From contig JAPLNL010000092.1 of assembly GCA_026692905.1 (NCBI GenBank), positions 1 to 64,000 on the forward strand: a stretch of DNA of 64,000 nt. The letters run 5' to 3'. The stretch comes from Planctomycetota bacterium. GTDB taxonomy: Bacteria; Planctomycetota; Planctomycetia; Pirellulales; Pirellulaceae. The notes beneath the pieces are model-generated. The model searched no databases, had not been told where the DNA came from, and saw only the letters and a program-made list of their open reading frames with translations. Of the stretch, positions 1 to 64,000 are shown in pieces (the stretch's first letter is position 1; each line of letters opens with the position of its first letter). The position numbers and the translations under genes are program-made.

Positions 1-16
1 CAGCAATTCGTTGCTC

Positions 17-180
17 GGGAGGGTGAGGCTCCTGCCGAACCTTTGCACCGTTGGCTCGGCAGGAGCCTCGCCCTCCCTAAGGTTTTCAATGGAATTGACT
101 TTGCAAAGATGTTTACAGCGGTGGGGTGAGGCTCCTGCCGAACCGTGGCGTCGCAAGCTCGGCAGGAGCCTCGCTCTCCC
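17..180. repeat. Family A dispersed inverted repeats, two copies
   Basis: Two hairpin-like elements of about 60 bp lie at 17-77 and 121-180. Each has an arm reading GAGGCTCCTGCCGA(A/G)CC, a short variable loop, and the reverse-complement arm GGCTCGGCAGGAGCCTCGCC. The same element recurs near 17.6, 33.2, 50.4, 50.5 and 61.7 kb, always between genes. Nothing else is visible in the first 277 bases. Confidence 0.9.
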
Positions 181-277
181 GAAATATGCCTTATTAACCT
201 AATGGCTGGTTTGGCAATGAAGGGTCACTCTCGGCGATAGCGAACCGCTTTGGCACACTAGCCTAGTCGAGCATGCG

Positions 278-640
278 TTACCGTAGCGTCCACTGGGTGT
301 AAGCGTTCTGGCTGCCAAACTGTCGATGCCAGTGCTGCGATGGTTTTGTCCCGAACCAGCCGTAGGCATAGGGCGAGGCTGGTTTGGATTCGATAGGATT
401 CTTGGGTGCCACGTAGGTATGAGGCTGTCCTTTATTGCCGTGCGTCGAGGGTCTAGGCAAGATGAGATAATTGGTTGAGGGGTGGCCCCACAACGCATCA
501 GCGGACGTTCCGCGTTGAACGGGGCCGGATTGAACGGGGCCGGATTGAACGGGGCCGGATTGAACGGGGCCGTCTTGCGAGCTCGCGATTCCGGCAAACA
601 AACACGATTCAGCGAATACGATGATTGCGAAGGTCTTCAT
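278..640 (-). CDS. Small secreted protein with GPVQS repeats and a planctomycete YAYGWFG-type C-terminus
   Basis: This is a 120-residue protein whose function I do not know. It begins MKTFAIIVFAESCLFAG, a likely signal peptide ending near ASS-Q. Four tandem G-P-V-Q-(S/R) pentapeptides follow. The C-terminal third is rich in aromatic residues (PYAYGWFG, then HWHRQFG and YTQW), a pattern I recall from small secreted planctomycete proteins. I chose the ATG at 640 because it opens the signal peptide; an in-frame start at 829 would lie inside cheR. It begins 12 bp after the cheR stop, so it is probably the last gene of the chemotaxis operon. Being exported, it may act in the envelope or on the cell surface. 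Confidence 0.75.
   Translation of the reverse strand: MKTFAIIVFAESCLFAGIASSQDGPVQSGPVQSGPVQSGPVQRGTSADALWGHPSTNYLILPRPSTHGNKGQPHTYVAPKNPIESKPASPYAYGWFGTKPSQHWHRQFGSQNAYTQWTLR
515..574. repeat. 15-bp tandem repeat, four copies
   Basis: The unit TTGAACGGGGCCGGA occurs four times in tandem; the last copy differs at its end. It lies inside the small secreted protein gene and encodes the GPVQS pentapeptides on the minus strand. Because the unit is a multiple of three, copy-number changes would keep the frame. Confidence 0.95.
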
Positions 641-651
641 GTCGAAAACTC

Positions 652-1593
652 TTACTTGACAGGTCGAAGTGAAAAGGATGTTGAGGGTGCCTGCGATGGT
701 GGCGCTGATGTCAATGGACGCATAAGAGTAGGTGAGGTTGTATTGATGGTTCCTGGCGGCAAAGTCAAAAGATTGGGTTGATAAAACGTGCTTTTGCAAT
801 GTTGCATGGGACGAAACTCTGTCCCGCAATCAAACAGCGATTCCGAGGCCCCCACAAAAAGAGTCCCGTTTAAAGGCATCAAGTTGAGCATCCTCCGAAA
901 GAGATCAATTTTGACTTTCTTTTCAAAGTAGATCGCGACGTTCCGACAAAAAATAATGTCAAACAGATTTGGGAATTGAAACGGTGCGAGCAGGTTGAGT
1001 TGTTGAAACCTAATGAGACGATGAATCGAATCGGTGATCTTGAATCCGCCGCTGACTGGAGAAAAATACTTGCTCACGTATTGCTTTGGCAATCCACGCT
1101 CCATCTCCATTTTGGTATAGATACCCGTTCTCGCTTTGGCCAAGGCATCTTCCGAAATGTCTGTCGCAAGGATTTGGATATCCCAATTATGCATGTCCGG
1201 AATCATCTCACAGATAACGATTCCGATAGAGCAGGCTTCCTGCCCGGTGCTAGCGGCCGCTGACCATACTCGCAACTTCCTCTTGTTTTCTTTCAACTTT
1301 CCGTCGAGCATTTCAGGTAGTGCCTTAAACTGCAACGCCTCGAATGGACTGCTATCGCGGAAGAAAAACGTTTCGCGAGTCGTCATCGCTTCGACAAGTG
1401 CCTTTCGAATTGCCTCGCCCGACGGCTGCTTTGCTTTTTCGATCAACTCCATCGGCGATTTGAACGCGAGCTGTTTTACGAGCGGCCCCAGCCTCGCTTC
1501 GATCAAATAGCCTTTGGTGTCATCCAAGGCGATACCACACAAGTCTTCGATGTAGTCGAAGATGAATTCGACATTGGTTGGAGTTAGCTGCAT
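652..1593 (-). CDS. cheR: Chemotaxis protein methyltransferase CheR
   Basis: CheR uses S-adenosylmethionine to methylate glutamates on chemoreceptors, opposing CheB. The 313-residue protein has the N-terminal helical domain (about 1-70), the TTRETFFFRD motif that starts the methyltransferase domain, the SAM-binding loop region SAAASTGQEACS near residue 110, and the late motif IFCRNVAIYF. Roughly the last 45 residues are a proline/serine/threonine-rich tail with no TPR domain. The start overlaps the 3' end of cheB by 10 bp, which suggests translational coupling. The neighbouring receptor ends in HVKNAI rather than an NWETF-type tether, so recruitment to the receptor is probably tether-independent. 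Confidence 0.96.
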   Translation of the reverse strand: MQLTPTNVEFIFDYIEDLCGIALDDTKGYLIEARLGPLVKQLAFKSPMELIEKAKQPSGEAIRKALVEAMTTRETFFFRDSSPFEALQFKALPEMLDGKLKENKRKLRVWSAAASTGQEACSIGIVICEMIPDMHNWDIQILATDISEDALAKARTGIYTKMEMERGLPKQYVSKYFSPVSGGFKITDSIHRLIRFQQLNLLAPFQFPNLFDIIFCRNVAIYFEKKVKIDLFRRMLNLMPLNGTLFVGASESLFDCGTEFRPMQHCKSTFYQPNLLTLPPGTINTTSPTLMRPLTSAPPSQAPSTSFSLRPVK

Positions 1594-2708
1594 AGTACGC
1601 TTTGCTTAGAAAGAATTTGGACGATTCTCGATGCAACGGCATTCAAGGGAAGAATCTCATGTGCGAGGTTGTTTTCCGCTATTTGTCGGGGCATTCCATA
1701 CACCACGCAACTATCGGGGTCCTGAGCGATCACTCTTGCACCGCTTGCGTGCAATCGTTTGCAGCCCGCCAAACCATCGCTTCCCATGCCTGTTAAAATA
1801 ATTGCAAGTGCTTCCCCTCCCACGCAGTCATCCACCGAATGGAAAAGATAATCCACACTTGGTTTGCAAGAACCGATCGGGGAATCATTGGTTATTCGAA
1901 TCTTGAAGCCCATTGGATTTTTTTCGACCTTCATATGTTTTCCGCCCGGAGCGATATAAACCTTTCCATTGAGTGCGACTTCTCCGTCGACCGCTTCCAC
2001 GACAGGAATTTGCCCGTTTCGGTTCAAATGCTCAGCTAGACTTTTCGTGAATAAGGGAGGCATATGCTGCACGATGAATATGGGAACCGGCAAGTCACCC
2101 GGAAGACCTTGAATCAACACACCTAAGGCTTGTGGGCCACCAGTCGAGACACCGATGCAAACGCATTTGGGAGTCTTGATGCGACCATTCTTTGTCGGCT
2201 TAGAAGCAAAGTAGGCCGTCTGCTGAGTTCTGACGCGACAAGCAACTGCCGAAGTGGCTCGCTTCCCGCCTCGCGTTCGGACGGCTAAGACTTGATTGAG
2301 AAGCTGTGTCTCAAGGTCTTTTTTGTTGGCAGCGAAGTCACTCGAATTTGGCTTCAGGATCATATCGAGAGCGCCAATTCGGAAGGCCTGCAAAGTTTGT
2401 TCGGCGCTCTCGACCGTCTGCGAGCAAACCATAATGACTTCGGCGCTCAGCTTGCGACGTTTGATTTCCTGGAGCGTCGACAAACCATCGCGACGTGGCA
2501 TTTGCATATCGAGGGTTATCAAGTCAGGCTTGAGCCTGTCGGCCATGGTCAAGCAGTCTTCGCCGTCAAACGCAGCACCGACCACCTCAACGCCAGGAAT
2601 TGCTTTCAGGATATCGGTGATCATTCTTCGATAGAGGGATGTGTCGTCAGCGACGATTGCTCGAAGGGGAGTCACCCCGGTACTTAGGTCGCTCGACATA
2701 GAGTTCAT
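1584..2708 (-). CDS. cheB: Chemotaxis response regulator / protein-glutamate methylesterase CheB
   Basis: CheB removes methyl groups from receptor glutamates and can deamidate glutamines; it is activated by phosphate from CheA. The 374-residue protein has a receiver domain with phospho-acceptor Asp67 (ITLDMQMPRRDG) and Lys119. A linker of about 50 residues follows, then the CheB catalytic domain with Ser188 (GVSTGGP), His215 (VQHMP) and Asp311 (GMGSDG), the full triad. A second ATG three codons in (2699) has a well-spaced AGGA and could be the real start. The gene lies between the receptor gene and cheR, with which it overlaps. Confidence 0.96.
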   Translation of the reverse strand: MNSMSSDLSTGVTPLRAIVADDTSLYRRMITDILKAIPGVEVVGAAFDGEDCLTMADRLKPDLITLDMQMPRRDGLSTLQEIKRRKLSAEVIMVCSQTVESAEQTLQAFRIGALDMILKPNSSDFAANKKDLETQLLNQVLAVRTRGGKRATSAVACRVRTQQTAYFASKPTKNGRIKTPKCVCIGVSTGGPQALGVLIQGLPGDLPVPIFIVQHMPPLFTKSLAEHLNRNGQIPVVEAVDGEVALNGKVYIAPGGKHMKVEKNPMGFKIRITNDSPIGSCKPSVDYLFHSVDDCVGGEALAIILTGMGSDGLAGCKRLHASGARVIAQDPDSCVVYGMPRQIAENNLAHEILPLNAVASRIVQILSKQSVLCS

Positions 2709-2775
2709 CCTTTTCCATCCGATTGAAAATCATTCCTTCGACGAACTCACTCCACGAGCCGTCCTCCGTTCAAGA

Positions 2776-2870
2776 CCAAGGTGGTAGTAGGCACATTCTA
2801 TTTGCCGTCCGCTATTCAAAAACCATCGTTTTTTGACGTTACGGCATACGGATTGTGCCTACTACCTTGA
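2776..2870. repeat. Long imperfect palindrome between mcp and cheB
   Basis: The arms read CAAGGTGGTAGTAGGCACA (left) and TGTGCCTACTACCTTG (right), about 60 bp apart. It lies in the 180-bp gap downstream of the receptor stop and upstream of cheB, inside what looks like one operon. It could be another dispersed repeat or an RNA hairpin that lowers expression of the distal genes. Confidence 0.7.
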
Positions 2871-2889
2871 TCGCTTCGTTATCGCTAAC

Positions 2890-5280
2890 TCAGATCGCGT
2901 TCTTGACGTGAGTGTACTCCTTGCTAGGCTTGATTCGGAATTGGCCGATCAAGCCGTTCATCTCAGAGGCTAGTTCGCTAAGCCGAGTACCTGCATCTCG
3001 GGATTCGTCAGCTCCCTCTGCTGTTTGCATCAGAACGCTGTCCACACGAGTGATGTTCTGGGTGATTTCACGGCTGGCCAAGGCAGTCTCGGCAACACCG
3101 CGAGCAACCGACTCTGCAGCCGAAGCGGTAGTGCTTACGTTGTCCGAAATCTGACGTGTCGTGATACTTTGTTCCTCAACAGCCGAAGCGATCGTACGCG
3201 ATACTTCATTGACGTTGGTGATCACCTTGCTAATCTCTCGAATCGATTCAACCGCTTCCGAGGTCGATGCCTGCATGGCTTCGATGCGGGTACGAATGTC
3301 GTCGGTGGCTGCTGCCGTTTGCTTTGCCAGTTCTTTCACTTCCGTGGCAACCACAGCGAAGCCCTTGCCTGCCTCACCAGCTCTCGCAGCTTCGATCGTT
3401 GCATTGAGTGCCAGCAGGTTGGTTTGTTCGGCAATGTCCTGGATCACTTCGATGACTTTGCCGATTTCGTCAGCGGCTTCACCTAGGTTCGAAATTTTGT
3501 CGTTGCTGATTTCGACAAGGCTTGCCGCTTGGCCGGCGACGGTCGCACTTTTTTCAGCATTTCGAGCGATTTCGCGGATCGTTTGATTCATTTCTCCGAC
3601 ACTTGCAGCGACCGAACGAATCGTTTGGCTCATGCCGTCGGTGCTGTCTGCAACTTCTTTCATGTTGACTGACATTTGCTCGGCCGCAGCACTCACGCTG
3701 GCGGACTGTTGCTTGCTGTCGGCAACGCCACGGGAAAGTTGTGCCGAGGTGGACGAAAGTTGGTGCGAGCTGCTTGCAAGGACTTGCGAATTGGAAGAAA
3801 TCGTGCAAACCATATCGTGAATTCGGTCGGCGAACGAATTGAACCACTTGGCCAACTCTCCGAGTTCATCGCCTCGGTTTGCGTCCAATCGTCGTGTCAA
3901 ATCCCCCTCTCCTTCAGCGATATCGCGAAGGGTTGCGATGGTGGCTTTGATGGGAAGCATCAAGTTGCGAACGATCCACCAAGCGAAAGGAAGAATGATT
4001 GCGGTGGATAACAACGACAAGCAAATGCCCCAGAACAAGAGAGCTGTTTGAGCTTGGTTGGTCGCTGCGGCTACCTTTTCCACAGCCGCAAGTGCTGTGT
4101 CGGTTGGCTCTTCGGTTATGACGGCCCACTTGAGGCCTAAAACATCAATCGGCGCGTAACCGCTAATCGACGGCTTTCCTAGGTAGTTTGCCCCCTCCAT
4201 TACTCCCGTTTGACCGTTCAGAGCCAAGTCGATGGCTTTCGATTTCATTGTGCCATTGGCTGGGGTCACGAACGCTTTGATCATCGTCCGATTTTCGGTA
4301 TCAAGCTTGCTATCGGAACGAGGTAATCTATCGGAAGCAACTAGGTACGCTTCCCCTTTCTCGCCAAGGATATTGCCGACGTTCATCACTTGGTTGACGC
4401 GGTCAATGGGCATTTGAATCGCAATGACACCTACTTTGCGGTCCTCATCAAAAATAGGACAGGCAATAAAGCTAGCGGGCGCTTCGTAGGATGGGCTATA
4501 GCAAGCGAAATCGACAAGGGCTGGAGCATCCTCTTTACCTAGGTTGCTTGCTTTTCGGAAAGCCTCCGCCAAATTTGTGCGAGAATAGGGACCATTGTTC
4601 AAATTTGTCGCAAAGTCTACTTCTTTGAATACCGTGTAGACAACATCGCCGCTTTCAAGATCAATCAAGAAGATGTCGTAGAAACCATACTGCTCCAGCA
4701 CATCGCGTAGGTAGGGGTGATTTGCTTTGTGAGCCGTGTCGTACTTGGTGCCAAACTCGGTTGCATCCAGTTTTTGCTTGCTGCCGAGCGGATTAGGGTT
4801 TTGTGAAATGAAACTATGTTGCAATGCAATGGCAGAACTATTGAGCTGCGAGAACTTGCTATCGGTATCGTAGTTCTTGCCAGGATTGTTTTTGCTGTAT
4901 TCTGCTGCAAATACGGATTGGTAATACGAACGCAATTGCATCTTGTCATCCGACAATTCCACACCGCTGTCTTTGCGATCATCAATGAAGGAGCGGAATC
5001 CCTGTGTCAAGCTGCGCACGCTCGAAGCGATCTGATTCGATCTTGCCATCGATCGAATTTGGCGAGCTGCGTTTTGAAAGTAGTCCGTGATCTGGCTTTT
5101 TTTCACATCGCAAACAGCGAGCAACTTATTGTTCGCAGCAAGGTCGAGACCCTCGATCGAAATGTCGCGAACCTGCGTGGCTGCGTGCTTTGCATTCGAG
5201 TAATTGACCGTTGCTAAAATTCCCATCGGCAGCAAACTGCACGCGAGGAACGAGGTAAGGAGTTTCGTACTAATTTTCAT
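2890..5280 (-). CDS. Methyl-accepting chemotaxis protein, dCache-type sensor
   Basis: This is a transmembrane chemoreceptor of 796 residues that signals to CheA through CheW. It has a first membrane segment (about residues 8-28), a large periplasmic domain of about 370 residues with a dCache-like pattern ([19 protein letters not shown]), a second membrane segment near residue 410, a HAMP domain ([15 protein letters not shown]) and a cytoplasmic signalling coiled coil. The hairpin tip [20 protein letters not shown] matches the universal MCP motif. The ligand is unknown; dCache domains often bind amino acids or small organic acids. I chose the ATG at 5280 (MKISTKLL) because it places a normal N-terminal membrane segment. 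It is the only receptor in the window. Confidence 0.95.
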
Positions 5281-5337
5281 GACTTGTGCCCCGAATGGAA
5301 TGGAGTGTTTGAAAAATGATCGGCAAAATATTGACAA

Positions 5338-5811
5338 CTAGGCAGCAGCTCGAATACCGGTTAGCGAGGCAGCCAATAATTCACGTGGTTCCACCAGCAT
5401 GACTAACTTGTTCTCCGTTTGGTAAACCCCTCGAATCAATCGAGAATCTACCAGTGACAGATTGGATGGGGTGGGCGTGATGTCCTGAGAGCCGATGGTC
5501 AAAATATCTGCAACCCCATCCACCCAAAGCCCAAACGTTTCTCCCTCGCATTTCAGGATGAGATTGCGATTGCGGATTGTGTTTGGTGACTTGGGTAGAC
5601 CCATCAGGGTTCGCAGATCGAGCATCGTGACGACCTCGCCTCGAAGATTCATCACACCTCGAACGCACGGATGTCCCAGCGGGACCCGAGTCAGATCGAG
5701 GTTGCGATTGATCTCTTGAACAAAGCTGATATCCAAACCGAGTAACGATCGGTCGCAATAAAAGGTCGTGTATTGAACGATGCCAGAGTTGGTGTTTTTT
5801 TCTGTTGACAT
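5338..5811 (-). CDS. cheW: Chemotaxis coupling protein CheW
   Basis: CheW joins chemoreceptors to the CheA kinase. The protein (157 residues from the ATG at 5811, MSTEKNTNSG) is a single CheW domain. It shows the features expected of CheW: FYCDRSLLGLDISFVQEI near the N-terminus, then GVMNLRGEVVTMLDLRTLMG and the later FGLWVDGVADIL. An in-frame start 25 codons upstream exists but would add unrelated residues. It lies between cheA and the receptor gene on the same strand. Confidence 0.95.
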   Translation of the reverse strand: MSTEKNTNSGIVQYTTFYCDRSLLGLDISFVQEINRNLDLTRVPLGHPCVRGVMNLRGEVVTMLDLRTLMGLPKSPNTIRNRNLILKCEGETFGLWVDGVADILTIGSQDITPTPSNLSLVDSRLIRGVYQTENKLVMLVEPRELLAASLTGIRAAA

Positions 5812-5910
5812 GGGATTGAGATTTGAAAGTGAATGAACTCGATTTACGTTCAGGACGCCCTTGGCTGGGCCGTTCTTGTTGGACAAGGAATGTTCGGGCT
5901 ATGCCTTTTT

Positions 5911-8610
5911 CTAGGTCTTGGCCAGCATACGGCGAACTGCGTCCATCAATCTGGCAGGGTCCATTTTGACTTGGTACTCGTCGATTCCAGCTTGCGTTCC
6001 CCGGGCTTGATCGTCTTCACTGGCTAGGCTAGTGAGAGCGATAATTGGTAGATTGGAGCTTGCCGCGAGGGATCGCACAGCCTTGGCTAGTTCGAGTCCA
6101 TTCATTCTTGGCATTTCGATATCAGTGATGATTAAATCTATGTCATCAAATATCGTTTGCAAGTGATCCCAAGCATCCTGACCATCGACCGCTCCGACCA
6201 CTTTGTATCCGTCGCTTTCCAAAGTTCTTTGAACATGGTTACGGAAGAAGTCGGAATCTTCTGCTAGCAGGATCGTTGGCATTTCTTCTGATTCTGCGGC
6301 TTCTACAACGCCTTCCGATACAAACCACTCAGGATGCTTGGCTCGTGAAAGTTCGAACAAATCCAAAAGACGGGTTGTGTAGCCATCGATCACGGTCGAA
6401 CCTGGCACACCAGGTTCCCGCAGCGTCTTCGAATCCATATTTAAATGAATATCTCGAATATCCCGAAGGATTGGCGCGATCAGCCCAACCTCGCGGTCGA
6501 CGATGCGAAACACGATTACAAACAGGTTCGCAACGCCTTCTTCGGGAGGCAAGGCGTTGATGCTCTCCTCCACTCGAATGAGCGGCAGCGAGTTTCCGCG
6601 ATAAATTAGCAGCTTTTGATTTCCGATGACTCGAACATCGCTTGCCTTGATCCGCTCGATACGAGCAACCATAGCCATCGGAATGGCAAACTGTTCTGTG
6701 GAATGGTTTGCAAACAAGAGCAACCGGTGAACTTCCTCCGCACGAGCATCGTCTTCATCCGAGATGGAATCTTTAACGGAGGACTCGATATTGCGTAGAT
6801 TGCACTGCATCGCGATCCCAACCACGTCCAGAATCAATGCCACGTAACCGTCACCTAGGATCGTTGCTCCGGCCAAGTACCCAAGTTCTTTGACATGCTT
6901 GCCGAGTGGTTTGACCACGATTTCTTCGTTGTCGTGCAATGTGTCGACGAGCAAACCATATCGCATCTGCCCGGTTTCCAAGACGAGGATGTTGGCGCTT
7001 TTGGGGCGTTCACTATGCTCGTCGACCGTGCGTAGACCGAGGGTACTATCTAGCCGTACTAGCGGCAGAAGCGCTCCTCGCAAGCGGAGGACTTCCGCCC
7101 CTTTGACGCGTCCAATCTTGGTCTCCATGTCTGCTTGGGGCACGCGTACCAATTCGGCGATGCTCGACTGGGGAATGGCGTAGCGTTCGCCGGCACAGCC
7201 GATAATCATCGACGGGATGATGGCAAGAGTGAGTGGCAGTGTAATGTGGACCGCCGAGCCCTGGTTTAAAGTGCTTTCGATATCGACGGTTCCACCCAAC
7301 TGCTCAATATTGGTGCGCACCACGTCCATTCCCACGCCTCGACCGCTTACGTCTGTGACGGCGGCAGCGGTTGAAAATCCAGGTGCAAAGATCAATCTAA
7401 GCGATTCGCTGTCCGTCATCATCGACGCTTGCTCACCCGTGATCAGCCCCTTCTCAACTGCCTTTGCCTTCAGCTTGGCAGGGTCCATTCCGCCGCCGTC
7501 GTCTTCGATACGAATGCAGACCTTACCCGCTTGATGAAACGCTCGCAGTCGAATGGTGCCCATCGCCTGCTTGCCTTTGTCTGCCCGTTGCTCTGGACGT
7601 TCGATACCATGGTCAACACTGTTTCGGATCAAGTGGGTAAGTGGGTCCCCCATCGCTTCGACGATCGTCTTATCCACTTCGACTTCATTCCCCTCGATTT
7701 CTAGGCTGCATTCCTTGCCGAGTTTCGCACTCAAATCCCGAACCACGCGAGGGAACCGACTAAAGATTGTCCCGATCGGTTGCATGCGTGTTTGCATGAT
7801 GGTTTCTTGCAACTCGCTGGTGACTTGATCGACCCGTGATGCGATGTTTTCAAGTCCTTCCTTTGCCCCGATGCTTACAGCAGACAGCAACTGATTTCGG
7901 CTTAGGACAAGTTCCCCGGCCAAATTCATTAGCCGGTCAAGCAGTGCGACATTGACACGGACGAAAGCATCTGCAGGACGAGCTTGTTTGGCCTGAGAAT
8001 TTCCGGATTCTTGATTCATGGCTGGCTTCTCCGCAGGCAGACTAGGCGCCTTTTTTGATATGGTTGGTGGAGCAGGTGTGGCAACGACTGCTTCTGGGGT
8101 GAGTTCGCAATCCTTCAGCAGTGCTGCGTCGTAGTTGATGTACGAATCGATCGCTCGTTCGGTCTCAATTCCCGAGTTCTCGATGACTTGTTCGTGTGGA
8201 TCTGCAGACCCTTCGGCGTCGCTTCCGCTACCATCAGCGATGGCTTCCAATTCGTTCACAAACGAAGATACATCTACCGAGTTACTATTAGACACGTTGT
8301 CGACGAGACTACGCAGTTGGTCCGCAGCACGAAGCATCGCGTTGACGATAGGAGACGTCGGAATCAATTCTCGATTCCGAATCATGTTGAGCACATTCTC
8401 CAGGCTGTGTGCTAATGCATTGACCACGGTCAGCCCAAGAAACCCAGCCGCCCCCTTGACCGAGTGGATGCCGCGAAAAACCGTGTTGACTAAGTTCGCA
8501 TCGATGTCAGCTCCTGCTGCCTCGATCTGCAGCAGCTGCCCTTCCACCTCCGCCAAATGCGAGGAGCTCTCGACGACAAACTCATGTATCAACTCATCAT
8601 CCTGAAACAT
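5911..8610 (-). CDS. cheA: Hybrid chemotaxis histidine kinase CheA with C-terminal receiver
   Basis: CheA autophosphorylates in response to receptor signals and passes phosphate to CheY and CheB. The 899-residue protein starts with an HPt domain carrying His49 (GIHSVKGAAGF). An acidic linker of about 100 residues follows, where a P2 (CheY-binding) domain would normally lie; none is visible. Next come the dimerisation helices (LLDRLMNLAGELVLSRNQLL), the ATPase domain (HLIRNSVDHGIE, GDP/DGGGMD, GRGVGMDVV), a CheW-like domain, a second CheW-like domain (about 640-765) and a C-terminal receiver with TDIEMPRMNG. The extra CheW domain and fused receiver suggest array cross-linking and an internal phosphate sink. 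It is the first gene of the operon. Confidence 0.96.
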   Translation of the reverse strand: MFQDDELIHEFVVESSSHLAEVEGQLLQIEAAGADIDANLVNTVFRGIHSVKGAAGFLGLTVVNALAHSLENVLNMIRNRELIPTSPIVNAMLRAADQLRSLVDNVSNSNSVDVSSFVNELEAIADGSGSDAEGSADPHEQVIENSGIETERAIDSYINYDAALLKDCELTPEAVVATPAPPTISKKAPSLPAEKPAMNQESGNSQAKQARPADAFVRVNVALLDRLMNLAGELVLSRNQLLSAVSIGAKEGLENIASRVDQVTSELQETIMQTRMQPIGTIFSRFPRVVRDLSAKLGKECSLEIEGNEVEVDKTIVEAMGDPLTHLIRNSVDHGIERPEQRADKGKQAMGTIRLRAFHQAGKVCIRIEDDGGGMDPAKLKAKAVEKGLITGEQASMMTDSESLRLIFAPGFSTAAAVTDVSGRGVGMDVVRTNIEQLGGTVDIESTLNQGSAVHITLPLTLAIIPSMIIGCAGERYAIPQSSIAELVRVPQADMETKIGRVKGAEVLRLRGALLPLVRLDSTLGLRTVDEHSERPKSANILVLETGQMRYGLLVDTLHDNEEIVVKPLGKHVKELGYLAGATILGDGYVALILDVVGIAMQCNLRNIESSVKDSISDEDDARAEEVHRLLLFANHSTEQFAIPMAMVARIERIKASDVRVIGNQKLLIYRGNSLPLIRVEESINALPPEEGVANLFVIVFRIVDREVGLIAPILRDIRDIHLNMDSKTLREPGVPGSTVIDGYTTRLLDLFELSRAKHPEWFVSEGVVEAAESEEMPTILLAEDSDFFRNHVQRTLESDGYKVVGAVDGQDAWDHLQTIFDDIDLIITDIEMPRMNGLELAKAVRSLAASSNLPIIALTSLASEDDQARGTQAGIDEYQVKMDPARLMDAVRRMLAKT

Positions 8611-9111
8611 ATTGCGCTCACTGCGTGTGTTTAGGTCCTAAGACTCGGCAGCCTTGAAGGAATCGCATTAGGGGAGGTTTTCGCGATCCTTTCGAGGTGC
8701 GTCGCCATATACGTACGAGAGGGCGAATCGAACCGTTTTTTCCCGCCGCACAAGAGTAGCTTACGCAATCGTGCATGGGCACCTATCCCCGAGTTCTTTC
8801 CTGTTTTCGCCAAATCCTCAAAACGTCTTTTATGTTTAGTTGCGTCGTGCAGGGTACAACAATCATTCGTGTAAAACGCCCCTGCAACAAGCACAACCTA
8901 GTGAACTGAACTTGAGAATCACTAGCTTGCAAGTCGTGTTAGAAAAAGCGGAAACCGCCTTTGACCTAAAAGTCCCTCGAAATCGTCAATTTCGATTTGA
9001 CTGTTCCCGTCTGTAACCAACATTTGTCCGTCCGACATTTTGGACACTTCGATTCATGTTTTCCCAATGTCCCGTCCATTTGCCGAGTAGCAGAACGTTA
9101 AGAGAGATACT
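8611..9111. other. Divergent promoter region between cheA and cheY
   Basis: This 500-bp gap separates cheA (minus) from cheY (plus) and must hold both promoters. A degenerate family B element is at about 8891-8942, with inverted arms CCTAGTGAACT and TCACTAGCTTGC. No conserved coding pattern was seen. The purine-rich AAGAGAGATACT just before 9112 can serve as the cheY ribosome-binding site. Confidence 0.6.
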
Positions 9112-9471
9112 ATGAAAGTACTAGTTGCAGACGATTCCGGAATCATGCGCAAAATCATTATCCGGTCCTTGAACTCCGTCGGCGTCACCGACATTGTCGA
9201 AGCAGCCAATGGTCAAGAAGCCATCGACAAGTACAAAGAGACACCAGTGGACCTGATTTTGACCGACTGGAACATGCCAGAGAAAAGTGGCTTGGACGTA
9301 GTGGTGGAAATCCGTGCTACGGGTTCTCAAGTGCCAATCATCATGGTGACCACCGAAGCTCAAAAGGGACAAGTCATCTCGGCTATCCAAGCTGGTGTTA
9401 ATGATTACTTGACAAAACCATTTGAAGCGGACGACTTGCGAGCGAAACTTGACAAGTTCGTAACTGTCTAA
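9112..9471 (+). CDS. cheY: Chemotaxis response regulator CheY
   Basis: CheY carries phosphate from CheA to the flagellar switch to change the direction of rotation. At 119 residues it is a stand-alone receiver of normal length. The acidic pair is Asp7/Asp8 (VADDSG), the phospho-acceptor is Asp52 (LTDWNMPEKSG), the switch threonine is near residue 80 (MVTTEA) and the conserved lysine is Lys102 (LTKPFEA). It is transcribed away from cheA and followed 38 bp later by cheX, which fits a kinase-output/phosphatase pair. Confidence 0.97.
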   Translation: MKVLVADDSGIMRKIIIRSLNSVGVTDIVEAANGQEAIDKYKETPVDLILTDWNMPEKSGLDVVVEIRATGSQVPIIMVTTEAQKGQVISAIQAGVNDYLTKPFEADDLRAKLDKFVTV

Positions 9472-9509
9472 CTCTAGCTGGTCCTCTCCTGGCGAACCAA
9501 CCCTTTTTT

Positions 9510-10025
9510 ATGGTGCCGTTTTTTATGTCGACCATCATGCTGCTTGCGAGCCTAAACATTTCTGAAAAGCGAGCGAAGCTGATTCAGCCGTTTGCGAACT
9601 GCACCAAGGATGTTTTTTCGATGATGCTCAACTGGGAAACTGAGCTCATCGGAATCTACACCAATGATGTTTTCCAGTCGAAGTACGACTGTAGTGGATT
9701 CATTGGTGTGTCAGGAGCCCTGCAAGGTTCCATCGTCGTGAGCGTCGACCAAGATGTTGCATTTGCCGCTGCCCACTCGTTTCTGGGCAATCGCCCAACG
9801 ACGATTAACGCAGAAGTGATCGACATGGTTGGAGAATTAACAAACATGATCGCTGGCGCCAGCAAGGACCGGATTGGCATCCCAGGGATTACTTTGGGCC
9901 TACCGACCGTAATCACCGGTAAACAGCACACGGTTTCCTTCGCAAACAGCGCACACGTCGAAATCCTCCAGTTCTCGTCGCCACACGGTGAACTGACGGT
10001 TGAAATCGGCGTGCGTGGTCTCTAG
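9510..10025 (+). CDS. cheX: Chemotaxis phosphatase CheX
   Basis: CheX dephosphorylates CheY-P in species without CheZ. The 171-residue protein matches the CheX fold in length. It has the ExxN catalytic motif in VGELTNMIAG, plus the conserved FIGVSGALQGSI strand region and late ITGKQHT motif. The start is uncertain: ATGs at 9510, 9525 and 9537 are in frame and none has a convincing Shine-Dalgarno sequence. It follows cheY closely. Its last four bases overlap the end of the convergent cfa gene. Confidence 0.92.
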   Translation: MVPFFMSTIMLLASLNISEKRAKLIQPFANCTKDVFSMMLNWETELIGIYTNDVFQSKYDCSGFIGVSGALQGSIVVSVDQDVAFAAAHSFLGNRPTTINAEVIDMVGELTNMIAGASKDRIGIPGITLGLPTVITGKQHTVSFANSAHVEILQFSSPHGELTVEIGVRGL

Positions 10026-11347
10026 GCTGCTCGATAGAGGTGCTCTCGAGTCGGAGGCATTCCTGAAATACCCTTGGCCGCCTTCTTGTTTGCAACGACT
10101 TGGAAGATCTTGATCGAACCAGCTGTAAAGCCTACCGAACCACCTGCCAAATAGGCGACCCACAGCCGATATCTTTCGGCTCCTACCAGCTCGATGGCCC
10201 GCTCCTTATTGGCCGACAAGTTCTTGCACCAAAAACGCAATGTGATTGCGTAATGGTCACGCCACGATTCAACGTCGTTGACTTCAAAGCCTGTCTGCTC
10301 CAAAAAGTCCGTTGTCATTCCAACCGGAATCAACTCGGAGCCTGGGAAGATGTACTTCAATAGGAACTTTCGCTCAGGTCGAATTCGCTTTACCAATTTC
10401 TGCGAAGACTTTGAGCTTCGGGCAATCGCATGGTTCAATACCAAACCGCGATCGCGTAACATCGAATTGATTTTGCTAAAGTAACGGGGATAGTTAGCAG
10501 CACCAATGTGCTCGGACATACCGATACTCGATATCTTGTCATACGTCCCCTGATGATTGGCGTAGTCGCAGATCTCAACGCTAACCTGGTTAGACAATCC
10601 AAGCTCCGCAATCTTCGCCTTGGCATAGTCGTGCTGCTGCTGAGACAGCGTAATCCCGTGAGCTTTTACGCCATAGTGCTTGGCCGCGTGGCAGATGAGG
10701 CCTCCCCAACCGCATCCAATATCCAACATCCGATCGCCAGGCTGAAGCTGGAGCTTGCGGCAAATCATGTCCATCTTGTCGTATTGCGCTTGGTCGAGTG
10801 AGTTGGACCAATCTCGAAAATACGCGCAGGTGTACATCATCTCTTTGCCGAGAAACAACTCGTAGAACTCATTGCCGACGTCGTAGTGAAATTGAATGTA
10901 GTCTTGATTCTTGCGTTTGGATTCTACGCGACCGACGCTATCTTTCTGGAACCCTTGCTTCAAGTCCGCAATCTGCGTCTTGGCGAACAAAAACGGAAGT
11001 GTCTTTTTCGCTAGCATAAGCTTGCTGATTTTACGTAGCCGCTCGCGACTAGAATCGCGAGTTTTCAAAGCTTCGGAGATGTCGATCAAGTCGCCCCCCT
11101 CGAAGTCGATATGTCCGGTTGCGTAAAGCCGAATGAGCATCTCCAACGTGGGCCGCCGCATCATGGAGCCGATAACGCCAGGCCCGGCAATTGCGATTAT
11201 GTACTTTCCGTCCGCATTTGGTCCCAACGGAACCACCTCTCCATTCCAAAGTCGCACAGAGACGTTCAAATTGAGTGGTTCGGCGAGCGAGTTCAGTAGG
11301 TCCTTAATCGACTTCAACTGAGAATCGGCGGAAAATAAGTTTAGCAT
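10022..11347 (-). CDS. cfa: Cyclopropane-fatty-acyl-phospholipid synthase
   Basis: This family transfers a methylene group from S-adenosylmethionine onto double bonds of membrane phospholipid acyl chains; close relatives make other methyl additions. The 441-residue protein has an N-terminal lipid-binding domain, then FHYDVGNEFYELFLG and MYTCAYF, the SAM-binding loop MLDIGCGWGGL, and SIGMSEHIG. I chose the ATG at 11347 (MLNLFSADS) because the 27 upstream residues look untranslated. It is convergent with cheX with a 4-bp overlap and has no obvious operon partner. Confidence 0.93.
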   Translation of the reverse strand: MLNLFSADSQLKSIKDLLNSLAEPLNLNVSVRLWNGEVVPLGPNADGKYIIAIAGPGVIGSMMRRPTLEMLIRLYATGHIDFEGGDLIDISEALKTRDSSRERLRKISKLMLAKKTLPFLFAKTQIADLKQGFQKDSVGRVESKRKNQDYIQFHYDVGNEFYELFLGKEMMYTCAYFRDWSNSLDQAQYDKMDMICRKLQLQPGDRMLDIGCGWGGLICHAAKHYGVKAHGITLSQQQHDYAKAKIAELGLSNQVSVEICDYANHQGTYDKISSIGMSEHIGAANYPRYFSKINSMLRDRGLVLNHAIARSSKSSQKLVKRIRPERKFLLKYIFPGSELIPVGMTTDFLEQTGFEVNDVESWRDHYAITLRFWCKNLSANKERAIELVGAERYRLWVAYLAGGSVGFTAGSIKIFQVVANKKAAKGISGMPPTREHLYRAA

Positions 11348-11527
11348 GCAAAGCGACTCCGTTCTAAGCCCTGGAAACGTGGCGGTTCTCCTTCCCTGGA
11401 GAAGTCGGGAGTGTAACCCATTCCGCAAGAATTTCTAATAGCGAAATTAGGCCCGCCATGACGTCGTATGGAAGCACTTAGGCGAGCGGCGAGTTCCAAG
11501 CGAAGCCAAAATCCCAATCAAAACACA

Positions 11528-11581
11528 GTGCAAAACCCCTCACCCCCAACCCTCTCCCCTAAGAGGGGCGAGGGGAGCAAA
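11528..11581. repeat. Family G dispersed repeat (GC-rich hairpin)
   Basis: The element contains CCCCTCACCCCCAACC and the complementary GAGGGGCGAGGGG. A close copy is at 48771-48823. It lies in the 310-bp gap between the cfa start and the end of the ceramidase-like gene. It could also act as a weak terminator for the ceramidase-like gene only if transcription ran leftward past 11658; that is speculative. No gene is visible in this gap. Confidence 0.8.
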
Positions 11582-11657
11582 ATCCACAAGATGTGGGTAA
11601 AGATGAGGATTTCATCCGTGGATTTCAAATGCCACTGCTCCGCAGTTAAGCCCGTGA

Positions 11658-13184
11658 CTAAAGTTTCTTCATTAACTCCCCAACTTTGTCCTCGAAAAGC
11701 TTCTGCCATTCGGGCCCGATCAAACAGTCGCAATCTTCCTGTGCGTAACCCGTATTGCGCCTTTGCTGAGCGGTTGGCGTGTAGTAGATGTAGCCGTTGG
11801 TGTAACCCGCGACAAACGTAAACCGATGGGGCGAGGACTTCTTGATGTTCAGTCCAATCTGGGTAGTCAACTCGCCTGGAAAGGTCGTCAGTACAAAGTC
11901 ACCGACTCGCAACACACCGACCTCGGCTTCCAGCGTTTCGGACTTCGCCGCTTTGTTTTGTTCGAGATGCATCTTCAACAAATCGAGATTGACATTGAGC
12001 CGAGTCAGGCGTTCCATCGTTTCGATATTCTCAAGGTAGGCCGCCATGTTGTCCTTGTTTTCTGCGTCCATTTTCAGCAAGTCGTCGCGACCGTTGGCCG
12101 CGTCCAAAAGATATCGGTGTGAATAGTATGCGGGGAACTCATCCGAGACTTTGTACTGAACAGCCATTGGAAGGAACGTCTTGAAGTTCAGACTGGTTCC
12201 GCGAAGCGACTTCAATAATCGAGCTTGTTCTGACTCAATGGCCTTGATTCGAGTCTCCATGTCCGCCGCCCGAGGAAGCGACAGAGGTTCATTGAGTATT
12301 TGCATCGCTACGTCCGACTTTGGCTTGATGGTTTTCAGGCCTCGCAACACGCTAAGCCCAAGCATATTGCCAAGCGGCTCCGAATCGCGAGGATTATGAA
12401 CACCTTTGTACACGATGGGATTCACGTCACCTGCACAGCCTTGCACAAAGAAAGCCATGATCTCAGTCCCCGCATTCTCCTCGATGACCTTGGAAGCGAA
12501 TCCCGGGAAATCTGCTGTGCTTGCTTTGGACGGAACTCCAGCGATAGGATGGCATGCGAAGTTGTAAACGACGGCAAGTGGACTACCGTTCATGCGATCC
12601 AAACGCAGCAGTCCGACCTCCGGATCGATTGGCCCGATGGCCTTTACATCTTGATCGCGGGGCATTGAGTATGCATGCCGAACGTCCGTTTCACTTCCAT
12701 CGGTCATGAGCAAGCGGCGGTTTTCCATGATGCGTCCTTCCTGGCTAACACCAGCACCAGCTTGCACTGGAACGATGGAAGACCACGCGCTCCGAACGGC
12801 CTGGATCGTTCGCTGTTCTACGTCGGAACAAACGATACCGTGGCAGTGACTGGCGTTGACTATCACGCTCGATGGTGGAATCCCGAGTTCGCGCTGAAGC
12901 TCTGTGCGAACGTTGGAAAGATACTTGTCGCTAATGTGTCCGATACCACCAATCGCAACGGCATCGACGGTAATCAAGATAGCTACTTTTTTGCCCTGCT
13001 TCATCACGAGCGCTTTGACAAACAGCGGGTCATTGATCGGCTTGGTTGGCTCGGAGATGTCCGCCTTGCCAACTCCTGCCAGGAGCTCCTCGGCGAGTAG
13101 ATTAACATCGTGGAGCGGAATAAGGGTGAAGCAAACGATTAAGAGTGCGAAAAGGGAGGTCTTGTGGAAGTTGCGAGTGGACAT
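11658..13184 (-). CDS. Secreted neutral/alkaline ceramidase-like protein
   Basis: Neutral ceramidases cleave the amide bond of ceramides; planctomycetes carry many divergent members of unknown substrate. The 508-residue protein has an N-terminal signal sequence (about 1-30) followed by the family's opening strand VGKADISEP. Possible zinc ligands are the histidines in ASHCHG (the family's SHTHSGP) and NFACHPIAG. FVQGCAGDVNP matches the family's conserved QGxxGD segment. The C-terminal part ends in FVAGYTNGYIYYTPT, also typical. ATG 13184 has AAAGGGA upstream. It lies downstream of rpsA on the same strand, but a strong terminator separates them. Confidence 0.85.
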   Translation of the reverse strand: MSTRNFHKTSLFALLIVCFTLIPLHDVNLLAEELLAGVGKADISEPTKPINDPLFVKALVMKQGKKVAILITVDAVAIGGIGHISDKYLSNVRTELQRELGIPPSSVIVNASHCHGIVCSDVEQRTIQAVRSAWSSIVPVQAGAGVSQEGRIMENRRLLMTDGSETDVRHAYSMPRDQDVKAIGPIDPEVGLLRLDRMNGSPLAVVYNFACHPIAGVPSKASTADFPGFASKVIEENAGTEIMAFFVQGCAGDVNPIVYKGVHNPRDSEPLGNMLGLSVLRGLKTIKPKSDVAMQILNEPLSLPRAADMETRIKAIESEQARLLKSLRGTSLNFKTFLPMAVQYKVSDEFPAYYSHRYLLDAANGRDDLLKMDAENKDNMAAYLENIETMERLTRLNVNLDLLKMHLEQNKAAKSETLEAEVGVLRVGDFVLTTFPGELTTQIGLNIKKSSPHRFTFVAGYTNGYIYYTPTAQQRRNTGYAQEDCDCLIGPEWQKLFEDKVGELMKKL

Positions 13185-13240
13185 GAGGTTCCCTTTTTCG
13201 GATGACCGTTAAACGAAATTGCAAACATAAACGAGTATAC

Positions 13241-13277
13241 AAAAAAAGAGGGCTGGTCTTTCGACCAACCCTCTTTT
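13241..13277 (-). terminator. Rho-independent terminator of rpsA
   Basis: A near-perfect hairpin pairs AAAAGAGGGCTGGTC with GACCAACCCTCTTTT around a TTTC loop. On the minus strand it ends in a run of seven U. It starts about 35 nt after the rpsA stop codon. The A-tract on the other side could make it bidirectional. Confidence 0.92.
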
Positions 13278-13311
13278 GATTTTTGCAAACGAAGTAGATC
13301 GTTTTGAGCAA

Positions 13312-15108
13312 TTAGTTCGCAGGAGGCGTTTGGATGAGGAGACCTTCGCTGCCCAAGCCACCCTTGAGTTCGACTTGTGGTTTGTCGGACTTCGGCTGTT
13401 GAGCTTGTTCCTTTTCCTTTTCGGCTTCAGCCAAGTGCTGTTCTTCGGACCAATCAACGCGTTTGCGTGACAAGCCGATCTTGCGTTCTTCACTGTCGAC
13501 TCGCAGAACCTTCACTTCGATTTCATCACCGACCTTGACGATATCTTCTGGGTTCTCAACCTTGTGATCGGCCAATTCCGAGATATGCAACAGGCCTTCG
13601 AGCGAATCTTCCAGCCCGACGAATACACCGAAGTTGGTGATCTTCGTAACCTTGCCGCTGACCAACTGTCCTGGTTGATACTTGGCGGGGATGGTGGTAT
13701 TCCATGGGTCGTCATCAAGCTGCTTGAGACCAAGTGCAATTCGGCGACGGGTTTGGTCGACGCTTAGCACGCGGCAGCGAACTTGTTGGCCCTTGGTGAG
13801 CAACTCGCTTGGATGACTGATCTTGCGGGTCCAGGACATGTCGGAAACGTGGAGCAAACCATCGATCCCTTCCTCGAGCTCGATGAACGCACCGTAGTTG
13901 GTGAGATTTCGAACCTTGCCAGTGACTTGAGCGTTCTCTGGGTACTTTTCCATGACGACATCCCAGGGATTGGATTGTGTCTGTTTGATACCTAAAGAGA
14001 GCTGTTGGCCTTGAGCGTCGACACCAAGAATCTTGACGTCGATCTTGTCGCCGATTTGGACCATTTCGCTTGGGTGATTGATGCGGCGAGTCCAGGACAT
14101 TTCGCTGATGTGCACGAGCCCTTCGATACCTGGCTCGAGCTTCACGAATGCACCGTAGCTCATCACATTGACAACTTCGCCAGGGATTGTCGTGCCGACA
14201 GGATACTTTTCGGCGATGTTGGTCCAAGGGTTGTTTTGCTTTTGCTTGAGTCCCAAAGCGATTTTTTGTTTTTCGCGATCGATTTGCAGAATCTTGACTT
14301 CGATTTCTTGATCGATCGAGACCATTTCGGTTGGGTGACCGATTCGTTCCCAGCTCATGTCGGTGATGTGGAGCAAACCATCGATACCGCCAAGGTCCAC
14401 GAACGCACCGAAATCGGCGATATTTTTGACAATACCCTTTCGGACTTGACCGATTTCGAGTTCGGCCATGAGGTGTTCGCGATCTTCTTCGCGTTGCTTT
14501 TCGATGAGCGATCGTCGGCTGACGACGATGTTGCGTCGTGTTTCGTCGATCTTGAGGACTTCGCACTGAACCACACGGCCGATGTAGTCACCGATGTCGT
14601 TCGGGCGACGGATGTCCACTTGGCTAGCTGGCAAGAAGACGGGCACGCCGATATCGACGAGCAAACCGCCCTTGATCTTGCGAGTAACGGTACCAGTGAC
14701 CACTTGGCCTTCCTGGACCGAAAGCATCATCTGTTCCCATTGGATGATCTTTTCAGCTTTTCGCTTGCTGAGGCTGATCATAGCCCGAACGTCTTCTGGG
14801 GCTCCGTGTTGGTCTTCGACTTCTTCGATCAGGACCTTAACCGTTTGGCCGACTTCCGGTGGTGGCTCGTGCTCGTCCCACTCGTTCTTGTGAATAGCAC
14901 CCTCGCTCTTGAAGCCGACGTCGACCACGACGAATTCGTCGTTGATTTCGACAATCTTGCCCTCGACAATTTGGTTGACATCAAATTGCTTGTTGGCGTC
15001 TAAGAGTGACTCGTCAAACAATGATCCGGCTGCATCGCCGAACATCATTTCGAGTTCCTGCTCCAGGATATCATCCTCTAGGGAGCGAATGAGGGTACGA
15101 TTTACCAT
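13312..15108 (-). CDS. rpsA: 30S ribosomal protein S1
   Basis: S1 binds mRNA leaders on the small subunit and helps start translation. The 598-residue protein carries six S1 (OB-fold) domains. Domains 1-2 are divergent ([38 protein letters not shown]) and 3-6 are close copies (for example [17 protein letters not shown] and [17 protein letters not shown]). This is the domain number of the E. coli protein. The tail is charged ([11 protein letters not shown]). ATG 15108 is preceded by AAGGA at 10-nt spacing. It is monocistronic, with its own terminator. Confidence 0.97.
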
Positions 15109-15479
15109 GCGTTAAAGTCCTTGGGTATGCTAGCGGGAGGATTCGGCTAGACGCATGGGAAAGAGAAACAACCGATTAAAGATCGATTTACGTGAATCCT
15201 TCTTGGCGATAAAGTTCTGAGACCGACTCTCGACGCAGCGTAAAAAAAAGTGGAAATCTGTTGATTGAGGGTCGGGGCAACTTGCCGAAAACCTGAAAAC
15301 TCACGCAACCTTGGGCCACGAAGTGTAACAATGTTTGCGGAGGACGGCAACAGCGACTCACCTGTGCAACAGCCAAGTTTGCCTTTGTTTTGATGAAGTT
15401 TGCAGAGCAAGTACGAGATTCAGTTCCCGCCGATCCCTAAACCTTTTCCAACCCTTTTCCCAATCTAAGAATTCTCCTT
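15109..15479. other. Divergent promoter region of rpsA and rpiB
   Basis: This 371-bp gap must hold promoters for rpsA (minus) and rpiB (plus). No repeat element or coding pattern was seen, which sets it apart from most gaps in the window. Confidence 0.5.
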
Positions 15480-15980
15480 ATGACCGTAACCAGCCCTCTT
15501 CGATACGCAATTGGCGGTGACCACGCAGGATTTTTGCTCAAGAACGATGTGGTCAAGCTCCTGCTATCGCAAGCGATTAACGTAATCGATTGCGGTACCC
15601 ACTCGGGCGATTCCTGCGATTTTCCTGATTTTGCAGAAATGGTTGCAGTAAAGATCTTAGCCGGAGAAATCGATCGTGGGATCTTGGTTTGCGGTTCAGG
15701 AGTTGGCGTTAGCGTGGCGGCGAACAAGTTTCCCGGAATCCGAGCTAGTCTTTGCCACGACACTTACTCCGCTCGCCAAGGCGTCGAGCACGATGACATG
15801 AATGTCCTCTGCATCGGAGCACGGGTCATCGGCCCCGAATCTGCGTTCGAAGTCGTCCGGTCGTTCTTGGGTGCTCGCTATACTCCGGCTCCCCGCCACG
15901 CTGCTCGATTGGCCAAAATCGTTGATATCGAGCGCCGCGTTCTCTCTGGCGAGTTTTCTCACGGCGAGCACCAAAGCTAA
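15480..15980 (+). CDS. rpiB: Ribose-5-phosphate isomerase B (RpiB/LacAB family)
   Basis: RpiB interconverts ribulose 5-phosphate and ribose 5-phosphate in the pentose phosphate pathway. The 166-residue protein has GGDHAGF with the catalytic Asp-x-His region near the N-terminus, the catalytic Cys in LVCGSGVGVSVAANK, and CHDTYSARQGVEHDDMNVLCIGARV, which are all family hallmarks. Length is normal. Its 3' half lies opposite the 3' end of the convergent MFS gene: the two stop codons lie inside each other's genes and overlap by 285 bp. Confidence 0.95.
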   Translation: MTVTSPLRYAIGGDHAGFLLKNDVVKLLLSQAINVIDCGTHSGDSCDFPDFAEMVAVKILAGEIDRGILVCGSGVGVSVAANKFPGIRASLCHDTYSARQGVEHDDMNVLCIGARVIGPESAFEVVRSFLGARYTPAPRHAARLAKIVDIERRVLSGEFSHGEHQS

Positions 15981-17171
15981 CGCGGAAAGCGGTAAAGCGA
16001 CTACCCAGAGCGGTGCTGGCCCCATACCGAATCGCGATGAAATCGAAGCGATTAAGGTCGCGGTCGTATAGCCAAGCGATTGGGCAAGGGTCATCGACGC
16101 GACTCCCATCACCGTGGGATTCAACCGATGGGCATGTTCGTTGGCCGAGATCTGAAACGGGCAATTCAAAGCCAACGCAATGGCGCACACTCCGAAAACG
16201 CCAAAGCCCTGCGTAGCCATCAAGCAGCCCGAAAACAGCAGCACCCAACCGAGTGGGCCGACAAATAGCAGCTTCCGCTTCATGCTCGGCAGGAAAGGCA
16301 TCGCGATGAGGACGCTGATTTCAACTGCAACCGCCACCGCGAAAACAAAGTAGCCAGCGTTTCCGTACGTCGTTGTTAGAAACTCGTGTGCGTACAAACC
16401 GTAGGACATTTCGCAAATCGCGACCATCCAGACCAACAGCAACAAACCGTACCAATCCAACCGCTCGGATGGCGAGTGCGTTTTGACGGAAGGTGCGTAT
16501 CGAGTTTGGGACGGCAACGCATGATGTGTTTTCGAACTGGTTGATTCGTAGGTCGATTTGACGTCAGGAATCAGTCGCCACGCGAGGAATGCAATGAGCG
16601 CATGAACCACGCTGACCGTTGCCCCGATAAACATGTGGTAGTCGGATACGGCTTCCGCACTGCTGCTCAACGTGCCCATCAATACCAATGCCACCATGTA
16701 CCCTGCGGAGCCTGCCGCTCGAACCGTATATGCGTGGTCGCCCATCGTGGAGACGCCGATGTGATTGAGCAATGTCATCGTGCTGGATTGCACACAGCCC
16801 AGCAATAGCATGCACATCGCAATGTCCAAAACTGGCCCAAGCAAAACATTGCCTGTCGTGGTCTGGTGGAGTCGCCACCCCATCAGCAATTGCAATACGG
16901 CCACACCTAGCGCTGAACAAAACAAAACCAATCGCGGCGACTTGGTCCACCCACGCGATTCCGCAAAACGGAAGAAGTAGTATGTCGCGCAGGCTGCGAT
17001 TGGCCCAATGCTGGCGACTAGGCTGGCGGACCCGGGAGTAAGAACGTTGCGCAAGTGTGTCTGCAAAGGGAAGGAACTAAATCCCAAGGCAAGGAAGTGC
17101 ACGAAATAAGTGGTGCCAGAAAAAAATATCGAAGCGGCCGTTCGTTCCGTCGGCAAAGAGCTCGTTGTCAC
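15696..17171 (-). CDS. Major facilitator superfamily transporter
   Basis: This is a 491-residue integral membrane protein with about 12 hydrophobic segments and a central loop of about 30 polar residues (near 205-235) between the two halves, as in MFS permeases. The N-terminal pattern (YFVHFLALGFSSFPLQTHL) resembles the LacY/nucleoside:H+ symporter branch. The substrate cannot be told. It starts with GTG at 17171. The last membrane segment ends near LALVLAVRKLA; the remaining 85-90 residues are soluble and come from the antisense strand of rpiB, so the original stop has probably been lost or the tail acquired by overprinting. Confidence 0.85.
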   Translation of the reverse strand: MTTSSLPTERTAASIFFSGTTYFVHFLALGFSSFPLQTHLRNVLTPGSASLVASIGPIAACATYYFFRFAESRGWTKSPRLVLFCSALGVAVLQLLMGWRLHQTTTGNVLLGPVLDIAMCMLLLGCVQSSTMTLLNHIGVSTMGDHAYTVRAAGSAGYMVALVLMGTLSSSAEAVSDYHMFIGATVSVVHALIAFLAWRLIPDVKSTYESTSSKTHHALPSQTRYAPSVKTHSPSERLDWYGLLLLVWMVAICEMSYGLYAHEFLTTTYGNAGYFVFAVAVAVEISVLIAMPFLPSMKRKLLFVGPLGWVLLFSGCLMATQGFGVFGVCAIALALNCPFQISANEHAHRLNPTVMGVASMTLAQSLGYTTATLIASISSRFGMGPAPLWVVALPLSALALVLAVRKLARENAALDINDFGQSSSVAGSRSIASTQERPDDFERRFGADDPCSDAEDIHVIVLDALASGVSVVAKTSSDSGKLVRRHANANS

Positions 17172-17690
17172 AGGTTGTCCAAATTAATAGTAATGCTGCC
17201 CGATCCATCCATGTCCGCTCTATCTTGCATCAAGTCGCCGGCTGAGTCCAGACACATTTAACCACAAAAAGTCTTACAGACACGATGCAATTTAGGACTA
17301 GAAAAAGCTGTCATTGGTTCGCTTTTCCGCAACAGCGGTTACGACTCCCTTGGGTTCAGAATAAGGCTCAGGGTCATGCCTCAAGGTGGAAAGTGAACAT
17401 AGAGCCTAGCCCGGATAATCCACAACGCTCGATTTGAGCCCCAGGCGCTAGCGGCGCTAGCCGTCTCACTTTTGAACCCAACAAAACGCTTGGGGGGAAT
17501 TGGGAGGGCGAGGCCACCGCTGTAAACATGTTTCCAACAAGTTTACCTAAGCAATTCATTGCTCGGGAGGGTGAGGCTCCTGCCGAGCCTTTGGACCGTT
17601 GGCTCGGCAGGAGCCTCGCCCTCCCTAAGGTTTGTGGGGCGAGGCTCCTGCCGAGCCACTATTGAACGCGGAAAGTAGATCGCTTTGCAG
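17172..17690. repeat. Gene-poor gap with family A repeats
   Basis: The first 250 bp hold the presumed MFS promoter and show no other pattern. A full family A palindrome is at 17565-17625 and a half element at 17634-17657. The flank at 17521-17570 (TGTAAACATGTTTCCAAC and following) recurs almost exactly before the copy at 50475, so the mobile or duplicated unit is longer than the palindrome. A short GGCGCTAGCGGCGCTAGCC palindrome lies near 17446. Confidence 0.85.
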
Positions 17691-17939
17691 CTAAGAATTC
17701 TTTTGATCAGGACAACGAAACCGGTTCACCTCGGCACTGCGAAGTCTCAAGTGTTTGGTTCGGCGCTGCGTCGTTCTCGCCCTCCAAAGCCGAAACGAAG
17801 AGGGTTTTAACTCTGCACGCATCAACTTGATCACATCGCCTGGCGTCAGTCCAAACTGGGTTTGAATGGCATCGAATGTTGTTCGATCCTCCCAAGCCAT
17901 TTGAATGATTCGATCTACTTCGTCGACCGTGAAAGCCAT
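17691..17939 (-). CDS. TIGR03643 family small protein
   Basis: This 82-residue protein of unknown function matches what I know of the TIGR03643 family: VDEVDRIIQMAWEDRTTFDAI, then QFGLTPGDVIKLMR and LKPSSFRLWR. The first part looks like a helix-turn-helix, so DNA or RNA binding is possible but unproven. The C-terminal tail is basic (RRTKHLRLRSAEVNR). ATG 17939 starts the family's conserved region. It stands alone between repeat clusters. Confidence 0.85.
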   Translation of the reverse strand: MAFTVDEVDRIIQMAWEDRTTFDAIQTQFGLTPGDVIKLMRAELKPSSFRLWRARTTQRRTKHLRLRSAEVNRFRCPDQKNS

Positions 17940-18014
17940 CTTGCCCCATTTCCAGTTAGATATTGTTCCTGTAGGAGATTATCTAACTAGGTCAAGCACG
18001 CAAAAACGAGTTTG

Positions 18015-18074
18015 GTGAAAGTCGTCAAGACTTTCGGTTTTACTTGGAACGAAACTCTTGACGAGTTTCGCTAC
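18015..18074. repeat. Family D inverted repeat
   Basis: The arms read GAAAGTCGTCAAGACTTTCGG and CGAAACTCTTGACGAGTTTCG, with a short spacer. The same pair in the opposite order is at 47481-47552. Confidence 0.85.
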
Positions 18075-18097
18075 GGGGCATCGTTCGCGGAAATATT

Positions 18098-18194
18098 CCC
18101 AGCGGTTTCACCAATCCCAGCGGTTTCACCAATCCCAGCGGTTTCACCAATCAAGGCGGTTTCACCAATCAAGGCGGTTTCACCAATCAAGGCG
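18098..18194. repeat. 18-bp minisatellite, about 5.4 copies
   Basis: Three copies of CCCAGCGGTTTCACCAAT are followed by two and a half copies of CAAGGCGGTTTCACCAAT. The unit is a multiple of three and is open in several frames, but no convincing gene uses it. It borders the 3' end of the small gene at 18229. Confidence 0.95.
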
Positions 18195-18228
18195 TACTCA
18201 TGACGAGAGGTGCGAGTTGCCTCGCCAA

Positions 18229-18492
18229 TTAATCCGCACCGTCAGAACGCTGGTATCCGAGTCCGGTCAACACCCCAATCAATTCATCCGTTGTGATGTA
18301 TCGGCGGTGGTGTTCCACTTTGTAGCTGTCAATGGCCTCAGCTAACTGGCGACCTTCTCGAGAAAGGTTATTGTACGAATTGCCGAACTGCCGCCGTTCG
18401 CCGCGTTCGCCGCTACCCGATTGTTGTCGTCTGTCCACGAATGGAACTTCCGCGACAGCAGGAGTTGGAGTGACTGGTGTTGCCAGGCTCAT
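18229..18492 (-). CDS. Small conserved planctomycete protein of unknown function
   Basis: This is an 87-residue protein. The N-terminal half is low-complexity (proline, threonine, then RRQQSGSGERGERRQFGNS). The C-terminal half is a compact helical segment (LSREGRQLAEAIDSYKVEHHRRYIT and ELIGVLTGLGY) that I recall from short planctomycete proteins that have an L-G-Y ending. ATG 18492 is preceded by AAAGGGA. Function is unknown. Confidence 0.7.
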   Translation of the reverse strand: MSLATPVTPTPAVAEVPFVDRRQQSGSGERGERRQFGNSYNNLSREGRQLAEAIDSYKVEHHRRYITTDELIGVLTGLGYQRSDGAD

Positions 18493-18794
18493 TGTACGTT
18501 TGTTCCCTTTCAAGGCGTAGACTGATCGTGGTTAGGAAGCCAACCCAAACTTAGGTTACGAAGGGAGAATGGCAAGTTAGAATTTGAAAGAATACGTCAT
18601 CACCGGAATGCTAGCTCCCTTGCTTAAGCGAAATCACGGTTGTGATGACTATGCAAAGAGTAGCGGCGACCATGAAAACTTAAGTCATGTACAGTGCGAT
18701 GCTTGCCAGAAAAAAACAGGCGGTAGAGTCTCCCAGAGGAGTAGAGATTCCCAGAGGAATAGTCCTCCGAATCGTTCCGGGATAAAAAACCGTT

Positions 18795-19679
18795 CTAAGC
18801 TCGACCGCGGCTCAGCCGTGTTGTCGGTCGGGGGTCGGGGGGGGCCGGTTTCCCCATTGCCACTTGCTTTAGTACATCACGAAACGAATTGGAGATACTG
18901 CCAGGGTGGTTTGCTTCGCAAAGACCTGCGAGACGTTGCACTTCGTCAGCATCCGTGATTTCGCCAAGTGTCTGGGTTTGGCCAGGTTGGTGACTGATCA
19001 GTAGCAGTTTGCTACCGAACCGAACAACATACATTTGCTGCCGTGGGGCCATGGGGGTTCTTCCCATCACTTGAACCACATCGCCCGGCAGCTTCAAAAA
19101 CGAGGTCGGTTGTGACTTTTTGACCAACCAAGCTACCAATAGAAAAAAACTCAGAACAACCGCGAGAGACAGAAACACAGAAACGGCATTACCCCATGAG
19201 CTTTTGGGGCGTTCTACACTCCCGGCCTTGTCTTTGGAGGACGGACGGAGCTCTAATGGCCCTTGCGAATGGCTTGTGGATGCAGCGAATTTAGCGGGTG
19301 CAGACACATCGTTATAGCTTGCTTGAACAACTTCGTCGCTGCCCTGAACCTCTGGAAATGAGTTCTGTGCCATTCGATTTGGTGGCTGAGCTGTGCTTGC
19401 GATTGGGCGAGGACTTGGTTTACGTGGTGGTAGTGGTAACGGATTGAATTCTCGCTGGCCGTCGGCATGGGTGGTTGACTGCGGTAACGGTGCGGATAGC
19501 GGATTGGGCTGATTGAGGCTAAAGCCAGCGGGGCTGACCCAAGTGGGCTGAGGTTGCAATGGAGCGATCCCTCTTTGATCTTGAGCAGCGAGCTGGGGAC
19601 TCATGAGATACCCGAAAACCAAGGGCAAGATGAGGCTCAGAGCCCATCGATAATCCAGTGAGGGAACGAGTTTTTGCAT
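18795..19679 (-). CDS. fliO: Flagellar biosynthesis protein FliO
   Basis: FliO assists assembly of the FliPQR export gate of the flagellar type III apparatus. The 294-residue protein has an N-terminal signal-like segment, a long proline/glutamine-rich region (about 35-150), one membrane segment (AVSVFLSLAVVLSFFLLVAWLV) and the FliO cytoplasmic domain. In that domain VQVMGRTPMAPRQQMYVVRFGSKLLLISH matches the family's typical pattern. The N-terminal extension makes it longer than most FliO proteins. It follows fliN by 9 bp in the order fliL-fliN-fliO. Confidence 0.88.
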   Translation of the reverse strand: MQKLVPSLDYRWALSLILPLVFGYLMSPQLAAQDQRGIAPLQPQPTWVSPAGFSLNQPNPLSAPLPQSTTHADGQREFNPLPLPPRKPSPRPIASTAQPPNRMAQNSFPEVQGSDEVVQASYNDVSAPAKFAASTSHSQGPLELRPSSKDKAGSVERPKSSWGNAVSVFLSLAVVLSFFLLVAWLVKKSQPTSFLKLPGDVVQVMGRTPMAPRQQMYVVRFGSKLLLISHQPGQTQTLGEITDADEVQRLAGLCEANHPGSISNSFRDVLKQVAMGKPAPPDPRPTTRLSRGRA

Positions 19680-19688
19680 AGCGATGGC

Positions 19689-20126
19689 CTAGTGGACTGA
19701 GTCGCTGCCGACGAGTTCAGCCACTCGAACGCAGAAGTTATCGTTGAGTACCAGGACTTCACCACGTGCAACCAATCGCCCGTTGACATAGACATCTACG
19801 GGATCGCCGGCCAGCTTATCAAGAGTTACGACGGAACCTTTGCGCAGCTGTAGGATCTCGTCGAGATGCATGCGAGTTCGTCCGAGTTCGATCTTTAAAT
19901 CGAGGGTGACATCGCGAAGCAGGTCCATTGAGACTTTTTCGGGGGGCCCACCACTGCCAACGAGTTCCTCGAGGCGGTATTGCTGCATTTTGGGAGCACG
20001 AAGTGTATCCTCGACTTCGCGAAGTGCCGATTCCGCTTGATTGAGAAGCGATTCGGTATCAATTCGGTTTCGACCGGCATTGGCTTCGGTCGATGCAGCG
20101 TCTGCAGCGATATTGGATTCCGACAT
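19689..20126 (-). CDS. fliN: Flagellar motor switch protein FliN
   Basis: FliN forms the lower part of the C-ring that receives CheY-P and sets motor direction. The 145-residue protein has a variable N-terminal half and a C-terminal SpoA domain: VTLDLKIELGRTRMHLDEIL, GSVVTLDKLAGDPVDVYVNG and ARGEVLVLNDNFCVRV. I chose ATG 20126 (MSESN). It lies between fliL and fliO on the minus strand. No fliM is visible next to it, although fliM is often here in other bacteria. Confidence 0.93.
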   Translation of the reverse strand: MSESNIAADAASTEANAGRNRIDTESLLNQAESALREVEDTLRAPKMQQYRLEELVGSGGPPEKVSMDLLRDVTLDLKIELGRTRMHLDEILQLRKGSVVTLDKLAGDPVDVYVNGRLVARGEVLVLNDNFCVRVAELVGSDSVH

Positions 20127-20156
20127 GGGACACATCCGTGTGTGTGTGGGGCAAAA

Positions 20157-20762
20157 CTACTCTTCCAATACTTGGTACTTGGAAAATCCAACGCTGAGGA
20201 GGATGGCTTCACCAAGCAATTCGGTACTTGTCGCTAAAACCCGGCGTTGAATCAAGCCCAGTTGGTTTTCCTGGAGTTCCTGCAGGGACGCGTTTCTTAT
20301 TTCCAGAAGCATTCTGGCACGAAATCGATGGACCCTTTCTTCGTACAATGCTTTCAAATGCTCCTCGTCCGCCTTTCTAAGAGTTCCAAAAAGCTCGAAT
20401 TCGACCCGATAAGTCTGGTCAGCTCCGGGGGGAATGAACGATACGCCGAACGGATCGCCGAAGGAAAACTCAACGATGGTGTCCTTGTCGTCGTGGGCTT
20501 GCTCTTGCGATTTTTTCGAATCAATCTCTTGAGCGACTGCGATCAGCCTGGATTCGGCAAGAGCAGCCACCTCTTCACCCGAAGGGACCATGAAAAAGAA
20601 AACCACGGTTTCCGCGACGATGATGAAGCTGACGAACGCACCAATTAGCAGCTTTCCTTTGAGTCCGCCACCGCCTTTCGGTTCCGACGCACCCTCGGCT
20701 GCATGGCCTTCTTTTTCATGCTTTGATGGAGCTTCGGTTTTCGGCTTTTTTGGTGCTGACAT
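20157..20762 (-). CDS. fliL: Flagellar basal-body-associated protein FliL
   Basis: FliL is an inner-membrane protein that surrounds or supports the flagellar stator. The 201-residue protein has a polar, lysine-rich cytoplasmic N-terminus (1-35), one membrane segment (KLLIGAFVSFIIVAETVVFFF) and a periplasmic domain. That domain includes EFELFGTLRKAD and ends GEAILLSVGFSKYQVLEE, resembling the FliL C-terminal end. It is the first gene of the fliL-fliN-fliO block, whose promoter must lie in 20763-21014; that gap shows no other feature. Confidence 0.82.
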   Translation of the reverse strand: MSAPKKPKTEAPSKHEKEGHAAEGASEPKGGGGLKGKLLIGAFVSFIIVAETVVFFFMVPSGEEVAALAESRLIAVAQEIDSKKSQEQAHDDKDTIVEFSFGDPFGVSFIPPGADQTYRVEFELFGTLRKADEEHLKALYEERVHRFRARMLLEIRNASLQELQENQLGLIQRRVLATSTELLGEAILLSVGFSKYQVLEE

Positions 20763-21014
20763 GGTTTCACGACATGCAAAGTGGAAATTCTAGGGGTAAA
20801 TCGCCTTCTCAGAGTCTAGAACGCAAAAGGTGGCAATGAGGCAAAGTTTTCGTTCCAAGGTGGAATATTCGTAGGGATTGCACCGGACGCTCCAATCGTG
20901 TCGATTAGCGACGTCAAAGGGCTGTTCTTTCCTGAAAATTTGTTACATTACTGCTGCGATTCTCCAGTGAGGGGAGTTTTAAGTTGATCAAGACGAAAAT
21001 AGGGAAGATGATTT

Positions 21015-21878
21015 ATGCGTTGGGAAGGCCGGGAGCAATCTACAAACGTGGAGGATCGACGCGGTATGGCAATGGCCGCCGGAGGCCTCATTGCCGGAGG
21101 CGGCGTCGGAACCATCGTGTTGATGATCATCATGATGTTTCTCGGCGGCAACCCTAAACAGTTACTCGAACAGGTTGGCGAACAGCAGGAGCAGTCCTCT
21201 CGCGCGAAGTTAACTCCCCAAAACGACCCGGACGCTTCCTTAATGGAATTCGTCTCGGTCGTTATGAAGGATAACGAAGACGTTTGGGGGAAACTCTTTC
21301 GCGAAGAGCTTGGAACCCGTTATCGGGAGCCGAAATTGGTGGTATTCCAAGGTCAAGTCAATTCGGCATGTGGTCAGGCAACAGCCCAAGTTGGACCATT
21401 TTATTGTCCGGGCGATAGCAATGTCTATTTGGACTTCGATTTCTTTCGTGAACTGCGCACTCGTTTCCACGCTCCGGGCGACTTCGCCATGGCTTACGTC
21501 GTCGCACACGAAGTCGGACACCATGTTCAAAACCAGTTAGGGCTCTCCTCCAAAATCCAAGCCATGCAGAATCGTGCAGGCAAGGTGGAAAGCAATGAAC
21601 TCAGCGTACGACTCGAACTCCAAGCGGACTACCTAGCCGGGGTTTGGGCACATCATGCTCAAGCAAGCAAGAAAATTCTTGAGGCAGGTGACGTTGGCAG
21701 TGCCATGACGGCCGCCAATCAGATCGGTGACGACAAGCTCACGCAGGGCCGCGTCCGAAAAGAAAATTTTACGCACGGGACTTCGCAACAACGGGTCAAG
21801 TGGTACTCTGCCGGCTTGGCATCAGGTGACGTTAAAGGGATGATGAAGCTGTTCGAATTAGATTTCGACAAGCTGTAG
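21015..21878 (+). CDS. YpfJ-type neutral zinc metallopeptidase
   Basis: This membrane-anchored putative zinc protease has 287 residues. The start MRWEGREQSTNVEDRRG is typical of the family. One membrane segment (MAAGGLIAGGGVGTIVLMII) follows, then a catalytic domain with HEVGHHVQNQLG (HExxH near residue 165) and the downstream ELQADYLAGVWAHH, whose Glu/Asp is the likely third ligand. Substrates are unknown. GGGAAG lies 12 nt before the ATG. It stands alone, divergent from the fliL block. Confidence 0.92.
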   Translation: MRWEGREQSTNVEDRRGMAMAAGGLIAGGGVGTIVLMIIMMFLGGNPKQLLEQVGEQQEQSSRAKLTPQNDPDASLMEFVSVVMKDNEDVWGKLFREELGTRYREPKLVVFQGQVNSACGQATAQVGPFYCPGDSNVYLDFDFFRELRTRFHAPGDFAMAYVVAHEVGHHVQNQLGLSSKIQAMQNRAGKVESNELSVRLELQADYLAGVWAHHAQASKKILEAGDVGSAMTAANQIGDDKLTQGRVRKENFTHGTSQQRVKWYSAGLASGDVKGMMKLFELDFDKL

Positions 21879-21940
21879 ATATCGACCACGCTTGGGCGAG
21901 AAGCAAAACACAGCCCGCAGAGAACGGTTTGTTGACTTGG

Positions 21941-22009
21941 TCGTTTAACAGTCAACCGTAGGTGACCTGGTATAAGAATTGAGTACGCCTTAGGCTGCCT
22001 GTTAAACGA
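21941..22009. repeat. Family F inverted repeat
   Basis: The arms TCGTTTAACAGTCAACCGTAGG and CCTTAGGCTGCCTGTTAAACGA are complementary with a few mismatches. A half copy (right arm, GTACGCCTACGGCTGACTG) is at 50582-50608. Spacer is about 25 bp. Confidence 0.8.
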
Positions 22010-22040
22010 ATTGCGTTATTTTTACCCGAACATTGAAGCG

Positions 22041-22745
22041 ATGGACTCGTGTATCCCGTCGCCCCAGTTGTGTTTAGAAAGTAGCGATTTTCGCATGGCC
22101 ATTCGGATCCCGGTCGTAATCAGCCAACACGAACGTCGTGCCGGCTCTATTGCCGACTATGAAGAGCAATTGATCACTCGTATCGTCATGGAGAGCGGAC
22201 TCGATGCGACACTGATTGCCGATCTGAAAGCCATCGAACACGATACCACCGACCACCTTTGCATCGAAGGTCTAAAGGGGGACTTTGCACTTGCAACTTG
22301 GGAATCGACTCAATACGTATGCGAACATTTGCATCGCCTTGGTGTTCCATCCCTTGAGATCCTACCAGTCGACGGCAGCCCTAAATCGCATAGCGGCGTG
22401 GAAAGTGTTCCGGCCAAAAAGATTTTCTTGATTTCGCTAGCGACCAATGTGAGTATCGATACCACCATCAAAACGCTGAAAGATCTGCTCCAATCGCGAT
22501 CGACTCCCGTATTCTCAATTGGAGCGTTGATTCATCGTGCCCGAACAGAAACGGCAAAATCTCCTTCGGAAGCAAGACCATTTGCTCATTCGATTTCTCA
22601 ACCGATAGAGAGAGCAAAGCCCGAGATCGCAAAGCCCGAGATAGCAAAGCGAGTCGATCAGCCTGCATCTGTCACATCTGCAGAAACAGATGACTTTCCT
22701 AACTTGGATCTGTTAATGGATGAGTTGGACCAATTCAATCTTTAG
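22041..22745 (+). CDS. Hypothetical protein
   Basis: I do not recognise this protein (234 residues from ATG 22041; an ATG at 22095, giving MAIRIPVVIS, is equally plausible). The first 165 residues look like a folded alpha/beta domain (IPVVISQHERRAGSIADYEE, later KIFLISLATNVSIDTTIKTLKDLL). The rest is polar and low in complexity, with a small repeat KPEIAKPEIAK, then an acidic end DLLMDELDQFNL. There is no signal peptide. It lies between the metallopeptidase and a repeat cluster. Confidence 0.65.
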   Translation: MDSCIPSPQLCLESSDFRMAIRIPVVISQHERRAGSIADYEEQLITRIVMESGLDATLIADLKAIEHDTTDHLCIEGLKGDFALATWESTQYVCEHLHRLGVPSLEILPVDGSPKSHSGVESVPAKKIFLISLATNVSIDTTIKTLKDLLQSRSTPVFSIGALIHRARTETAKSPSEARPFAHSISQPIERAKPEIAKPEIAKRVDQPASVTSAETDDFPNLDLLMDELDQFNL

Positions 22746-23032
22746 GCAACACGTAGCACGCCGCGCAAGCTAGTGAATAGACTATGCAACACGTAGCACG
22801 CCGCGCAAGCTAGTGAATAGACTATGCAGCACGTAGCACGCCGCGCAAGCTAAGCACTTCGGCATGAGTCTTCAAGTGAAACAAACCTTTAGCCATTGGG
22901 CGCTAGCCCCGGTGTTCCACTTGACATTCGTCGAGAACCGGGGCTAGCGCCCATCGGCTCATTAATACGAAAAAAAATGCGGATGTGCTTAGTGAATAGG
23001 CTATGCAGTTCACTAGCTTGCGCGTCGTGCTA
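22746..23032. repeat. Family B and C repeat cluster
   Basis: Just after the stop of the hypothetical gene, a 40-bp unit (GCAACACGTAGCACGCCGCG...) repeats in tandem at 22746, 22786 and 22826, the last copy partial. A separate palindrome at 22893-22960 (family C) pairs GGGCGCTAGCCCCGG with CCGGGGCTAGCGCCC. A single family B element in the other direction is at 23009-23032. No gene is visible in this 351-bp gap. Confidence 0.9.
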
Positions 23033-23096
23033 GGGTCGTTTCGATGCCGCCGCTCGCCTTTCCGAGTTTCACTATTCTTCCTTGAACGATGCTGCC

Positions 23097-23444
23097 ATGG
23101 GTAACTTGATTCGATACGGTGTCACGAAACGATGGTCGGATGCCGTTGTCGTTGGCGGTTTGGGATATTTTGTGGAGGTGCCAGACCATCCGGAGGGCTC
23201 TCCTCGCGACCAAATCGAAGAAATATTTCGGCAGGTCGAGACTAGGTTGCAACAAATGGGCAGCGACTTAACTCGACTGGTTCAAGTGTTGGTTTATTTG
23301 CCGTTTCCCGAGGACTTACCGCTATTCAATGAACTTTGGGACGCTTGGATTCCAATGGGGCATGCGCCGTGTCGAGCTTGCACTCACCCACAGCTTGCAG
23401 CACCAGGCTACCGAGTGGAATTAGTCATAACCGCAGCGATTTAG
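23097..23444 (+). CDS. RidA/YjgF family protein
   Basis: RidA-type proteins hydrolyse reactive enamine/imine intermediates released by PLP enzymes; other branches have unknown roles. The 115-residue protein has the family layout: VVVGGLGYFVEVPDHPEG, IFRQVETRLQQMGSDL, VLVYLPFPEDLPLFNELWDAWI and a C-terminal VELVITAAI. An arginine in the HAPCRACTHPQLA segment may be the catalytic RidA arginine, but the surrounding PARxxV consensus is altered. The start is ATG 23097; a TTG at 23082 is an alternative. Confidence 0.85.
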   Translation: MGNLIRYGVTKRWSDAVVVGGLGYFVEVPDHPEGSPRDQIEEIFRQVETRLQQMGSDLTRLVQVLVYLPFPEDLPLFNELWDAWIPMGHAPCRACTHPQLAAPGYRVELVITAAI

Positions 23445-23537
23445 TATCGAGCGGAGGGCAGACAATCGCCGTGAAGCGGGTAGAATCATGGCTTCGCAGT
23501 TTGGCTGGTTTGATTTGTCCCTAAGGAGTACTTGTTC

Positions 23538-24827
23538 ATGTCATTGGTTCGTTTTGCCCGCATCGCGGCGATTGCCTGTAGTTCTGGAGCAACACTTTTG
23601 GGTTCGTCGTTCTTGTTAGGCGACGATTGGCCGACCTTTCGGGGTGCCAAGAGGACAGCTGTCGCTACCGATTCGAATCTTCTAAAGTCGTGGCCCGAAG
23701 GTGGCCCGCAGCTTGTTTGGGAGGCCAAAGGTGCAGGCCGAGGATACTCCAGTTTAGCCGTAGCTGGCGACAAGATTTTCACTTTGGGGGACGCTTTGTC
23801 CACGAAGAGCGATGAGGAAGAATACCTGACGGCTTACGATCGTAAGACAGGCAAACAACTTTGGGCGACCAAGACCGGCCCTGCTTGGAAGGAAATGAAA
23901 GAAGAATGGCATAATTCCAGAAGCACCCCTTCGGTCGATGATGGGATCGTTTATGTCGTCACACCGAAAGGTGTTCTGGTCGCATGCAACACCGCAGACG
24001 GGAAGGAAGTCTGGCGCAAGAATTTGGTCGATGACTTGGGCGGCAAGAAAGACGACCCATGGGGATATAGCGAGTCCGTTCTGATCGACGGCGATAAGGT
24101 CGTGTGCACGCCTGGTGGCGTTAAAGCGACGATGGTTGCTCTCAATAAGAAGACCGGTGAACTGATTTGGAAGGCCATTCGTCCCGAGGACCGAGGAGCT
24201 GGGCACGCATCGATCGTCATTTCGGAAATTGGTGGCACCCGCGTTTATGTTCAAACAACCGGTGGCGGGGCGCTTGGGGTTTCGGCTACGGATGGAAAAT
24301 TGCTTTGGTCCTATCCGATTGATAAAACCACTGCCGTTTGCCCAACGCCAATCGTGCGGGGCGATCTTGTTTTTTTCACAGCAGGATACGGTCGTGGCGG
24401 CGCGTTGCTCAAGCAAGTAGTTGATAACGCTGGCGTCATAACTGTTAAAGAGATCTATGGACTCAACAACAAACTGAACAACAAGCACGGCGGGGTAATT
24501 CTGATCGGAGATTATCTTTATGGTGATTCAGACGATAAAGGACTGCCATACTGTGCCGATCTCATGACGGGCGAAATCAAGTGGGCTGAACGAGGACCAG
24601 GTAAAGGTTCCACAGTCGTGATCGGCGGCGGCGACATGCTCTATTGCCAATTCCAAAGCGGTGAAATCGCTTTGGCCAAAGCGGATCCAGCCAAATTCAC
24701 CGTCGTTAGTCAATTCAAAATTCCAGATAGCGGAAAACGTCCAAGTTGGGCGCATCCAGTCATCGTCGATGGCATGCTCTATGTTCGATCGCTTGATCAG
24801 ATATTTTGCTACAAGATTTCTAATTGA
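23538..24827 (+). CDS. Secreted PQQ-type beta-propeller protein
   Basis: The 429-residue protein has an N-terminal export signal (MSLVRFARIAAIACSSGATLLG) and then WPTFRGAKRTAVA, the standard start of planctomycete PQQ-binding-like propellers. Blades carry the repeating pattern AYDRKTGKQLWATKTG, ACNTADGKEVWRKNL and ALNKKTGELIWKAI. No catalytic residues of PQQ dehydrogenases were seen, so it is probably a structural or binding propeller. ATG 23538 has a clear AAGGAG at 9-nt spacing. It is paired convergently with a second PQQ protein at 25095. Confidence 0.9.
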   Translation: MSLVRFARIAAIACSSGATLLGSSFLLGDDWPTFRGAKRTAVATDSNLLKSWPEGGPQLVWEAKGAGRGYSSLAVAGDKIFTLGDALSTKSDEEEYLTAYDRKTGKQLWATKTGPAWKEMKEEWHNSRSTPSVDDGIVYVVTPKGVLVACNTADGKEVWRKNLVDDLGGKKDDPWGYSESVLIDGDKVVCTPGGVKATMVALNKKTGELIWKAIRPEDRGAGHASIVISEIGGTRVYVQTTGGGALGVSATDGKLLWSYPIDKTTAVCPTPIVRGDLVFFTAGYGRGGALLKQVVDNAGVITVKEIYGLNNKLNNKHGGVILIGDYLYGDSDDKGLPYCADLMTGEIKWAERGPGKGSTVVIGGGDMLYCQFQSGEIALAKADPAKFTVVSQFKIPDSGKRPSWAHPVIVDGMLYVRSLDQIFCYKISN

Positions 24828-24864
24828 GAGTAGATTGAAATCCGGTGGTGACTTTTGGTGTAGA

Positions 24865-24895
24865 GCTTAGCTTGGGACTCTTTCCCAAACTAAGC
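24865..24895 (+). terminator. Hairpin after the PQQ-protein gene, possible terminator
   Basis: GCTTAGCTTGGG and CCCAAACTAAGC pair with one mismatch around ACTCTTT, starting 37 nt after the stop codon. No U-tract follows, so this may be a processing or stability hairpin rather than an intrinsic terminator. Confidence 0.5.
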
Positions 24896-24957
24896 AATGC
24901 GGCTAGTTTGATTGGGCTTGAACTGCGGAGCAGTAGCGCGGTGGACTCCAATTACAC

Positions 24958-25079
24958 CTAGCACGACAATACCTAGCACGACAATACCTAGCACGACAAT
25001 ACTTAGCACGACAATACTTAGCACGACGCGCAAGCTAGTGAATTAGATAATGCATTCACTAGCTTGCGCGTCGTGCTAA
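24958..25079. repeat. Family B repeats with a 15-bp partial array
   Basis: TAGCACGACAATACC/T is repeated four times and then runs into a full family B element (AGCACGACGCGCAAGCTAG) and its inverted partner ending at 25079. The array looks like repeated slippage of the first half of the element. It fills the gap between two convergent PQQ-protein genes. Confidence 0.92.
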
Positions 25080-25094
25080 GAACGAGCGAATACT

Positions 25095-26492
25095 CTATTC
25101 CGGTATCAACTCCAAGCATACGACTTTGCCTTCACTACGAACGTATAACAGGCCATGCGAGAGGGCAGGTGGCGCCCAGCTCGGTGGCCTCAACAGGGGC
25201 TTGCCGTCCCTGGAGTCTCGTATCTGATCCAATTCCATTTGCGCCAAAACGGTAAGTTTATCCTTATTCAACTCAAGCAATTGCAAAGAACCCTCTTCCC
25301 CGAGCAAAATCAAATGATTGTCGACAATCAATCCCGTCATGCGATCATGATTTCGCTTGGTCCATTTCACTTCGGGGGTCCAACTGCCAGCCTCGACAGC
25401 AGCTTCGTTTAGGAGCAGACAACGCAAGTCCGTGTCCGGTTGATTGCGGCCACTGCTACCAAAGAGAACGTTTCCGTCTAGCATTGGGGTCGACCAATGG
25501 GACCGCATGGCCTTGTTTTTGATTCCTGTTCCATCTATCCAAATCGGTTTTAGTTCCCTGTCGGTCAATGATAGCAAAGCGCTTCCTCGCTCGTATGCCT
25601 CGGAGATGAAAATTCGATTTCCCCATACGACTGGAGAAGCCGCGTTGACGCTTTCTTGGATCGAAGCTCTCCAGGGGAAAAATCTCATGTTCGAACCGTC
25701 GCTCGGGTCAAACGCCATCAGTCCTTCGCGAACCAAAGACAAACAAACATCGCGACCGTCGATTGAACGAACGATCGGCGCTGAGTAGCTTGCCGAGTAG
25801 TTGCCAACGCGATAAAGTTCTTTGCCAGTAGCCTTGTCAAAAGCGACCATGGCGGTTCCGTTGGGTCGTGAGGCTTTGCTACCGCCAATCATCACCAGGA
25901 GCTTGTCCTGGTAGACAAGCGGAGAAGCTCCAACGCCAAAAAAATTCTGCTCGACATTGTAGATTTGGTCCGTGTCGAGTTTCCAAATTGGAGCCCCATC
26001 GGAAACAGATATGCAAGCCAGCGTACCAGCCACCCCGAAAACATAGACGCGATCGCCATCCACAACAGGGCTGCAGCGGGGGCCATTGTTGTAGCCATAA
26101 GCGTCTCGATACTGCACGGGGGATTCCCATTTCCAAATCGGTTTTCCGGTCTCTGCATTGAGGCAACTTAATCGCTCAACGTCGCCATACCTATCGAATT
26201 GAAACCAACGACCGTCGGCTGCCACACCATTTCCGTAGCCCATTCCCGTGTCCGCAGTCCAAACCACTTTGAGACCGGATTTTGGCCACTCGGTCAGGAT
26301 TCCAACTTCGGAGCTGCGAGAATCGTAATTGGGGCCAAGCATCCTCGGCCAATCCATTCCATTCTTTCGCGTCCACAGTGATCCCGTTTCCTGAACCGAA
26401 GTAGGAGAATGGGTGTCCGCTCCACAACCCGTTGTGGTCGCTAGCGAAACGGCGAAAAGAAAGGGTAAAATTGAGATCGAAAAACGACGCAT
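25095..26492 (-). CDS. PQQ-type beta-propeller lipoprotein
   Basis: The 465-residue protein starts with a lipoprotein signal (MRRFSISILPFLFAVSLATTTGC, lipobox-like TTGC), so it is probably membrane-anchored outside the cytoplasm. WPRMLGPNYDSRS opens the propeller, and blade motifs include CLNAETGKPIWKWESP, CISVSDGAPIWKLD and AFDKATGKELYRVG. It is convergent with the related protein at 23538 and divergent from arfB, 20 bp away. It shows no dehydrogenase residues. BamB-like scaffolding or substrate binding is possible. Confidence 0.9.
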   Translation of the reverse strand: MRRFSISILPFLFAVSLATTTGCGADTHSPTSVQETGSLWTRKNGMDWPRMLGPNYDSRSSEVGILTEWPKSGLKVVWTADTGMGYGNGVAADGRWFQFDRYGDVERLSCLNAETGKPIWKWESPVQYRDAYGYNNGPRCSPVVDGDRVYVFGVAGTLACISVSDGAPIWKLDTDQIYNVEQNFFGVGASPLVYQDKLLVMIGGSKASRPNGTAMVAFDKATGKELYRVGNYSASYSAPIVRSIDGRDVCLSLVREGLMAFDPSDGSNMRFFPWRASIQESVNAASPVVWGNRIFISEAYERGSALLSLTDRELKPIWIDGTGIKNKAMRSHWSTPMLDGNVLFGSSGRNQPDTDLRCLLLNEAAVEAGSWTPEVKWTKRNHDRMTGLIVDNHLILLGEEGSLQLLELNKDKLTVLAQMELDQIRDSRDGKPLLRPPSWAPPALSHGLLYVRSEGKVVCLELIPE

Positions 26493-26512
26493 TTAGGAAT
26501 ACTCTATAAGTT

Positions 26513-26938
26513 ATGGAAGATCTCATCATCACCGAACATTTGATCGTACCGGCAAGCGAGTTGGAGTTGGTTTTCGCGCGAAGCAGTGGCCCTGGCGGTC
26601 AAAATGTAAACAAAGTGAACACCAAGGCAACCCTTTGCTGGAACCTATCGGTCAGCACCGTATTATACCCGACAGCCATGTCCAGGTTGCGCGTCTTGGC
26701 CGGTAACCGATTGACCGAAGCGGGGGTTTTGCAAATCACTAGCCAAGTGCATCGCGAGCAGCCAAGAAATATTCAGGCTTGCCGAGAGCGACTGAAAAAT
26801 CTGATCCTAGAGGCGATGAAACCACCTACAATCCGAAAACCGACGCAGCCAACCCGCGGTTCGCAGCGTCGTCGCATCGAAGACAAAAAGAATGTCGCCC
26901 AAAAGAAACAAAACCGCTCGACCAATAATTGGGATTAA
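26513..26938 (+). CDS. arfB: Peptidyl-tRNA hydrolase ArfB (ribosome rescue)
   Basis: ArfB enters stalled ribosomes that have no stop codon in the A site and hydrolyses the peptidyl-tRNA. The 141-residue protein has the catalytic Gly-Gly-Gln at residues 28-30 (SSGPGGQNVNKVNTK). Its C-terminal tail is rich in Lys/Arg (KPTQPTRGSQRRRIEDKKN), which in this family lies in the mRNA tunnel. Length fits the family. It starts 20 bp from the divergent PQQ lipoprotein gene, so the promoters overlap. Confidence 0.95.
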   Translation: MEDLIITEHLIVPASELELVFARSSGPGGQNVNKVNTKATLCWNLSVSTVLYPTAMSRLRVLAGNRLTEAGVLQITSQVHREQPRNIQACRERLKNLILEAMKPPTIRKPTQPTRGSQRRRIEDKKNVAQKKQNRSTNNWD

Positions 26939-27010
26939 TGATCTGTCTGATCTGTCCGATCTGTCCAAGGGATTACCTTAAATTGAGGTTGGTGCGTACA
27001 ATGCCAACCC

Positions 27011-29512
27011 ATGAAACAAGACATAAACACTCCACCCGTCGATCGCGATTCACTCGCTTCCGAGTATCTCGATCGACTTCTCTATCCGCCGTACCCTGTC
27101 CAAGAGGAGGCGTTGCTAACTTGGTTTGCTTGCGAGCAAGGGATGCTGGTCTGTGCTCCGACGGGGACTGGAAAAACTCTTATCGCCGAAGCGGCCATTT
27201 ACGAAGCGCTTCGGACTGGCAAGAAGTGCTATTACACCACGCCATTGATCGCCTTGACCGATCAAAAGCTCACCGAGATTCAAGAGACGGCGGTGCGGTG
27301 GGGCTATCCTGCTAGCAGCATTGGATTGGTAACTGGCAATCGCCGTGTGAACCCCGATGCACCCGTTCTCGTCGTGGTCGCAGAGATTCTGCTCAATCGA
27401 TTGATGCAAGATCCGGAGTCCTTTGATTCGGTTTCCTCTGTTGTGATGGACGAGTTCCATTCGTTCAATGATCCGGAACGCGGAATCGTTTGGGAACTAA
27501 GCCTTGGTATGCTGCCACGCCACACTCGCATCATGCTTCTATCGGCAACCATCGGCAACAGCGTCGAGTTTTGCAGTTGGCTGATGCGGGCACACGGTCG
27601 CAACATGGAATTGGTTCAAAGCACCGACAGGAAAGTCCCGCTTCAATTCGAATATGTCGACGACGCCTACCTCGATGAACATTTGGAGCGAATCGCAGAA
27701 GGTGACGAAGCCAAACGAAGAACTCCAGGCTTGGTCTTTTGTTTCAACCGCGATCAATGTTGGCAGCTCGCCGAAGTACTCAAGGGCAAGAAGCTGATCG
27801 ACAAAGAACGGCAAGCGATCTTGACCAAACGCATCGAAGCCTACGACTTCACGCAGGGTGCCGGGACGAAGCTCAAGCAAGTGCTCATCCGAGGAATCGG
27901 CGTCCACCATGCTGGCTTGATGCCGAAGTATCGCCGGATCGTAGAACAGCTCTTTCAAGAAAAACTCCTGAGTATTTGCGTATGCACTGAGACGCTTTCG
28001 GCTGGCATCAATCTTCCAGCTCGCAGCGTCATTTTGCCGAGCATCGTCAAAGGGCCATGGGGTAAAAAGAAAATTGTCGAGCCTAGTTCTGCTCAGCAGA
28101 TTTTTGGTCGAGCAGGTCGACCTCAGTTCGATTCGCAGGGTTTCGTTTATGTTTTAGCGCACGAAGATGACGTCAAGTATCTACGATGGAAAGCTCAGTA
28201 CGAGCAGATTCCAGAGGATACCAAAGACCCAGGGTTGCTTCGAGCTCGCAAGGCCCTCAAAAAGAAGATGCCGACCAAGCGAGCGGGAGAAACGTATTGG
28301 ACTCGCGAACAGTTCGAAAAACTCAGGCTGGCGCCAGCGGCCAGACTCGCGAGCAAAGGACTCTTGCCGTGGCGCTTGTTGGCTTACATGCTTTTGAATT
28401 CGTCCGATGTGCAACCGCTAAGAGATTTGGTTGGACGTCGTTTGTTACCCTCAAATGAGATTCCACAGGCGCAGCGGGAGCTCAATCAGATGCTCGTTAC
28501 CTTGTGGTCCGCTGGTTATATCGACCTATCGCCAAAGCCGACGCCGATTGCAAATGCACCTTCGAGCAAAGATGCAAATGGAAAGGAAAAGAGCAAAGCT
28601 GAGCCGGATCGTAAGCCCTGGATTGCGTTCTCGGTCGAGCCCGATGCGAACGCTGTGGACGCGAGCGAGGTTGTCGATGATGAGGAAGATGAAGTCGAAG
28701 CAGCCGTCTCGATTGACGGGGCCGAGATTCGTTACGAATTGGATACGTATCGCCCTGAGAAGGCTGTGCCAACCGAAAAGTTGGAGTTGCTTGTTCAACT
28801 GCGAAGCGTGAATCCGATTTTCGGGTTGTTCATGATCGACCTGTTGCAGCATGCCGACGAAGCCGAACGCATTCAGGCTCTGGAAAGCGTCTTGGAGTTG
28901 CCCGCCAACATCTCGAAACTGGTCGCTTGTCCGCCGCCTGATATTATCCCATTTGGTCCACTCGCAACGAATGTATTGCACCCGAAACTACTTGAACTCG
29001 GCTTGGCTGGCTCGTCTGAGCTGATGGGGCAGTGGGAGAAAAAAGAGGAGCCTGATCTTGAGAAGCTGGCATCGGAGACCGGTGGTACTTCGCGAACTTG
29101 GAATGACAAATGGGAACCGCCGCCACCTCCCGCTTTGGCGTTGGCGGAGAAGATGCGGCGGCTCTTCAACCATGAATTTCCTCGCGTTCACGATTTGTAT
29201 ACACGTGGAGTTTGGGTGGTAGGTGAGTTGCTTGAATTCAATTGCGAATTCAATAAGTACATTTTGGCCAAGGGGTTTCAGAAGCAAGAGGGGCTCTTGT
29301 TCCGCCATGTGCTTCGATTCATTTTATTGGCCGAAGAGATCAGCCAAATCGCTCCCGAGAGCACGAACGAGGAAACTTGGGAAAAGCCTTGGGATGCGCT
29401 CATCGAACGATTGACCGAATGCTGTCGACAAGTGGATGCCGAGAGCACAGACAAACTGCTTCAGGACGATCGAGAGGCGACGGCTCTATTGCGTTCGGCG
29501 GCCAAGAAATAG
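27011..29512 (+). CDS. Ski2-like DEAD/DEAH-box helicase
   Basis: This is an ATP-dependent superfamily 2 helicase of 833 residues, probably acting on RNA. Motifs in order: Q-motif-like YPVQEEAL, Walker A CAPTGTGKT, motif II DEFH (VVMDEFHSFND), motif III LLSATIG, the FCFNRDQC region, motif V-like SAGINLPARSV and motif VI QQIFGRAGRPQFDSQG. The C-terminal 350 residues include an acidic insertion (DEEDEVEAAVSIDGAE) and a helical domain. The pattern is nearest to Ski2/Mtr4-like helicases found in some bacteria. Its last 52 bp overlap the end of convergent nagB. Confidence 0.93.
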   Translation: MKQDINTPPVDRDSLASEYLDRLLYPPYPVQEEALLTWFACEQGMLVCAPTGTGKTLIAEAAIYEALRTGKKCYYTTPLIALTDQKLTEIQETAVRWGYPASSIGLVTGNRRVNPDAPVLVVVAEILLNRLMQDPESFDSVSSVVMDEFHSFNDPERGIVWELSLGMLPRHTRIMLLSATIGNSVEFCSWLMRAHGRNMELVQSTDRKVPLQFEYVDDAYLDEHLERIAEGDEAKRRTPGLVFCFNRDQCWQLAEVLKGKKLIDKERQAILTKRIEAYDFTQGAGTKLKQVLIRGIGVHHAGLMPKYRRIVEQLFQEKLLSICVCTETLSAGINLPARSVILPSIVKGPWGKKKIVEPSSAQQIFGRAGRPQFDSQGFVYVLAHEDDVKYLRWKAQYEQIPEDTKDPGLLRARKALKKKMPTKRAGETYWTREQFEKLRLAPAARLASKGLLPWRLLAYMLLNSSDVQPLRDLVGRRLLPSNEIPQAQRELNQMLVTLWSAGYIDLSPKPTPIANAPSSKDANGKEKSKAEPDRKPWIAFSVEPDANAVDASEVVDDEEDEVEAAVSIDGAEIRYELDTYRPEKAVPTEKLELLVQLRSVNPIFGLFMIDLLQHADEAERIQALESVLELPANISKLVACPPPDIIPFGPLATNVLHPKLLELGLAGSSELMGQWEKKEEPDLEKLASETGGTSRTWNDKWEPPPPPALALAEKMRRLFNHEFPRVHDLYTRGVWVVGELLEFNCEFNKYILAKGFQKQEGLLFRHVLRFILLAEEISQIAPESTNEETWEKPWDALIERLTECCRQVDAESTDKLLQDDREATALLRSAAKK

Positions 29513-30258
29513 TCGACGTTGGCTAAGCTGCTGGCCGCATCGCGATCGATGGCCAGCGTTACGTTGGGGTGCAATTGCAAAGCGCTAGCGGGGACTGACG
29601 CAGTGATAGGCCCCTCGACGGTATCCCGAATCGCCTTTGCCTTGCCGGTGCCTGTTGCAAGCAAAAGGATCGTTTGGCCTTCGAGGATGGTTTGGATTCC
29701 CATGGTAAGTGCCGTGTGCGGAACATCTTGGATACTACCGAAATAGCGAGCGTTGTCTTGGCGTGTTCGTTCGGTCAGTGTTTTGACGCGGGTGCGTGAA
29801 CCGAGTGAGGAACCGATTTCGTTGAATCCGATGTGGGCATCGGCGCCGATACCGAGAATCTGGAGATCGATACCGCCTGCCTGTTCGATTTGCAGCTCGA
29901 AGGCTTCAGCGCTCTTTTGCAGTTCGACATCGTGAGTGATCGGGACATGCGTCATCGCGAGATCAATGTCGATATGCTTGAAGAGATTTTCGAGCATGTA
30001 GTAATGGTAGCTGCAAGGGCTATCTGGTGGGACGCCGATGTATTCGTCGAGGTTAAATGTTTCGACGTTGGCAAACGTAATTTCGCGACGAGCGTTACGA
30101 GCGATCAGTTCACGATAGAGGCCGAGTGGTGTACCACCGGTTGCCAGTCCGAGTACGGCGCCAAAACCTTTTGCATTGCGTTCCTTGAGCAAGGTGCAGA
30201 CTTCGTCTGCAGCGAATTGGGTTACGGATTCAGAGGATTCTAAAATGACAACTCGCAA
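29461..30258 (-). CDS. nagB: Glucosamine-6-phosphate deaminase
   Basis: NagB converts glucosamine 6-phosphate to fructose 6-phosphate and ammonia in amino-sugar breakdown. The 265-residue protein has GLATGGTPLGLY (phosphate loop), NLDEYIG with the catalytic Asp, and GIGADAHIGFNEIGSS with Asp-x-His and Glu of the active site. The start is TTG at 30258, preceded by AGGAAA at good spacing; no ATG fits. It is convergent with the helicase gene and overlaps it by 52 bp. Confidence 0.94.
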   Translation of the reverse strand: MRVVILESSESVTQFAADEVCTLLKERNAKGFGAVLGLATGGTPLGLYRELIARNARREITFANVETFNLDEYIGVPPDSPCSYHYYMLENLFKHIDIDLAMTHVPITHDVELQKSAEAFELQIEQAGGIDLQILGIGADAHIGFNEIGSSLGSRTRVKTLTERTRQDNARYFGSIQDVPHTALTMGIQTILEGQTILLLATGTGKAKAIRDTVEGPITASVPASALQLHPNVTLAIDRDAASSLANVDYFLAAERNRAVASRSS

Positions 30259-30297
30259 AGAAGCGTTTCCTGATAGAGGTGTAAGGAAAAAGCAGCA

Positions 30298-30420
30298 AAG
30301 TCTGCCTCCCTCTGGGAGGGGCGGCCAGAGGCCGGGGAGGGTGCGCTGACTTGTGCTATTGCACCTGGCACTTTACCCTCCCCTCGCTTCGCTCGACCCT
30401 CCCAGCGGGAGGGTGTCTAA
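30298..30420. repeat. GC-rich dispersed-type inverted repeat
   Basis: CCTCCCTCTGGGAGGGGCGG and the later CCCTCCCAGCGGGAGGGTG form nested hairpins in the 213-bp gap upstream of nagB, with CTCCCCTCGCTTCGCTCGACC between. A second copy was not found in the window. It resembles the other short palindromes filling these gaps. Confidence 0.6.
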
Positions 30421-30471
30421 ACTCGAATGACGAGACGTTGACTATGGCACAATAGATGAGCCTACTACAAA

Positions 30472-31029
30472 TTACTTGTTCTTCAAGCCGTCGATCATCT
30501 TGATGAAGTCTTCACGCATCTTGGCGATCGTATCTTTGGGGCCAGTGGCTTTCACGAAGATCAAGGCACCATCTTTTTGTTCGAGAATCGCGCTGAGCAT
30601 CTTGTAGTTCTCTTGCTTCTTCACCGGGGTATTTGGCCCTTTGGATTCTTTGAAGGTGCCTTCGATTTCGACGATGTGCGCTATCGTCTTGTCGACGTCC
30701 TTCTTCTCGACTTTTGTGTTTTCCTTGGTTGCACCTTCGAATTGGCCAATCCATCGTGCGATGTTGGGCTCGACGCCACCGCCAGCTGATGAAATAGTGA
30801 TCCGAGCAGTTCCGTCACCTTCAGCTGGAAACCGGAACTCGTTGTCAATCATCATGCCTGGCGGAACAGTCTTCCATGATTCAGGTTTGGTGATGACAAC
30901 TTTGCCGCGACCGATTTCCAGTACTTCGGCTTTCGCAGCCGCTTCCTTTTTTTCTGTTTTGTCTTGGCAGAGGGCGGGTTGAACGAATACGCAAAGGGTT
31001 GCAAGAGCCAGCAAATTTCGCCAATTCAT
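30472..31029 (-). CDS. Secreted hypothetical protein
   Basis: This 185-residue protein has a signal peptide (MNWRNLLALATLCVFVQPALCQ) and a mature domain: GRGKVVITKPESWKTVPPGMM, FRFPAEGDGTARITISSAGGG and ARWIGQFEG. It ends IAKMREDFIKMIDGLK. I believe similar proteins occur in planctomycetes, but I know no function. It has no cysteines in the mature part, so it is not a haem protein. It is alone, between repeats. Confidence 0.8.
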   Translation of the reverse strand: MNWRNLLALATLCVFVQPALCQDKTEKKEAAAKAEVLEIGRGKVVITKPESWKTVPPGMMIDNEFRFPAEGDGTARITISSAGGGVEPNIARWIGQFEGATKENTKVEKKDVDKTIAHIVEIEGTFKESKGPNTPVKKQENYKMLSAILEQKDGALIFVKATGPKDTIAKMREDFIKMIDGLKNK

Positions 31030-31088
31030 CGATAGATCTCCAGTAGGATGTTGGTTTTGACGAGCGGCAGGATAAAAACTCTCGATCT

Positions 31089-31142
31089 GTAGCTGGATTC
31101 GCCAGTATTCAGCTTGTTGTGAATTCTGGCGAATCCAGCTAC
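31089..31142. repeat. Family E inverted repeat
   Basis: GTAGCTGGATTCGCCAGTATTC and GAATTCTGGCGAATCCAGCTAC form a near-perfect palindrome. A diverged copy is at 54276-54328. The rest of the 302-bp gap up to nadC shows nothing else; an upstream in-frame ATG inside this repeat is not a credible start. Confidence 0.9.
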
Positions 31143-31331
31143 GGTAGTTTTCTTTCCGCCGTCCGCCCTAGGGGCTGTTTGATAGGGAAATATTGGGGAG
31201 AATCGAGGTTTCCAACTCGAAAACGGGCGAAGGCTCGGTTTCTCAAGTCTCCCGCTTCGATACACTATACGATTGCGACCGAATTGACCAGTATCGCATC
31301 CTCACTTCAGGAACGTATTTCAGGGTTCAGC

Positions 31332-32258
31332 ATGCCGACCGACTACCGCTCACAAACGATTGATGCTGCGTTGCTAGACGATTTGTCACATCTGGTGCGG
31401 CTTGCGATTCGGGAGGATCTCGATCGAACAGGCGATCTCACGACCTTGGCTTTGGTCCCACAGGGAATACAGGGTTCTGCCGTGATTTTGCCTCGTGTGG
31501 CAGGTGTGGCTGCTGGTGTGGAGTTGATCGAAGCCATACTGCAGGAGTTGGATTCACCGATCACTTGGACTCAGCATTTGGGGGACGGCGAGCGATTCGA
31601 ACCCAAGCAGCCGATTGCGACTCTGGCAGGAGAGACTCGCGATTTACTGACTTGCGAGCGAACCATTCTGAACTTTCTCGGTCGGCTCTTTGGAATCGCA
31701 ACTTTGACGAGCCGATACGTTTCCGAGATCGAAGGAAGCAAGGCTCGTGTTTACGATACTCGCAAGACGACGCCGGGTTGGCGCCGACTAGAGAAGTATG
31801 CGGTTCGATGTGGCGGCGGTCGGAACCATCGTTTGGGTTTGTATGACGGCATCTTGATCAAGGACAATCATCTTGCATGCCGAGCCTCCAAGGATGGGCG
31901 GTTGCTCGATCCGGGAAAGGCCGTGGAGATCGCTAAAAGCTTTTTGGTTAGCGGTGCTTATCGATTTGAGGCTCCGCCTATGATTGAGATCGAGATCGAT
32001 CGCGTTAGTCAATTGGAGTCCGCGTTGAAAGCGTTTCCAGACATTGTGTTGCTCGACAACATGAATTGCGATCTTTTGAAGGAATGCGTAGAGATACGGG
32101 ACCGTATGGCACCTTCGGTTGAATTGGAAGCTTCTGGCGGCGTCAACTTGGCCACCATTGGCAACATTGCGTTAACCGGTGTCGATCGAATCAGTGTGGG
32201 AGCCCTCACACATTCGGCCATCAATTTGGATTTAGGGCTTGATTGGATATTGAACTAA
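31332..32258 (+). CDS. nadC: Nicotinate-nucleotide pyrophosphorylase (carboxylating)
   Basis: NadC makes nicotinate mononucleotide from quinolinate and phosphoribosyl pyrophosphate in NAD synthesis. The 308-residue protein has REDLDRTGDLTTLALV near the N-terminus, CERTILNFLGRLFGIATLT, YDTRKTTPGWRRLEKYAVRCGGGRNHR with the substrate-binding Arg/Lys/His, and LYDGILIKDNH. It ends in EASGGVNLATIGNIALTGVDRISVGALTHS. I chose ATG 31332 (MPTDYRS); earlier in-frame ATGs fall in repeat sequence. The stop shares one base with the start of ppk2 (TAATG). Confidence 0.96.
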   Translation: MPTDYRSQTIDAALLDDLSHLVRLAIREDLDRTGDLTTLALVPQGIQGSAVILPRVAGVAAGVELIEAILQELDSPITWTQHLGDGERFEPKQPIATLAGETRDLLTCERTILNFLGRLFGIATLTSRYVSEIEGSKARVYDTRKTTPGWRRLEKYAVRCGGGRNHRLGLYDGILIKDNHLACRASKDGRLLDPGKAVEIAKSFLVSGAYRFEAPPMIEIEIDRVSQLESALKAFPDIVLLDNMNCDLLKECVEIRDRMAPSVELEASGGVNLATIGNIALTGVDRISVGALTHSAINLDLGLDWILN

Positions 32259-33139
32259 TGGCGAAACACAACTTTGAGGCAAAGAAATTTCGAGTCAAAG
32301 AGGGAGAGTCCATCAAGCTCAGCAAGATCTCGACCAGGGCGGGCAATGAACTTGTCAAGAAAGCGGATGGCATCGAGGCGTTGAAGGACGACAACACAGC
32401 ATTGCAGGAGGCCCAAAATCGTTTGTTTGCTGGCGGGCAACGATCTTTGCTCGTGATCTTGCAGGGGATGGATGCATCCGGAAAAGACGGAACGGTCAGT
32501 CATGTGATCAACGGCGTCAATCCGCAAGGAGTTCGGATCTACAGTTTTCGTGCTCCAAATACGGAAGAAGTTCAGCACCATTTTCTGTGGCGCCCGATGC
32601 GATTTTTGCCTTCACGCGGCATGATCTCGATCTTCAATCGATCTTATTACGAAGAGGTCATGGTGGTGCGCGTCCACCCGGAGTTTCTTGGCCCGCAAAA
32701 TTTGCCTCCGTTCAAAAAGCCGATGGATCTTTGGAAGCAACGCTACGAGGAGATTCGGGTTTTTGAGCAAACGCTGGTTCACAGTGGAACGAGCGTACTC
32801 AAGTTCTACTTGCATGTTTCTAGAGAGGTACAAAAGACGAGACTGCTTGAGCGGCTAACGCAGCCGGAAAAGCGATGGAAGTTCAACGAGCGGGACTTAG
32901 AAGAGCGCAAGCTTTGGGAAAAGTACGAAGAAGCCATCGAAGATGCGTTGCCAGCCACGAGCAGGAAATCGACTCCTTGGTACATTATACCAGCGGACGA
33001 CAAATGGTATGCTCGAGCTGCGGTGGCTGACATCATCGCAGGTCATTTGGAGTCGCTCGATTTGCAGTATCCGAAAGTCTCTCCGGAAGACGAGGCTAAA
33101 TTCGCATTGCTTGCAAAGCAGCTACAAGAGCAGGAATAG
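32258..33139 (+). CDS. ppk2: Polyphosphate kinase 2 family protein
   Basis: PPK2 enzymes transfer phosphate between polyphosphate and nucleotides. The 293-residue protein has Walker A GMDASGKDG (residues 70-78), the lid-type FLPSRGMISIFNRSYYEEVMVVRVHPE segment that replaces Walker B, and FYLHVSREVQKTRLLERL. This form resembles the TIGR03709 group (polyphosphate:nucleotide phosphotransferases), so it may make ADP/ATP from AMP; that is inference. It starts on the nadC stop (TAATG), so the two are probably translationally coupled. The link to NAD synthesis may be nucleotide supply. Confidence 0.94.
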   Translation: MAKHNFEAKKFRVKEGESIKLSKISTRAGNELVKKADGIEALKDDNTALQEAQNRLFAGGQRSLLVILQGMDASGKDGTVSHVINGVNPQGVRIYSFRAPNTEEVQHHFLWRPMRFLPSRGMISIFNRSYYEEVMVVRVHPEFLGPQNLPPFKKPMDLWKQRYEEIRVFEQTLVHSGTSVLKFYLHVSREVQKTRLLERLTQPEKRWKFNERDLEERKLWEKYEEAIEDALPATSRKSTPWYIIPADDKWYARAAVADIIAGHLESLDLQYPKVSPEDEAKFALLAKQLQEQE

Positions 33140-33189
33140 ATAAAAATCGGTATGATTCAGTGCGTCCTCGCTGAGGTTTTATTGGCCGT

Positions 33190-33305
33190 TGGACGCTAGG
33201 AGTCCGTCTTGCCTTGAGCCCAACAAAACACTTGAGGGAATTTGGGAGGGCGAGGCTCCTGCCGAGCCATTTAAGGATCAAGCTCGGCAGGAGCCTCGCC
33301 CTCCC
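33190..33305. repeat. Extended family A repeat
   Basis: A family A palindrome at 33244-33305 is preceded by CCCAACAAAACACTTGAGGG, which also precedes the copy near 17.5 kb (there with AACGCTTGGGG). This again shows that the repeated unit extends beyond the hairpin. Confidence 0.85.
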
Positions 33306-33361
33306 GATGAAATTGCAAGCAATTCCAAAAGAAAGCGAGACGGCCCCAATCGCAAACAAAC

Positions 33362-36300
33362 ATGTTACGTCGCAAGTTTCAAATCATTTGGACTGAAGAA
33401 ATGCAAAACCAACGGATGGGTTCCTCAATTCGATACCGAGCCGAGATCGTATTCGTTGCGTTCTTGGCTGTAATGGCGACCCAGTCAGGCCAATCGATTG
33501 GTCAAGTTGGCAGGCCACGTCCGCGGATGGCTCAGCTGAGCATGGAGGTAGCGTTGATGTCAGCCCCGCGCGAAGTCATGGTGCTCTTGGACGAAGCCGA
33601 GGAAGGCATCAAAAAAGAGCAATGGGGGGAAGCAACCTTTGCCTTAGGGATTTTGCTCGGGCTTGAGGAGTCACGCCAAGCGGACCTCACCGGCGCGGAT
33701 TTCTTCATTCTCGATGAATACGTTCCGATCGGGCCGGGTGAGATTCCCAAAATACCTGGTCAGCAGGTGCCGGGGCAACTCGCTCCGGTTCAACCGCCAA
33801 AGCAACCCGAGGCCAAGACGTTGAACGGTTCGAGGTCGACGGTTTTCAAACGCGTTTATGAGCTCATCGAATCGCTCCCAATTGAAGCGACCAAGATCGT
33901 GGATTTGCGGTACGGAACCCAGGCTGAGCAGTTGTTGGAAGATGCGATTTCTCATTCGGACTGGGAGCGGGTCGCTTCGGTTGCGAGTAAATATGGGTTT
34001 ACAAGCGCTGGTCAAGATGCGAGCGTGATTCTGGGCCAGCACTGGCTTCGCAAAGGGGACGCACGACGGGCCTCGCGCTTGTTTAGCAAAGCGTTCCGAC
34101 AAAGGAGTGCGGCGGAGAGGTATGGTCCTGAGCTTGGAATCCTCGCAGCCTCAACTCTTTACAGTGCTGGAATGGAGTCGGAGGCATTGAGTGTTTTTGA
34201 GTCGACACGGACGCAATTCAAGCAAGGCGAGTTCAATTGGAAAGGAACGAAGGTCAGTTGGGATGGGCGGTCGTTGCTTTCGAAAACCGATTTTGACAAA
34301 ATCGAATTGTCCGGTCAGCAGTCCATCGAGCGGGTCATCAAACAGCCATACTATCAAAGTGGAATCGCAACTCGGAATGCAGACACCAATGCGGGGATTC
34401 CACTGCCTTTCTTGTCGTGGCATGCGGAGCTCCATGAGTCGGAACCTCACAAAGAGAATCTCGAACTAACGCTCAAACAAAAATTGCCAGATGGTCGATC
34501 GAGCCTTATTCCATCTAGGTACCCGATCAGTGTGGGACCGTGGATCATTACATCGACGTACGACCAGCGGATCGTTGCAATCGATGCGTTAACGGGAGTT
34601 CTGCGATGGAAGTGTGACTACAGCGGGATGCCGATGGGCTTTGCTATGGATCGGTACCTTGGGCGTGATGGCCATTCCTATAACTTGCCAGCACCTGACT
34701 ATCTTGCCAAGCGGGTTTGGGGAGAAACGCTGCTGGGAGGTATTTCGAGTGACGGGGAGCGAATCTACAACATTAGTGAAATGCCTGCGTTTGACATTGC
34801 GGAGAGTTTTGCGCTTGGTCCGAATGCTCGAGTTTCGAAACCCAAAGGAACGCCAAGTTACAACGTCTTGCAATGTTGGAGCGTGAGAGACGAAGGGCTT
34901 GCGAAATGGGAAGTGGGGGGACAAAAAAGCACAACGGAACCAAAGCTTTCTGGTACGTTGTTTCTTGGTGCTCCGCTTCCACACGAAAACGAACTGCTTG
35001 TGCTTGGCGAGTTAAACAGCGATCTCTTTTTGCATAGCATCGAGCCGGAAACTGGCAAGCTGCGATGGCGACAACCGCTTACGACAAATTACGGCACCCT
35101 GGCCAACGACCTATTGCGCAGAAGCACTGGTGCGGTCCCGGCTGTCGACGGTTCCATCGTCATCTGCCCAACCCTCTCGGGCTATTTGGTTGCGTATGAC
35201 AAAGCTAGTCGCTCGATATTGTGGGCGTTCAAGTATCCGATTCGACCGGACCTATCCACATCCAACCAGGCGAGTGCCTTTGGTGGCCAAATGGATTTGG
35301 CTGACTTGTCCCCACTGACGCCGAGGTCCGCCGACAATTCGGTCGTCATCAGCGACGGAGTTGTGCTTTTTGCCCCCGCCGACGGACTTGACGCATATGG
35401 TATCCAGATCGAAGACGGCAAGTTGCTTTGGAAGCTCAGTAATTCTAGCAATGCTCCAATACGCTACATTGCGGGAGCTTGGGACAATACTGCCGTAGTT
35501 GTGTGTCAGCAGTCGGTGGTGGCGGTAGATCTCAAGAGCGGCAAGAGCAAGTGGCCGAAGATCGATTTCCCTGAATCGCAACAAGTCATCGGCCGTGGCG
35601 TGCGAAAGCAGGGAACGTATTTGGTGCCGATTTCCGGTCAAAAGATATTGCAAATAGACTTGCTTAAGGGAACGTTGGCAGACTCCGTGCGCGTCGAGCA
35701 GCCGCTAGGGAACTTGATTTCGGTTGGCGATCGTTTGATATGCGCAACGCCGTTCGAGTTGGATTGTTATTCGGTCCGTGAAGCCTTTCAGACTCAGCTG
35801 AAAGATGAGCTTCAACGCAATTCGACTTCGGTCTCGGGGCTTGCTCGCCAAAGCGAATTGGCGTTGGCCAAAGAGGACTTTGATGGTGCGTTAGATTACC
35901 TTGAGCAAGCTAGGAAGATTGATCCAAACAATTCGGATGTTATTCTTTTGATCAACAAGGCTGGGATGGCTGCTTTGACTGCGGACTTTGACAAATACGC
36001 CAGTCGTGTAGACCTATTGGGCAATCTTGTTGTTGATAGGGACAAAGCTCCTTATCTTCGGTTGCTCATCAAGGGATTTCAGAATCAGGGGCGAAACAAG
36101 GAGACATTGGCAACTTTGTTTGAAATGTCTCATTTGCGAACGTCTCAACGACAGGAACAAATGTCCGGGGTTGCAAATATTGAATTGTCCTCGCAATGGT
36201 CGATCCAAGAGGACCGATGGATTTCAACTGAGTTTCGCAATGTGATACCCAAACTGACCTCGAAGGAATTGGAGGACCTGAAGCCACAAATCGCGTTGGA

Positions 36301-38191
36301 AATAGAATCGATGCGGACCTTGCCGTCCCATGTGCGAAGGGTCAAACTTCAGCATTTTGATTCCATTCCCGAAACGGAGGCGATAAGACTGGAATCAGCC
36401 AAGACACTTGTTTTGCAAAGGGATTTATTGCAAGCGGAGCGGATGTTGGCTTCAGATCATTTGTTCGATGCGGCGAATTCCAGCGGCATGGATGCGTCTG
36501 CTCGCCGCGACATCTTGGCAAGTATTTACGTTCGCAACAAGCGTTACGACTTGGCTGCAAAATATGTCGATGAGGTACGATTCAGAGAACTTGTTCGTGA
36601 TTTGAGTGGAGTGCCCAAGGACGGGTTGGTTTTGCCTAAGGCTCCAGCCGCGTTAACCACGCCAACCAAACTTCTCTCCGAGTGGCCAACGGGCAAAGTG
36701 AATGTGTCGGTTGAGCAAAGCGAAGACGTGCCGCTGAACCGGGCAAATCGAATGGACCCGACAACATCCTGTAAGTGGAAGACAAGAATTGGCGACGCAC
36801 TTTCCGGTTGGGAGATCAAGTCGTCAGGAGTGAATGTTGTCTTTACGAATTCTTCGAGCGACATGACCTTTCAGGTTTACGTCGATGCAGGAAATCAAGA
36901 CAAATTTGTGGTTCCTACAGTTCATTCCGTCGACAGTATCGTTCTTCTCGAAGTCAACCGGCAAATCATTGCGGTTGATACCCTAGCCGGTTCGATGCGA
37001 GAGCAAGAGAGCGATTTATGGCGTCAGCAATTTGATTTGGAACTGCCCGAAATCGAAGGAACTCGGGGGCAACGAAGTTGGGGATTACCAAACAACAAAG
37101 GGTCATTCAAGGTTGCGTCCGTTTCCCGGAGCGGCATTGTCGTCTTATCAGACGATGAGCTGATTTGCTGCGATCTTATCACGGGCGCGAAGATTTGGAC
37201 AAGAAAAGGCTTTAAGGGGTGCAGCTTTGTTTCGGAGAGCGAAACGCTTTTGGTCCACGATCCGAAGAGTCGTTCCGTTCTTAAGCTGGATGTGCGTGAC
37301 GGAGCAACCTTGAGCCAGATTCCGCTGGAGGGAGAAGGCGGCCCTGCAGTCGCTTCCATTGGACGCTACTGGTTGGTTAGCAGCGATGCGCCTAAACAGC
37401 TTGGGCTCAAACTGGTTGATTCAAACGACGGCAAAGTTGTATTTAGTGGTGAGTTTACGTCTTCTGCAAAAGTAGCTTTGGATGGGGAAGCAGGCGTAAT
37501 CATTCTCAAGGAAGGTGGTGAATTGACTTACTGGAATTTAGTCGACAGAAAAGAATTTGTGCGCAAGATTGACATCGACTCGAAATTCAGGCAAGTTTCC
37601 GTTCAGCGTTTTGGCGAAACGATGTTGGTGATGCTCGTCGGAATGGAAAAAGAACCTGTGAAGCCGAAAATCAGTCCGGATGCGAGCGATCCCAATTTTG
37701 TTCCCGTCTCTGGTCGTGTTCATGCTCTGTCGGCCAAGGATGCTTCCGACGTTTGGCCGCAAAGTTCGTTTGTTTCCAACTTCTCGTTCCCGATCAATCA
37801 GATAAGGAATTCGCCCGCGGTGGTTTTTGTGCGAATGTTGAATTTCAGTCGTGTGGCAAATGCTGCCAGTATTGACTGCATGTCCATTGCGGTTGTGGAT
37901 ATTCGGAACGGTAGGGTGTTGTTTAGCAGTGATGAAATTCTTCCAGCGACTCGCGGTCTTCCTTTTGCACAGGAGATTTTGGCCGACGAAAACACGATGA
38001 AGATCGATTATTCGGGTGCGAGTGTGGAATTGAACTGGACGACAACTGCTGAATCAGAAGAGCCGGTTTTTGACTTTGGGAATTTTCAATACGCTGATTT
38101 GAAAAAGAGAATCGAAGCAAGAATCTTGGGCGCTAAGCCTGCTGCTGACTTGCAGCCACCTCCGTCGTTCGAGTCCGCACCTGATAAATGA
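33362..38191 (+). CDS. Giant PQQ-propeller / TPR protein, probably exported
   Basis: The protein has 1609 residues and no recognised enzyme motif. It has one N-terminal hydrophobic segment (EIVFVAFLAVMATQSGQS), a helical region (about 55-320), a first propeller (about 390-820) with PQQ-like blades such as VAIDALTGVLRWKCD, SIEPETGKLRWRQPL and VAVDLKSGKSKW, a TPR-like stretch (EDFDGALDYLEQARKIDPNN, about 840-1080), then a second propeller (about 1135-1600) with CDLITGAKIWTRKG. ATG 33362 gives a 20-residue cytoplasmic N-terminus; ATG 33416 would give a cleaner signal. The 3' end overlaps the kinase gene by ATGA. Confidence 0.88.
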   Translation: MLRRKFQIIWTEEMQNQRMGSSIRYRAEIVFVAFLAVMATQSGQSIGQVGRPRPRMAQLSMEVALMSAPREVMVLLDEAEEGIKKEQWGEATFALGILLGLEESRQADLTGADFFILDEYVPIGPGEIPKIPGQQVPGQLAPVQPPKQPEAKTLNGSRSTVFKRVYELIESLPIEATKIVDLRYGTQAEQLLEDAISHSDWERVASVASKYGFTSAGQDASVILGQHWLRKGDARRASRLFSKAFRQRSAAERYGPELGILAASTLYSAGMESEALSVFESTRTQFKQGEFNWKGTKVSWDGRSLLSKTDFDKIELSGQQSIERVIKQPYYQSGIATRNADTNAGIPLPFLSWHAELHESEPHKENLELTLKQKLPDGRSSLIPSRYPISVGPWIITSTYDQRIVAIDALTGVLRWKCDYSGMPMGFAMDRYLGRDGHSYNLPAPDYLAKRVWGETLLGGISSDGERIYNISEMPAFDIAESFALGPNARVSKPKGTPSYNVLQCWSVRDEGLAKWEVGGQKSTTEPKLSGTLFLGAPLPHENELLVLGELNSDLFLHSIEPETGKLRWRQPLTTNYGTLANDLLRRSTGAVPAVDGSIVICPTLSGYLVAYDKASRSILWAFKYPIRPDLSTSNQASAFGGQMDLADLSPLTPRSADNSVVISDGVVLFAPADGLDAYGIQIEDGKLLWKLSNSSNAPIRYIAGAWDNTAVVVCQQSVVAVDLKSGKSKWPKIDFPESQQVIGRGVRKQGTYLVPISGQKILQIDLLKGTLADSVRVEQPLGNLISVGDRLICATPFELDCYSVREAFQTQLKDELQRNSTSVSGLARQSELALAKEDFDGALDYLEQARKIDPNNSDVILLINKAGMAALTADFDKYASRVDLLGNLVVDRDKAPYLRLLIKGFQNQGRNKETLATLFEMSHLRTSQRQEQMSGVANIELSSQWSIQEDRWISTEFRNVIPKLTSKELEDLKPQIALEIESMRTLPSHVRRVKLQHFDSIPETEAIRLESAKTLVLQRDLLQAERMLASDHLFDAANSSGMDASARRDILASIYVRNKRYDLAAKYVDEVRFRELVRDLSGVPKDGLVLPKAPAALTTPTKLLSEWPTGKVNVSVEQSEDVPLNRANRMDPTTSCKWKTRIGDALSGWEIKSSGVNVVFTNSSSDMTFQVYVDAGNQDKFVVPTVHSVDSIVLLEVNRQIIAVDTLAGSMREQESDLWRQQFDLELPEIEGTRGQRSWGLPNNKGSFKVASVSRSGIVVLSDDELICCDLITGAKIWTRKGFKGCSFVSESETLLVHDPKSRSVLKLDVRDGATLSQIPLEGEGGPAVASIGRYWLVSSDAPKQLGLKLVDSNDGKVVFSGEFTSSAKVALDGEAGVIILKEGGELTYWNLVDRKEFVRKIDIDSKFRQVSVQRFGETMLVMLVGMEKEPVKPKISPDASDPNFVPVSGRVHALSAKDASDVWPQSSFVSNFSFPINQIRNSPAVVFVRMLNFSRVANAASIDCMSIAVVDIRNGRVLFSSDEILPATRGLPFAQEILADENTMKIDYSGASVELNWTTTAESEEPVFDFGNFQYADLKKRIEARILGAKPAADLQPPPSFESAPDK

Positions 38192-39900
38192 GAATTAGCT
38201 CGCTTCCGCGTTATTACCGCAATCTTCGTCGGTGGCAAGAGATCATCGTTGTTTTGCGGCGTTACGGCCTGGCTGATTGGCTTAGCCATTTGCGAGTCGA
38301 CTTTATTCGCGATTGGTTAAAGGATGATCAAGGAGTTCCGCTCTCAAGCTACTCCAGAGAAGCCAGGGTAAGAATGGCTTTAACCGATCTTGGGCCTACT
38401 TTTATTAAGCTTGGCCAAGTTCTATCGCTTAGGCCTGATTTGGTCGGTTCGGAACAAGCTGCTGAGTTGCAGCAATTGCAGTCGCAAGTTCCTGCGGATT
38501 CGTTTGCTAAGATCAAGATGGTTGTTGAAGCGGAGCTTAAAATTCCAATCGATCAGGCTTTTTTGGAGTTTTCCGAAAGCTGTATCGCTTCCGCTTCGAT
38601 TGGGCAAGTGCATGCAGCAAGACTGATTGATGGAACGCAGGTCGTCGTCAAAGTCCAGCATGTCAACATTGAGGCCAAGGTACACGAAGATCTTGAGGTG
38701 CTTCGTGGATTGGCCATGCTAGCGGAACGAATTCCCGAATTTGCGGTCTGGCAACCACGAGGAATCGTGGAGCAACTTTCCCGATCGCTTAAGCGTGAGC
38801 TGAGTTTTTCGCGTGAGCTTTCCAATTTGCTCATGTTCCAGTCGACGCTTAAGGACTGTCAGGGAGTTGTTGTTCCTCACGCTTATCCCAAGCTTTCGAC
38901 AGCGAGAGTACTCACGATGGAACGTGTGGAGGGAGAGTCCATTAACTGTCTTGGATCGTCCGATGCGCTCATTGGAGTCGATCGAAACTTGATTGCAAGA
39001 CGTGTCTCTGAGCTTTACGTGCAATCCATCTTCATTCGTGGGCATTATCACGCAGATCCGCATCCCGGGAATATCTTGGTCCAAGAGGACGGAACGATCG
39101 CAATTCTAGATTTTGGAATGGTCGGTCGAATTGATGACTCGCTTCGCGGCACGATTGAAGAAATGCTATGGGCCGTTTTGCAGCAGGATTCGGCCCTTTT
39201 GACTTCTCTGATCAAGCGCGCGGGCAAGATTCCGGCATCGATCGACGACGCGCAATTGTCGAACGACGTGGCAGACTTGATCGCAACCTACGGGTCGCAA
39301 CCGCTCGACTCATTGGACTTGAGTGGAGCGCTCAACGATGCGACAGACATCTTGCACCGTCATCGGATTACATTACCGAGTCAAATGGGAATCCTCATTA
39401 AGACTCTTGTCACGCTTGAGGGCACTCTTCGATTGACTTCGTCGAGTTTTAGCATTCTGCAAGCGATCCAGCCCATGATGGGGCAGCTGAGTCGATACCG
39501 ATTTTCACCGCGTCGGCACGCGAGGCGGCTTAGACGAATGTATGTCGAGTTCGAGGGTTTAGTGGAACGCTTGCCCTCTCAGATCAGTTCTCTAATGGAG
39601 CTTGTTCAAGAAGGAAAGCTGGATGTTCAGTTATCCCACCGTGGGCTTAGTCCGTCCATCAATCGATTGGTGCTTGGATTGTTGACGAGTTCCCTTCTGC
39701 TTGGCTCTTCCATTTTGATGGCTTCAAAAGTTCCTCCGTTGCTTTTTATGGAAGGTGGGCCGCTTGGATTAAAGGACTTATCGCTCTTAGGGGTTGTTGG
39801 ATTCGTCATCAGTACTTTAGTGGCATTCCGGATACTGTTGGCTATCAATAAGTCAGGACATCTTGACCCAACTGCGGATGAAAACGATTCGAACTTGTAA
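38188..39900 (+). CDS. ABC1/UbiB family atypical kinase
   Basis: This family (UbiB/ADCK) has a protein-kinase-like fold and is needed for isoprenoid quinone synthesis or lipid handling; its real substrate is debated. The 570-residue protein has the KxGQ motif (FIKLGQVLSLRPDL, Lys74-Gln77), the Ala-rich loop ASIGQVHAARL, the VKVQHVNI lysine strand, DPHPGNILVQEDG with the catalytic region, and LDFGMVGRI (DFG). Two hydrophobic segments at the C-terminus (near 490-515 and 525-550) anchor it. It starts inside the stop of the giant PQQ protein (ATGA), indicating coupling. Confidence 0.95.
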   Translation: MRISSLPRYYRNLRRWQEIIVVLRRYGLADWLSHLRVDFIRDWLKDDQGVPLSSYSREARVRMALTDLGPTFIKLGQVLSLRPDLVGSEQAAELQQLQSQVPADSFAKIKMVVEAELKIPIDQAFLEFSESCIASASIGQVHAARLIDGTQVVVKVQHVNIEAKVHEDLEVLRGLAMLAERIPEFAVWQPRGIVEQLSRSLKRELSFSRELSNLLMFQSTLKDCQGVVVPHAYPKLSTARVLTMERVEGESINCLGSSDALIGVDRNLIARRVSELYVQSIFIRGHYHADPHPGNILVQEDGTIAILDFGMVGRIDDSLRGTIEEMLWAVLQQDSALLTSLIKRAGKIPASIDDAQLSNDVADLIATYGSQPLDSLDLSGALNDATDILHRHRITLPSQMGILIKTLVTLEGTLRLTSSSFSILQAIQPMMGQLSRYRFSPRRHARRLRRMYVEFEGLVERLPSQISSLMELVQEGKLDVQLSHRGLSPSINRLVLGLLTSSLLLGSSILMASKVPPLLFMEGGPLGLKDLSLLGVVGFVISTLVAFRILLAINKSGHLDPTADENDSNL

Positions 39901-39937
39901 GCGACGCAAGAGCGTTCGCTAAGGACCCATATCGCGA

Positions 39938-40042
39938 TTAATAGACTCTTTCCATACGGCAGCGGATCCATTCACGACGATGTGAGTAGTCTTTTCCTGT
40001 GTTTTCGTCGAATCCGGACAGTTGACGCTCGCGATGTTCCGC
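39938..40042 (-). pseudogene. Possible remnant of an IS200-like/REP-associated transposase
   Basis: Translating the gap after the kinase gene on the minus strand gives a 34-residue fragment between two stops. Its core GFDENTGKDYSHRREWIRCR resembles the segment just before the HUH (MSNHxH) motif in a family of planctomycete transposases related to REP-associated tyrosine transposases. No start codon and no HUH motif remain. The match is from memory and short, so confidence is limited. Confidence 0.4.
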
Positions 40043-40056
40043 TCATAAATTGGCAC

Positions 40057-40314
40057 TCAACCGTGATCGTAGTAACGACATTGTGTAAGTGGCTGAGGCG
40101 GATATTTGGGCCAGTTCGATGGTGTTGAGTCAGATTGGCAAAGCATAAACACGGAACCCTTGCCGGAGACAATCGACCTGTGGCTGGTGCACTTCAAGCA
40201 AATGGAATTGGCCAAAAGCGGTTGCCTTGCGGCCAATGCGTCAGCAGCTTTGTCTTTCTCCGCTTGTTGGCTTTTCCATGCCGAGTTTTCGTCGTTGGTA
40301 GGCTGTGTGTTCAT
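40057..40314 (-). CDS. Small conserved CxxC protein
   Basis: This 85-residue protein of unknown function has a polar N-terminus, then ICLKCTSHRSIVSGKGSVFMLC (a CxxC and a third Cys), and ends WPKYPPQPLTQCRYY. The KYPPQP ending with a final Cys is a pattern I recall from small planctomycete proteins, and the four cysteines could bind zinc. It begins 32 bp after the stop of hrpB on the same strand, so it is probably the last gene of that operon. Confidence 0.7.
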   Translation of the reverse strand: MNTQPTNDENSAWKSQQAEKDKAADALAARQPLLANSICLKCTSHRSIVSGKGSVFMLCQSDSTPSNWPKYPPQPLTQCRYYDHG

Positions 40315-40346
40315 GTTGAAGGGATTTGGTTCCGCAAAACTGCGAC

Positions 40347-42872
40347 TTATCTGCGTCCCGGTATCGCTGTGGTGGGATCGTCAGGCCAAGAATGCTTTGG
40401 ATACCTTCGCTTGAGTTCTTTCTTGACAATCGGATAGCCGTTCGCCCAGAACGACGCTAAATCTTCGGTTATCTGCTGCGGCCTCATGTTGGGAGAAAGC
40501 AAGTGCAACAGCAAAGGGACTCGCCCTTTTGCGATACGTGGAGTTGCTTTCATGGAAAATACTTCTTGGATCTTGACCGCCATCGTGGGTGGTTTCCCCA
40601 AGGCATATTGTATCTTAATCCAACTTCCGCTCGGAACTTGAATTTTGGCCGGGGCCTCCTTTTCGATTGCTTGCCATTGCTCGCTAGCAAAGCGAGATTG
40701 AATCCAATCGATCCAAGGAGCGGCCCGAAGTTCGGTCAATGAGCGACGATCTTGGCATAGTTCCTTGGCGACGTCCTGCAAAAAAGACTCTCCCAACTCC
40801 GGTAGTTCTAAATCCGGCAACCACAGGCGAAGGCAATTGACACGCTCCACTAACCCTTGAACACGATCGTCATCGATCGGAAACGCTTGTTCCCAGTTCT
40901 TCAATGCTTCACGCCAAAGTATCTCGGCGCAGTGTTGCATGTCGGTGATGGCTGTCGGGGTTTCGTTTAACACCAGATCCAACCATTTTGTATGCCGCCT
41001 TGCGACAACCTGCTTTTGACTGGGATGGAAAAACAACTCCTCACTCGACAGAACCTGCTCCTTGGGCAACCAATCCAAGTCGATACGACTTGCTTGTCGA
41101 ACGGCGGCATCTCCTGCCCCTGCATCGATGTCGATACACAAAAAAAGCTCCGCCTCGGTAACTCCGCTCTGGTGGGATAACGCGACTCCTTTGCCGCCAA
41201 CCATCAGACCATGCGGTTTGCCAACGCTCCTTCGCTTGGCCAATCGATCCGGATAACCAAACAGCATAGTCTTCATCAATACCTCAGGGGCATGTGATTG
41301 TTGACGTTCGCGAAGAATGCTAGTCCCCTTGAGAACAGATGTGCACTGTTCTTGAAGTTGCTGTGCTGCATTGACAATCGATCGAACACCAGTCCGATGC
41401 AGTGTTCCAAATGGGCTCTCGCAATGGTGGCCGTCCAGGAAGTTCTCTAGTGCAACGAGTCGTTCAACGCAATCGCTATCCCATCGCTTGGCCGACCGAG
41501 TGGAAGCGGTCCGGCTTTGTTGAAACGGGTCTCGTTCCGAAAGCAATGCAGCCATCATGCAGGTGCGTTCATAGCATCCCGACTCAAAACCGGCGATGAC
41601 CATGCGTGCCAGTCGCGGATGGGTAGGCAAGCGACTCATGGCCTTGCCGATCTCGGTGATCTTGTTCTTGGCGATGGCTCCAAGTTGTTCGAGCAGACTT
41701 CGAGCTCTGGCTACTGAGTCCGATCGTGGCTGCTCTAGCCATGGAAAATCATCGCTTTCTCCCTCGCCCCAGGCAAAAAGTTGCAATACCGCTGAAACGA
41801 TGTCAACGCGGCGAATCTCGGGTTCTAAAAAGGCTGATCTAGCTCGTTCCGATGCATCGCTCCACAACCGATAGCAGATGCCAGGTGCAACGCGACCTGC
41901 ACGTCCAGCACGCTGAGCCGCAGAGGCTTGGCTGATGTTCTCCAAGGCCAAACGGTCCAATCCGACATCAGGGGAAAATCGCATCACTCTGGCCAGTCCA
42001 CTGTCTACAACGATGCGAATGCCTTCTAGGGTGAGCGATGTCTCCGCCACGTTGGTGGACAAAATGATTCTGCGTTTAGTGCCTGGTTCAATCGCCCTGG
42101 CTTGGTCTTCAAGCGTCATACCGCCGAATAGTTGCATGACCTCACAGTCGCGACCCAGCCGAGTTTGCGAGAGGGCATCAAACGTTCGCTGGATTTCCCC
42201 CATTCCGGGCAAGAACGCGAGTACATCGCCATCATTCATTTCGGCTACGTCCCGAATCGCATCGACCATGCGATCGGAAAGACTATCTTCCGGTCTTGTT
42301 GGGCGATACCGTATGGCGACAGGAAAATTCGGAGACTCGACTCGCACGATGGGCGCGCCATCCAATTGCGATTGGATCAAATGGGAATCGATCGTGGCGG
42401 ACATGATGACGATCTTTAAATCATCGCGCAACGCTTGTTGTACTCGCCTCAACATTCCCAGCAGCAAATCCGAATCGAGCGACCTCTCGTGAAACTCATC
42501 GAGCAAAACGATGCTCGTGTCCGAGAGCCCAGCGTCGTCCTGCAATTTCCTGAGCAAGACCCCCTCGGTCGCGACGATCAACTGCGTTTCACGCGAAACT
42601 TGAGAATCAAAGCGAACTTGGTATCCGATTCGCTCTCCGATCCGACTGCCTTGCTCCCAAGCGATTCGTTCTCCGACCGATTTGGCAGCAATTCGCCTGG
42701 GCTGCAGTAGGTAGATTTTTTGCCCAGCAGCAAAGGGCAAATCCATAAGAGCCGGTGCCACTCGCGTGGTTTTGCCAGTTCCTGGAGGGGCTTCCACAAT
42801 CGTGATTGGATTGTCTCGGACGTATTGGCAAATCGAAGACAAATGTGCGTCGATGGGCAGCGGCTTAAGCAT
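40347..42872 (-). CDS. hrpB: ATP-dependent helicase HrpB
   Basis: HrpB is a DEAH-type RNA helicase of bacteria; its exact substrate is not well known. The 841-residue protein has Walker A APPGTGKTTR, DEFHERSLDSDLLLG (motif II), IVIMSATID (motif III), TNVAETSLTLEGIRIVVDSG (motif V) and QRAGRAGRVAPGICYRLW (motif VI). A helicase-associated domain follows. The C-terminal HrpB domain ends GRVPLLLHLLSPNMRP and then FWANGYPIVKKELKRRYPKHSWPDDP. Length is normal. Its start overlaps the sulfotransferase stop by 8 bp. Confidence 0.96.
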   Translation of the reverse strand: MLKPLPIDAHLSSICQYVRDNPITIVEAPPGTGKTTRVAPALMDLPFAAGQKIYLLQPRRIAAKSVGERIAWEQGSRIGERIGYQVRFDSQVSRETQLIVATEGVLLRKLQDDAGLSDTSIVLLDEFHERSLDSDLLLGMLRRVQQALRDDLKIVIMSATIDSHLIQSQLDGAPIVRVESPNFPVAIRYRPTRPEDSLSDRMVDAIRDVAEMNDGDVLAFLPGMGEIQRTFDALSQTRLGRDCEVMQLFGGMTLEDQARAIEPGTKRRIILSTNVAETSLTLEGIRIVVDSGLARVMRFSPDVGLDRLALENISQASAAQRAGRAGRVAPGICYRLWSDASERARSAFLEPEIRRVDIVSAVLQLFAWGEGESDDFPWLEQPRSDSVARARSLLEQLGAIAKNKITEIGKAMSRLPTHPRLARMVIAGFESGCYERTCMMAALLSERDPFQQSRTASTRSAKRWDSDCVERLVALENFLDGHHCESPFGTLHRTGVRSIVNAAQQLQEQCTSVLKGTSILRERQQSHAPEVLMKTMLFGYPDRLAKRRSVGKPHGLMVGGKGVALSHQSGVTEAELFLCIDIDAGAGDAAVRQASRIDLDWLPKEQVLSSEELFFHPSQKQVVARRHTKWLDLVLNETPTAITDMQHCAEILWREALKNWEQAFPIDDDRVQGLVERVNCLRLWLPDLELPELGESFLQDVAKELCQDRRSLTELRAAPWIDWIQSRFASEQWQAIEKEAPAKIQVPSGSWIKIQYALGKPPTMAVKIQEVFSMKATPRIAKGRVPLLLHLLSPNMRPQQITEDLASFWANGYPIVKKELKRRYPKHSWPDDPTTAIPGRR

Positions 42873-43989
42873 ATCCGTACTTGGTCGCGTAGCTGTGCCA
42901 TGCCGTCATGAACTCTGCTTCCTCTTCGGGCGTCGATCCAAAACGATTGGTTTTGTACTCTTTTTCCTGTTCTTTTCTATCTTTGAGTAACGGCTCAATT
43001 CGGTCAAAGCCACCGAGATCGAGTTGGTCGTAGATGCTTTTGCAAACCGCGACAGGATCCTTGGCCAAATCTTCGTAACGAACGTCGATCAACTGTTTTT
43101 CGCTCAAACCCACTCTATCCCGTTCGAACGAATCGTACATGGTGGTCAGCGACTTGAGGACAAACTCTTTGAGTTTGTGTTGGTATTCACCGACTTGAAT
43201 GGACTGCACTTGATCCAGTGCGTTCCAAAGTTTCATGGTCGACGGAAACAGCTTGCGTGGGTCTCGAACGATATGCACGAACTTTGCGTCAGGGTACAGT
43301 GATTTGAGAATGCCGATTCTACCTGTATGCGGTGGGCTTTTCAAAATCAATGGCTTTTGGTTTTTGTAGGTCAGTGCCTTGAGGAACCAATCGAAGAGAT
43401 ACTTCCATCGCTCCAATTCCTTGGGGCTAAAGCCATCAGAGGCCAAAGTGCTTTGATAGGGATAGTCATGGCACGGAAAAACGAGTCGCAGATAGGGGGT
43501 TGGGGCACCGAGGTTCATCAGCGCAAACTCGTCCTCTTGAGGCAACGACCAGCCGGCTTTCATGTTGTCCATCGGTCTGCGGTTTGGGATAAGCCAATTT
43601 CCGTACCGTGTAACCAAAGGCTCTGTTAGCAAAAAGTGAGCTGGAGCAAAACACTCAAAGGTCGTCGGCGACGCGAATCGGTCGTCAAAGCATAGGAGTT
43701 CGTGCAGCAGAGTCGTTCCGCTCCGCCAGTGTCCAAGGATAAACAAAGGTGGTCCAGTAAGCTTGGTCTGCGCTATCTTACGACCGAATAGCGTGTGATG
43801 TAACAGCCCCAAAAGATCGGAGAAAGGCATAAACGCCGTAACGCCCGATGCGATGTGCAAACGTGATGGCGATACCTTAAACGAGTTTTTCCATAACAAG
43901 GGTAGCCAAACTCGGGACGGCATGCCGTGCCAAAACCGCGGCGAGAGTGTTGGGTAGTGGATGGTTTGGGGCGATTCGATAGAAGCCAT
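42865..43989 (-). CDS. Sulfotransferase family protein
   Basis: Sulfotransferases move sulfate from PAPS to an acceptor. The 374-residue protein has the 5'-phosphosulfate loop LGHWRSGTTLLHELL, a 3'-phosphate-binding motif FVHIVRDPRKLFPSTMKLW, and LIDVRYEDLAKDP in the expected order. The acceptor is unknown; planctomycetes have many sulfated-polysaccharide enzymes. It has no signal peptide. It is the first gene of a probable operon with hrpB and the small CxxC protein, and divergent from flhA. Confidence 0.9.
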   Translation of the reverse strand: MASIESPQTIHYPTLSPRFWHGMPSRVWLPLLWKNSFKVSPSRLHIASGVTAFMPFSDLLGLLHHTLFGRKIAQTKLTGPPLFILGHWRSGTTLLHELLCFDDRFASPTTFECFAPAHFLLTEPLVTRYGNWLIPNRRPMDNMKAGWSLPQEDEFALMNLGAPTPYLRLVFPCHDYPYQSTLASDGFSPKELERWKYLFDWFLKALTYKNQKPLILKSPPHTGRIGILKSLYPDAKFVHIVRDPRKLFPSTMKLWNALDQVQSIQVGEYQHKLKEFVLKSLTTMYDSFERDRVGLSEKQLIDVRYEDLAKDPVAVCKSIYDQLDLGGFDRIEPLLKDRKEQEKEYKTNRFGSTPEEEAEFMTAWHSYATKYGYA

Positions 43990-44177
43990 TCGACGAAGTC
44001 GTTTTTTGTACTAATGCTGTTAAACAAAGGGTGCGAATCCAAATCCGTTTTGGGGCCCTTGATCGCGTACATTATCGCTTTGAAACTCAAAACGATATAG
44101 ACATCGCATAGGAATCCTGAGTAGTTTCCCAAATTGTTCCCGGATTTTCTCAAGTTCTCGAGTTAGGGCAAAACTGG

Positions 44178-46253
44178 ATGGATTTTTGGACCAAGCTATT
44201 CCTGCGGCACCGACATGCCATCGTTCCAATTGGAATTATTGCTTGCCTAGTCGTCATTTTGGTCCCACTCCCACCTGCGTTGCTGGACGTGCTGTTGTCC
44301 GCAAACATTGCGATCGCGGTCGTCATCCTCTTGACCACGATCTACATCGAATCTCCTCTCGAATTTAATATTTTCCCAGCGATGCTCGTAGCGACGACGC
44401 TTTCCAGGCTGGTCCTCAACTTGGCAACGACTCGACTGATTTTGACTCGGACGGGCACCGAAGGAATCGACGCGGCGGGCCATGTGATTCAAGCTTTTGG
44501 CGAATTCGTGTCCGGGGACTCGCTCGAGGTCGGTATTGTTCTATTCATCATCATCTTTTTGATCAACTTCATCGTTATCACCAAGGGTGCGTCTCGAATC
44601 GGCGAAGTTGCCGCTCGATTTGCATTGGACGGAATGCCTGGTAGGCAAATGGCCATCGATGCCGACTTGACCGCAGGGGCAATCGATGAAAAAGAAGCCC
44701 AACGCCGTCGAGAAGAGGTTACCAAACAAGCGGACTTCTACGGTTCAATGGACGGTGCTAGCAAATTCGTCCGGGGTGACGCTATTGCTGGTATCGCCAT
44801 TACGCTTCTCAATATCGTGGGCGGGCTCTACATGGGCTACATGTACTCGGGAATGACGCTCTCCCAAGCGGCAAACGTCTATACAAAACTCACGATCGGT
44901 GACGGTCTTGTTAGCCAAGTGCCAGCATTTTTGATTTCGTTGGCAGCCGCGTTGCTGACGACCCGTAGCACGCAGAAGTCCGACTTCTCAGGCGAATTCC
45001 TGCGTCAAATCTTTTCGCGACCTCAAGCCCTGATCATCTCGGGCGTATTCTTACTTTTGATGACTTTCACTCAATTGCCGGCGGTGCCGATGGTCACGAT
45101 GGGTGGCGGGTGCATTGGGCTAGCGATCATCATGCAACGTCAGAAAAGAGAAGATGCCAAGGTCGTCGAAAAGAAGGGGAAGGATGCGGAGATAGCAAAA
45201 AAGGCGCCGCTTGAAAAGAAAGTCGAAGACTACCTCGAGGTCGATCCATTGCGGCTCGAATTGGGAGCCAAACTGATCGTTCTGGCGGATCCGAATCGCG
45301 GCGGCGACCTGATGAAACGGATCTCGACGGTGCGCGCTACGTTGGCAACCGAAATGGGAGTTCTGCTCCCAATGGTGCGAATCAAAGACCGAATGAGCTT
45401 GCCCGAGTATGGCTACGAGCTCGAGATGTCCGGCAACCGTATCGCCACGGGAATGCTTAGGCCAGATCGTTTGCTAGCCATTGACACAGGCTTGACCAAG
45501 GGCGCGATCATTGGGGACGAAACCACCGATCCAGCATTTGGGAAAAGAGCGGTTTGGATCGATCCGCGTAATCGCCAACAAGCAGAACTATATGGCTACC
45601 AAGTTGTCGAGTGCGGAGCTGTCCTGGCAACGCACGTTCAAGAGACGGCCAGGAAACATGCCGACGAATTGCTAACTCGCGAGGTCACGAAGCAACTCAT
45701 CGACCAACTCAAGAAGACATCAGCGACCGTAGTGGACGAGTTGATCCCGGGGCAAATGAAGCTAGCCGACGTGCAACAAGTGCTTCAAAATCTGTTGCGA
45801 GAAGATATTCCCATTCGGCAATTGAGCATTATCCTTGAAACGCTTGGCGACTACATCCATCGAATCAAGGACCCAATATGGTTGACGGAATATGTTCGGC
45901 ACCGATTGGCGAGAACCATTTCGCATCGCTATCGTGACAGCACAGGCGTATTGCGAGTGGTAACGCTCGACCCAGCCATGGAGGATAGAATTGCGGCTGG
46001 CACCGAGCAAACCGACCGAGGCGTATTCATCCGCATGTCACCAGACTCCATTTCCAAGACATGCGGTCGAATCGCCGACCAGGTACGAAAACTCGATCAA
46101 CTCGGCAAGCCGCGGTGCATTGTTGTCAGTCCCAAGATTCGTGTCCCGCTTCGCCAAATAACTCAAGAAGCGTTACCGGACCTTCGGGTACTTAGTTACA
46201 ACGAGATTTCGCGTGATACCAGTGTTGAGTCCATTGCAATGGTCAGTGACTAA
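44178..46253 (+). CDS. flhA: Flagellar biosynthesis protein FlhA
   Basis: FlhA is the large gate subunit of the flagellar type III export apparatus; its cytoplasmic domain forms the nonameric ring that selects substrates. The 691-residue protein has eight hydrophobic segments in the first 330 residues. Between them lies the FHIPEP signature region (ASRIGEVAARFALDGMPGRQMAIDADL), then GDAIAGIAITLLNIVGGLYMG. The cytoplasmic part has LELGAKLIVL, LVEYVRHRLARTI-type helices and the end NEISRDTSVESIAMV. It is followed 27 bp later by flhF, the usual order. Confidence 0.97.
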   Translation: MDFWTKLFLRHRHAIVPIGIIACLVVILVPLPPALLDVLLSANIAIAVVILLTTIYIESPLEFNIFPAMLVATTLSRLVLNLATTRLILTRTGTEGIDAAGHVIQAFGEFVSGDSLEVGIVLFIIIFLINFIVITKGASRIGEVAARFALDGMPGRQMAIDADLTAGAIDEKEAQRRREEVTKQADFYGSMDGASKFVRGDAIAGIAITLLNIVGGLYMGYMYSGMTLSQAANVYTKLTIGDGLVSQVPAFLISLAAALLTTRSTQKSDFSGEFLRQIFSRPQALIISGVFLLLMTFTQLPAVPMVTMGGGCIGLAIIMQRQKREDAKVVEKKGKDAEIAKKAPLEKKVEDYLEVDPLRLELGAKLIVLADPNRGGDLMKRISTVRATLATEMGVLLPMVRIKDRMSLPEYGYELEMSGNRIATGMLRPDRLLAIDTGLTKGAIIGDETTDPAFGKRAVWIDPRNRQQAELYGYQVVECGAVLATHVQETARKHADELLTREVTKQLIDQLKKTSATVVDELIPGQMKLADVQQVLQNLLREDIPIRQLSIILETLGDYIHRIKDPIWLTEYVRHRLARTISHRYRDSTGVLRVVTLDPAMEDRIAAGTEQTDRGVFIRMSPDSISKTCGRIADQVRKLDQLGKPRCIVVSPKIRVPLRQITQEALPDLRVLSYNEISRDTSVESIAMVSD

Positions 46254-46280
46254 ACGGTTCCTAGAGTCAGGAATTTTCTA

Positions 46281-47435
46281 ATGAACAAGCCCATCCGTAT
46301 CAAAACCTTCCGCTCGAAAACGCTTCAGGAGGCATTTCAAAAGATCAGAGCCGAGTTTGGCCCAGACGCATCGATTTTGGAAACGAAAACATCGAGGTCC
46401 GGGCTCTTTGGCCGCTCGCGAATCGAGGTCACTGCAAGTTCCCAAACCAATGCATTCGAGCTCGACACTACGGAATCGATTCAAAACGACACCCTCGCGC
46501 CGTCTGAAGATCATGATCGGCTGAAATCGCGAAGGGACGGCGAACCTGAAATCGAGGCTTTAGAACGCACTGATGATTCTACCGGCACGGAAGCCGAATT
46601 CTCAAGTTCACGCTTAACTCCAGAAGCGACCAGCGAATTTGCTGCCCCTGAGCGAGTGTTAGGGCAAGTGTATCAAGAGTTGCTTCATGCCGGCATCGAT
46701 CCTGGTATAGTAGGGCAATGGATCGATACGGCTCGTGTGTTGGACAATGCCGCGGTAATGAAAGACGTTTGGACCTTGCGATCGGAATTGCTGGGCTGGA
46801 TTCGCGATTTGGTCCATGCCGCTCCGCCATGGAACCTCGAAGACTCGCGTCAACAAGTGCTTGCATTTGTCGGTCCACCAGGGGCAGGAAAGAGCACAAC
46901 TCTTGCAAAGATCGCCGCTTATTTGTCGATGGAGTTAGGTTTTTCTGTCGGCGTTCTGACAACGGACAACAAGCGACTCGGCTCCAATTTTCTATTGCAC
47001 AACTACGCGGACATACTGGGATGGAAATTTGAAGTCGCGGAAATGGAAGACCAAGTACCGTCTTGCATGTCCAATTTGTCCAGTTGCCGTTTTGTCCTGC
47101 TGGACACAGGTGGATGCTCACCGAACGAAGAAGAATCCTTGGAGCAACTGGGGCAAATTCTGGCGATGGTCAAGCCGAATGAAACGCATTTGGTTCTATC
47201 GAGCACTTGCAATGTTCGAACGTTTTTGCGTTATGAGCGGGCGTTCGAGCCTTTGGCTCCGAATCGATTGGTTTTGACTCGGCTGGATGAATCGGGGGGC
47301 TTAGGCCCACTTTTTTCGTGTTTGCAAAGCAGTGGTCTTCCGGTCAGTTTTCTAGCGGATGGTCAGAAGATACCCGCCGATTTGATTCAAGCGACCGAGT
47401 TGCGATTGGCTCAACGAGTCATGGACGTCGCTTAG
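46281..47435 (+). CDS. flhF: Flagellar SRP-like GTPase FlhF
   Basis: FlhF is an SRP-type GTPase that sets flagellar position and number. The 384-residue protein has an N-terminal basic domain (KTFRSKTLQEAFQKIRAEFGPDASILETK), a long variable linker and the NG domain. G1 is GPPGAGKSTTLAKIAA; G2-like TTDNKRLGS replaces TTDTYRIGA; G3 is LLDTGGCSP where DTAGR is usual; G4-like TRLDESGGLG replaces TKLDE. The changes at G2 and G3 may alter GTP hydrolysis. AGGAAT lies before ATG 46281. It follows flhA directly. Confidence 0.94.
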   Translation: MNKPIRIKTFRSKTLQEAFQKIRAEFGPDASILETKTSRSGLFGRSRIEVTASSQTNAFELDTTESIQNDTLAPSEDHDRLKSRRDGEPEIEALERTDDSTGTEAEFSSSRLTPEATSEFAAPERVLGQVYQELLHAGIDPGIVGQWIDTARVLDNAAVMKDVWTLRSELLGWIRDLVHAAPPWNLEDSRQQVLAFVGPPGAGKSTTLAKIAAYLSMELGFSVGVLTTDNKRLGSNFLLHNYADILGWKFEVAEMEDQVPSCMSNLSSCRFVLLDTGGCSPNEEESLEQLGQILAMVKPNETHLVLSSTCNVRTFLRYERAFEPLAPNRLVLTRLDESGGLGPLFSCLQSSGLPVSFLADGQKIPADLIQATELRLAQRVMDVA

Positions 47436-47480
47436 GCACGATGAATACAAGAGCCGTGAAGCGCAACGCTGTTTCGCATT

Positions 47481-47552
47481 TTGTAGCGAAACTCGTCAAG
47501 ATTTTCGGTGGTTTACGCAATGCAGCCGAAAGTCTTGACGACTTTCGCTACA
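47481..47552. repeat. Family D inverted repeat
   Basis: GTAGCGAAACTCGTCAAGA(T)TTTCGG and CCGAAAGTCTTGACGACTTTCG are separated by about 20 bp. The element is the reverse arrangement of the copy at 18015-18074. It lies in the 318-bp gap after flhF; nothing else is visible there. Confidence 0.85.
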
Positions 47553-47753
47553 GAAAAGCCCAATTTACATTGAGCAGAATGCGAACCGGCCTCCAAGGTC
47601 GGAATGACATGTTTGTGTCGATCGTAATGGCAAATTCATTGCAGCTTCTCTCGTAAATGAACTGGGAGTGCCGCCACTTCTCACCGCATGTTCTATTTTG
47701 ATTAAATAGACTCTTCCGTTGTTTTGCCTTCTCGTCATTCTACTCATCCTACA

Positions 47754-48716
47754 ATGCCTAAGATTTCAGCCGATTTTGCTACCGATTTTGCCCAAGAGAC
47801 CGCCACCCAAGTTCGTCGTGCCGCCTTTGTCTGCGCCCTGCAAACATATCGCCTTGGAGCTTTCGGGGAAGCGAGAAATCTCTGCCTCGAACTCGCAGAA
47901 AAATCGAGTGCCGATTCCGATTTCCAAAACCTATTCGCTTCGCAAAGACTTCTTGCCATGTTGAACCGTAATGCTTCCGTTATGGAACCCCATTCTAACG
48001 CCCGCATTTCTGTCGTATGCGACACGGAGCTTTCATCTTCGGCATTGCGACAACGCAATTTGTTGGATGCAACCCGTCTTCGCCAAATGGGCGAAACGTC
48101 CGAGGCGGCAAAGAAAATGCGATCGGTGTGTTTGGGTTTAGGAGACTGGCGTAGTGTGGATGAGTATACCTCTTCGGCCTTTGTTGAGCTCGCTACCATG
48201 GCTCGCGAAGTGATGCTTGAGACGCCTCGCTGCCAAGAAACAACCTACAGCGAATACGAGCGACTCTATCGCTGGGCTTTGCGAAACGCCAAACGCATCG
48301 CTCAGCAATTTGAGCAGGAAAAGCCGCATACCTATCGTGAAGAAGCTTGGGAAACCGCTTTGTTTGGAGGTGGTGGTCATGCAGCTGGATTGACTCTTCG
48401 AAGCCTGATGTCCAGTCTGCTTCGAGCCCGTGCTTTGAGCTATGTGACAGAGGAGATTGCAACCTTTGCTGCATGGGATTCCATGTGCCATGACTATGAA
48501 TTAGGCGTTCTTGAAATGCCCAGGCTTGAGCGAGCTCGCTACGATGAATTGCTCTGCCGAGCGCAAACTACGACATCAATCAATCCTCACGCTGTTTTGG
48601 CGGCGTCGAGCCCAACGATTGAAAGTGGTGATGGAGCGGACGAACTTGAAGCATCGTTGGAAGATGTCCTGACCGGGGTGAGCTGTGCGTTGGTTCTGGA
48701 TTTTCAACCAATGTAA
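47754..48716 (+). CDS. Hypothetical protein downstream of flhF
   Basis: I do not recognise this 320-residue protein. It is mostly helical and has no signal peptide. The start MPKISADFATDFAQETATQV is followed by a repeated-helix region (FVCALQTYRLGAFGEARNLCLELAEKSS, later TRLRQMGETSEAAKKMRSVCLGL), which looks TPR-like. A central segment is HTYREEAWETALFGGGGHAAG. I chose ATG 47754; an earlier in-frame start at 47724 adds a polar stretch. It is downstream of flhA-flhF, but with a 318-bp gap containing a repeat, so co-transcription is uncertain. Confidence 0.75.
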   Translation: MPKISADFATDFAQETATQVRRAAFVCALQTYRLGAFGEARNLCLELAEKSSADSDFQNLFASQRLLAMLNRNASVMEPHSNARISVVCDTELSSSALRQRNLLDATRLRQMGETSEAAKKMRSVCLGLGDWRSVDEYTSSAFVELATMAREVMLETPRCQETTYSEYERLYRWALRNAKRIAQQFEQEKPHTYREEAWETALFGGGGHAAGLTLRSLMSSLLRARALSYVTEEIATFAAWDSMCHDYELGVLEMPRLERARYDELLCRAQTTTSINPHAVLAASSPTIESGDGADELEASLEDVLTGVSCALVLDFQPM

Positions 48717-48770
48717 GCTGACCAAATGAAGCGATACCGATGCGATTTTCTCCCCCCTCGCCCCGTTTCG

Positions 48771-48823
48771 GTGCAAAACCCCTCAACCCCAGCCCTCTCC
48801 CCTTAGAGGGGCGAGGGGAGCAA
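48771..48823. repeat. Family G dispersed repeat (GC-rich hairpin)
   Basis: This is a near copy of the element at 11528-11581 (TGCAAAACCCCTCAACCCC, GAGGGGCGAGGGG). It lies between the convergent ends of the hypothetical gene and the solute-binding gene, where a hairpin could act as a two-way terminator. Confidence 0.8.
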
Positions 48824-48840
48824 GGAAAACGATGTGTACA

Positions 48841-49920
48841 TCACCCTCCGCGGTGTCTTTCCAATCGTTGTGTCAGGTCTTTTAAAACTTCCTCCCAACG
48901 CTCGGCTGCTTTTTCGAAATCCGCCGGCGCCCAGCGCGATTCCTGCGACTCGGCTAGACGGGATTTGATTTTCGCGTCTGGCCACACGGGAAACTGAGCG
49001 CTATTTCCCATGGTCAGCCTGGATTCCACCTTTTCGCTGACCAAGTAGTCAGCCAGGAGTGAAGCGGCCGCTGGATTGGGTGCTTTCTGGAGTACGCTGA
49101 TCGTATTGGGAATGAAAAGAGTTCCGAAGCTATTTGCAGCTTGATCTGGGAAGACAATTTCGATTGGATTGCCAGAGTCCTTTTCAACGATGGCGTCGTC
49201 CGTATCTGTCAGGCCCCAGTCAAGTTCGCCGCTGCTGACAGCCAATGCCACTTGTTTGTTGCCAGCTAACACAATTGCGTTTTCGATCCAAGCGTCCGAC
49301 CATCGGTTCCAGTCCAGTGATCGCTCTTGGTTGAAATAGGCGGCGCTTGTGTTTCCTTGGCTAAGGATTTGTTTTTCGTGAGAAGCGATGACTGCCATGT
49401 GTGTTGCCGTGGTTCCATAGATGGGATTCGCCAGTCCACAGCGATGATGCCACTTCTCATCTGCGAGCTCAAGCACACTTTTGGGCCACATTGCAGGATC
49501 CGGGAGTTTCGTTTTGTTAATAATGAGCACACGGGCCCTAGCTGCGAAGCCAATCCAGGTTCCGTCTTTGGACTTGAACCCCTTCGGCCAATTGTCAGGG
49601 ACTTTCCATCTTCGACTCAAAAGTAAGCCTTGTTTTTGGAGTCGAATCGTGTGAATGATCTCGTTGTTCCAAAATACATCGCATCGCGGACGCTCTTTCT
49701 CCTTTTGGATACGCGTTACCAGACCAAGAGTTTTGGAAGCTTCCACGTCAAATTGTCTCGCGATCTCGGTGCCCGGATTCGAACGTTCGAATGCATCGAG
49801 AATGGGAGTAACGTATTCGCGATCCGAAGCGGAATAGAGAACCACGGACTTCTCTCGCTGAGGGACGCAGCCAATAGCAAACAAAACATGTAATACGAGG
49901 GAAATGGGTAGCCAACCCAT
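48841..49920 (-). CDS. Orphan ABC-type solute-binding lipoprotein
   Basis: The 359-residue protein resembles periplasmic binding proteins of the iron(III)/small-anion type. It starts with a lipoprotein signal (MGWLPISLVLHVLFAIGC), then VVLYSASDREYVTPILDAFE, FDVEASKTLGLVTRIQ, ERPRCDVFWNNEIIHTIRLQ and SGELDWGLTDTDDAIVEK. These resemble the FutA/FbpA-like fold; the ligand may not be iron, since the usual tyrosine pair is not clear. ATG 49920 was chosen because it opens the lipoprotein signal. No permease or ATPase gene lies nearby. Confidence 0.85.
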   Translation of the reverse strand: MGWLPISLVLHVLFAIGCVPQREKSVVLYSASDREYVTPILDAFERSNPGTEIARQFDVEASKTLGLVTRIQKEKERPRCDVFWNNEIIHTIRLQKQGLLLSRRWKVPDNWPKGFKSKDGTWIGFAARARVLIINKTKLPDPAMWPKSVLELADEKWHHRCGLANPIYGTTATHMAVIASHEKQILSQGNTSAAYFNQERSLDWNRWSDAWIENAIVLAGNKQVALAVSSGELDWGLTDTDDAIVEKDSGNPIEIVFPDQAANSFGTLFIPNTISVLQKAPNPAAASLLADYLVSEKVESRLTMGNSAQFPVWPDAKIKSRLAESQESRWAPADFEKAAERWEEVLKDLTQRLERHRGG

Positions 49921-50110
49921 GCTAAGTCCATTCCACAACCGGCCGGCAGAATCGTAACAGTCGCTACAAAGTCTCAGATTAAGGTTGGATTTTGAAGACA
50001 CGATGGCAATTTCCTACAGAAAGCTTTGCGGGTGAATCGCCGTCGACCTAGGCTAAATTGTAGGACGTTTCATCATCATTGCAGAGCGTCTTACATCTCC
50101 CTTCCCCCGT

Positions 50111-50143
50111 GGCGAGGTTAGCTCTCGTTGAGCTAATCTCGCC
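50111..50143. promoter_or_regulatory. Strong hairpin upstream of the solute-binding gene
   Basis: GGCGAGGTTAGCTC and GAGCTAATCTCGCC pair over 14 bp with one G-T mismatch around a TCGTT loop. It is about 190 bp upstream of ATG 49920 on the minus strand and could be in the leader RNA. On the plus strand ATTTTCG follows. A separate 10-bp pair (TAAACGAAAT at 50196 and ATTTCGTTTA at 50290) lies further upstream. The gap from 49921 to 50621 shows no gene. Confidence 0.5.
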
Positions 50144-50366
50144 ATTTTCGTTTGTATCCCGCGTTAAAGCAACCGTAACCGAATCACAGCTTTGCTAAAC
50201 GAAATTCGGCGTCCATGCCAAATGGCTACGCTGTCCCGCACTCGAAAAATGCAGTCGACATCGCATCCACCCTGCGTCCAGTGCAGGACATTTCGTTTAA
50301 GTTACTTGGTCTGCAGGCTTTGTTCGAGGAACGGCACAAGCCGACCAGCGAGTTATTGCATTTTTC

Positions 50367-50608
50367 GGGAGGGCGAGGCTCCTGCTGAGTTGTAGACGCA
50401 TATGGCTAGGCAGGAGCCTCGCCCCACCCCTGTAAACATGTTTCCAACGAGTTTACCTAAGTCATTCATTGCTCGGGAGGGTGAGGCTCCTGCCGAACCT
50501 TTGCACCGTTGGCTCGGCAGGAGCCTCGCCCTCCCAAAGCAACACAGTCTCCCAAAGCAACACAGTCTCCCAAAGCATAAAGTACGCCTACGGCTGACTG
50601 TTAAACGA
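50367..50608. repeat. Family A repeats, two copies, and a family F half
   Basis: Family A palindromes lie at 50367-50430 and 50475-50535, the second flanked on the left by the same TGTAAACATGTTTCCAAC sequence seen at 17521. An 18-bp unit with AAGCAACACAGTCTCCC repeats twice after it, and a family F half element ends the cluster near 50608. Confidence 0.9.
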
Positions 50609-50621
50609 CTGAATTGGCTAA

Positions 50622-51371
50622 CTAGGCTGCAGCTAACTGCAATTGGCCCGATTTAGCCAAGATACCTTCCATGAATTCTTCGAAAATGCGGATATCGAGA
50701 GCGCTTGCCGCTGCGGATTCAGGGTGGAACTGGCAGCCAACCACCAGCCAATCGTCGCTGTTGCTTTCGATTCCTTCAATTACGCCGTCTTGGCATCGAG
50801 CTGTGACGCGGAAACAATCGGCAAGTCGGTCGATGGCCATATGATGGCGGCTGTTGACACGAATTTCACCTTCGCCGTACACGCGACCGAGGATGGAGTT
50901 GGACTCAACGACCAAAGAGTGTCTGTGATTTGGGTCGTGAGGGTCTTTGTGAGGGATCGCGGATGGCATATCGATCGGGAGGTGATAAAAGAGATTGCCC
51001 CCTTTGATGACATTGATCAGCTGGAGGCCAACGCCGATGGCCATAAGACTCATTTGACGATTGGCGATCTCTTGTGCCAAGCGTCGGTCAAATTCTTCCC
51101 GACGAGCTTCCATTGGGCGAACGGAGCTGTGGAGCATGTATCCGTCATTGCGAGGATCCAAATCGCCGCCACCGACCAATACAAATCCATCGAGTCGATC
51201 TAGCAACTGTTCCAATTGGGCTGGATCAGATGTTGGGGGTACCAATACTGGAATTCCACCTGCATTGGCAATCGAATCAAAGTAACCTGCAGCGAGATAA
51301 CAATAAGCTGGAGTACCTTGATTGGTAGCACGAAAGTCGCAGTTCAAACCAATAAGCGGCCGTTGGTTCAT
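50622..51371 (-). CDS. Class I amidotransferase-fold protein lacking the nucleophile Cys
   Basis: The 249-residue protein has the fold of gamma-glutamyl-GABA hydrolases (PuuD, peptidase C26). It has IGLNCDFR, GFVLVGGGDLDPR, HKDPHDPNHRHSLVVE, VNSRHHMAIDRLAD and VGCQFHPES with His216 and Glu218 of the triad. At the nucleophile elbow, where PuuD reads GICRGLQ, it reads AIGVGLQ: Gly113 replaces Cys. It is probably not an amide hydrolase unless another residue serves. ATG 51371 has a perfect AGGAGG. Two palindromes lie upstream, near 51644 and 51744. Confidence 0.85.
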   Translation of the reverse strand: MNQRPLIGLNCDFRATNQGTPAYCYLAAGYFDSIANAGGIPVLVPPTSDPAQLEQLLDRLDGFVLVGGGDLDPRNDGYMLHSSVRPMEARREEFDRRLAQEIANRQMSLMAIGVGLQLINVIKGGNLFYHLPIDMPSAIPHKDPHDPNHRHSLVVESNSILGRVYGEGEIRVNSRHHMAIDRLADCFRVTARCQDGVIEGIESNSDDWLVVGCQFHPESAAASALDIRIFEEFMEGILAKSGQLQLAAA

Positions 51372-51381
51372 AAGATAGGAT

Positions 51382-51388
51382 CCTCCTA
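51382..51388 (-). promoter_or_regulatory. Strong Shine-Dalgarno overlapping an upstream stop codon
   Basis: The minus strand reads TAGGAGG, which combines the stop codon of a possible 68-codon upstream frame with a full AGGAGG, 10 nt before ATG 51371. Such an arrangement is typical of translational coupling. Confidence 0.75.
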
Positions 51389-51592
51389 AATGAAAAGGTG
51401 ACGTGTGTCGCTATGGACTGAGAGGACCGGTAGTTCCACGGAAGATGGAGTAGGCGATGCCGACTCGAATTCGCATTCGCGATTCAAACAACTTGAACCA
51501 GGAATCCCTCCTGGATAAGATTGACTTGAATCGATAAGAAATCTAAACCACTCTGGGGTGACAAAGACCTTGAACGAATCCTTCGTTTGCAA
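51386..51592 (-). CDS. Possible small leader-type open reading frame
   Basis: A 68-codon frame from TTG 51592 ends in the Shine-Dalgarno of the amidotransferase-like gene. Its product (starting with QTKDSFKVFVTPEWFRFLI) has no recognised domain or signal peptide. Only the operon-like junction supports it. It may be untranslated leader RNA instead. Confidence 0.25.
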   Translation of the reverse strand: MQTKDSFKVFVTPEWFRFLIDSSQSYPGGIPGSSCLNRECEFESASPTPSSVELPVLSVHSDTRHLFI

Positions 51593-51643
51593 GCTCGCTT
51601 GAGTCCAACTCCTTATCGTTCGACTTCGATCCCTCGATCTCGT

Positions 51644-51769
51644 GGATTAGTGACGGGTACTAATCCCCGGGGCGTTAAGCAGGAAATTAGTCGCAAATTA
51701 CCCAGATTGCAAACGCCTTACTACATTTAGTGTGTGTGTTAAATGCTAGCACGTAATTGTGTGCTAGCA
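51644..51769. promoter_or_regulatory. Two operator-like palindromes
   Basis: GGATTAGT-N7-ACTAATCC lies at 51644-51666 and TGCTAGCAC-N8-GTGCTAGCA at 51744-51769. Both are perfect. They lie upstream of the amidotransferase-like gene on the minus strand and have the size and spacing of binding sites for dimeric repressors. The second is close in layout to CIRCE but not in sequence. Neither was seen elsewhere in the window. Confidence 0.5.
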
Positions 51770-51880
51770 CTCAAGTTGATTGTGAAGAGAGAAAGCGCAA
51801 GAGGACGGGCTTGACCCGCCAACGTCGCAAATGCTTGGCGTCCGACCATCGACCGCTGCCTTCGCGACCACAGAGCCCAA

Positions 51881-52211
51881 TCACTAGCTTGCGCGTCGTG
51901 CTAGACCAGTTTAGTTCACTAGCTTGCGCTTCGTGCTAGACCAGTTTAGATCACTGGCTTGCGCGTCGTGCTAGACCAGTTTAGTTCACTAGCTTGCGCG
52001 TCGTGCTAGACCAGTTTAGTTCACTAGCTTGCGCGTCGTGCTAGACCAGTTTAGTTCACTAGCTTGCGCGTCGTGCTAGACCAGTTTAGATCACGCTAGA
52101 CCAGTTTAGATCACTGGCTTGCGCTTCGTGCTATACCAGTTTAGATCACTGGCTTGCGCTTCGTGCTATACCAGTTTAGTTCACTAGCTTGCGCGTCGTG
52201 CTAGACCAGTT
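51881..52211. repeat. 35-bp tandem array ending in the pepF stop codon
   Basis: The unit CTAGACCAGTTTAGTTCACTAG... (35 bp) begins at 51901, 51936, 51971, 52006, 52041, 52076, then after one 20-bp short unit at 52096, 52131, 52166 and 52201. Each unit joins the last codons of pepF (CTAGACCAGTT on the plus strand) to a family B element. The final unit boundary at 52201 is the pepF stop codon itself. Point variants (TTCACTAG/TCACTGG, GCGC/GCGCTT, CTAG/CTAT) show subfamilies. Confidence 0.95.
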
Positions 52212-54015
52212 CATCGAGTTGTTTCACCAAATCGCCGAATTGAATCAGTGCGACTTCGACGGGCTCCGGCTTTGTCATGTCCACTCCAGCTCCCTTGAGC
52301 AAATCGAGTGGGTCTTTTGAGCAACCGCCCTTAAGAAAGCTCAGGTACGCATCCAGTTCTTCTTTGCCTCCCTCGAGCACACGTTTGGAGAGTGCAATCG
52401 CGGCGGACAAGCCGGTCGCATACTTGTAAACGTAAAAAGCCCTGTAAAAATGCGGGATCCGGAAGCATTCCAGCGACAGCTCTTCGTCGATGACGAACTC
52501 TGGGCCAAAGTAGGCGCGAAGCAGTTCTGCGTAAATCGCCTTGAAGCTGGCTACAGTGAGCGGTTCTCCATTTTCTGCCATGTCGTGCGTGATCTTCTCA
52601 AATTCTGCGAACATGGTTTGTCGCACGATTGTGGCTCGAATACTATCAATTTCGTGATTGAGGATGGCTGCCTTTTCTTCTTTGGTCTTGGCGTTTTTGA
52701 CCATGTAATGAGCGAGCAATTGCTCATTAAAGGTGCTCGCTACCTCGGCGACGAAAATGGTGTAGTTGTAATACTGGAACGGTTGATTGGCGGCAGAATA
52801 GAAGCTGTGCATCGAATGCCCGGCTTCATGCGTCAATGTAAAGACGTCATTGAGTACGCTCGGTTTGAAATTCATCAGGATAAACGGATCGGCATCGTAG
52901 GTGCCGCAACTAAAGGCACCGCTCTGCTTGCCTTGATTGGGATAGCGATCGCTCCAGCGACCGCGAAGCCCCTTCTCAAGTGCTCGGCCGTATTCAGGCC
53001 CAAGCGGCTCTAATGACTTCAGGACGACCGAGACCGCCTCATCCCAGGTGTGATGCGATTGCTGCGCAGCCAACACCGGAACATAAGTGTCGTAATGGTG
53101 GATGTCAGCCAGCCCCATTTTGCGACGGCGCATGTCGAAGTAGCTGTGCACCTCTGGAAGCCGATTGCGAACCGCCGTGATCAAATTGTCATAGACGTTC
53201 AACGGAACATTGTCCGCGAACAACGAACTTTCTCTTGCGCTTTGATAATTCCTGGCCTTTGCATAATAGACGTCGCCATGAATGCTCCCGGCCAAGGTTG
53301 CCGACAAGGTGTTTTCGTGGGCTTGGAACTGTTTGTAGTACTGGTGAAAGGCTCGTTTGCGAACATCTCGATCGGGGGACAACAGGAAGGAACTGAACGA
53401 AGCGTTGGTCAGTTCGATCGAGTCGCCGTTTTCGTTGACCAATTCGCCGAACTTGAGATCGGCGTCGTTGAGTTGGCGAAATGCCTTACTGGCCGTTTGG
53501 GCCATTTCACCCTGCATGGCCAGCAGGTTCTCTTCGGGTTGGCTGAGAGTATGCTTTCGATACCGATTGATGCGTTCTAGGACCAGAGCGTATGGCTTCA
53601 GGCACTCCTCGGTCATCATGGCGGCCATGCGTTCGGCTGGTATCGAGAGGATTTCAGGACGGATGAAGCTGGCCGCTTGGCCGGCTTTGGTGGCTAGGTT
53701 TTGATAGCGAGCGACGAAACCTTGATAGTGACTATTCCCTTGATCTTCGGTTGTTTTGAGAAAAGCGTAGGTTCCTAGTCGCTCTCCTAGGCGGTCCAGT
53801 TTGACATCAAATGTCAAGCATTGAGCGAGCACTTCGGCGGATTCGCCAAGCCTGCCGGCGAACTGAGCAAAGCCCCCGATCTCCTTTTCGAATTCGGCCA
53901 TCACCTCTAGCCAAGAAGCGTCTGTTTGGAACAGACTGGCCAAGTCCCACGTGTCACCCTCGGGGACTTCGGAGCGTTTTGGATTGGATTTGGCGGTTTG
54001 GCTCGACGCGGTCAT
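52201..54015 (-). CDS. pepF: Oligoendopeptidase F (M3 family)
   Basis: PepF is a cytoplasmic zinc peptidase that cuts short peptides. The 604-residue protein is a full-length M3B member: WDLASLFQTDASW at the N-terminus and the zinc motif HEAGHSMHSFYS with the downstream Glu of FVAEVASTFNEQLL. The C-terminal region is KYATGLSAAIALSKRVLEGG and FLKGGCSKDPLDLLKGAGVD. I chose ATG 54015 (MTASSQT); an earlier in-frame start lies in repeat sequence. The stop codon and last codons are the template of the adjacent tandem array. Confidence 0.95.
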   Translation of the reverse strand: MTASSQTAKSNPKRSEVPEGDTWDLASLFQTDASWLEVMAEFEKEIGGFAQFAGRLGESAEVLAQCLTFDVKLDRLGERLGTYAFLKTTEDQGNSHYQGFVARYQNLATKAGQAASFIRPEILSIPAERMAAMMTEECLKPYALVLERINRYRKHTLSQPEENLLAMQGEMAQTASKAFRQLNDADLKFGELVNENGDSIELTNASFSSFLLSPDRDVRKRAFHQYYKQFQAHENTLSATLAGSIHGDVYYAKARNYQSARESSLFADNVPLNVYDNLITAVRNRLPEVHSYFDMRRRKMGLADIHHYDTYVPVLAAQQSHHTWDEAVSVVLKSLEPLGPEYGRALEKGLRGRWSDRYPNQGKQSGAFSCGTYDADPFILMNFKPSVLNDVFTLTHEAGHSMHSFYSAANQPFQYYNYTIFVAEVASTFNEQLLAHYMVKNAKTKEEKAAILNHEIDSIRATIVRQTMFAEFEKITHDMAENGEPLTVASFKAIYAELLRAYFGPEFVIDEELSLECFRIPHFYRAFYVYKYATGLSAAIALSKRVLEGGKEELDAYLSFLKGGCSKDPLDLLKGAGVDMTKPEPVEVALIQFGDLVKQLDELV

Positions 54016-54092
54016 GGCAATGGGTGGCTTTCGTTGGGAACTAGTTTGGCAGAATTCTCGTTGAACTGTTCGTTGTACGCGTACTCGCAGCC

Positions 54093-54328
54093 CTAGCACG
54101 ACGCGCAAGCTAGTGAAATCAAGGGTGGATTCACTAGCTTGCGCGTCGTGCTAAGTATTTGAACGACGGACTGTACCACTAGAGTACACGGATACGGTTT
54201 TTTTCGGCACCCCGAAATCCCTGTCAAAAATCGCGTAGAATCTGGGGAGAGACGAGCGGCGGAATGAAAATTACCGTAGCGGAATTCGTAAGAATTCCGA
54301 ACTGGCTGAATTCTTACGAATCCAGCGA
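54093..54328. repeat. Family B inverted pair and family E repeat
   Basis: At 54093-54153 one family B element and its inverted partner face each other around a spacer of about 15 bp. At 54276-54328 a diverged family E palindrome (GTAGCGGAATTCGTAAGAATTC and partner) lies just before nth. The 327-bp gap has no gene. Confidence 0.9.
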
Positions 54329-54342
54329 CGAATGGAACCAAG

Positions 54343-54993
54343 ATGCGAAAATCGGAACGTGCCCAGATTGTTCAAGCCCGACTGGAAAGTCTTTACCCAC
54401 ATACGCCAATCCCTTTGGACCACAAGGATACATACACCCTTTTGGTGTCGGTACTCCTCAGCGCTCAGTGCACGGATAAAATGGTCAATCGTGTGACCCC
54501 TTCACTCTGGGCTTTGGCTGACAATCCACATGACATGGCAAAGCAAACCGTTGAAAGTATTCGGGAAATCATCAAGCCCTGCGGACTGAGCCCTCAGAAG
54601 TCCAAAGCGATCAAGGAGTTGTCCGTGATTTTGGTTGAACAACACGCCGGCCATGTGCCCGAGTCCTTTGAGGAGCTTGAGTTACTGCCTGGCGTGGGAC
54701 ACAAAACGGCGTCTGTCGTCATGAGTCAGGGCTTTGGCCATCCAGCCTTTCCCGTCGACACACATATCCATCGACTCGCTCAACGATGGGGGCTTACCAA
54801 TGGCCGTTCGGTGGTGCAAACCGAAGCGGACCTGAAGAAGCTATTCGACGATTCGATCTGGAACAAACTCCATTTGCAGATCATTTTCTATGGCAGGGAG
54901 CACTGCACGGCTCGGGGTTGCGATGGAAACGTATGTGGCATCTGCACCGAACTTTTTCCAAACCGGAAGAAAGCCGTTTTGACGAAGAAATAG
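54343..54993 (+). CDS. nth: Endonuclease III (DNA glycosylase/AP lyase)
   Basis: Nth removes oxidised pyrimidines from DNA and cuts the abasic site. The 216-residue protein has the helix-hairpin-helix LLPGVGHKTASVV with catalytic Lys121 and the catalytic Asp139 (FPVDTHIHRLAQRWG). The iron-sulfur region has cysteines at 188, 193, 198 and 201 (C-X4-C-X4-C-X2-C) instead of C-X6-C-X2-C-X5-C. I recall similar C-terminal patterns in Chlamydia, so it may be a lineage form. It is followed by comF, 8 bp away. Confidence 0.93.
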   Translation: MRKSERAQIVQARLESLYPHTPIPLDHKDTYTLLVSVLLSAQCTDKMVNRVTPSLWALADNPHDMAKQTVESIREIIKPCGLSPQKSKAIKELSVILVEQHAGHVPESFEELELLPGVGHKTASVVMSQGFGHPAFPVDTHIHRLAQRWGLTNGRSVVQTEADLKKLFDDSIWNKLHLQIIFYGREHCTARGCDGNVCGICTELFPNRKKAVLTKK

Positions 54994-55001
54994 CATCGCC
55001 C

Positions 55002-55817
55002 ATGCAGAGTCAATCCATTCGGCCTCAGTCGCCTGAGTCCAAGCGTCCTAAACGTTGGTACCGACCTTTTGTCGACCTGGTGTATCCCCGCATTTGCGTA
55101 CTATGCGCCAAGCCTATTGTCGACTTGGACCTGGAATCGCTTTGTGTCCATTGCGAATCGCAAATCACTCCGACTACGGTGAGTTGCCTGCGGTGCAGTG
55201 CTCCATTGCCAGGTGCCGGCTTTACCAAGTCCGATGCGACTAAAAAGAAATGCTACTATTGCGAGCGACGCAAGTGGGCCTTTCGAAAAGCCTATTGCTA
55301 TACGGCCTATTCGGGGGCTGCTGCTCGGGTCGCCAGAAAAATCAAGCAACCTTCGTGTGAGCCTCTGGCGATTGAATTGGGAAATCGCGTGGGGCTATGG
55401 CTGCGGACGCTGGAGCACTTCGATGCGAAGCAATACGACTTTGTGGTCCCGATTCCGCAGCATTGGATTCGACGAGTGATGGTTCGATACAATCAGGCCG
55501 AAGTCCTGGCCGAAAATGTGGCTCGCGAATTGGAAATTCCGGTGCGTCGCAACTGGTTGTATCGAACGCGTTTGACGGACAAGCAGGGAACAAAGACCAT
55601 TGTCGAACGTCGGACGAGTGTAACGAATTCGTTTGGATGCAAGCGAGCCGGCGAGCTGAAATCGGCCAAAATTCTGATTGTGGATGATATCGTCACAAGC
55701 GGAGCAACGGCCCACGAAGCAGCGGCGGCTTTGCGAAAGTCAGGCGCTGCCCAAGTCGACATAGCAGCCTTTGCGCGTGGAGTCGGCAGTTTCAATCAAA
55801 AGATTGCTACGCATTGA
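55002..55817 (+). CDS. ComF family phosphoribosyltransferase-like protein
   Basis: ComF proteins help natural DNA uptake in some bacteria; many have unknown roles. The 271-residue protein has an N-terminal double zinc ribbon (CVLCAKP...CVHC and CLRCSAP...CYYC), AYSGAAARVARKIKQ, and the phosphoribosyltransferase loop ILIVDDIVTSGATAHEAAAAL. The start is ATG 55002, placed right after nth. A longer in-frame start at 54786 would lie inside nth and is rejected. Together with nth it forms a likely two-gene operon. Confidence 0.93.
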   Translation: MQSQSIRPQSPESKRPKRWYRPFVDLVYPRICVLCAKPIVDLDLESLCVHCESQITPTTVSCLRCSAPLPGAGFTKSDATKKKCYYCERRKWAFRKAYCYTAYSGAAARVARKIKQPSCEPLAIELGNRVGLWLRTLEHFDAKQYDFVVPIPQHWIRRVMVRYNQAEVLAENVARELEIPVRRNWLYRTRLTDKQGTKTIVERRTSVTNSFGCKRAGELKSAKILIVDDIVTSGATAHEAAAALRKSGAAQVDIAAFARGVGSFNQKIATH

Positions 55818-55848
55818 AGGCTCAGGCGAGCTTTGGGTTCCAATATAA

Positions 55849-56052
55849 CTAGCACGACGCGCGAGCTAGTGAATTGGTTCGCGATTCACTATCACGACGC
55901 GCAAGCTAGTGAATTAGTTCGCGATTCACTAGCACGACGCGCAAGCTAGTGAATTAGTTCGCGATTCACTAGCACGACGCGCAAGCGATTCACCAGCACG
56001 ACGCGCAAGCTAGTGAATTAGTTCGCGATTCACTAGCTTGCGCGTCGTGCTA
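55849..56052. repeat. Family B tandem cluster
   Basis: A 40-bp unit (TAGCACGACGCGCAAGCTAG plus TGAATTAGTTCGCGATTCAC) repeats about five times, with one shortened copy. It ends in an inverted family B element at 56029-56052. It lies downstream of comF. Confidence 0.95.
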
Positions 56053-56074
56053 GGGTAGTTTTCATGATGGCGCA

Positions 56075-56263
56075 TTACGTCACAGAAAACAGATCCGTCA
56101 AATCCAATTTGGCTGATGATAAGCATGTTGGCGAAAGAAACTGCGGAGCGACGGCGATCTCGATTTTTTGGTACGTTTTACCATCCCTTTCTGAAGGGAC
56201 ATGGATGCGCGACGAGGGCACGTCGACGACCCAATACTCTTGAACACAATTCTTTGATTCAAT
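56075..56263 (-). pseudogene. Truncated Uma2-family (PD-(D/E)XK-like) nuclease remnant
   Basis: The minus strand is open for 62 codons before TAA at 56075-56077 and reads CVQEYWVVDVPSSRIHVPSE, then GKTYQKIEIAVAPQFLSP and LDLTDLF. This matches the C-terminal part of Uma2/DUF820 proteins (EYWIVD, then LSP and LDLxDLF). The remaining part of the domain, including the upstream active-site region, is missing; the sequence upstream belongs to the FabZ-like gene. No start codon or ribosome-binding site is present. Confidence 0.7.
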
Positions 56264-56772
56264 CAGGCTTTTGAGGTCAAGTACTCAACGGGAATCGGAA
56301 TCCCTTTTAAAACCCCTTCGACGACGATGTTTCGTTTGACTATCCCCTGGAACCGGCAGACGATCAGACGGGGCTTGCGAACCTTTAGAAGCTCGCACAT
56401 GACAATGAGTCGATCCCCTGGTACAACGGGATCTCGGAAACGAACATCTTCAAGGCCGCCGAAGCCGACCATGGAATTGCCGAGCAATTCGTATTTATGG
56501 GAGCAGTAGCAGCATACTTGCGCTACCGCCTCGAGCATGACGATCCCGGGCATGAGCGGCATGCCTGGCATGTGGCCTCGCACCCAAAACTCTTGATCCG
56601 TGATGTCTTTGTAACCGACACACGCAACCCGAACCGGGTCCTCATAGACAATTGCCGTCAGCTGTTCCATTTCGAAACGCTGAGGATTGTATTTTCTTAT
56701 TTGCTCGATGTCCGCGACAACGTTGTCGAAGTCGATCGTATCTGGATCGATGATGAAGTCTTTAGTGACCAC
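56263..56772 (-). CDS. FabZ-like 3-hydroxyacyl-ACP dehydratase
   Basis: FabZ-type enzymes dehydrate 3-hydroxyacyl-ACP during fatty acid synthesis. The 169-residue protein has the hot-dog fold motif RGHMPGMPLMPGIVMLEAVAQ with catalytic His67 and Glu81, and VRFRDPVVPGDRLIVMCELL at the typical place. It is a little longer than E. coli FabZ because of about 25 extra N-terminal residues. The start is GTG 56772 with GGAG at good spacing. It ends at the edge of the Uma2 remnant. Confidence 0.93.
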   Translation of the reverse strand: MVTKDFIIDPDTIDFDNVVADIEQIRKYNPQRFEMEQLTAIVYEDPVRVACVGYKDITDQEFWVRGHMPGMPLMPGIVMLEAVAQVCCYCSHKYELLGNSMVGFGGLEDVRFRDPVVPGDRLIVMCELLKVRKPRLIVCRFQGIVKRNIVVEGVLKGIPIPVEYLTSKA

Positions 56773-56847
56773 AGAAGGACTCCGATAAACCCCACTCGTG
56801 CGGTGACGAGTGGCTCGCTAAAAGCTCTTTAAGGAAACAAACAAGCC

Positions 56848-56946
56848 TTAGGTGCGAACTTTTCTTCGCTTGGACTTTCGAGCCTTGCTATTGGCTGCAC
56901 GCTGTCCGTGATTAGCCTTCTTTAGTTTCCGGTGAGGTTTTGTCAT
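56848..56946 (-). CDS. Unannotated 32-residue basic protein
   Basis: ATG 56946 opens a frame starting MTKPHRKLKKANHGQRAANS, ending KSKRRKVRT. AGGA lies a few nt before the ATG. Thirteen of 32 residues are Lys or Arg, so it should bind RNA or ribosomes, like tiny ribosomal proteins such as Thx, bL36 or bL34; it has no zinc motif and is not clearly any of these. It lies just upstream of, and on the same strand as, the FabZ-like gene. I think similar proteins occur in planctomycetes, but I cannot verify that. Confidence 0.6.
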   Translation of the reverse strand: MTKPHRKLKKANHGQRAANSKARKSKRRKVRT

Positions 56947-57175
56947 GATCCTGGGAGTTTTGAAAGGGTAAGGGCTGGGTTTCCCGAAACTGGAATTGCA
57001 ACGGGACGGTTAGAATACCAAGAAAGTCAGCCCGTGCAAAGGCAATTTTGACTTGCCGTATAGTGGCATGCAGGCATACTATACTCTTGAAACGGTAACT
57101 AACGCTACGAAGCCTATTCGTCTGGAACTGGATTCGTACTTCAATTTATTCGCACTTTGGTTTTGGAGTCAGAAG

Positions 57176-57505
57176 ATGGCAGTGATGGTATCAGAAGAGG
57201 CTGCTTTGGAACTCAAGCGAGCTCATTCCGAAAGCAATCTCACCGAGGACACATTTGTTCGAGTTGGTGTATTGGCCGGCGGTTGTGCAGGTTTTGAGTA
57301 TTCTTTGAGCTTCGACGACAAGTTTGACGAGCAAAAAGACAGCCAATACGATCAACATGGCGTGAAAGTTGTCGTCGACAAAAAGAGCGCTCTGTTGCTC
57401 GACGGCGCCGTGATTGGCTGGCACAAGAGCTTGGAGCGACAAGGATTCACGTTTGAAAATCCCAACGCAACCAAGTCCTGCGGCTGCGGAAAATCGTTCC
57501 AGTAA
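57176..57505 (+). CDS. IscA/HesB-type iron-sulfur assembly protein
   Basis: A-type carriers move Fe-S clusters to target enzymes. The 109-residue protein has SEEAALELKR at the start, VRVGVLAGGCAGFEYSLSFD with the first Cys and the C-terminal SCGCGKSF with the other two, the family's three-cysteine set. I chose ATG 57176; the in-frame start at 57053 adds 41 residues not seen in this family. A strong terminator follows 30 bp after the stop. Confidence 0.93.
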   Translation: MAVMVSEEAALELKRAHSESNLTEDTFVRVGVLAGGCAGFEYSLSFDDKFDEQKDSQYDQHGVKVVVDKKSALLLDGAVIGWHKSLERQGFTFENPNATKSCGCGKSFQ

Positions 57506-57534
57506 GAAAAGGTAAAAAGTCGGAAAGACGGTTA

Positions 57535-57566
57535 GGATTCAGCATTTGGCTGAATCCTTTTTTTTT
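57535..57566 (+). terminator. Rho-independent terminator of the IscA-like gene
   Basis: GGATTCAG and CTGAATCC pair perfectly around CATTTGG and are followed by nine T. Confidence 0.93.
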
Positions 57567-57589
57567 GACTTTTCGTTTTTGGATTTTTT

Positions 57590-57668
57590 TGCCACGAAAA
57601 ATCACAAAACGCACAAAAAAGTGCAGTTCTCGTTTTGTGGATTTTGTGTCTTTTTGTGGCGAAAAAAT
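57590..57668. repeat. AT-rich imperfect inverted repeat
   Basis: GCCACGAAAAATCACAAAACGC and the later TTTTGTGTCTTTTTGTGGCG are roughly complementary. I recall similar GCCACGAAAAACAC-type repeats from other genomes. No gene is visible between 57506 and 57886. Confidence 0.65.
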
Positions 57669-57762
57669 TGCGATGCTGGCTTAACGCACGTAGAACCAAA
57701 CAAGAAGACAACCCCGATAGAGCTAGTGAAAGTCAAAACGATTCAAACTCGCTTTGATGCCC

Positions 57763-57862
57763 TAGCACGCCGCGCAAGCTAGTGAACTGGCCTTGACGCC
57801 TTAGCACGACGCGCAAGCTAGTGAACTGGACAGTAAATTCACTAGCTTGCGCGTCGTGCTAG
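57763..57862. repeat. Family B elements, two direct and one inverted
   Basis: TAGCACGCCGCGCAAGCTAG and TAGCACGACGCGCAAGCTAG lie in tandem, followed by an inverted copy ending at 57862, just before the end of mscL. Confidence 0.93.
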
Positions 57863-57886
57863 ATACTTGGGACCCTGCCGGTCGCT

Positions 57887-58384
57887 TTAGTCAGCGCGTC
57901 GCGGAGTACTCTTTGCCAACGAGTCGCGGATTTCTCGCAAGAGGACGACGTCTTCTGGGGTTGGTGCAGGAGCGGCCGGAGTTTCTTCCTTCTTCTTCTG
58001 AAGCGAATTCATCAGTCGGACCATCATGAAAATGGCGAACGCAACGATGAGGAAATCAAGCGTGGTTTGTAGGAACGGACCGTATTTCAATAGGTCGGGA
58101 TCCGTTGATTCGATGATTGCTTTTCCTGCGCTATCCAGGACTGGAGCGCCGTTTTCCATCTTAGGAAGGTCAATTTTCGAGCCGAAAAGGTGCGAGTATT
58201 TGAGCGACAGGCTGTTGAAGTTGGCTCCTGACTTGGCCGTCAACAGGTTCAAAGGGGGCATTACAATGTCATTTACCAAAGAACTGACAATCTTTCCAAA
58301 CGCTCCACCGATCACCACTCCAACCGCGAGGTCGATAACATTGCCCCGCATTGCGAACGCTTTAAACTCTTGTAGCAAACCCAT
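57887..58384 (-). CDS. mscL: Large-conductance mechanosensitive channel MscL
   Basis: MscL opens under membrane tension to release solutes in osmotic downshock. The 165-residue protein starts [22 protein letters not shown], the family signature, followed by [22 protein letters not shown] (first membrane helix), a periplasmic loop longer than in E. coli (136 residues), and a second helix ([17 protein letters not shown]). The C-terminal cytoplasmic bundle has [11 protein letters not shown] and [19 protein letters not shown] lies before ATG 58384. Confidence 0.97.
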
Positions 58385-58546
58385 AACTTCTTCTCCAGAC
58401 TCCTAAACGAAAATTGAATCACGACTATGAATGCGTGCCTTGAAGTTTGATAGCTTTGTTATGCCTACTTGCATAGCGGTGCCGTAACAAATTCGTCCAA
58501 AATCTACCCAAACTACGAAGAGCCCCTAGCTACTCTTGTTACAACC

Positions 58547-58576
58547 CATAGGCTTTTTGTATGCAATAAGCCTATG
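58547..58576 (+). promoter_or_regulatory. Hairpin covering the start of the TPR gene
   Basis: CATAGGCTT and AAGCCTATG pair around a 12-nt loop. The right arm ends with ATG 58574, and the next in-frame ATG at 58580 follows four bases later. No Shine-Dalgarno sequence is visible, so the hairpin may control access of ribosomes to this operon. Confidence 0.55.
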
Positions 58577-58579
58577 TTT

Positions 58580-60445
58580 ATGAAGAAAAACACCCTGTGC
58601 CTGGCTGTTGCGTTTGTGTTGATAACCACATGCGTCGGTTTTCCACAACAGCCTCAATCCAACTCGCTCTTAGCCCTCTACCAGAGTGCTAGGAGAGCGT
58701 ATACCGACCGCAATTTTCAAAAGTCCGCCGAGCAGTTTCACGCCGTCGCTGAGCAATGTCCTGGTACCGAACTAGCCATTCAATGCGAATATTTTGCTGT
58801 CATGTCAGAATGGGCCACGGACCCTTGCGATGGCTGTGCTAGCAAACTTTCCAGTTGGCTCGCCAAAGCAAAGAAGTTTCAAGACGAAGCAATTGCAACC
58901 GGGAGGTCCTTCGATGCCAAACAGCTCTTCAAATGGACGGACAACGCCGAACTCGTTCACGCCAAATGGGACCGGCAGAAACAACGCTTTGAACTCGCCG
59001 AACAACGCCTGAAAAAGCACCTAGGATTTGGCAAAGTCAATGCGGTGGAGGGAGCGGAATCTACCAGTTCGAAAACGAATCCGATCGCGTGGATGGAACT
59101 CGGTTCGCTCATGCTCGAACAACGACAAGATTACGCTGGCGCTCGAACTTGCTTTGACAAGGCAGTGCAGGGCACGAAAGAATCCGAGTCGACCCACTGC
59201 CAAGCACTAATGGGTTGTGCGGTAACCTGTTGGTATGACAAGCAATACGCTGAAGCTCGAGCGTTCCTCGACCGACTTTCCGATCAGAAGCTCGACGATG
59301 ATCTCACGCTTCAAAGTCAATTGCTCAAAGTTAAGGTCGCAAAAGCCCTCGGCGAAACCGTGGACGTGGTCGAAACGCTCTCGCCTTTGATTCGCATCGC
59401 CCTCGCTAGCAATCCACCAGCGGCGACTCTTTACGAGCTCGCTATGGCCCTCATTGAGTCGGGTGACAAATCGAATTCGAACGAGATTTTGTTGCAACTC
59501 GTTCATCGTTTTCCCGAGAGTCCGATCTCGATTGAAGCCCGAGTGCGGCTTGCTCAAAACGCTACGGAGAAGAAAGCTTGGAAAGAAGCGGCTGATTGGT
59601 CCGGCCAAGCGCTGGACATGGGCTGCAACAAAGAGCTCCATCCCTATGCGTGCTGGATACGCGGGCAAGCGCGATTTGAACTTGGGGCGTTCGAAGACGC
59701 CAAAGCGGACTTGGAAGCGGCCGTTAGCAATCCGTCGGGAAATATCCAGCTTGACGTGAGCGTCCGATTCCAATTGGCGGAGACGCTTTATCATCTACAG
59801 CGCTGGCCCGAAGCCGACACGCAATGGAAATGGCTGATTCAACTCGCGGACGCAAGCGACGCTAATGATGCTAGCAACGAAGGCAACGCTAGCAAGCCAG
59901 AGTGGTACTCAGTGGTCCTACTTAGGACGGCAGAATTGCTAGCGTTGCGAAAAGAGTGGGATGATGCCGAAAAAATCGTTTTGAGGATTCGTAACGATTT
60001 TCCCAAATGTAACCGCGCCTGCGAAGTCGATTACCTTTTAGCTAGATGTTTGCTCTCTAAGGCCGACTTCGATGCTGCGCGACAAGCGCTTACGTCGATT
60101 ACACAGCGAACACGGCCGACCTCCGACGAGTTGGCGGCACGTGGGCACTGGATGACTGGCGAAACGTACTTGATGCAACGCAGGTACTCAGATGCGTTGG
60201 CTGCATACCGCGAAGTGTTGCAGTTGCCAAAACAAGAGTATTGGATATGCGCGTCCCTGATGCAAATTGCAGAATGCTGTGAAGCATTGCGAGATCCGCA
60301 AGGTTCCAAGGATGCGTACGAAACCATTATCAACAACTACAGTCAGAGTCCGTTTGTTTCGATCGCCAAGGAACGACTGGACAAAATCAAGTCGATTTCA
60401 GTCGCCAATCAACCACCAAACGTACCCTCAGGAACCAAGCGATGA
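58580..60445 (+). CDS. Secreted TPR protein heading an ExbB/ExbD operon
   Basis: The 621-residue protein has a signal peptide (MKKNTLCLAVAFVLITTCVGF) and many TPR-like helical repeats through its length, such as RAYTDRNFQKSAEQFHAVAEQ, QDYAGARTCFDKAVQ, GAFEDAKADLEAAV and RRYSDALAAYREVLQL. It thus acts in the periplasm, probably as a protein-binding scaffold (YbgF/CpoB-like in layout, though much longer). ATG 58574, two codons earlier, is an alternative start. Its stop overlaps the ExbB start by ATGA. Confidence 0.9.
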   Translation: MKKNTLCLAVAFVLITTCVGFPQQPQSNSLLALYQSARRAYTDRNFQKSAEQFHAVAEQCPGTELAIQCEYFAVMSEWATDPCDGCASKLSSWLAKAKKFQDEAIATGRSFDAKQLFKWTDNAELVHAKWDRQKQRFELAEQRLKKHLGFGKVNAVEGAESTSSKTNPIAWMELGSLMLEQRQDYAGARTCFDKAVQGTKESESTHCQALMGCAVTCWYDKQYAEARAFLDRLSDQKLDDDLTLQSQLLKVKVAKALGETVDVVETLSPLIRIALASNPPAATLYELAMALIESGDKSNSNEILLQLVHRFPESPISIEARVRLAQNATEKKAWKEAADWSGQALDMGCNKELHPYACWIRGQARFELGAFEDAKADLEAAVSNPSGNIQLDVSVRFQLAETLYHLQRWPEADTQWKWLIQLADASDANDASNEGNASKPEWYSVVLLRTAELLALRKEWDDAEKIVLRIRNDFPKCNRACEVDYLLARCLLSKADFDAARQALTSITQRTRPTSDELAARGHWMTGETYLMQRRYSDALAAYREVLQLPKQEYWICASLMQIAECCEALRDPQGSKDAYETIINNYSQSPFVSIAKERLDKIKSISVANQPPNVPSGTKR

Positions 60446-61500
60446 TGATGCAACTTCACTCCATCGCGAAATACGAGAGGTGCAACGGGTTCCAAGTTGC
60501 CTCGGCAATCTTTGCCTGGGCCGTACTGACTTCTCAAATGAGTTTAGGGCAACCGCCCCAAATGCTCCCAGGCACGAGACAGGCACAGCCAAGCAACTCA
60601 TCGCAAAACAATGTTCCGGGCGGAAACAATGGCGGGGCGCGACAATATAATGCATTGAGTCCGCAGTCGCCTCCGAGCGGGTTTTCGCAACCAAGCGGTC
60701 AACCATCGAGCTTTGGACAGCCCAACGCAAGACTCGCTGCCAATAACTCCTCGAACCCATTGCCATCTGTCAACGCGGGGGCAGTCAGCCTTACCGAGGT
60801 GTCGGCCAAAGAGGCAACGATTCCAACTCGCAATCTGCTGCAGATGTTTCACGATGGCGGGTTGATGATGTATCCGATTGCGCTATGCTCGTTCGTACTG
60901 ACCGTTTTTTCTTTTGAGCGTTTCATTTCCCTTCGGAGCGGTCGCGTTATTCCACGGCCGTTTGTTAAGCGTTTGATCGAACAACTTCAGCAGGGGCAGA
61001 TCGATCGCGAGGAAGCCTTGGAACTTTGCGAACGCAATCCAAGTCCTATCGCCGCTATCCTTTCCGCCGCGGTAAAAAAATACGGTCGACCTGCCGTCGA
61101 GGTCGAGCAAGCTGTTCTTGACGCGGGCGAGCGTGAGAGCAACCTATTGCGCCGCAACATGAGGTTGTTGAACGCGATTAGCAATGTCTCTCCACTGCTC
61201 GGATTGTTGGGCACGGTGCTTGGAATGATCCAAGCGTTCAATGACATTGCCAGTGCGCAAGCGATGGGCCGTCCCGATCTTTTGGCTGGCGGTATTAGCC
61301 AAGCGTTGCTGACAACGGCCGCGGGATTGCTCGTCGCCATCCCGGCCTACTTAATTTACATGTTTTTCCTCGGACGCACCGACAAACTCGTCATGGAGAT
61401 GGACAGCTACGCTCAACAGTTGGTCGAAGTCGTCAGTGCCGAAGGCTTGCATGAAAACGACTCGACGCGAACTAGAACGCGAGCTCGTAAGGCAGCTTAA
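60442..61500 (+). CDS. exbB: MotA/TolQ/ExbB-type proton channel protein
   Basis: ExbB/TolQ proteins form a pentamer around ExbD/TolR and convert proton flow into force on envelope proteins. The 352-residue protein has a signal-like N-terminus (about 1-36), then a linker of about 90 residues rich in Asn, Gln, Pro, Gly and Ser. Three membrane helices follow (about 141-163, 243-265, 287-310), with the typical NVSPLLGLLGTVLGMI and TTAAGLLVAIPAYL. The N-terminal linker is absent from E. coli ExbB. CAGGAACC precedes the ATG, which overlaps the TPR-gene stop. Confidence 0.94.
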   Translation: MMMQLHSIAKYERCNGFQVASAIFAWAVLTSQMSLGQPPQMLPGTRQAQPSNSSQNNVPGGNNGGARQYNALSPQSPPSGFSQPSGQPSSFGQPNARLAANNSSNPLPSVNAGAVSLTEVSAKEATIPTRNLLQMFHDGGLMMYPIALCSFVLTVFSFERFISLRSGRVIPRPFVKRLIEQLQQGQIDREEALELCERNPSPIAAILSAAVKKYGRPAVEVEQAVLDAGERESNLLRRNMRLLNAISNVSPLLGLLGTVLGMIQAFNDIASAQAMGRPDLLAGGISQALLTTAAGLLVAIPAYLIYMFFLGRTDKLVMEMDSYAQQLVEVVSAEGLHENDSTRTRTRARKAA

Positions 61501-61620
61501 GTGAACTCCGATAAATCGAAATACCCGTAAATCAACCTGGCTTGCTCATGTTTTTCGCTCGACAGTAACGTAACTACAAAAAACGTGTATTCCTTCACTT
61601 TTCAAAGGGTTTTGTTATTC

Positions 61621-61724
61621 CGGAGGGTGAGGCTCCTGCCACTCCCAAACGGTTTTGTTATTCGGGAGGGTGAGGCTCCTGCCGAACCTTGGCGTCAGAA
61701 GCTCGGCAGGAGCCTCGCACTCCC
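61621..61724. repeat. Family A repeats between exbB and exbD
   Basis: A half element (61621-61647) and a full palindrome (61664-61724) lie in the 321-bp gap inside the putative operon. A hairpin here could lower or uncouple exbD expression. No gene is visible in the gap. Confidence 0.9.
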
Positions 61725-61821
61725 AAACGGACTTGGGGGATTCGAAACTTCACCCTGACGACTAGCCGAAGCAACCTTCCGTAATTTCCAAGCCCCCATT
61801 CCAATGACTTGAGAAAATTCG

Positions 61822-62250
61822 ATGCCACTCAAGCTCAATCAAGACGAACTTCCAACGATCAATCTGACCAGTATGATCGATGTGTTGTTTCTGTTGATTA
61901 TTTTTTTCATGGTGGGGACTCGTTTTACAGAAGACGAATCCAACATCAAAATCAACTTGGCCAAAGTCGCGCCCAATGGCTCGATGATGCAAGGCCCGCC
62001 AAGCAAAATCGTTTATGTGGCGGCCGACGGTTCCATTCAGTTCGAGAACCAACGTGTTACCCCCGATCAACTTGCTGCCATACTCACGCAAGCAGTTAGA
62101 AACTATCCAGACACCTCCGTCCAATTGAAGCCCGATGCCAAGGTGGAGTACCAGCCTCTGAGCGCGGCGTTGATCGCCATTCAGCAATCGGGAGCTCGCT
62201 TTCATGGACTTGGAAATGCAACTTACCAAATGCCGACTACTCGTCGTTAG
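61822..62250 (+). CDS. exbD: ExbD/TolR-type biopolymer transport protein
   Basis: ExbD is the force-transmitting partner of ExbB. The 142-residue protein has the short cytoplasmic start MPLKLNQDELPTINLTSMID, one membrane helix with the proton-binding Asp20 (SMIDVLFLLIIFFMVGT), and a periplasmic domain (IVYVAADGSIQFENQRV, LAAILTQAVRNYPDTSVQLKPD) that fits the family. Its stop is three bases before the next start codon. Confidence 0.95.
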   Translation: MPLKLNQDELPTINLTSMIDVLFLLIIFFMVGTRFTEDESNIKINLAKVAPNGSMMQGPPSKIVYVAADGSIQFENQRVTPDQLAAILTQAVRNYPDTSVQLKPDAKVEYQPLSAALIAIQQSGARFHGLGNATYQMPTTRR

Positions 62251-62253
62251 GTC

Positions 62254-64000
62254 ATGATGACAACGTTATGGGTACCATCGATAGCCGCAATCGGAGACCT
62301 CAGTAGCGGTCGTATCTGGGCGATCGTTTTGGGCGGATTGCTAGCCGTTGTCGCTGTCACGCTTTTGATCGCCTCGTGGACAAAATGGGGGCAAACCAAG
62401 TCGTTAACCAAATGCATTGCGTTGGCATTTCTTGCGCACATTTGGCTCCTCATGTACGCTTATGGAACCCGAATCGTAACGCCTGGCTTCGGAGGTGGTT
62501 CGCAGGGTGGGACTAGAACGGAAGCGGTGGCTTTTACTGCTCCTCTGTTGATGATGGAAGAGATACCAACGCCAGAAGATAACGCAACCAAGGATGTGGC
62601 GAGGGAAGACGATGGCGAGAAGGAATCGACGCCAGCTCCGTGGGAGGCACCGCTTCAACGCGAAGAAGTGTCAAACAAAACGCCGATCGACAACCCTACT
62701 CGAGAAACGTTGAAGCTGCCAGAGTCGATGGCTGAGTTTCCGAAGGAGATTCCGATGCCGAAGCCTGAGAGCTTCGAGCCAGAGCTGCCGCCGATGGAGT
62801 CGATCGAGCAAATTGCTGTTCTCGCAGCAACGTCTGCGCCTGCATCAGCTGTTCCATCCGCTGTGCCGCCAAACGCATCTGTTCTTGCCGTGGTTCCGAA
62901 CCGTTTGCCCGTTAAGCCATCTGCACCTCAGAAACGAATCGTGGATCAACAGCCGGTGCCCAACAACTATCAGATGCGTTTGTCTCCGATGCGACAGCAG
63001 TTTGCGATGCAGAATGGAGGCGACGTCAATACCGAGGCTGCGGTCGAGCGCGCGTTGGCTTGGTTGGCTCGCGCGCAGGGACCGGATGGTGGTTGGAATG
63101 CGGCTGAGCACGAAGCGGGTCGCGAAGCTCCTGTCAGCCTTGGTCGCAATGATATTGAGAACCGTCACAACGCTGGACTCAAGGCCAATACCGCAATGAC
63201 GGGACTAGCGTTGCTCGCTTTTCTAGGAGCGGGGCACACCCATACCGACGGCAAGTACAAAGACGTTGTAGCGAATGGTCTGCGGTATCTTCGATCTCAA
63301 CAGCAGTTCTCGGGAGATCTTGCAGGTAGAGACCAAGTTGGCCACGAGCCGACGGTTCGATTCGCCAGAATGTACAGTCACGGCATGGCCTCGTTGGCAG
63401 CGACGGAGGCCTATGGAATGACGGGCGATCCTGCATTGTTGGACACCGTCCGGAATTCCTGCAAGTACACCATCGGCAACATGAATAGCCGAACCGGAGG
63501 CTGGAGATACGAATACAACAACGACGATCCAGGTGACCTAAGCCAATTTGGATGGCAAGCCATGTTGCTCTGCAGTGCGGAGAATCATCGAACGATTGTG
63601 CTTCCGCCAGAGACCCGATTGCTGATGCAAAGATTCCTCGATTCGGTAAGCACTGGCCGATTTGGTGGGCTGGCTGTGTACCGACCAAAGTCTGGCCAGA
63701 TGGCACCTCCGGAACAAGCGACTCCAGCTATGACAGCCGAAGCGATCGCATCTCGACTCTTGCTGGGCTTCCCGCTTTCGCAACAAGCAGCAGATGAGGG
63801 ACAGCGAATGATGCTGAGCAACTTGCCCGGTACGAGCGAAGAGAACCTCTACTACTGGTACTATGCGACGCTTGCTATGTATCAATTGCGAGGCGATGTT
63901 GAGAATGCCACAAATAGCAATACGGTCTTTAGGTCAAATAAGGAAGTGGCCTGGGAGCGATGGAACGAATCGCTTAAGCAACAGCTCTGCGTCACCCAAG
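62254..64000 (+). CDS. Membrane-anchored terpene-cyclase-like toroid protein (partial)
   Basis: The frame from ATG 62254 stays open for 582 codons and runs off the window. Two membrane helices lie near 21-42 and 52-70, followed by a proline/glutamate-rich linker (about 90-250). From about 260 on there is an alpha/alpha-toroid fold of the squalene-cyclase/prenyltransferase type: AAVERALAWLARAQGPDGGW, NGLRYLRSQQQFSGDL, AATEAYGMTGDPALLDTV and TGGWRYEYNNDDPGDLSQFGW. The QW-like GGW motifs are visible, but no DxDD cyclase acid motif was seen, so it may bind rather than cyclise. It starts three bases after exbD. Confidence 0.88.
   Translation, partial: MMTTLWVPSIAAIGDLSSGRIWAIVLGGLLAVVAVTLLIASWTKWGQTKSLTKCIALAFLAHIWLLMYAYGTRIVTPGFGGGSQGGTRTEAVAFTAPLLMMEEIPTPEDNATKDVAREDDGEKESTPAPWEAPLQREEVSNKTPIDNPTRETLKLPESMAEFPKEIPMPKPESFEPELPPMESIEQIAVLAATSAPASAVPSAVPPNASVLAVVPNRLPVKPSAPQKRIVDQQPVPNNYQMRLSPMRQQFAMQNGGDVNTEAAVERALAWLARAQGPDGGWNAAEHEAGREAPVSLGRNDIENRHNAGLKANTAMTGLALLAFLGAGHTHTDGKYKDVVANGLRYLRSQQQFSGDLAGRDQVGHEPTVRFARMYSHGMASLAATEAYGMTGDPALLDTVRNSCKYTIGNMNSRTGGWRYEYNNDDPGDLSQFGWQAMLLCSAENHRTIVLPPETRLLMQRFLDSVSTGRFGGLAVYRPKSGQMAPPEQATPAMTAEAIASRLLLGFPLSQQAADEGQRMMLSNLPGTSEENLYYWYYATLAMYQLRGDVENATNSNTVFRSNKEVAWERWNESLKQQLCVTQ

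Follow-up and report, generated by a model that had tools for sequence, protein, structure and literature searches.

The locus considered here lies in a 64,000-nucleotide stretch of a planctomycetal contig (JAPLNL010000092.1), referred to throughout as the window, and raises the question of why the gene for a very large protein (hereafter the giant) should overlap the gene for an ABC1/UbiB-family kinase-ATPase (the kinase). A preliminary description of the sequence had noted a 1609-residue reading frame running into the start of the kinase gene by way of an ATGA overlap, and the coordinates of both reading frames were confirmed (Table 1). It had also proposed that the two proteins serve a joint, putative function in the cell envelope, which is possible.

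The two genes and their products

The start of the giant reading frame is more likely to be ATG 33401 or ATG 33416 than position 33362, since a beginning resembling MQNQRMGS recurs in relatives whereas the codons upstream of it do not; the associated shift in size is less than 20 residues. The protein is probably exported, to judge from the short hydrophobic stretch at residues 22-40. The architecture given in the preliminary description, namely two PQQ-like propellers and a TPR stretch, was upheld, with differing support for its parts. The Pfam family PQQ_2 matched residues 558-754 (4.6e-23), and TPR_2 matched residues 827-857 (4.2e-6) with a score of 26.9 bits, slightly below the cut-off of 27; the family profile of the giant was additionally matched by designed TPR chains. 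No Pfam family matched the second propeller above cut-off, and its assignment rests on weak BamB-type matches together with predicted structure. The structure predicted for residues 790-1609, itself a weak model (pLDDT 66.5, pTM 0.61), comprises helices at residues ~802-1081 followed by strands at ~1113-1559. The model of residues 46-900 is poor (pLDDT 52.3, pTM 0.35), and fold matches of that part therefore weigh little. BamB ranked first among the fold matches of both halves of the giant, with low TM-scores, and the likeness extends to the type of propeller; in contrast to BamB, however, the giant has two propeller-like regions plus helices within 1609 amino acids, and its score of 37.8 for the BamB equivalog TIGR03300 is far under the cut-off of 285.2.

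Table 1. Positions in the window of the two genes, their junction and the regions of their products
Feature	Position	Strand	Basis
Giant, putatively exported, propeller-TPR-propeller protein	33362..38191	+	Reading frame as called, 1609 codons
Hydrophobic segment, putative signal peptide of giant (residues 22-40)	33425..33481	+	Hydropathy scan; inference
N-terminal helical region of giant (residues ~161-285)	33842..34216	+	Predicted structure, low-confidence model
First BamB/PQQ-like beta-propeller (residues ~389-795)	34526..35746	+	PQQ_2; strands in low-confidence model; fold matches
TPR-like helical region of giant (residues ~802-1081)	35765..36604	+	TPR_2; predicted helices
Second beta-propeller-like region of giant (residues ~1113-1559)	36698..38038	+	Predicted strands; fold matches
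ATGA junction, giant stop codon overlapping kinase start codon	38188..38191	+	Reading frame coordinates; 4-nt overlap in 22 of 26 genus genomes
ABC1/UbiB-family atypical kinase-ATPase	38188..39900	+	570 codons; PF03109
Two predicted C-terminal membrane segments of kinase (residues 494-512, 533-551)	39667..39840	+	Hydropathy scan

The kinase matched PF03109 (ABC1) at 1.3e-64, with 218.2 bits against a cut-off of 22.9, and its nearest solved structures by sequence are COQ8-type and ABC1 chains. KxGQ, an A-rich loop, HADPHPGN and DFG were read in the protein encoded in the window; among 26 kinases of the genus, KxGQ and DFG occur in all, HxDxHPGN in 25 and the A-rich loop pattern in 14, KxGQ, HxDxHPGN and DFG being motifs of the ABC1/UbiB family. 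The earlier suggestion that the kinase is membrane-anchored is in keeping with the hydropathy scan, which revealed two hydrophobic segments near the C-terminus. The protein thus shares its ABC1 domain, motifs and paired C-terminal segments with the UbiB, COQ8 and ADCK atypical kinases, but differs from them in falling below the UbiB equivalog cut-off (352.7 versus 487.55 bits for TIGR01982), in belonging to a genome with menaquinone genes and in having a gene that overlaps that of the giant. It is the sole match to itself in its own genome. Second ABC1 copies are present in three genomes (G146, G455 and G458), and no match to the giant was found within the flanks of these copies, which extend to ~1500 bases at most.

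The preliminary description had tied the kinase to quinone biology, a suggestion that is unlikely to apply to ubiquinone. PF02621 (the MqnA/MqnD family) has two matches above cut-off in the genome, denoting futalosine menaquinone genes, whereas the ubiquinone hydroxylase model TIGR01988 has none above cut-off in this genome, which is 95.95% complete. The search for the ubiquinone pathway covered TIGR01988 and the UbiA family, the latter with three matches. Since menaquinone genes are present and no ubiquinone hydroxylase was found above cut-off, involvement of the kinase with ubiquinone seems unlikely and was rejected as its role.

Retention of the pair within and beyond the genus

The genus of the window consists of freshwater Pirellula-like MAGs, 27 of which were searched. 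The giant gene lies directly upstream of the kinase gene in every one of the 26 that have a kinase match, and measurement of the junction in all 26 loci, after strand orientation, revealed a gap of -4 in 22 and of +1 to +4 nt in the remaining four. Around the pair, the remaining flanking genes have for the most part been exchanged; nadC, PPK2 and HrpB, for example, are absent from all of the genus stretches examined around it. Because the pair has been kept genus-wide while the flanking genes are mostly unshared, the coupling is not attributable to chance, and a fortuitous junction was rejected. Giant and kinase probably constitute a two-gene, translation-coupled unit of this one genus.

Beyond the genus the pair was not seen in the loci examined, and the coupling that had been emphasised at the outset is real and genus-wide but not the sign of a general partnership. 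None of 34 giant neighbourhoods from the rest of the family has a kinase gene nearby; the 34 were chosen among the 128 genomes outside the genus that gave a giant match, at first from the best-scoring and then mainly from those on long contigs. Both genes occur in 123 of 149 family genomes, with the giant alone in 12, the kinase alone in 10 and neither in 4. Where non-genus genomes carry both genes on one contig, the closest spacing seen was ~26 kb (G112; tables read by eye). Inspection by eye of 20 stretches around the kinase gene outside the genus revealed no neighbour common to all of them, and sharing was confined to small clades.

MoxR loci and the origin of the pairing

Beyond the genus, the giant is often associated with a MoxR-DUF58-BatA-VWA locus, i.e. 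a Bat-like inner-membrane machine. This locus adjoins the giant gene on the same strand in 13 of the 34 non-genus family loci, and of the 24 loci from outside the class 17 have MoxR and DUF58 genes in the vicinity of the giant; MoxR was found in none of the 20 kinase neighbourhoods, which were taken as background. At the level of the phylum, 65 of 294 genomes have a giant match, 45 of them beyond the class, of which 24 were examined. Many of the matches from outside the class are incomplete, with the PQQ propeller predominating, and it may be that some of them are propeller proteins belonging to other lineages. Within the class, 16 genomes have a match, and the nine examined gave 16 loci, none with the four-gene MoxR locus beside the giant; a MoxR-like gene is directly beside the giant in one locus (L185), a divergent MoxR-DUF58 pair is ~7 kb away in another (L175) and a MoxR-like gene is ~5 kb away in a third (L189). 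Four loci (L191, L208, L211 and L212) are short, and absence from these carries little weight.

In the window and its genus, MoxR, DUF58 and BatA-type/VWA genes are not beside the giant. The orthologous MoxR locus is present in the genus, and lacked the giant in all five stretches examined, including contig C26 of the genome that contains the window; in G105, a closed genome, the start of this locus is at ~4.03 Mb and that of the giant at ~0.59 Mb. These five stretches and the 26 genus genomes seem to share records (L138, L139 and others), and the counts were not summed. In a tree of the giant, the kinase-linked proteins form a single clade (SH-aLRT 100). Sister to this clade is a giant from the neighbouring genus, which is linked to MoxR and still has the MoxR-DUF58-BatA-VWA arrangement. 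The tree has 41 rows and alignment A1 40, L066, in which the giant is cut by a contig end, being omitted from the alignment and kept in the tree. The single clade indicates one relocation followed by strict retention.

MoxR-VWA (Bat-like) loci are widespread and their function is poorly understood. The MoxR proteins associated with the giant have PF20030 matches of 38.7, 45.3 and 30.7 bits (cut-off 27), far under those to AAA_3 (214.5, 210.7 and 213.2), their P-loop reads GVPGLAKT in all four proteins inspected, and VWA and BatA-type proteins scanned from three loci (L080, L197 and L204) have no propeller family. In Leptospira, VWA and TPR Bat proteins have been proposed to form a complex, and their gene cluster includes moxR (PMC3557215). 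The Bat loci of Bacteroides and Leptospira resemble those of many planctomycetes in having a MoxR-type AAA+ protein, DUF58, a BatA N-terminal domain, VWA proteins and a TPR-bearing partner. However, the planctomycetal TPR partner is a giant, mostly of ~1400-1900 amino acids with two propeller-like regions, and in the genus of the window it has left the MoxR locus. The MoxR-vWA-beta-propeller ternary systems, which according to Kaur et al. (2020; PMC7159879) occur in planctomycetes, are likewise comparable: they combine MoxR and vWA with a third, membrane-proximal component that has TPR and beta-propeller regions. They differ in the P-loop, given there as frequently GXXXTAKS, in the propeller that the scanned VWA and BatA-type proteins lack, and in the DUF58 and BatA that are present here. 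A literature search on planctomycetal MoxR, PQQ, beta-propeller and UbiB proteins yielded no description of the giant's locus; PMC5898192, which concerns Pirellula and MoxR, appears unrelated to it.

Explanations for the pairing

Three alternatives to a functional, genus-specific pairing were weighed. The giant could feasibly be a PQQ enzyme, i.e. a quinoprotein dehydrogenase, with the kinase serving its cofactor or electron acceptor, as its PQQ-type propeller repeats might suggest; but the score for PF01011 was 25.4 (cut-off 26.7) and that for TIGR03075 only 21.5 (cut-off 480.05), and BamB heads both fold lists, such that this identity was rejected and the explanation built on it is most improbable. 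An envelope module of general occurrence, composed of the giant and a UbiB-type kinase and directed at quinones or lipids, would account for the genus-wide coupling, and would accord with the lipid roles of UbiB-family kinases in other systems (PMC10376127). The 34 non-genus neighbourhoods without a kinase, and the family genomes with either gene in the absence of the other, nevertheless led to its rejection in general form; it is improbable, largely refuted, and survives as a genus-level module only.

The third alternative invokes no shared function: a rearrangement placed the kinase gene behind that of the giant, whereupon the kinase, deprived of the promoter and start context that it once had, came to rely on translation of the giant, so that the junction could no longer be broken. 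Genus-wide retention may indeed stem only from such promoter loss and reliance on the overlap. The single origin in the giant tree fits this account, as do the lack of any sign of the pair in other genera, the occurrence of either gene alone in family genomes and the presence of a Shine-Dalgarno-like tetramer upstream of just 3 of the 26 genus kinase starts. That scan says little, however, given the general scarcity of Shine-Dalgarno-like sites at these genes (3 of 20 non-genus kinase starts, with 22% of random 17-mers from the window carrying such a tetramer). Moreover, duplication or a new promoter could free the kinase, yet no broken pair is evident among 26 genomes in which the flanks have changed. 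This alternative retains a considerable probability, short of even.

The explanation that we favour, and to which we would give about an even chance, is that of a genus-specific coupled pair in which the giant would serve the MoxR/VWA machine as a periplasmic scaffold, the kinase would be an isoprenoid-lipid ATPase, and the two would be co-translated in fixed proportion. The giant would belong to a planctomycetal family of exported scaffolds whose genes frequently accompany those for a MoxR AAA+ ATPase, for DUF58 and BatA and for a large VWA protein. At the stem of the genus its gene would have moved to the kinase gene from the MoxR locus, which was left intact elsewhere in the genome, with the ATGA junction then fixing co-translation. 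Following putative export, the giant may act in the periplasm in assembly of the MoxR/VWA machine, while the membrane-anchored UbiB-type ATPase, facing the cytosol, would act at the same membrane on an isoprenoid lipid, which would probably be menaquinone or one of its precursors. Since both would serve that membrane, the genus could gain from making them in fixed proportion. Any physical contact between the two would be putative, and the different compartments that they face by prediction count against their meeting.

A broader version of the coupled-pair explanation, which is rather unlikely, would make the giant an undescribed periplasmic subunit, across much of the phylum, of a MoxR-DUF58-BatA-VWA machine that passes cytosolic ATP hydrolysis to the assembly of envelope proteins or lipids; in this genus, a UbiB-type kinase would have been recruited for the transport of menaquinone or some other isoprenoid lipid, with translational coupling determining its dose. 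The presence of so large and probably exported a partner beside MoxR loci in many planctomycete lineages offers a way of approaching what lies across the membrane, and the genus-specific switch to a UbiB-type ATPase amounts to a natural experiment: if it is functional, both types of ATPase are predicted to share an envelope task. The pair is, in addition, an example of the UbiB family at work in an organism with menaquinone genes.

The giant and kinase genes

The overlap between the giant gene, encoding a propeller–TPR–propeller protein, and the adjoining ABC1/UbiB-family kinase gene was confirmed as ATGA at 38188-38191, with both genes on the plus strand. Pfam analysis placed PQQ_2 repeats at residues 558-754 of the giant and a TPR at residues 827-857, and identified an ABC1 domain in the kinase (1.3e-64), the C-terminus of which carries two hydrophobic segments. 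In the predicted structure of giant residues 790-1609 (pLDDT 66.5, pTM 0.61), helices continue until approximately residue 1081 and strands until approximately residue 1559; the first part of the protein was modelled poorly (pLDDT 52.3). BamB heads the fold-match lists for the models of both halves, at low TM-scores. Residues 22-40 of the giant form a hydrophobic stretch, consistent with export, and comparison with relatives suggests that translation starts at 33401 or 33416 as opposed to 33362.

Features of the window considered in this analysis
Feature	Position	Strand	Length
Second, smaller PQQ_2 propeller protein	25095-26492	-	~465 aa
nadC	31119-32258
PPK2	32243-33139
Giant	33362-38191	+	1609 codons
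Kinase	38188-39900	+	570 codons
FlhA, then SRP54-type GTPase	44178-47435

The pair is flanked upstream by nadC and PPK2 (together 31119-33139), which overlap by 16 bases as called, and downstream by HrpB on the opposite strand. Approximately 100 residues precede the first Pfam domain in nadC. The smaller propeller protein lies 7 kb from the giant, and the SRP54-type GTPase is, by position, presumably FlhF-like.

Conservation of the pair

Among 27 searched genomes of the window's Pirellula-like genus, a kinase match was obtained in 26, and in every one of these the giant ends directly before the kinase, with a 4-nt overlap in 22 and gaps of +1, +3, +3 and +4 nt in the remainder. The window's nadC, PPK2 and HrpB were not found in any of the other genus stretches compared; more distant window genes are common to the close relative G136 (two) and to two other genomes (one each), and three mutually close genomes have neighbours in common with each other. 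The pair is retained as its surroundings change, despite identities across the genus falling to ∼35% for the giant and 68% for the kinase. Second ABC1-family copies, ∼40% identical, occur in three genomes (G146, G455 and G458), with no giant match beside them within the stretches searched (L240, L241 and L242).

The general envelope partnership between giant and kinase proposed in the preliminary description does not hold outside the genus, where none of 34 giant neighbourhoods contains the kinase. The genes also occur apart in the family: two search lists tallied over 149 genomes gave both genes in 123, the giant only in 12, the kinase only in 10 and neither in 4, although absences are perhaps overcounted by single-sequence queries with few candidates scored per genome.

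Association of the giant with a MoxR locus

In 13 of the 34 non-genus loci the giant is followed, on the same strand, by genes for MoxR, DUF58, BatA-type and large VWA proteins, family identities being confirmed on locus L080; the MoxR query matched 0 of 20 kinase neighbourhoods as background. A profile of 40 giants (threshold 1e-30) matched 65 of 294 phylum-level genomes, many of the matches beyond the class being partial and propeller-heavy. There, MoxR and DUF58 lie near the giant, which may be first or last, in 17 of 24 loci (families confirmed on L197, and on L204 for the VWA protein and giant). Counting against the association, the four-gene locus was not adjacent to the giant in any of 16 loci from nine class genomes (family f3); one of these loci has a MoxR-like gene adjoining the giant, one a MoxR-like gene ∼5 kb away, and one a divergent MoxR-DUF58 ∼7 kb away. 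Every one of 16 f3 genomes yielded two giant-profile matches, with open frames of ∼1500 codons or more (L149-L164 etc.).

A tree built from 41 giants unites the seven linked to the kinase in one clade (SH-aLRT 100), with the giant of genus g59, which is MoxR-linked, as its sister; MoxR linkage is otherwise scattered across the tree. The orthologous MoxR-DUF58-BatA-VWA locus is intact, without the giant, in five stretches examined from the window's genus. The pair is real, genus-wide and of one origin. The simplest account would be an old MoxR association, repeatedly lost, with a single relocation of the giant to the kinase, but the tree alone would also be compatible with MoxR linkage having been gained several times. 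We consider the MoxR association a more telling lead than the general giant–kinase partnership. The window's own genome has 12 matches to one MoxR query (E <= 1e-20), pointing to many paralogues; a single one, at 81% to G059, is a close orthologue of the type linked to the giant.

The giant's MoxR context is similar to Bat loci. In Leptospira, PMC3557215 places moxR within the Bat gene cluster and proposes a complex of VWA and TPR Bat proteins. The context also recalls the published MoxR-vWA-beta-propeller ternary systems (PMC7159879), but the four MoxR proteins read have the P-loop GVPGLAKT, and no propeller family was found in the VWA proteins scanned. PF20030 does score above its own cut-off in the MoxR proteins, though far below AAA_3, an ambiguous result with respect to a bpMoxR-type ATPase. 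No publication on the giant was found in the literature searched.

Possible function and quinone type

Ribosomes finishing the giant would start the kinase through ATGA coupling; the giant could serve as a scaffold outside the inner membrane, with MoxR and VWA proteins perhaps working from the cytosol and membrane, and the UbiB-type ATPase might handle an isoprenoid lipid. Relatives of the latter are thought to do so for coenzyme Q (PMC10376127). The leading alternative explanation would be an expression trap, in which the kinase relies on the giant's transcript with no common task; a Shine-Dalgarno scan does not discriminate between this and functional coupling.

A search of the window's own genome returned a single match to its kinase, two to MqnA/MqnD-family and three to UbiA-family proteins, and no ubiquinone hydroxylase over cut-off. 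The organism is read, from gene content, as a menaquinone user, which makes it unlikely that the kinase is a ubiquinone UbiB of the classical kind; the kinase's score also falls below the cut-off of the UbiB equivalog for ubiquinone synthesis. The closest named relatives of the window are Pirellula-like or Planctomycetaceae MAGs, whose descriptions, such as 'pond', we read as denoting freshwater origin.
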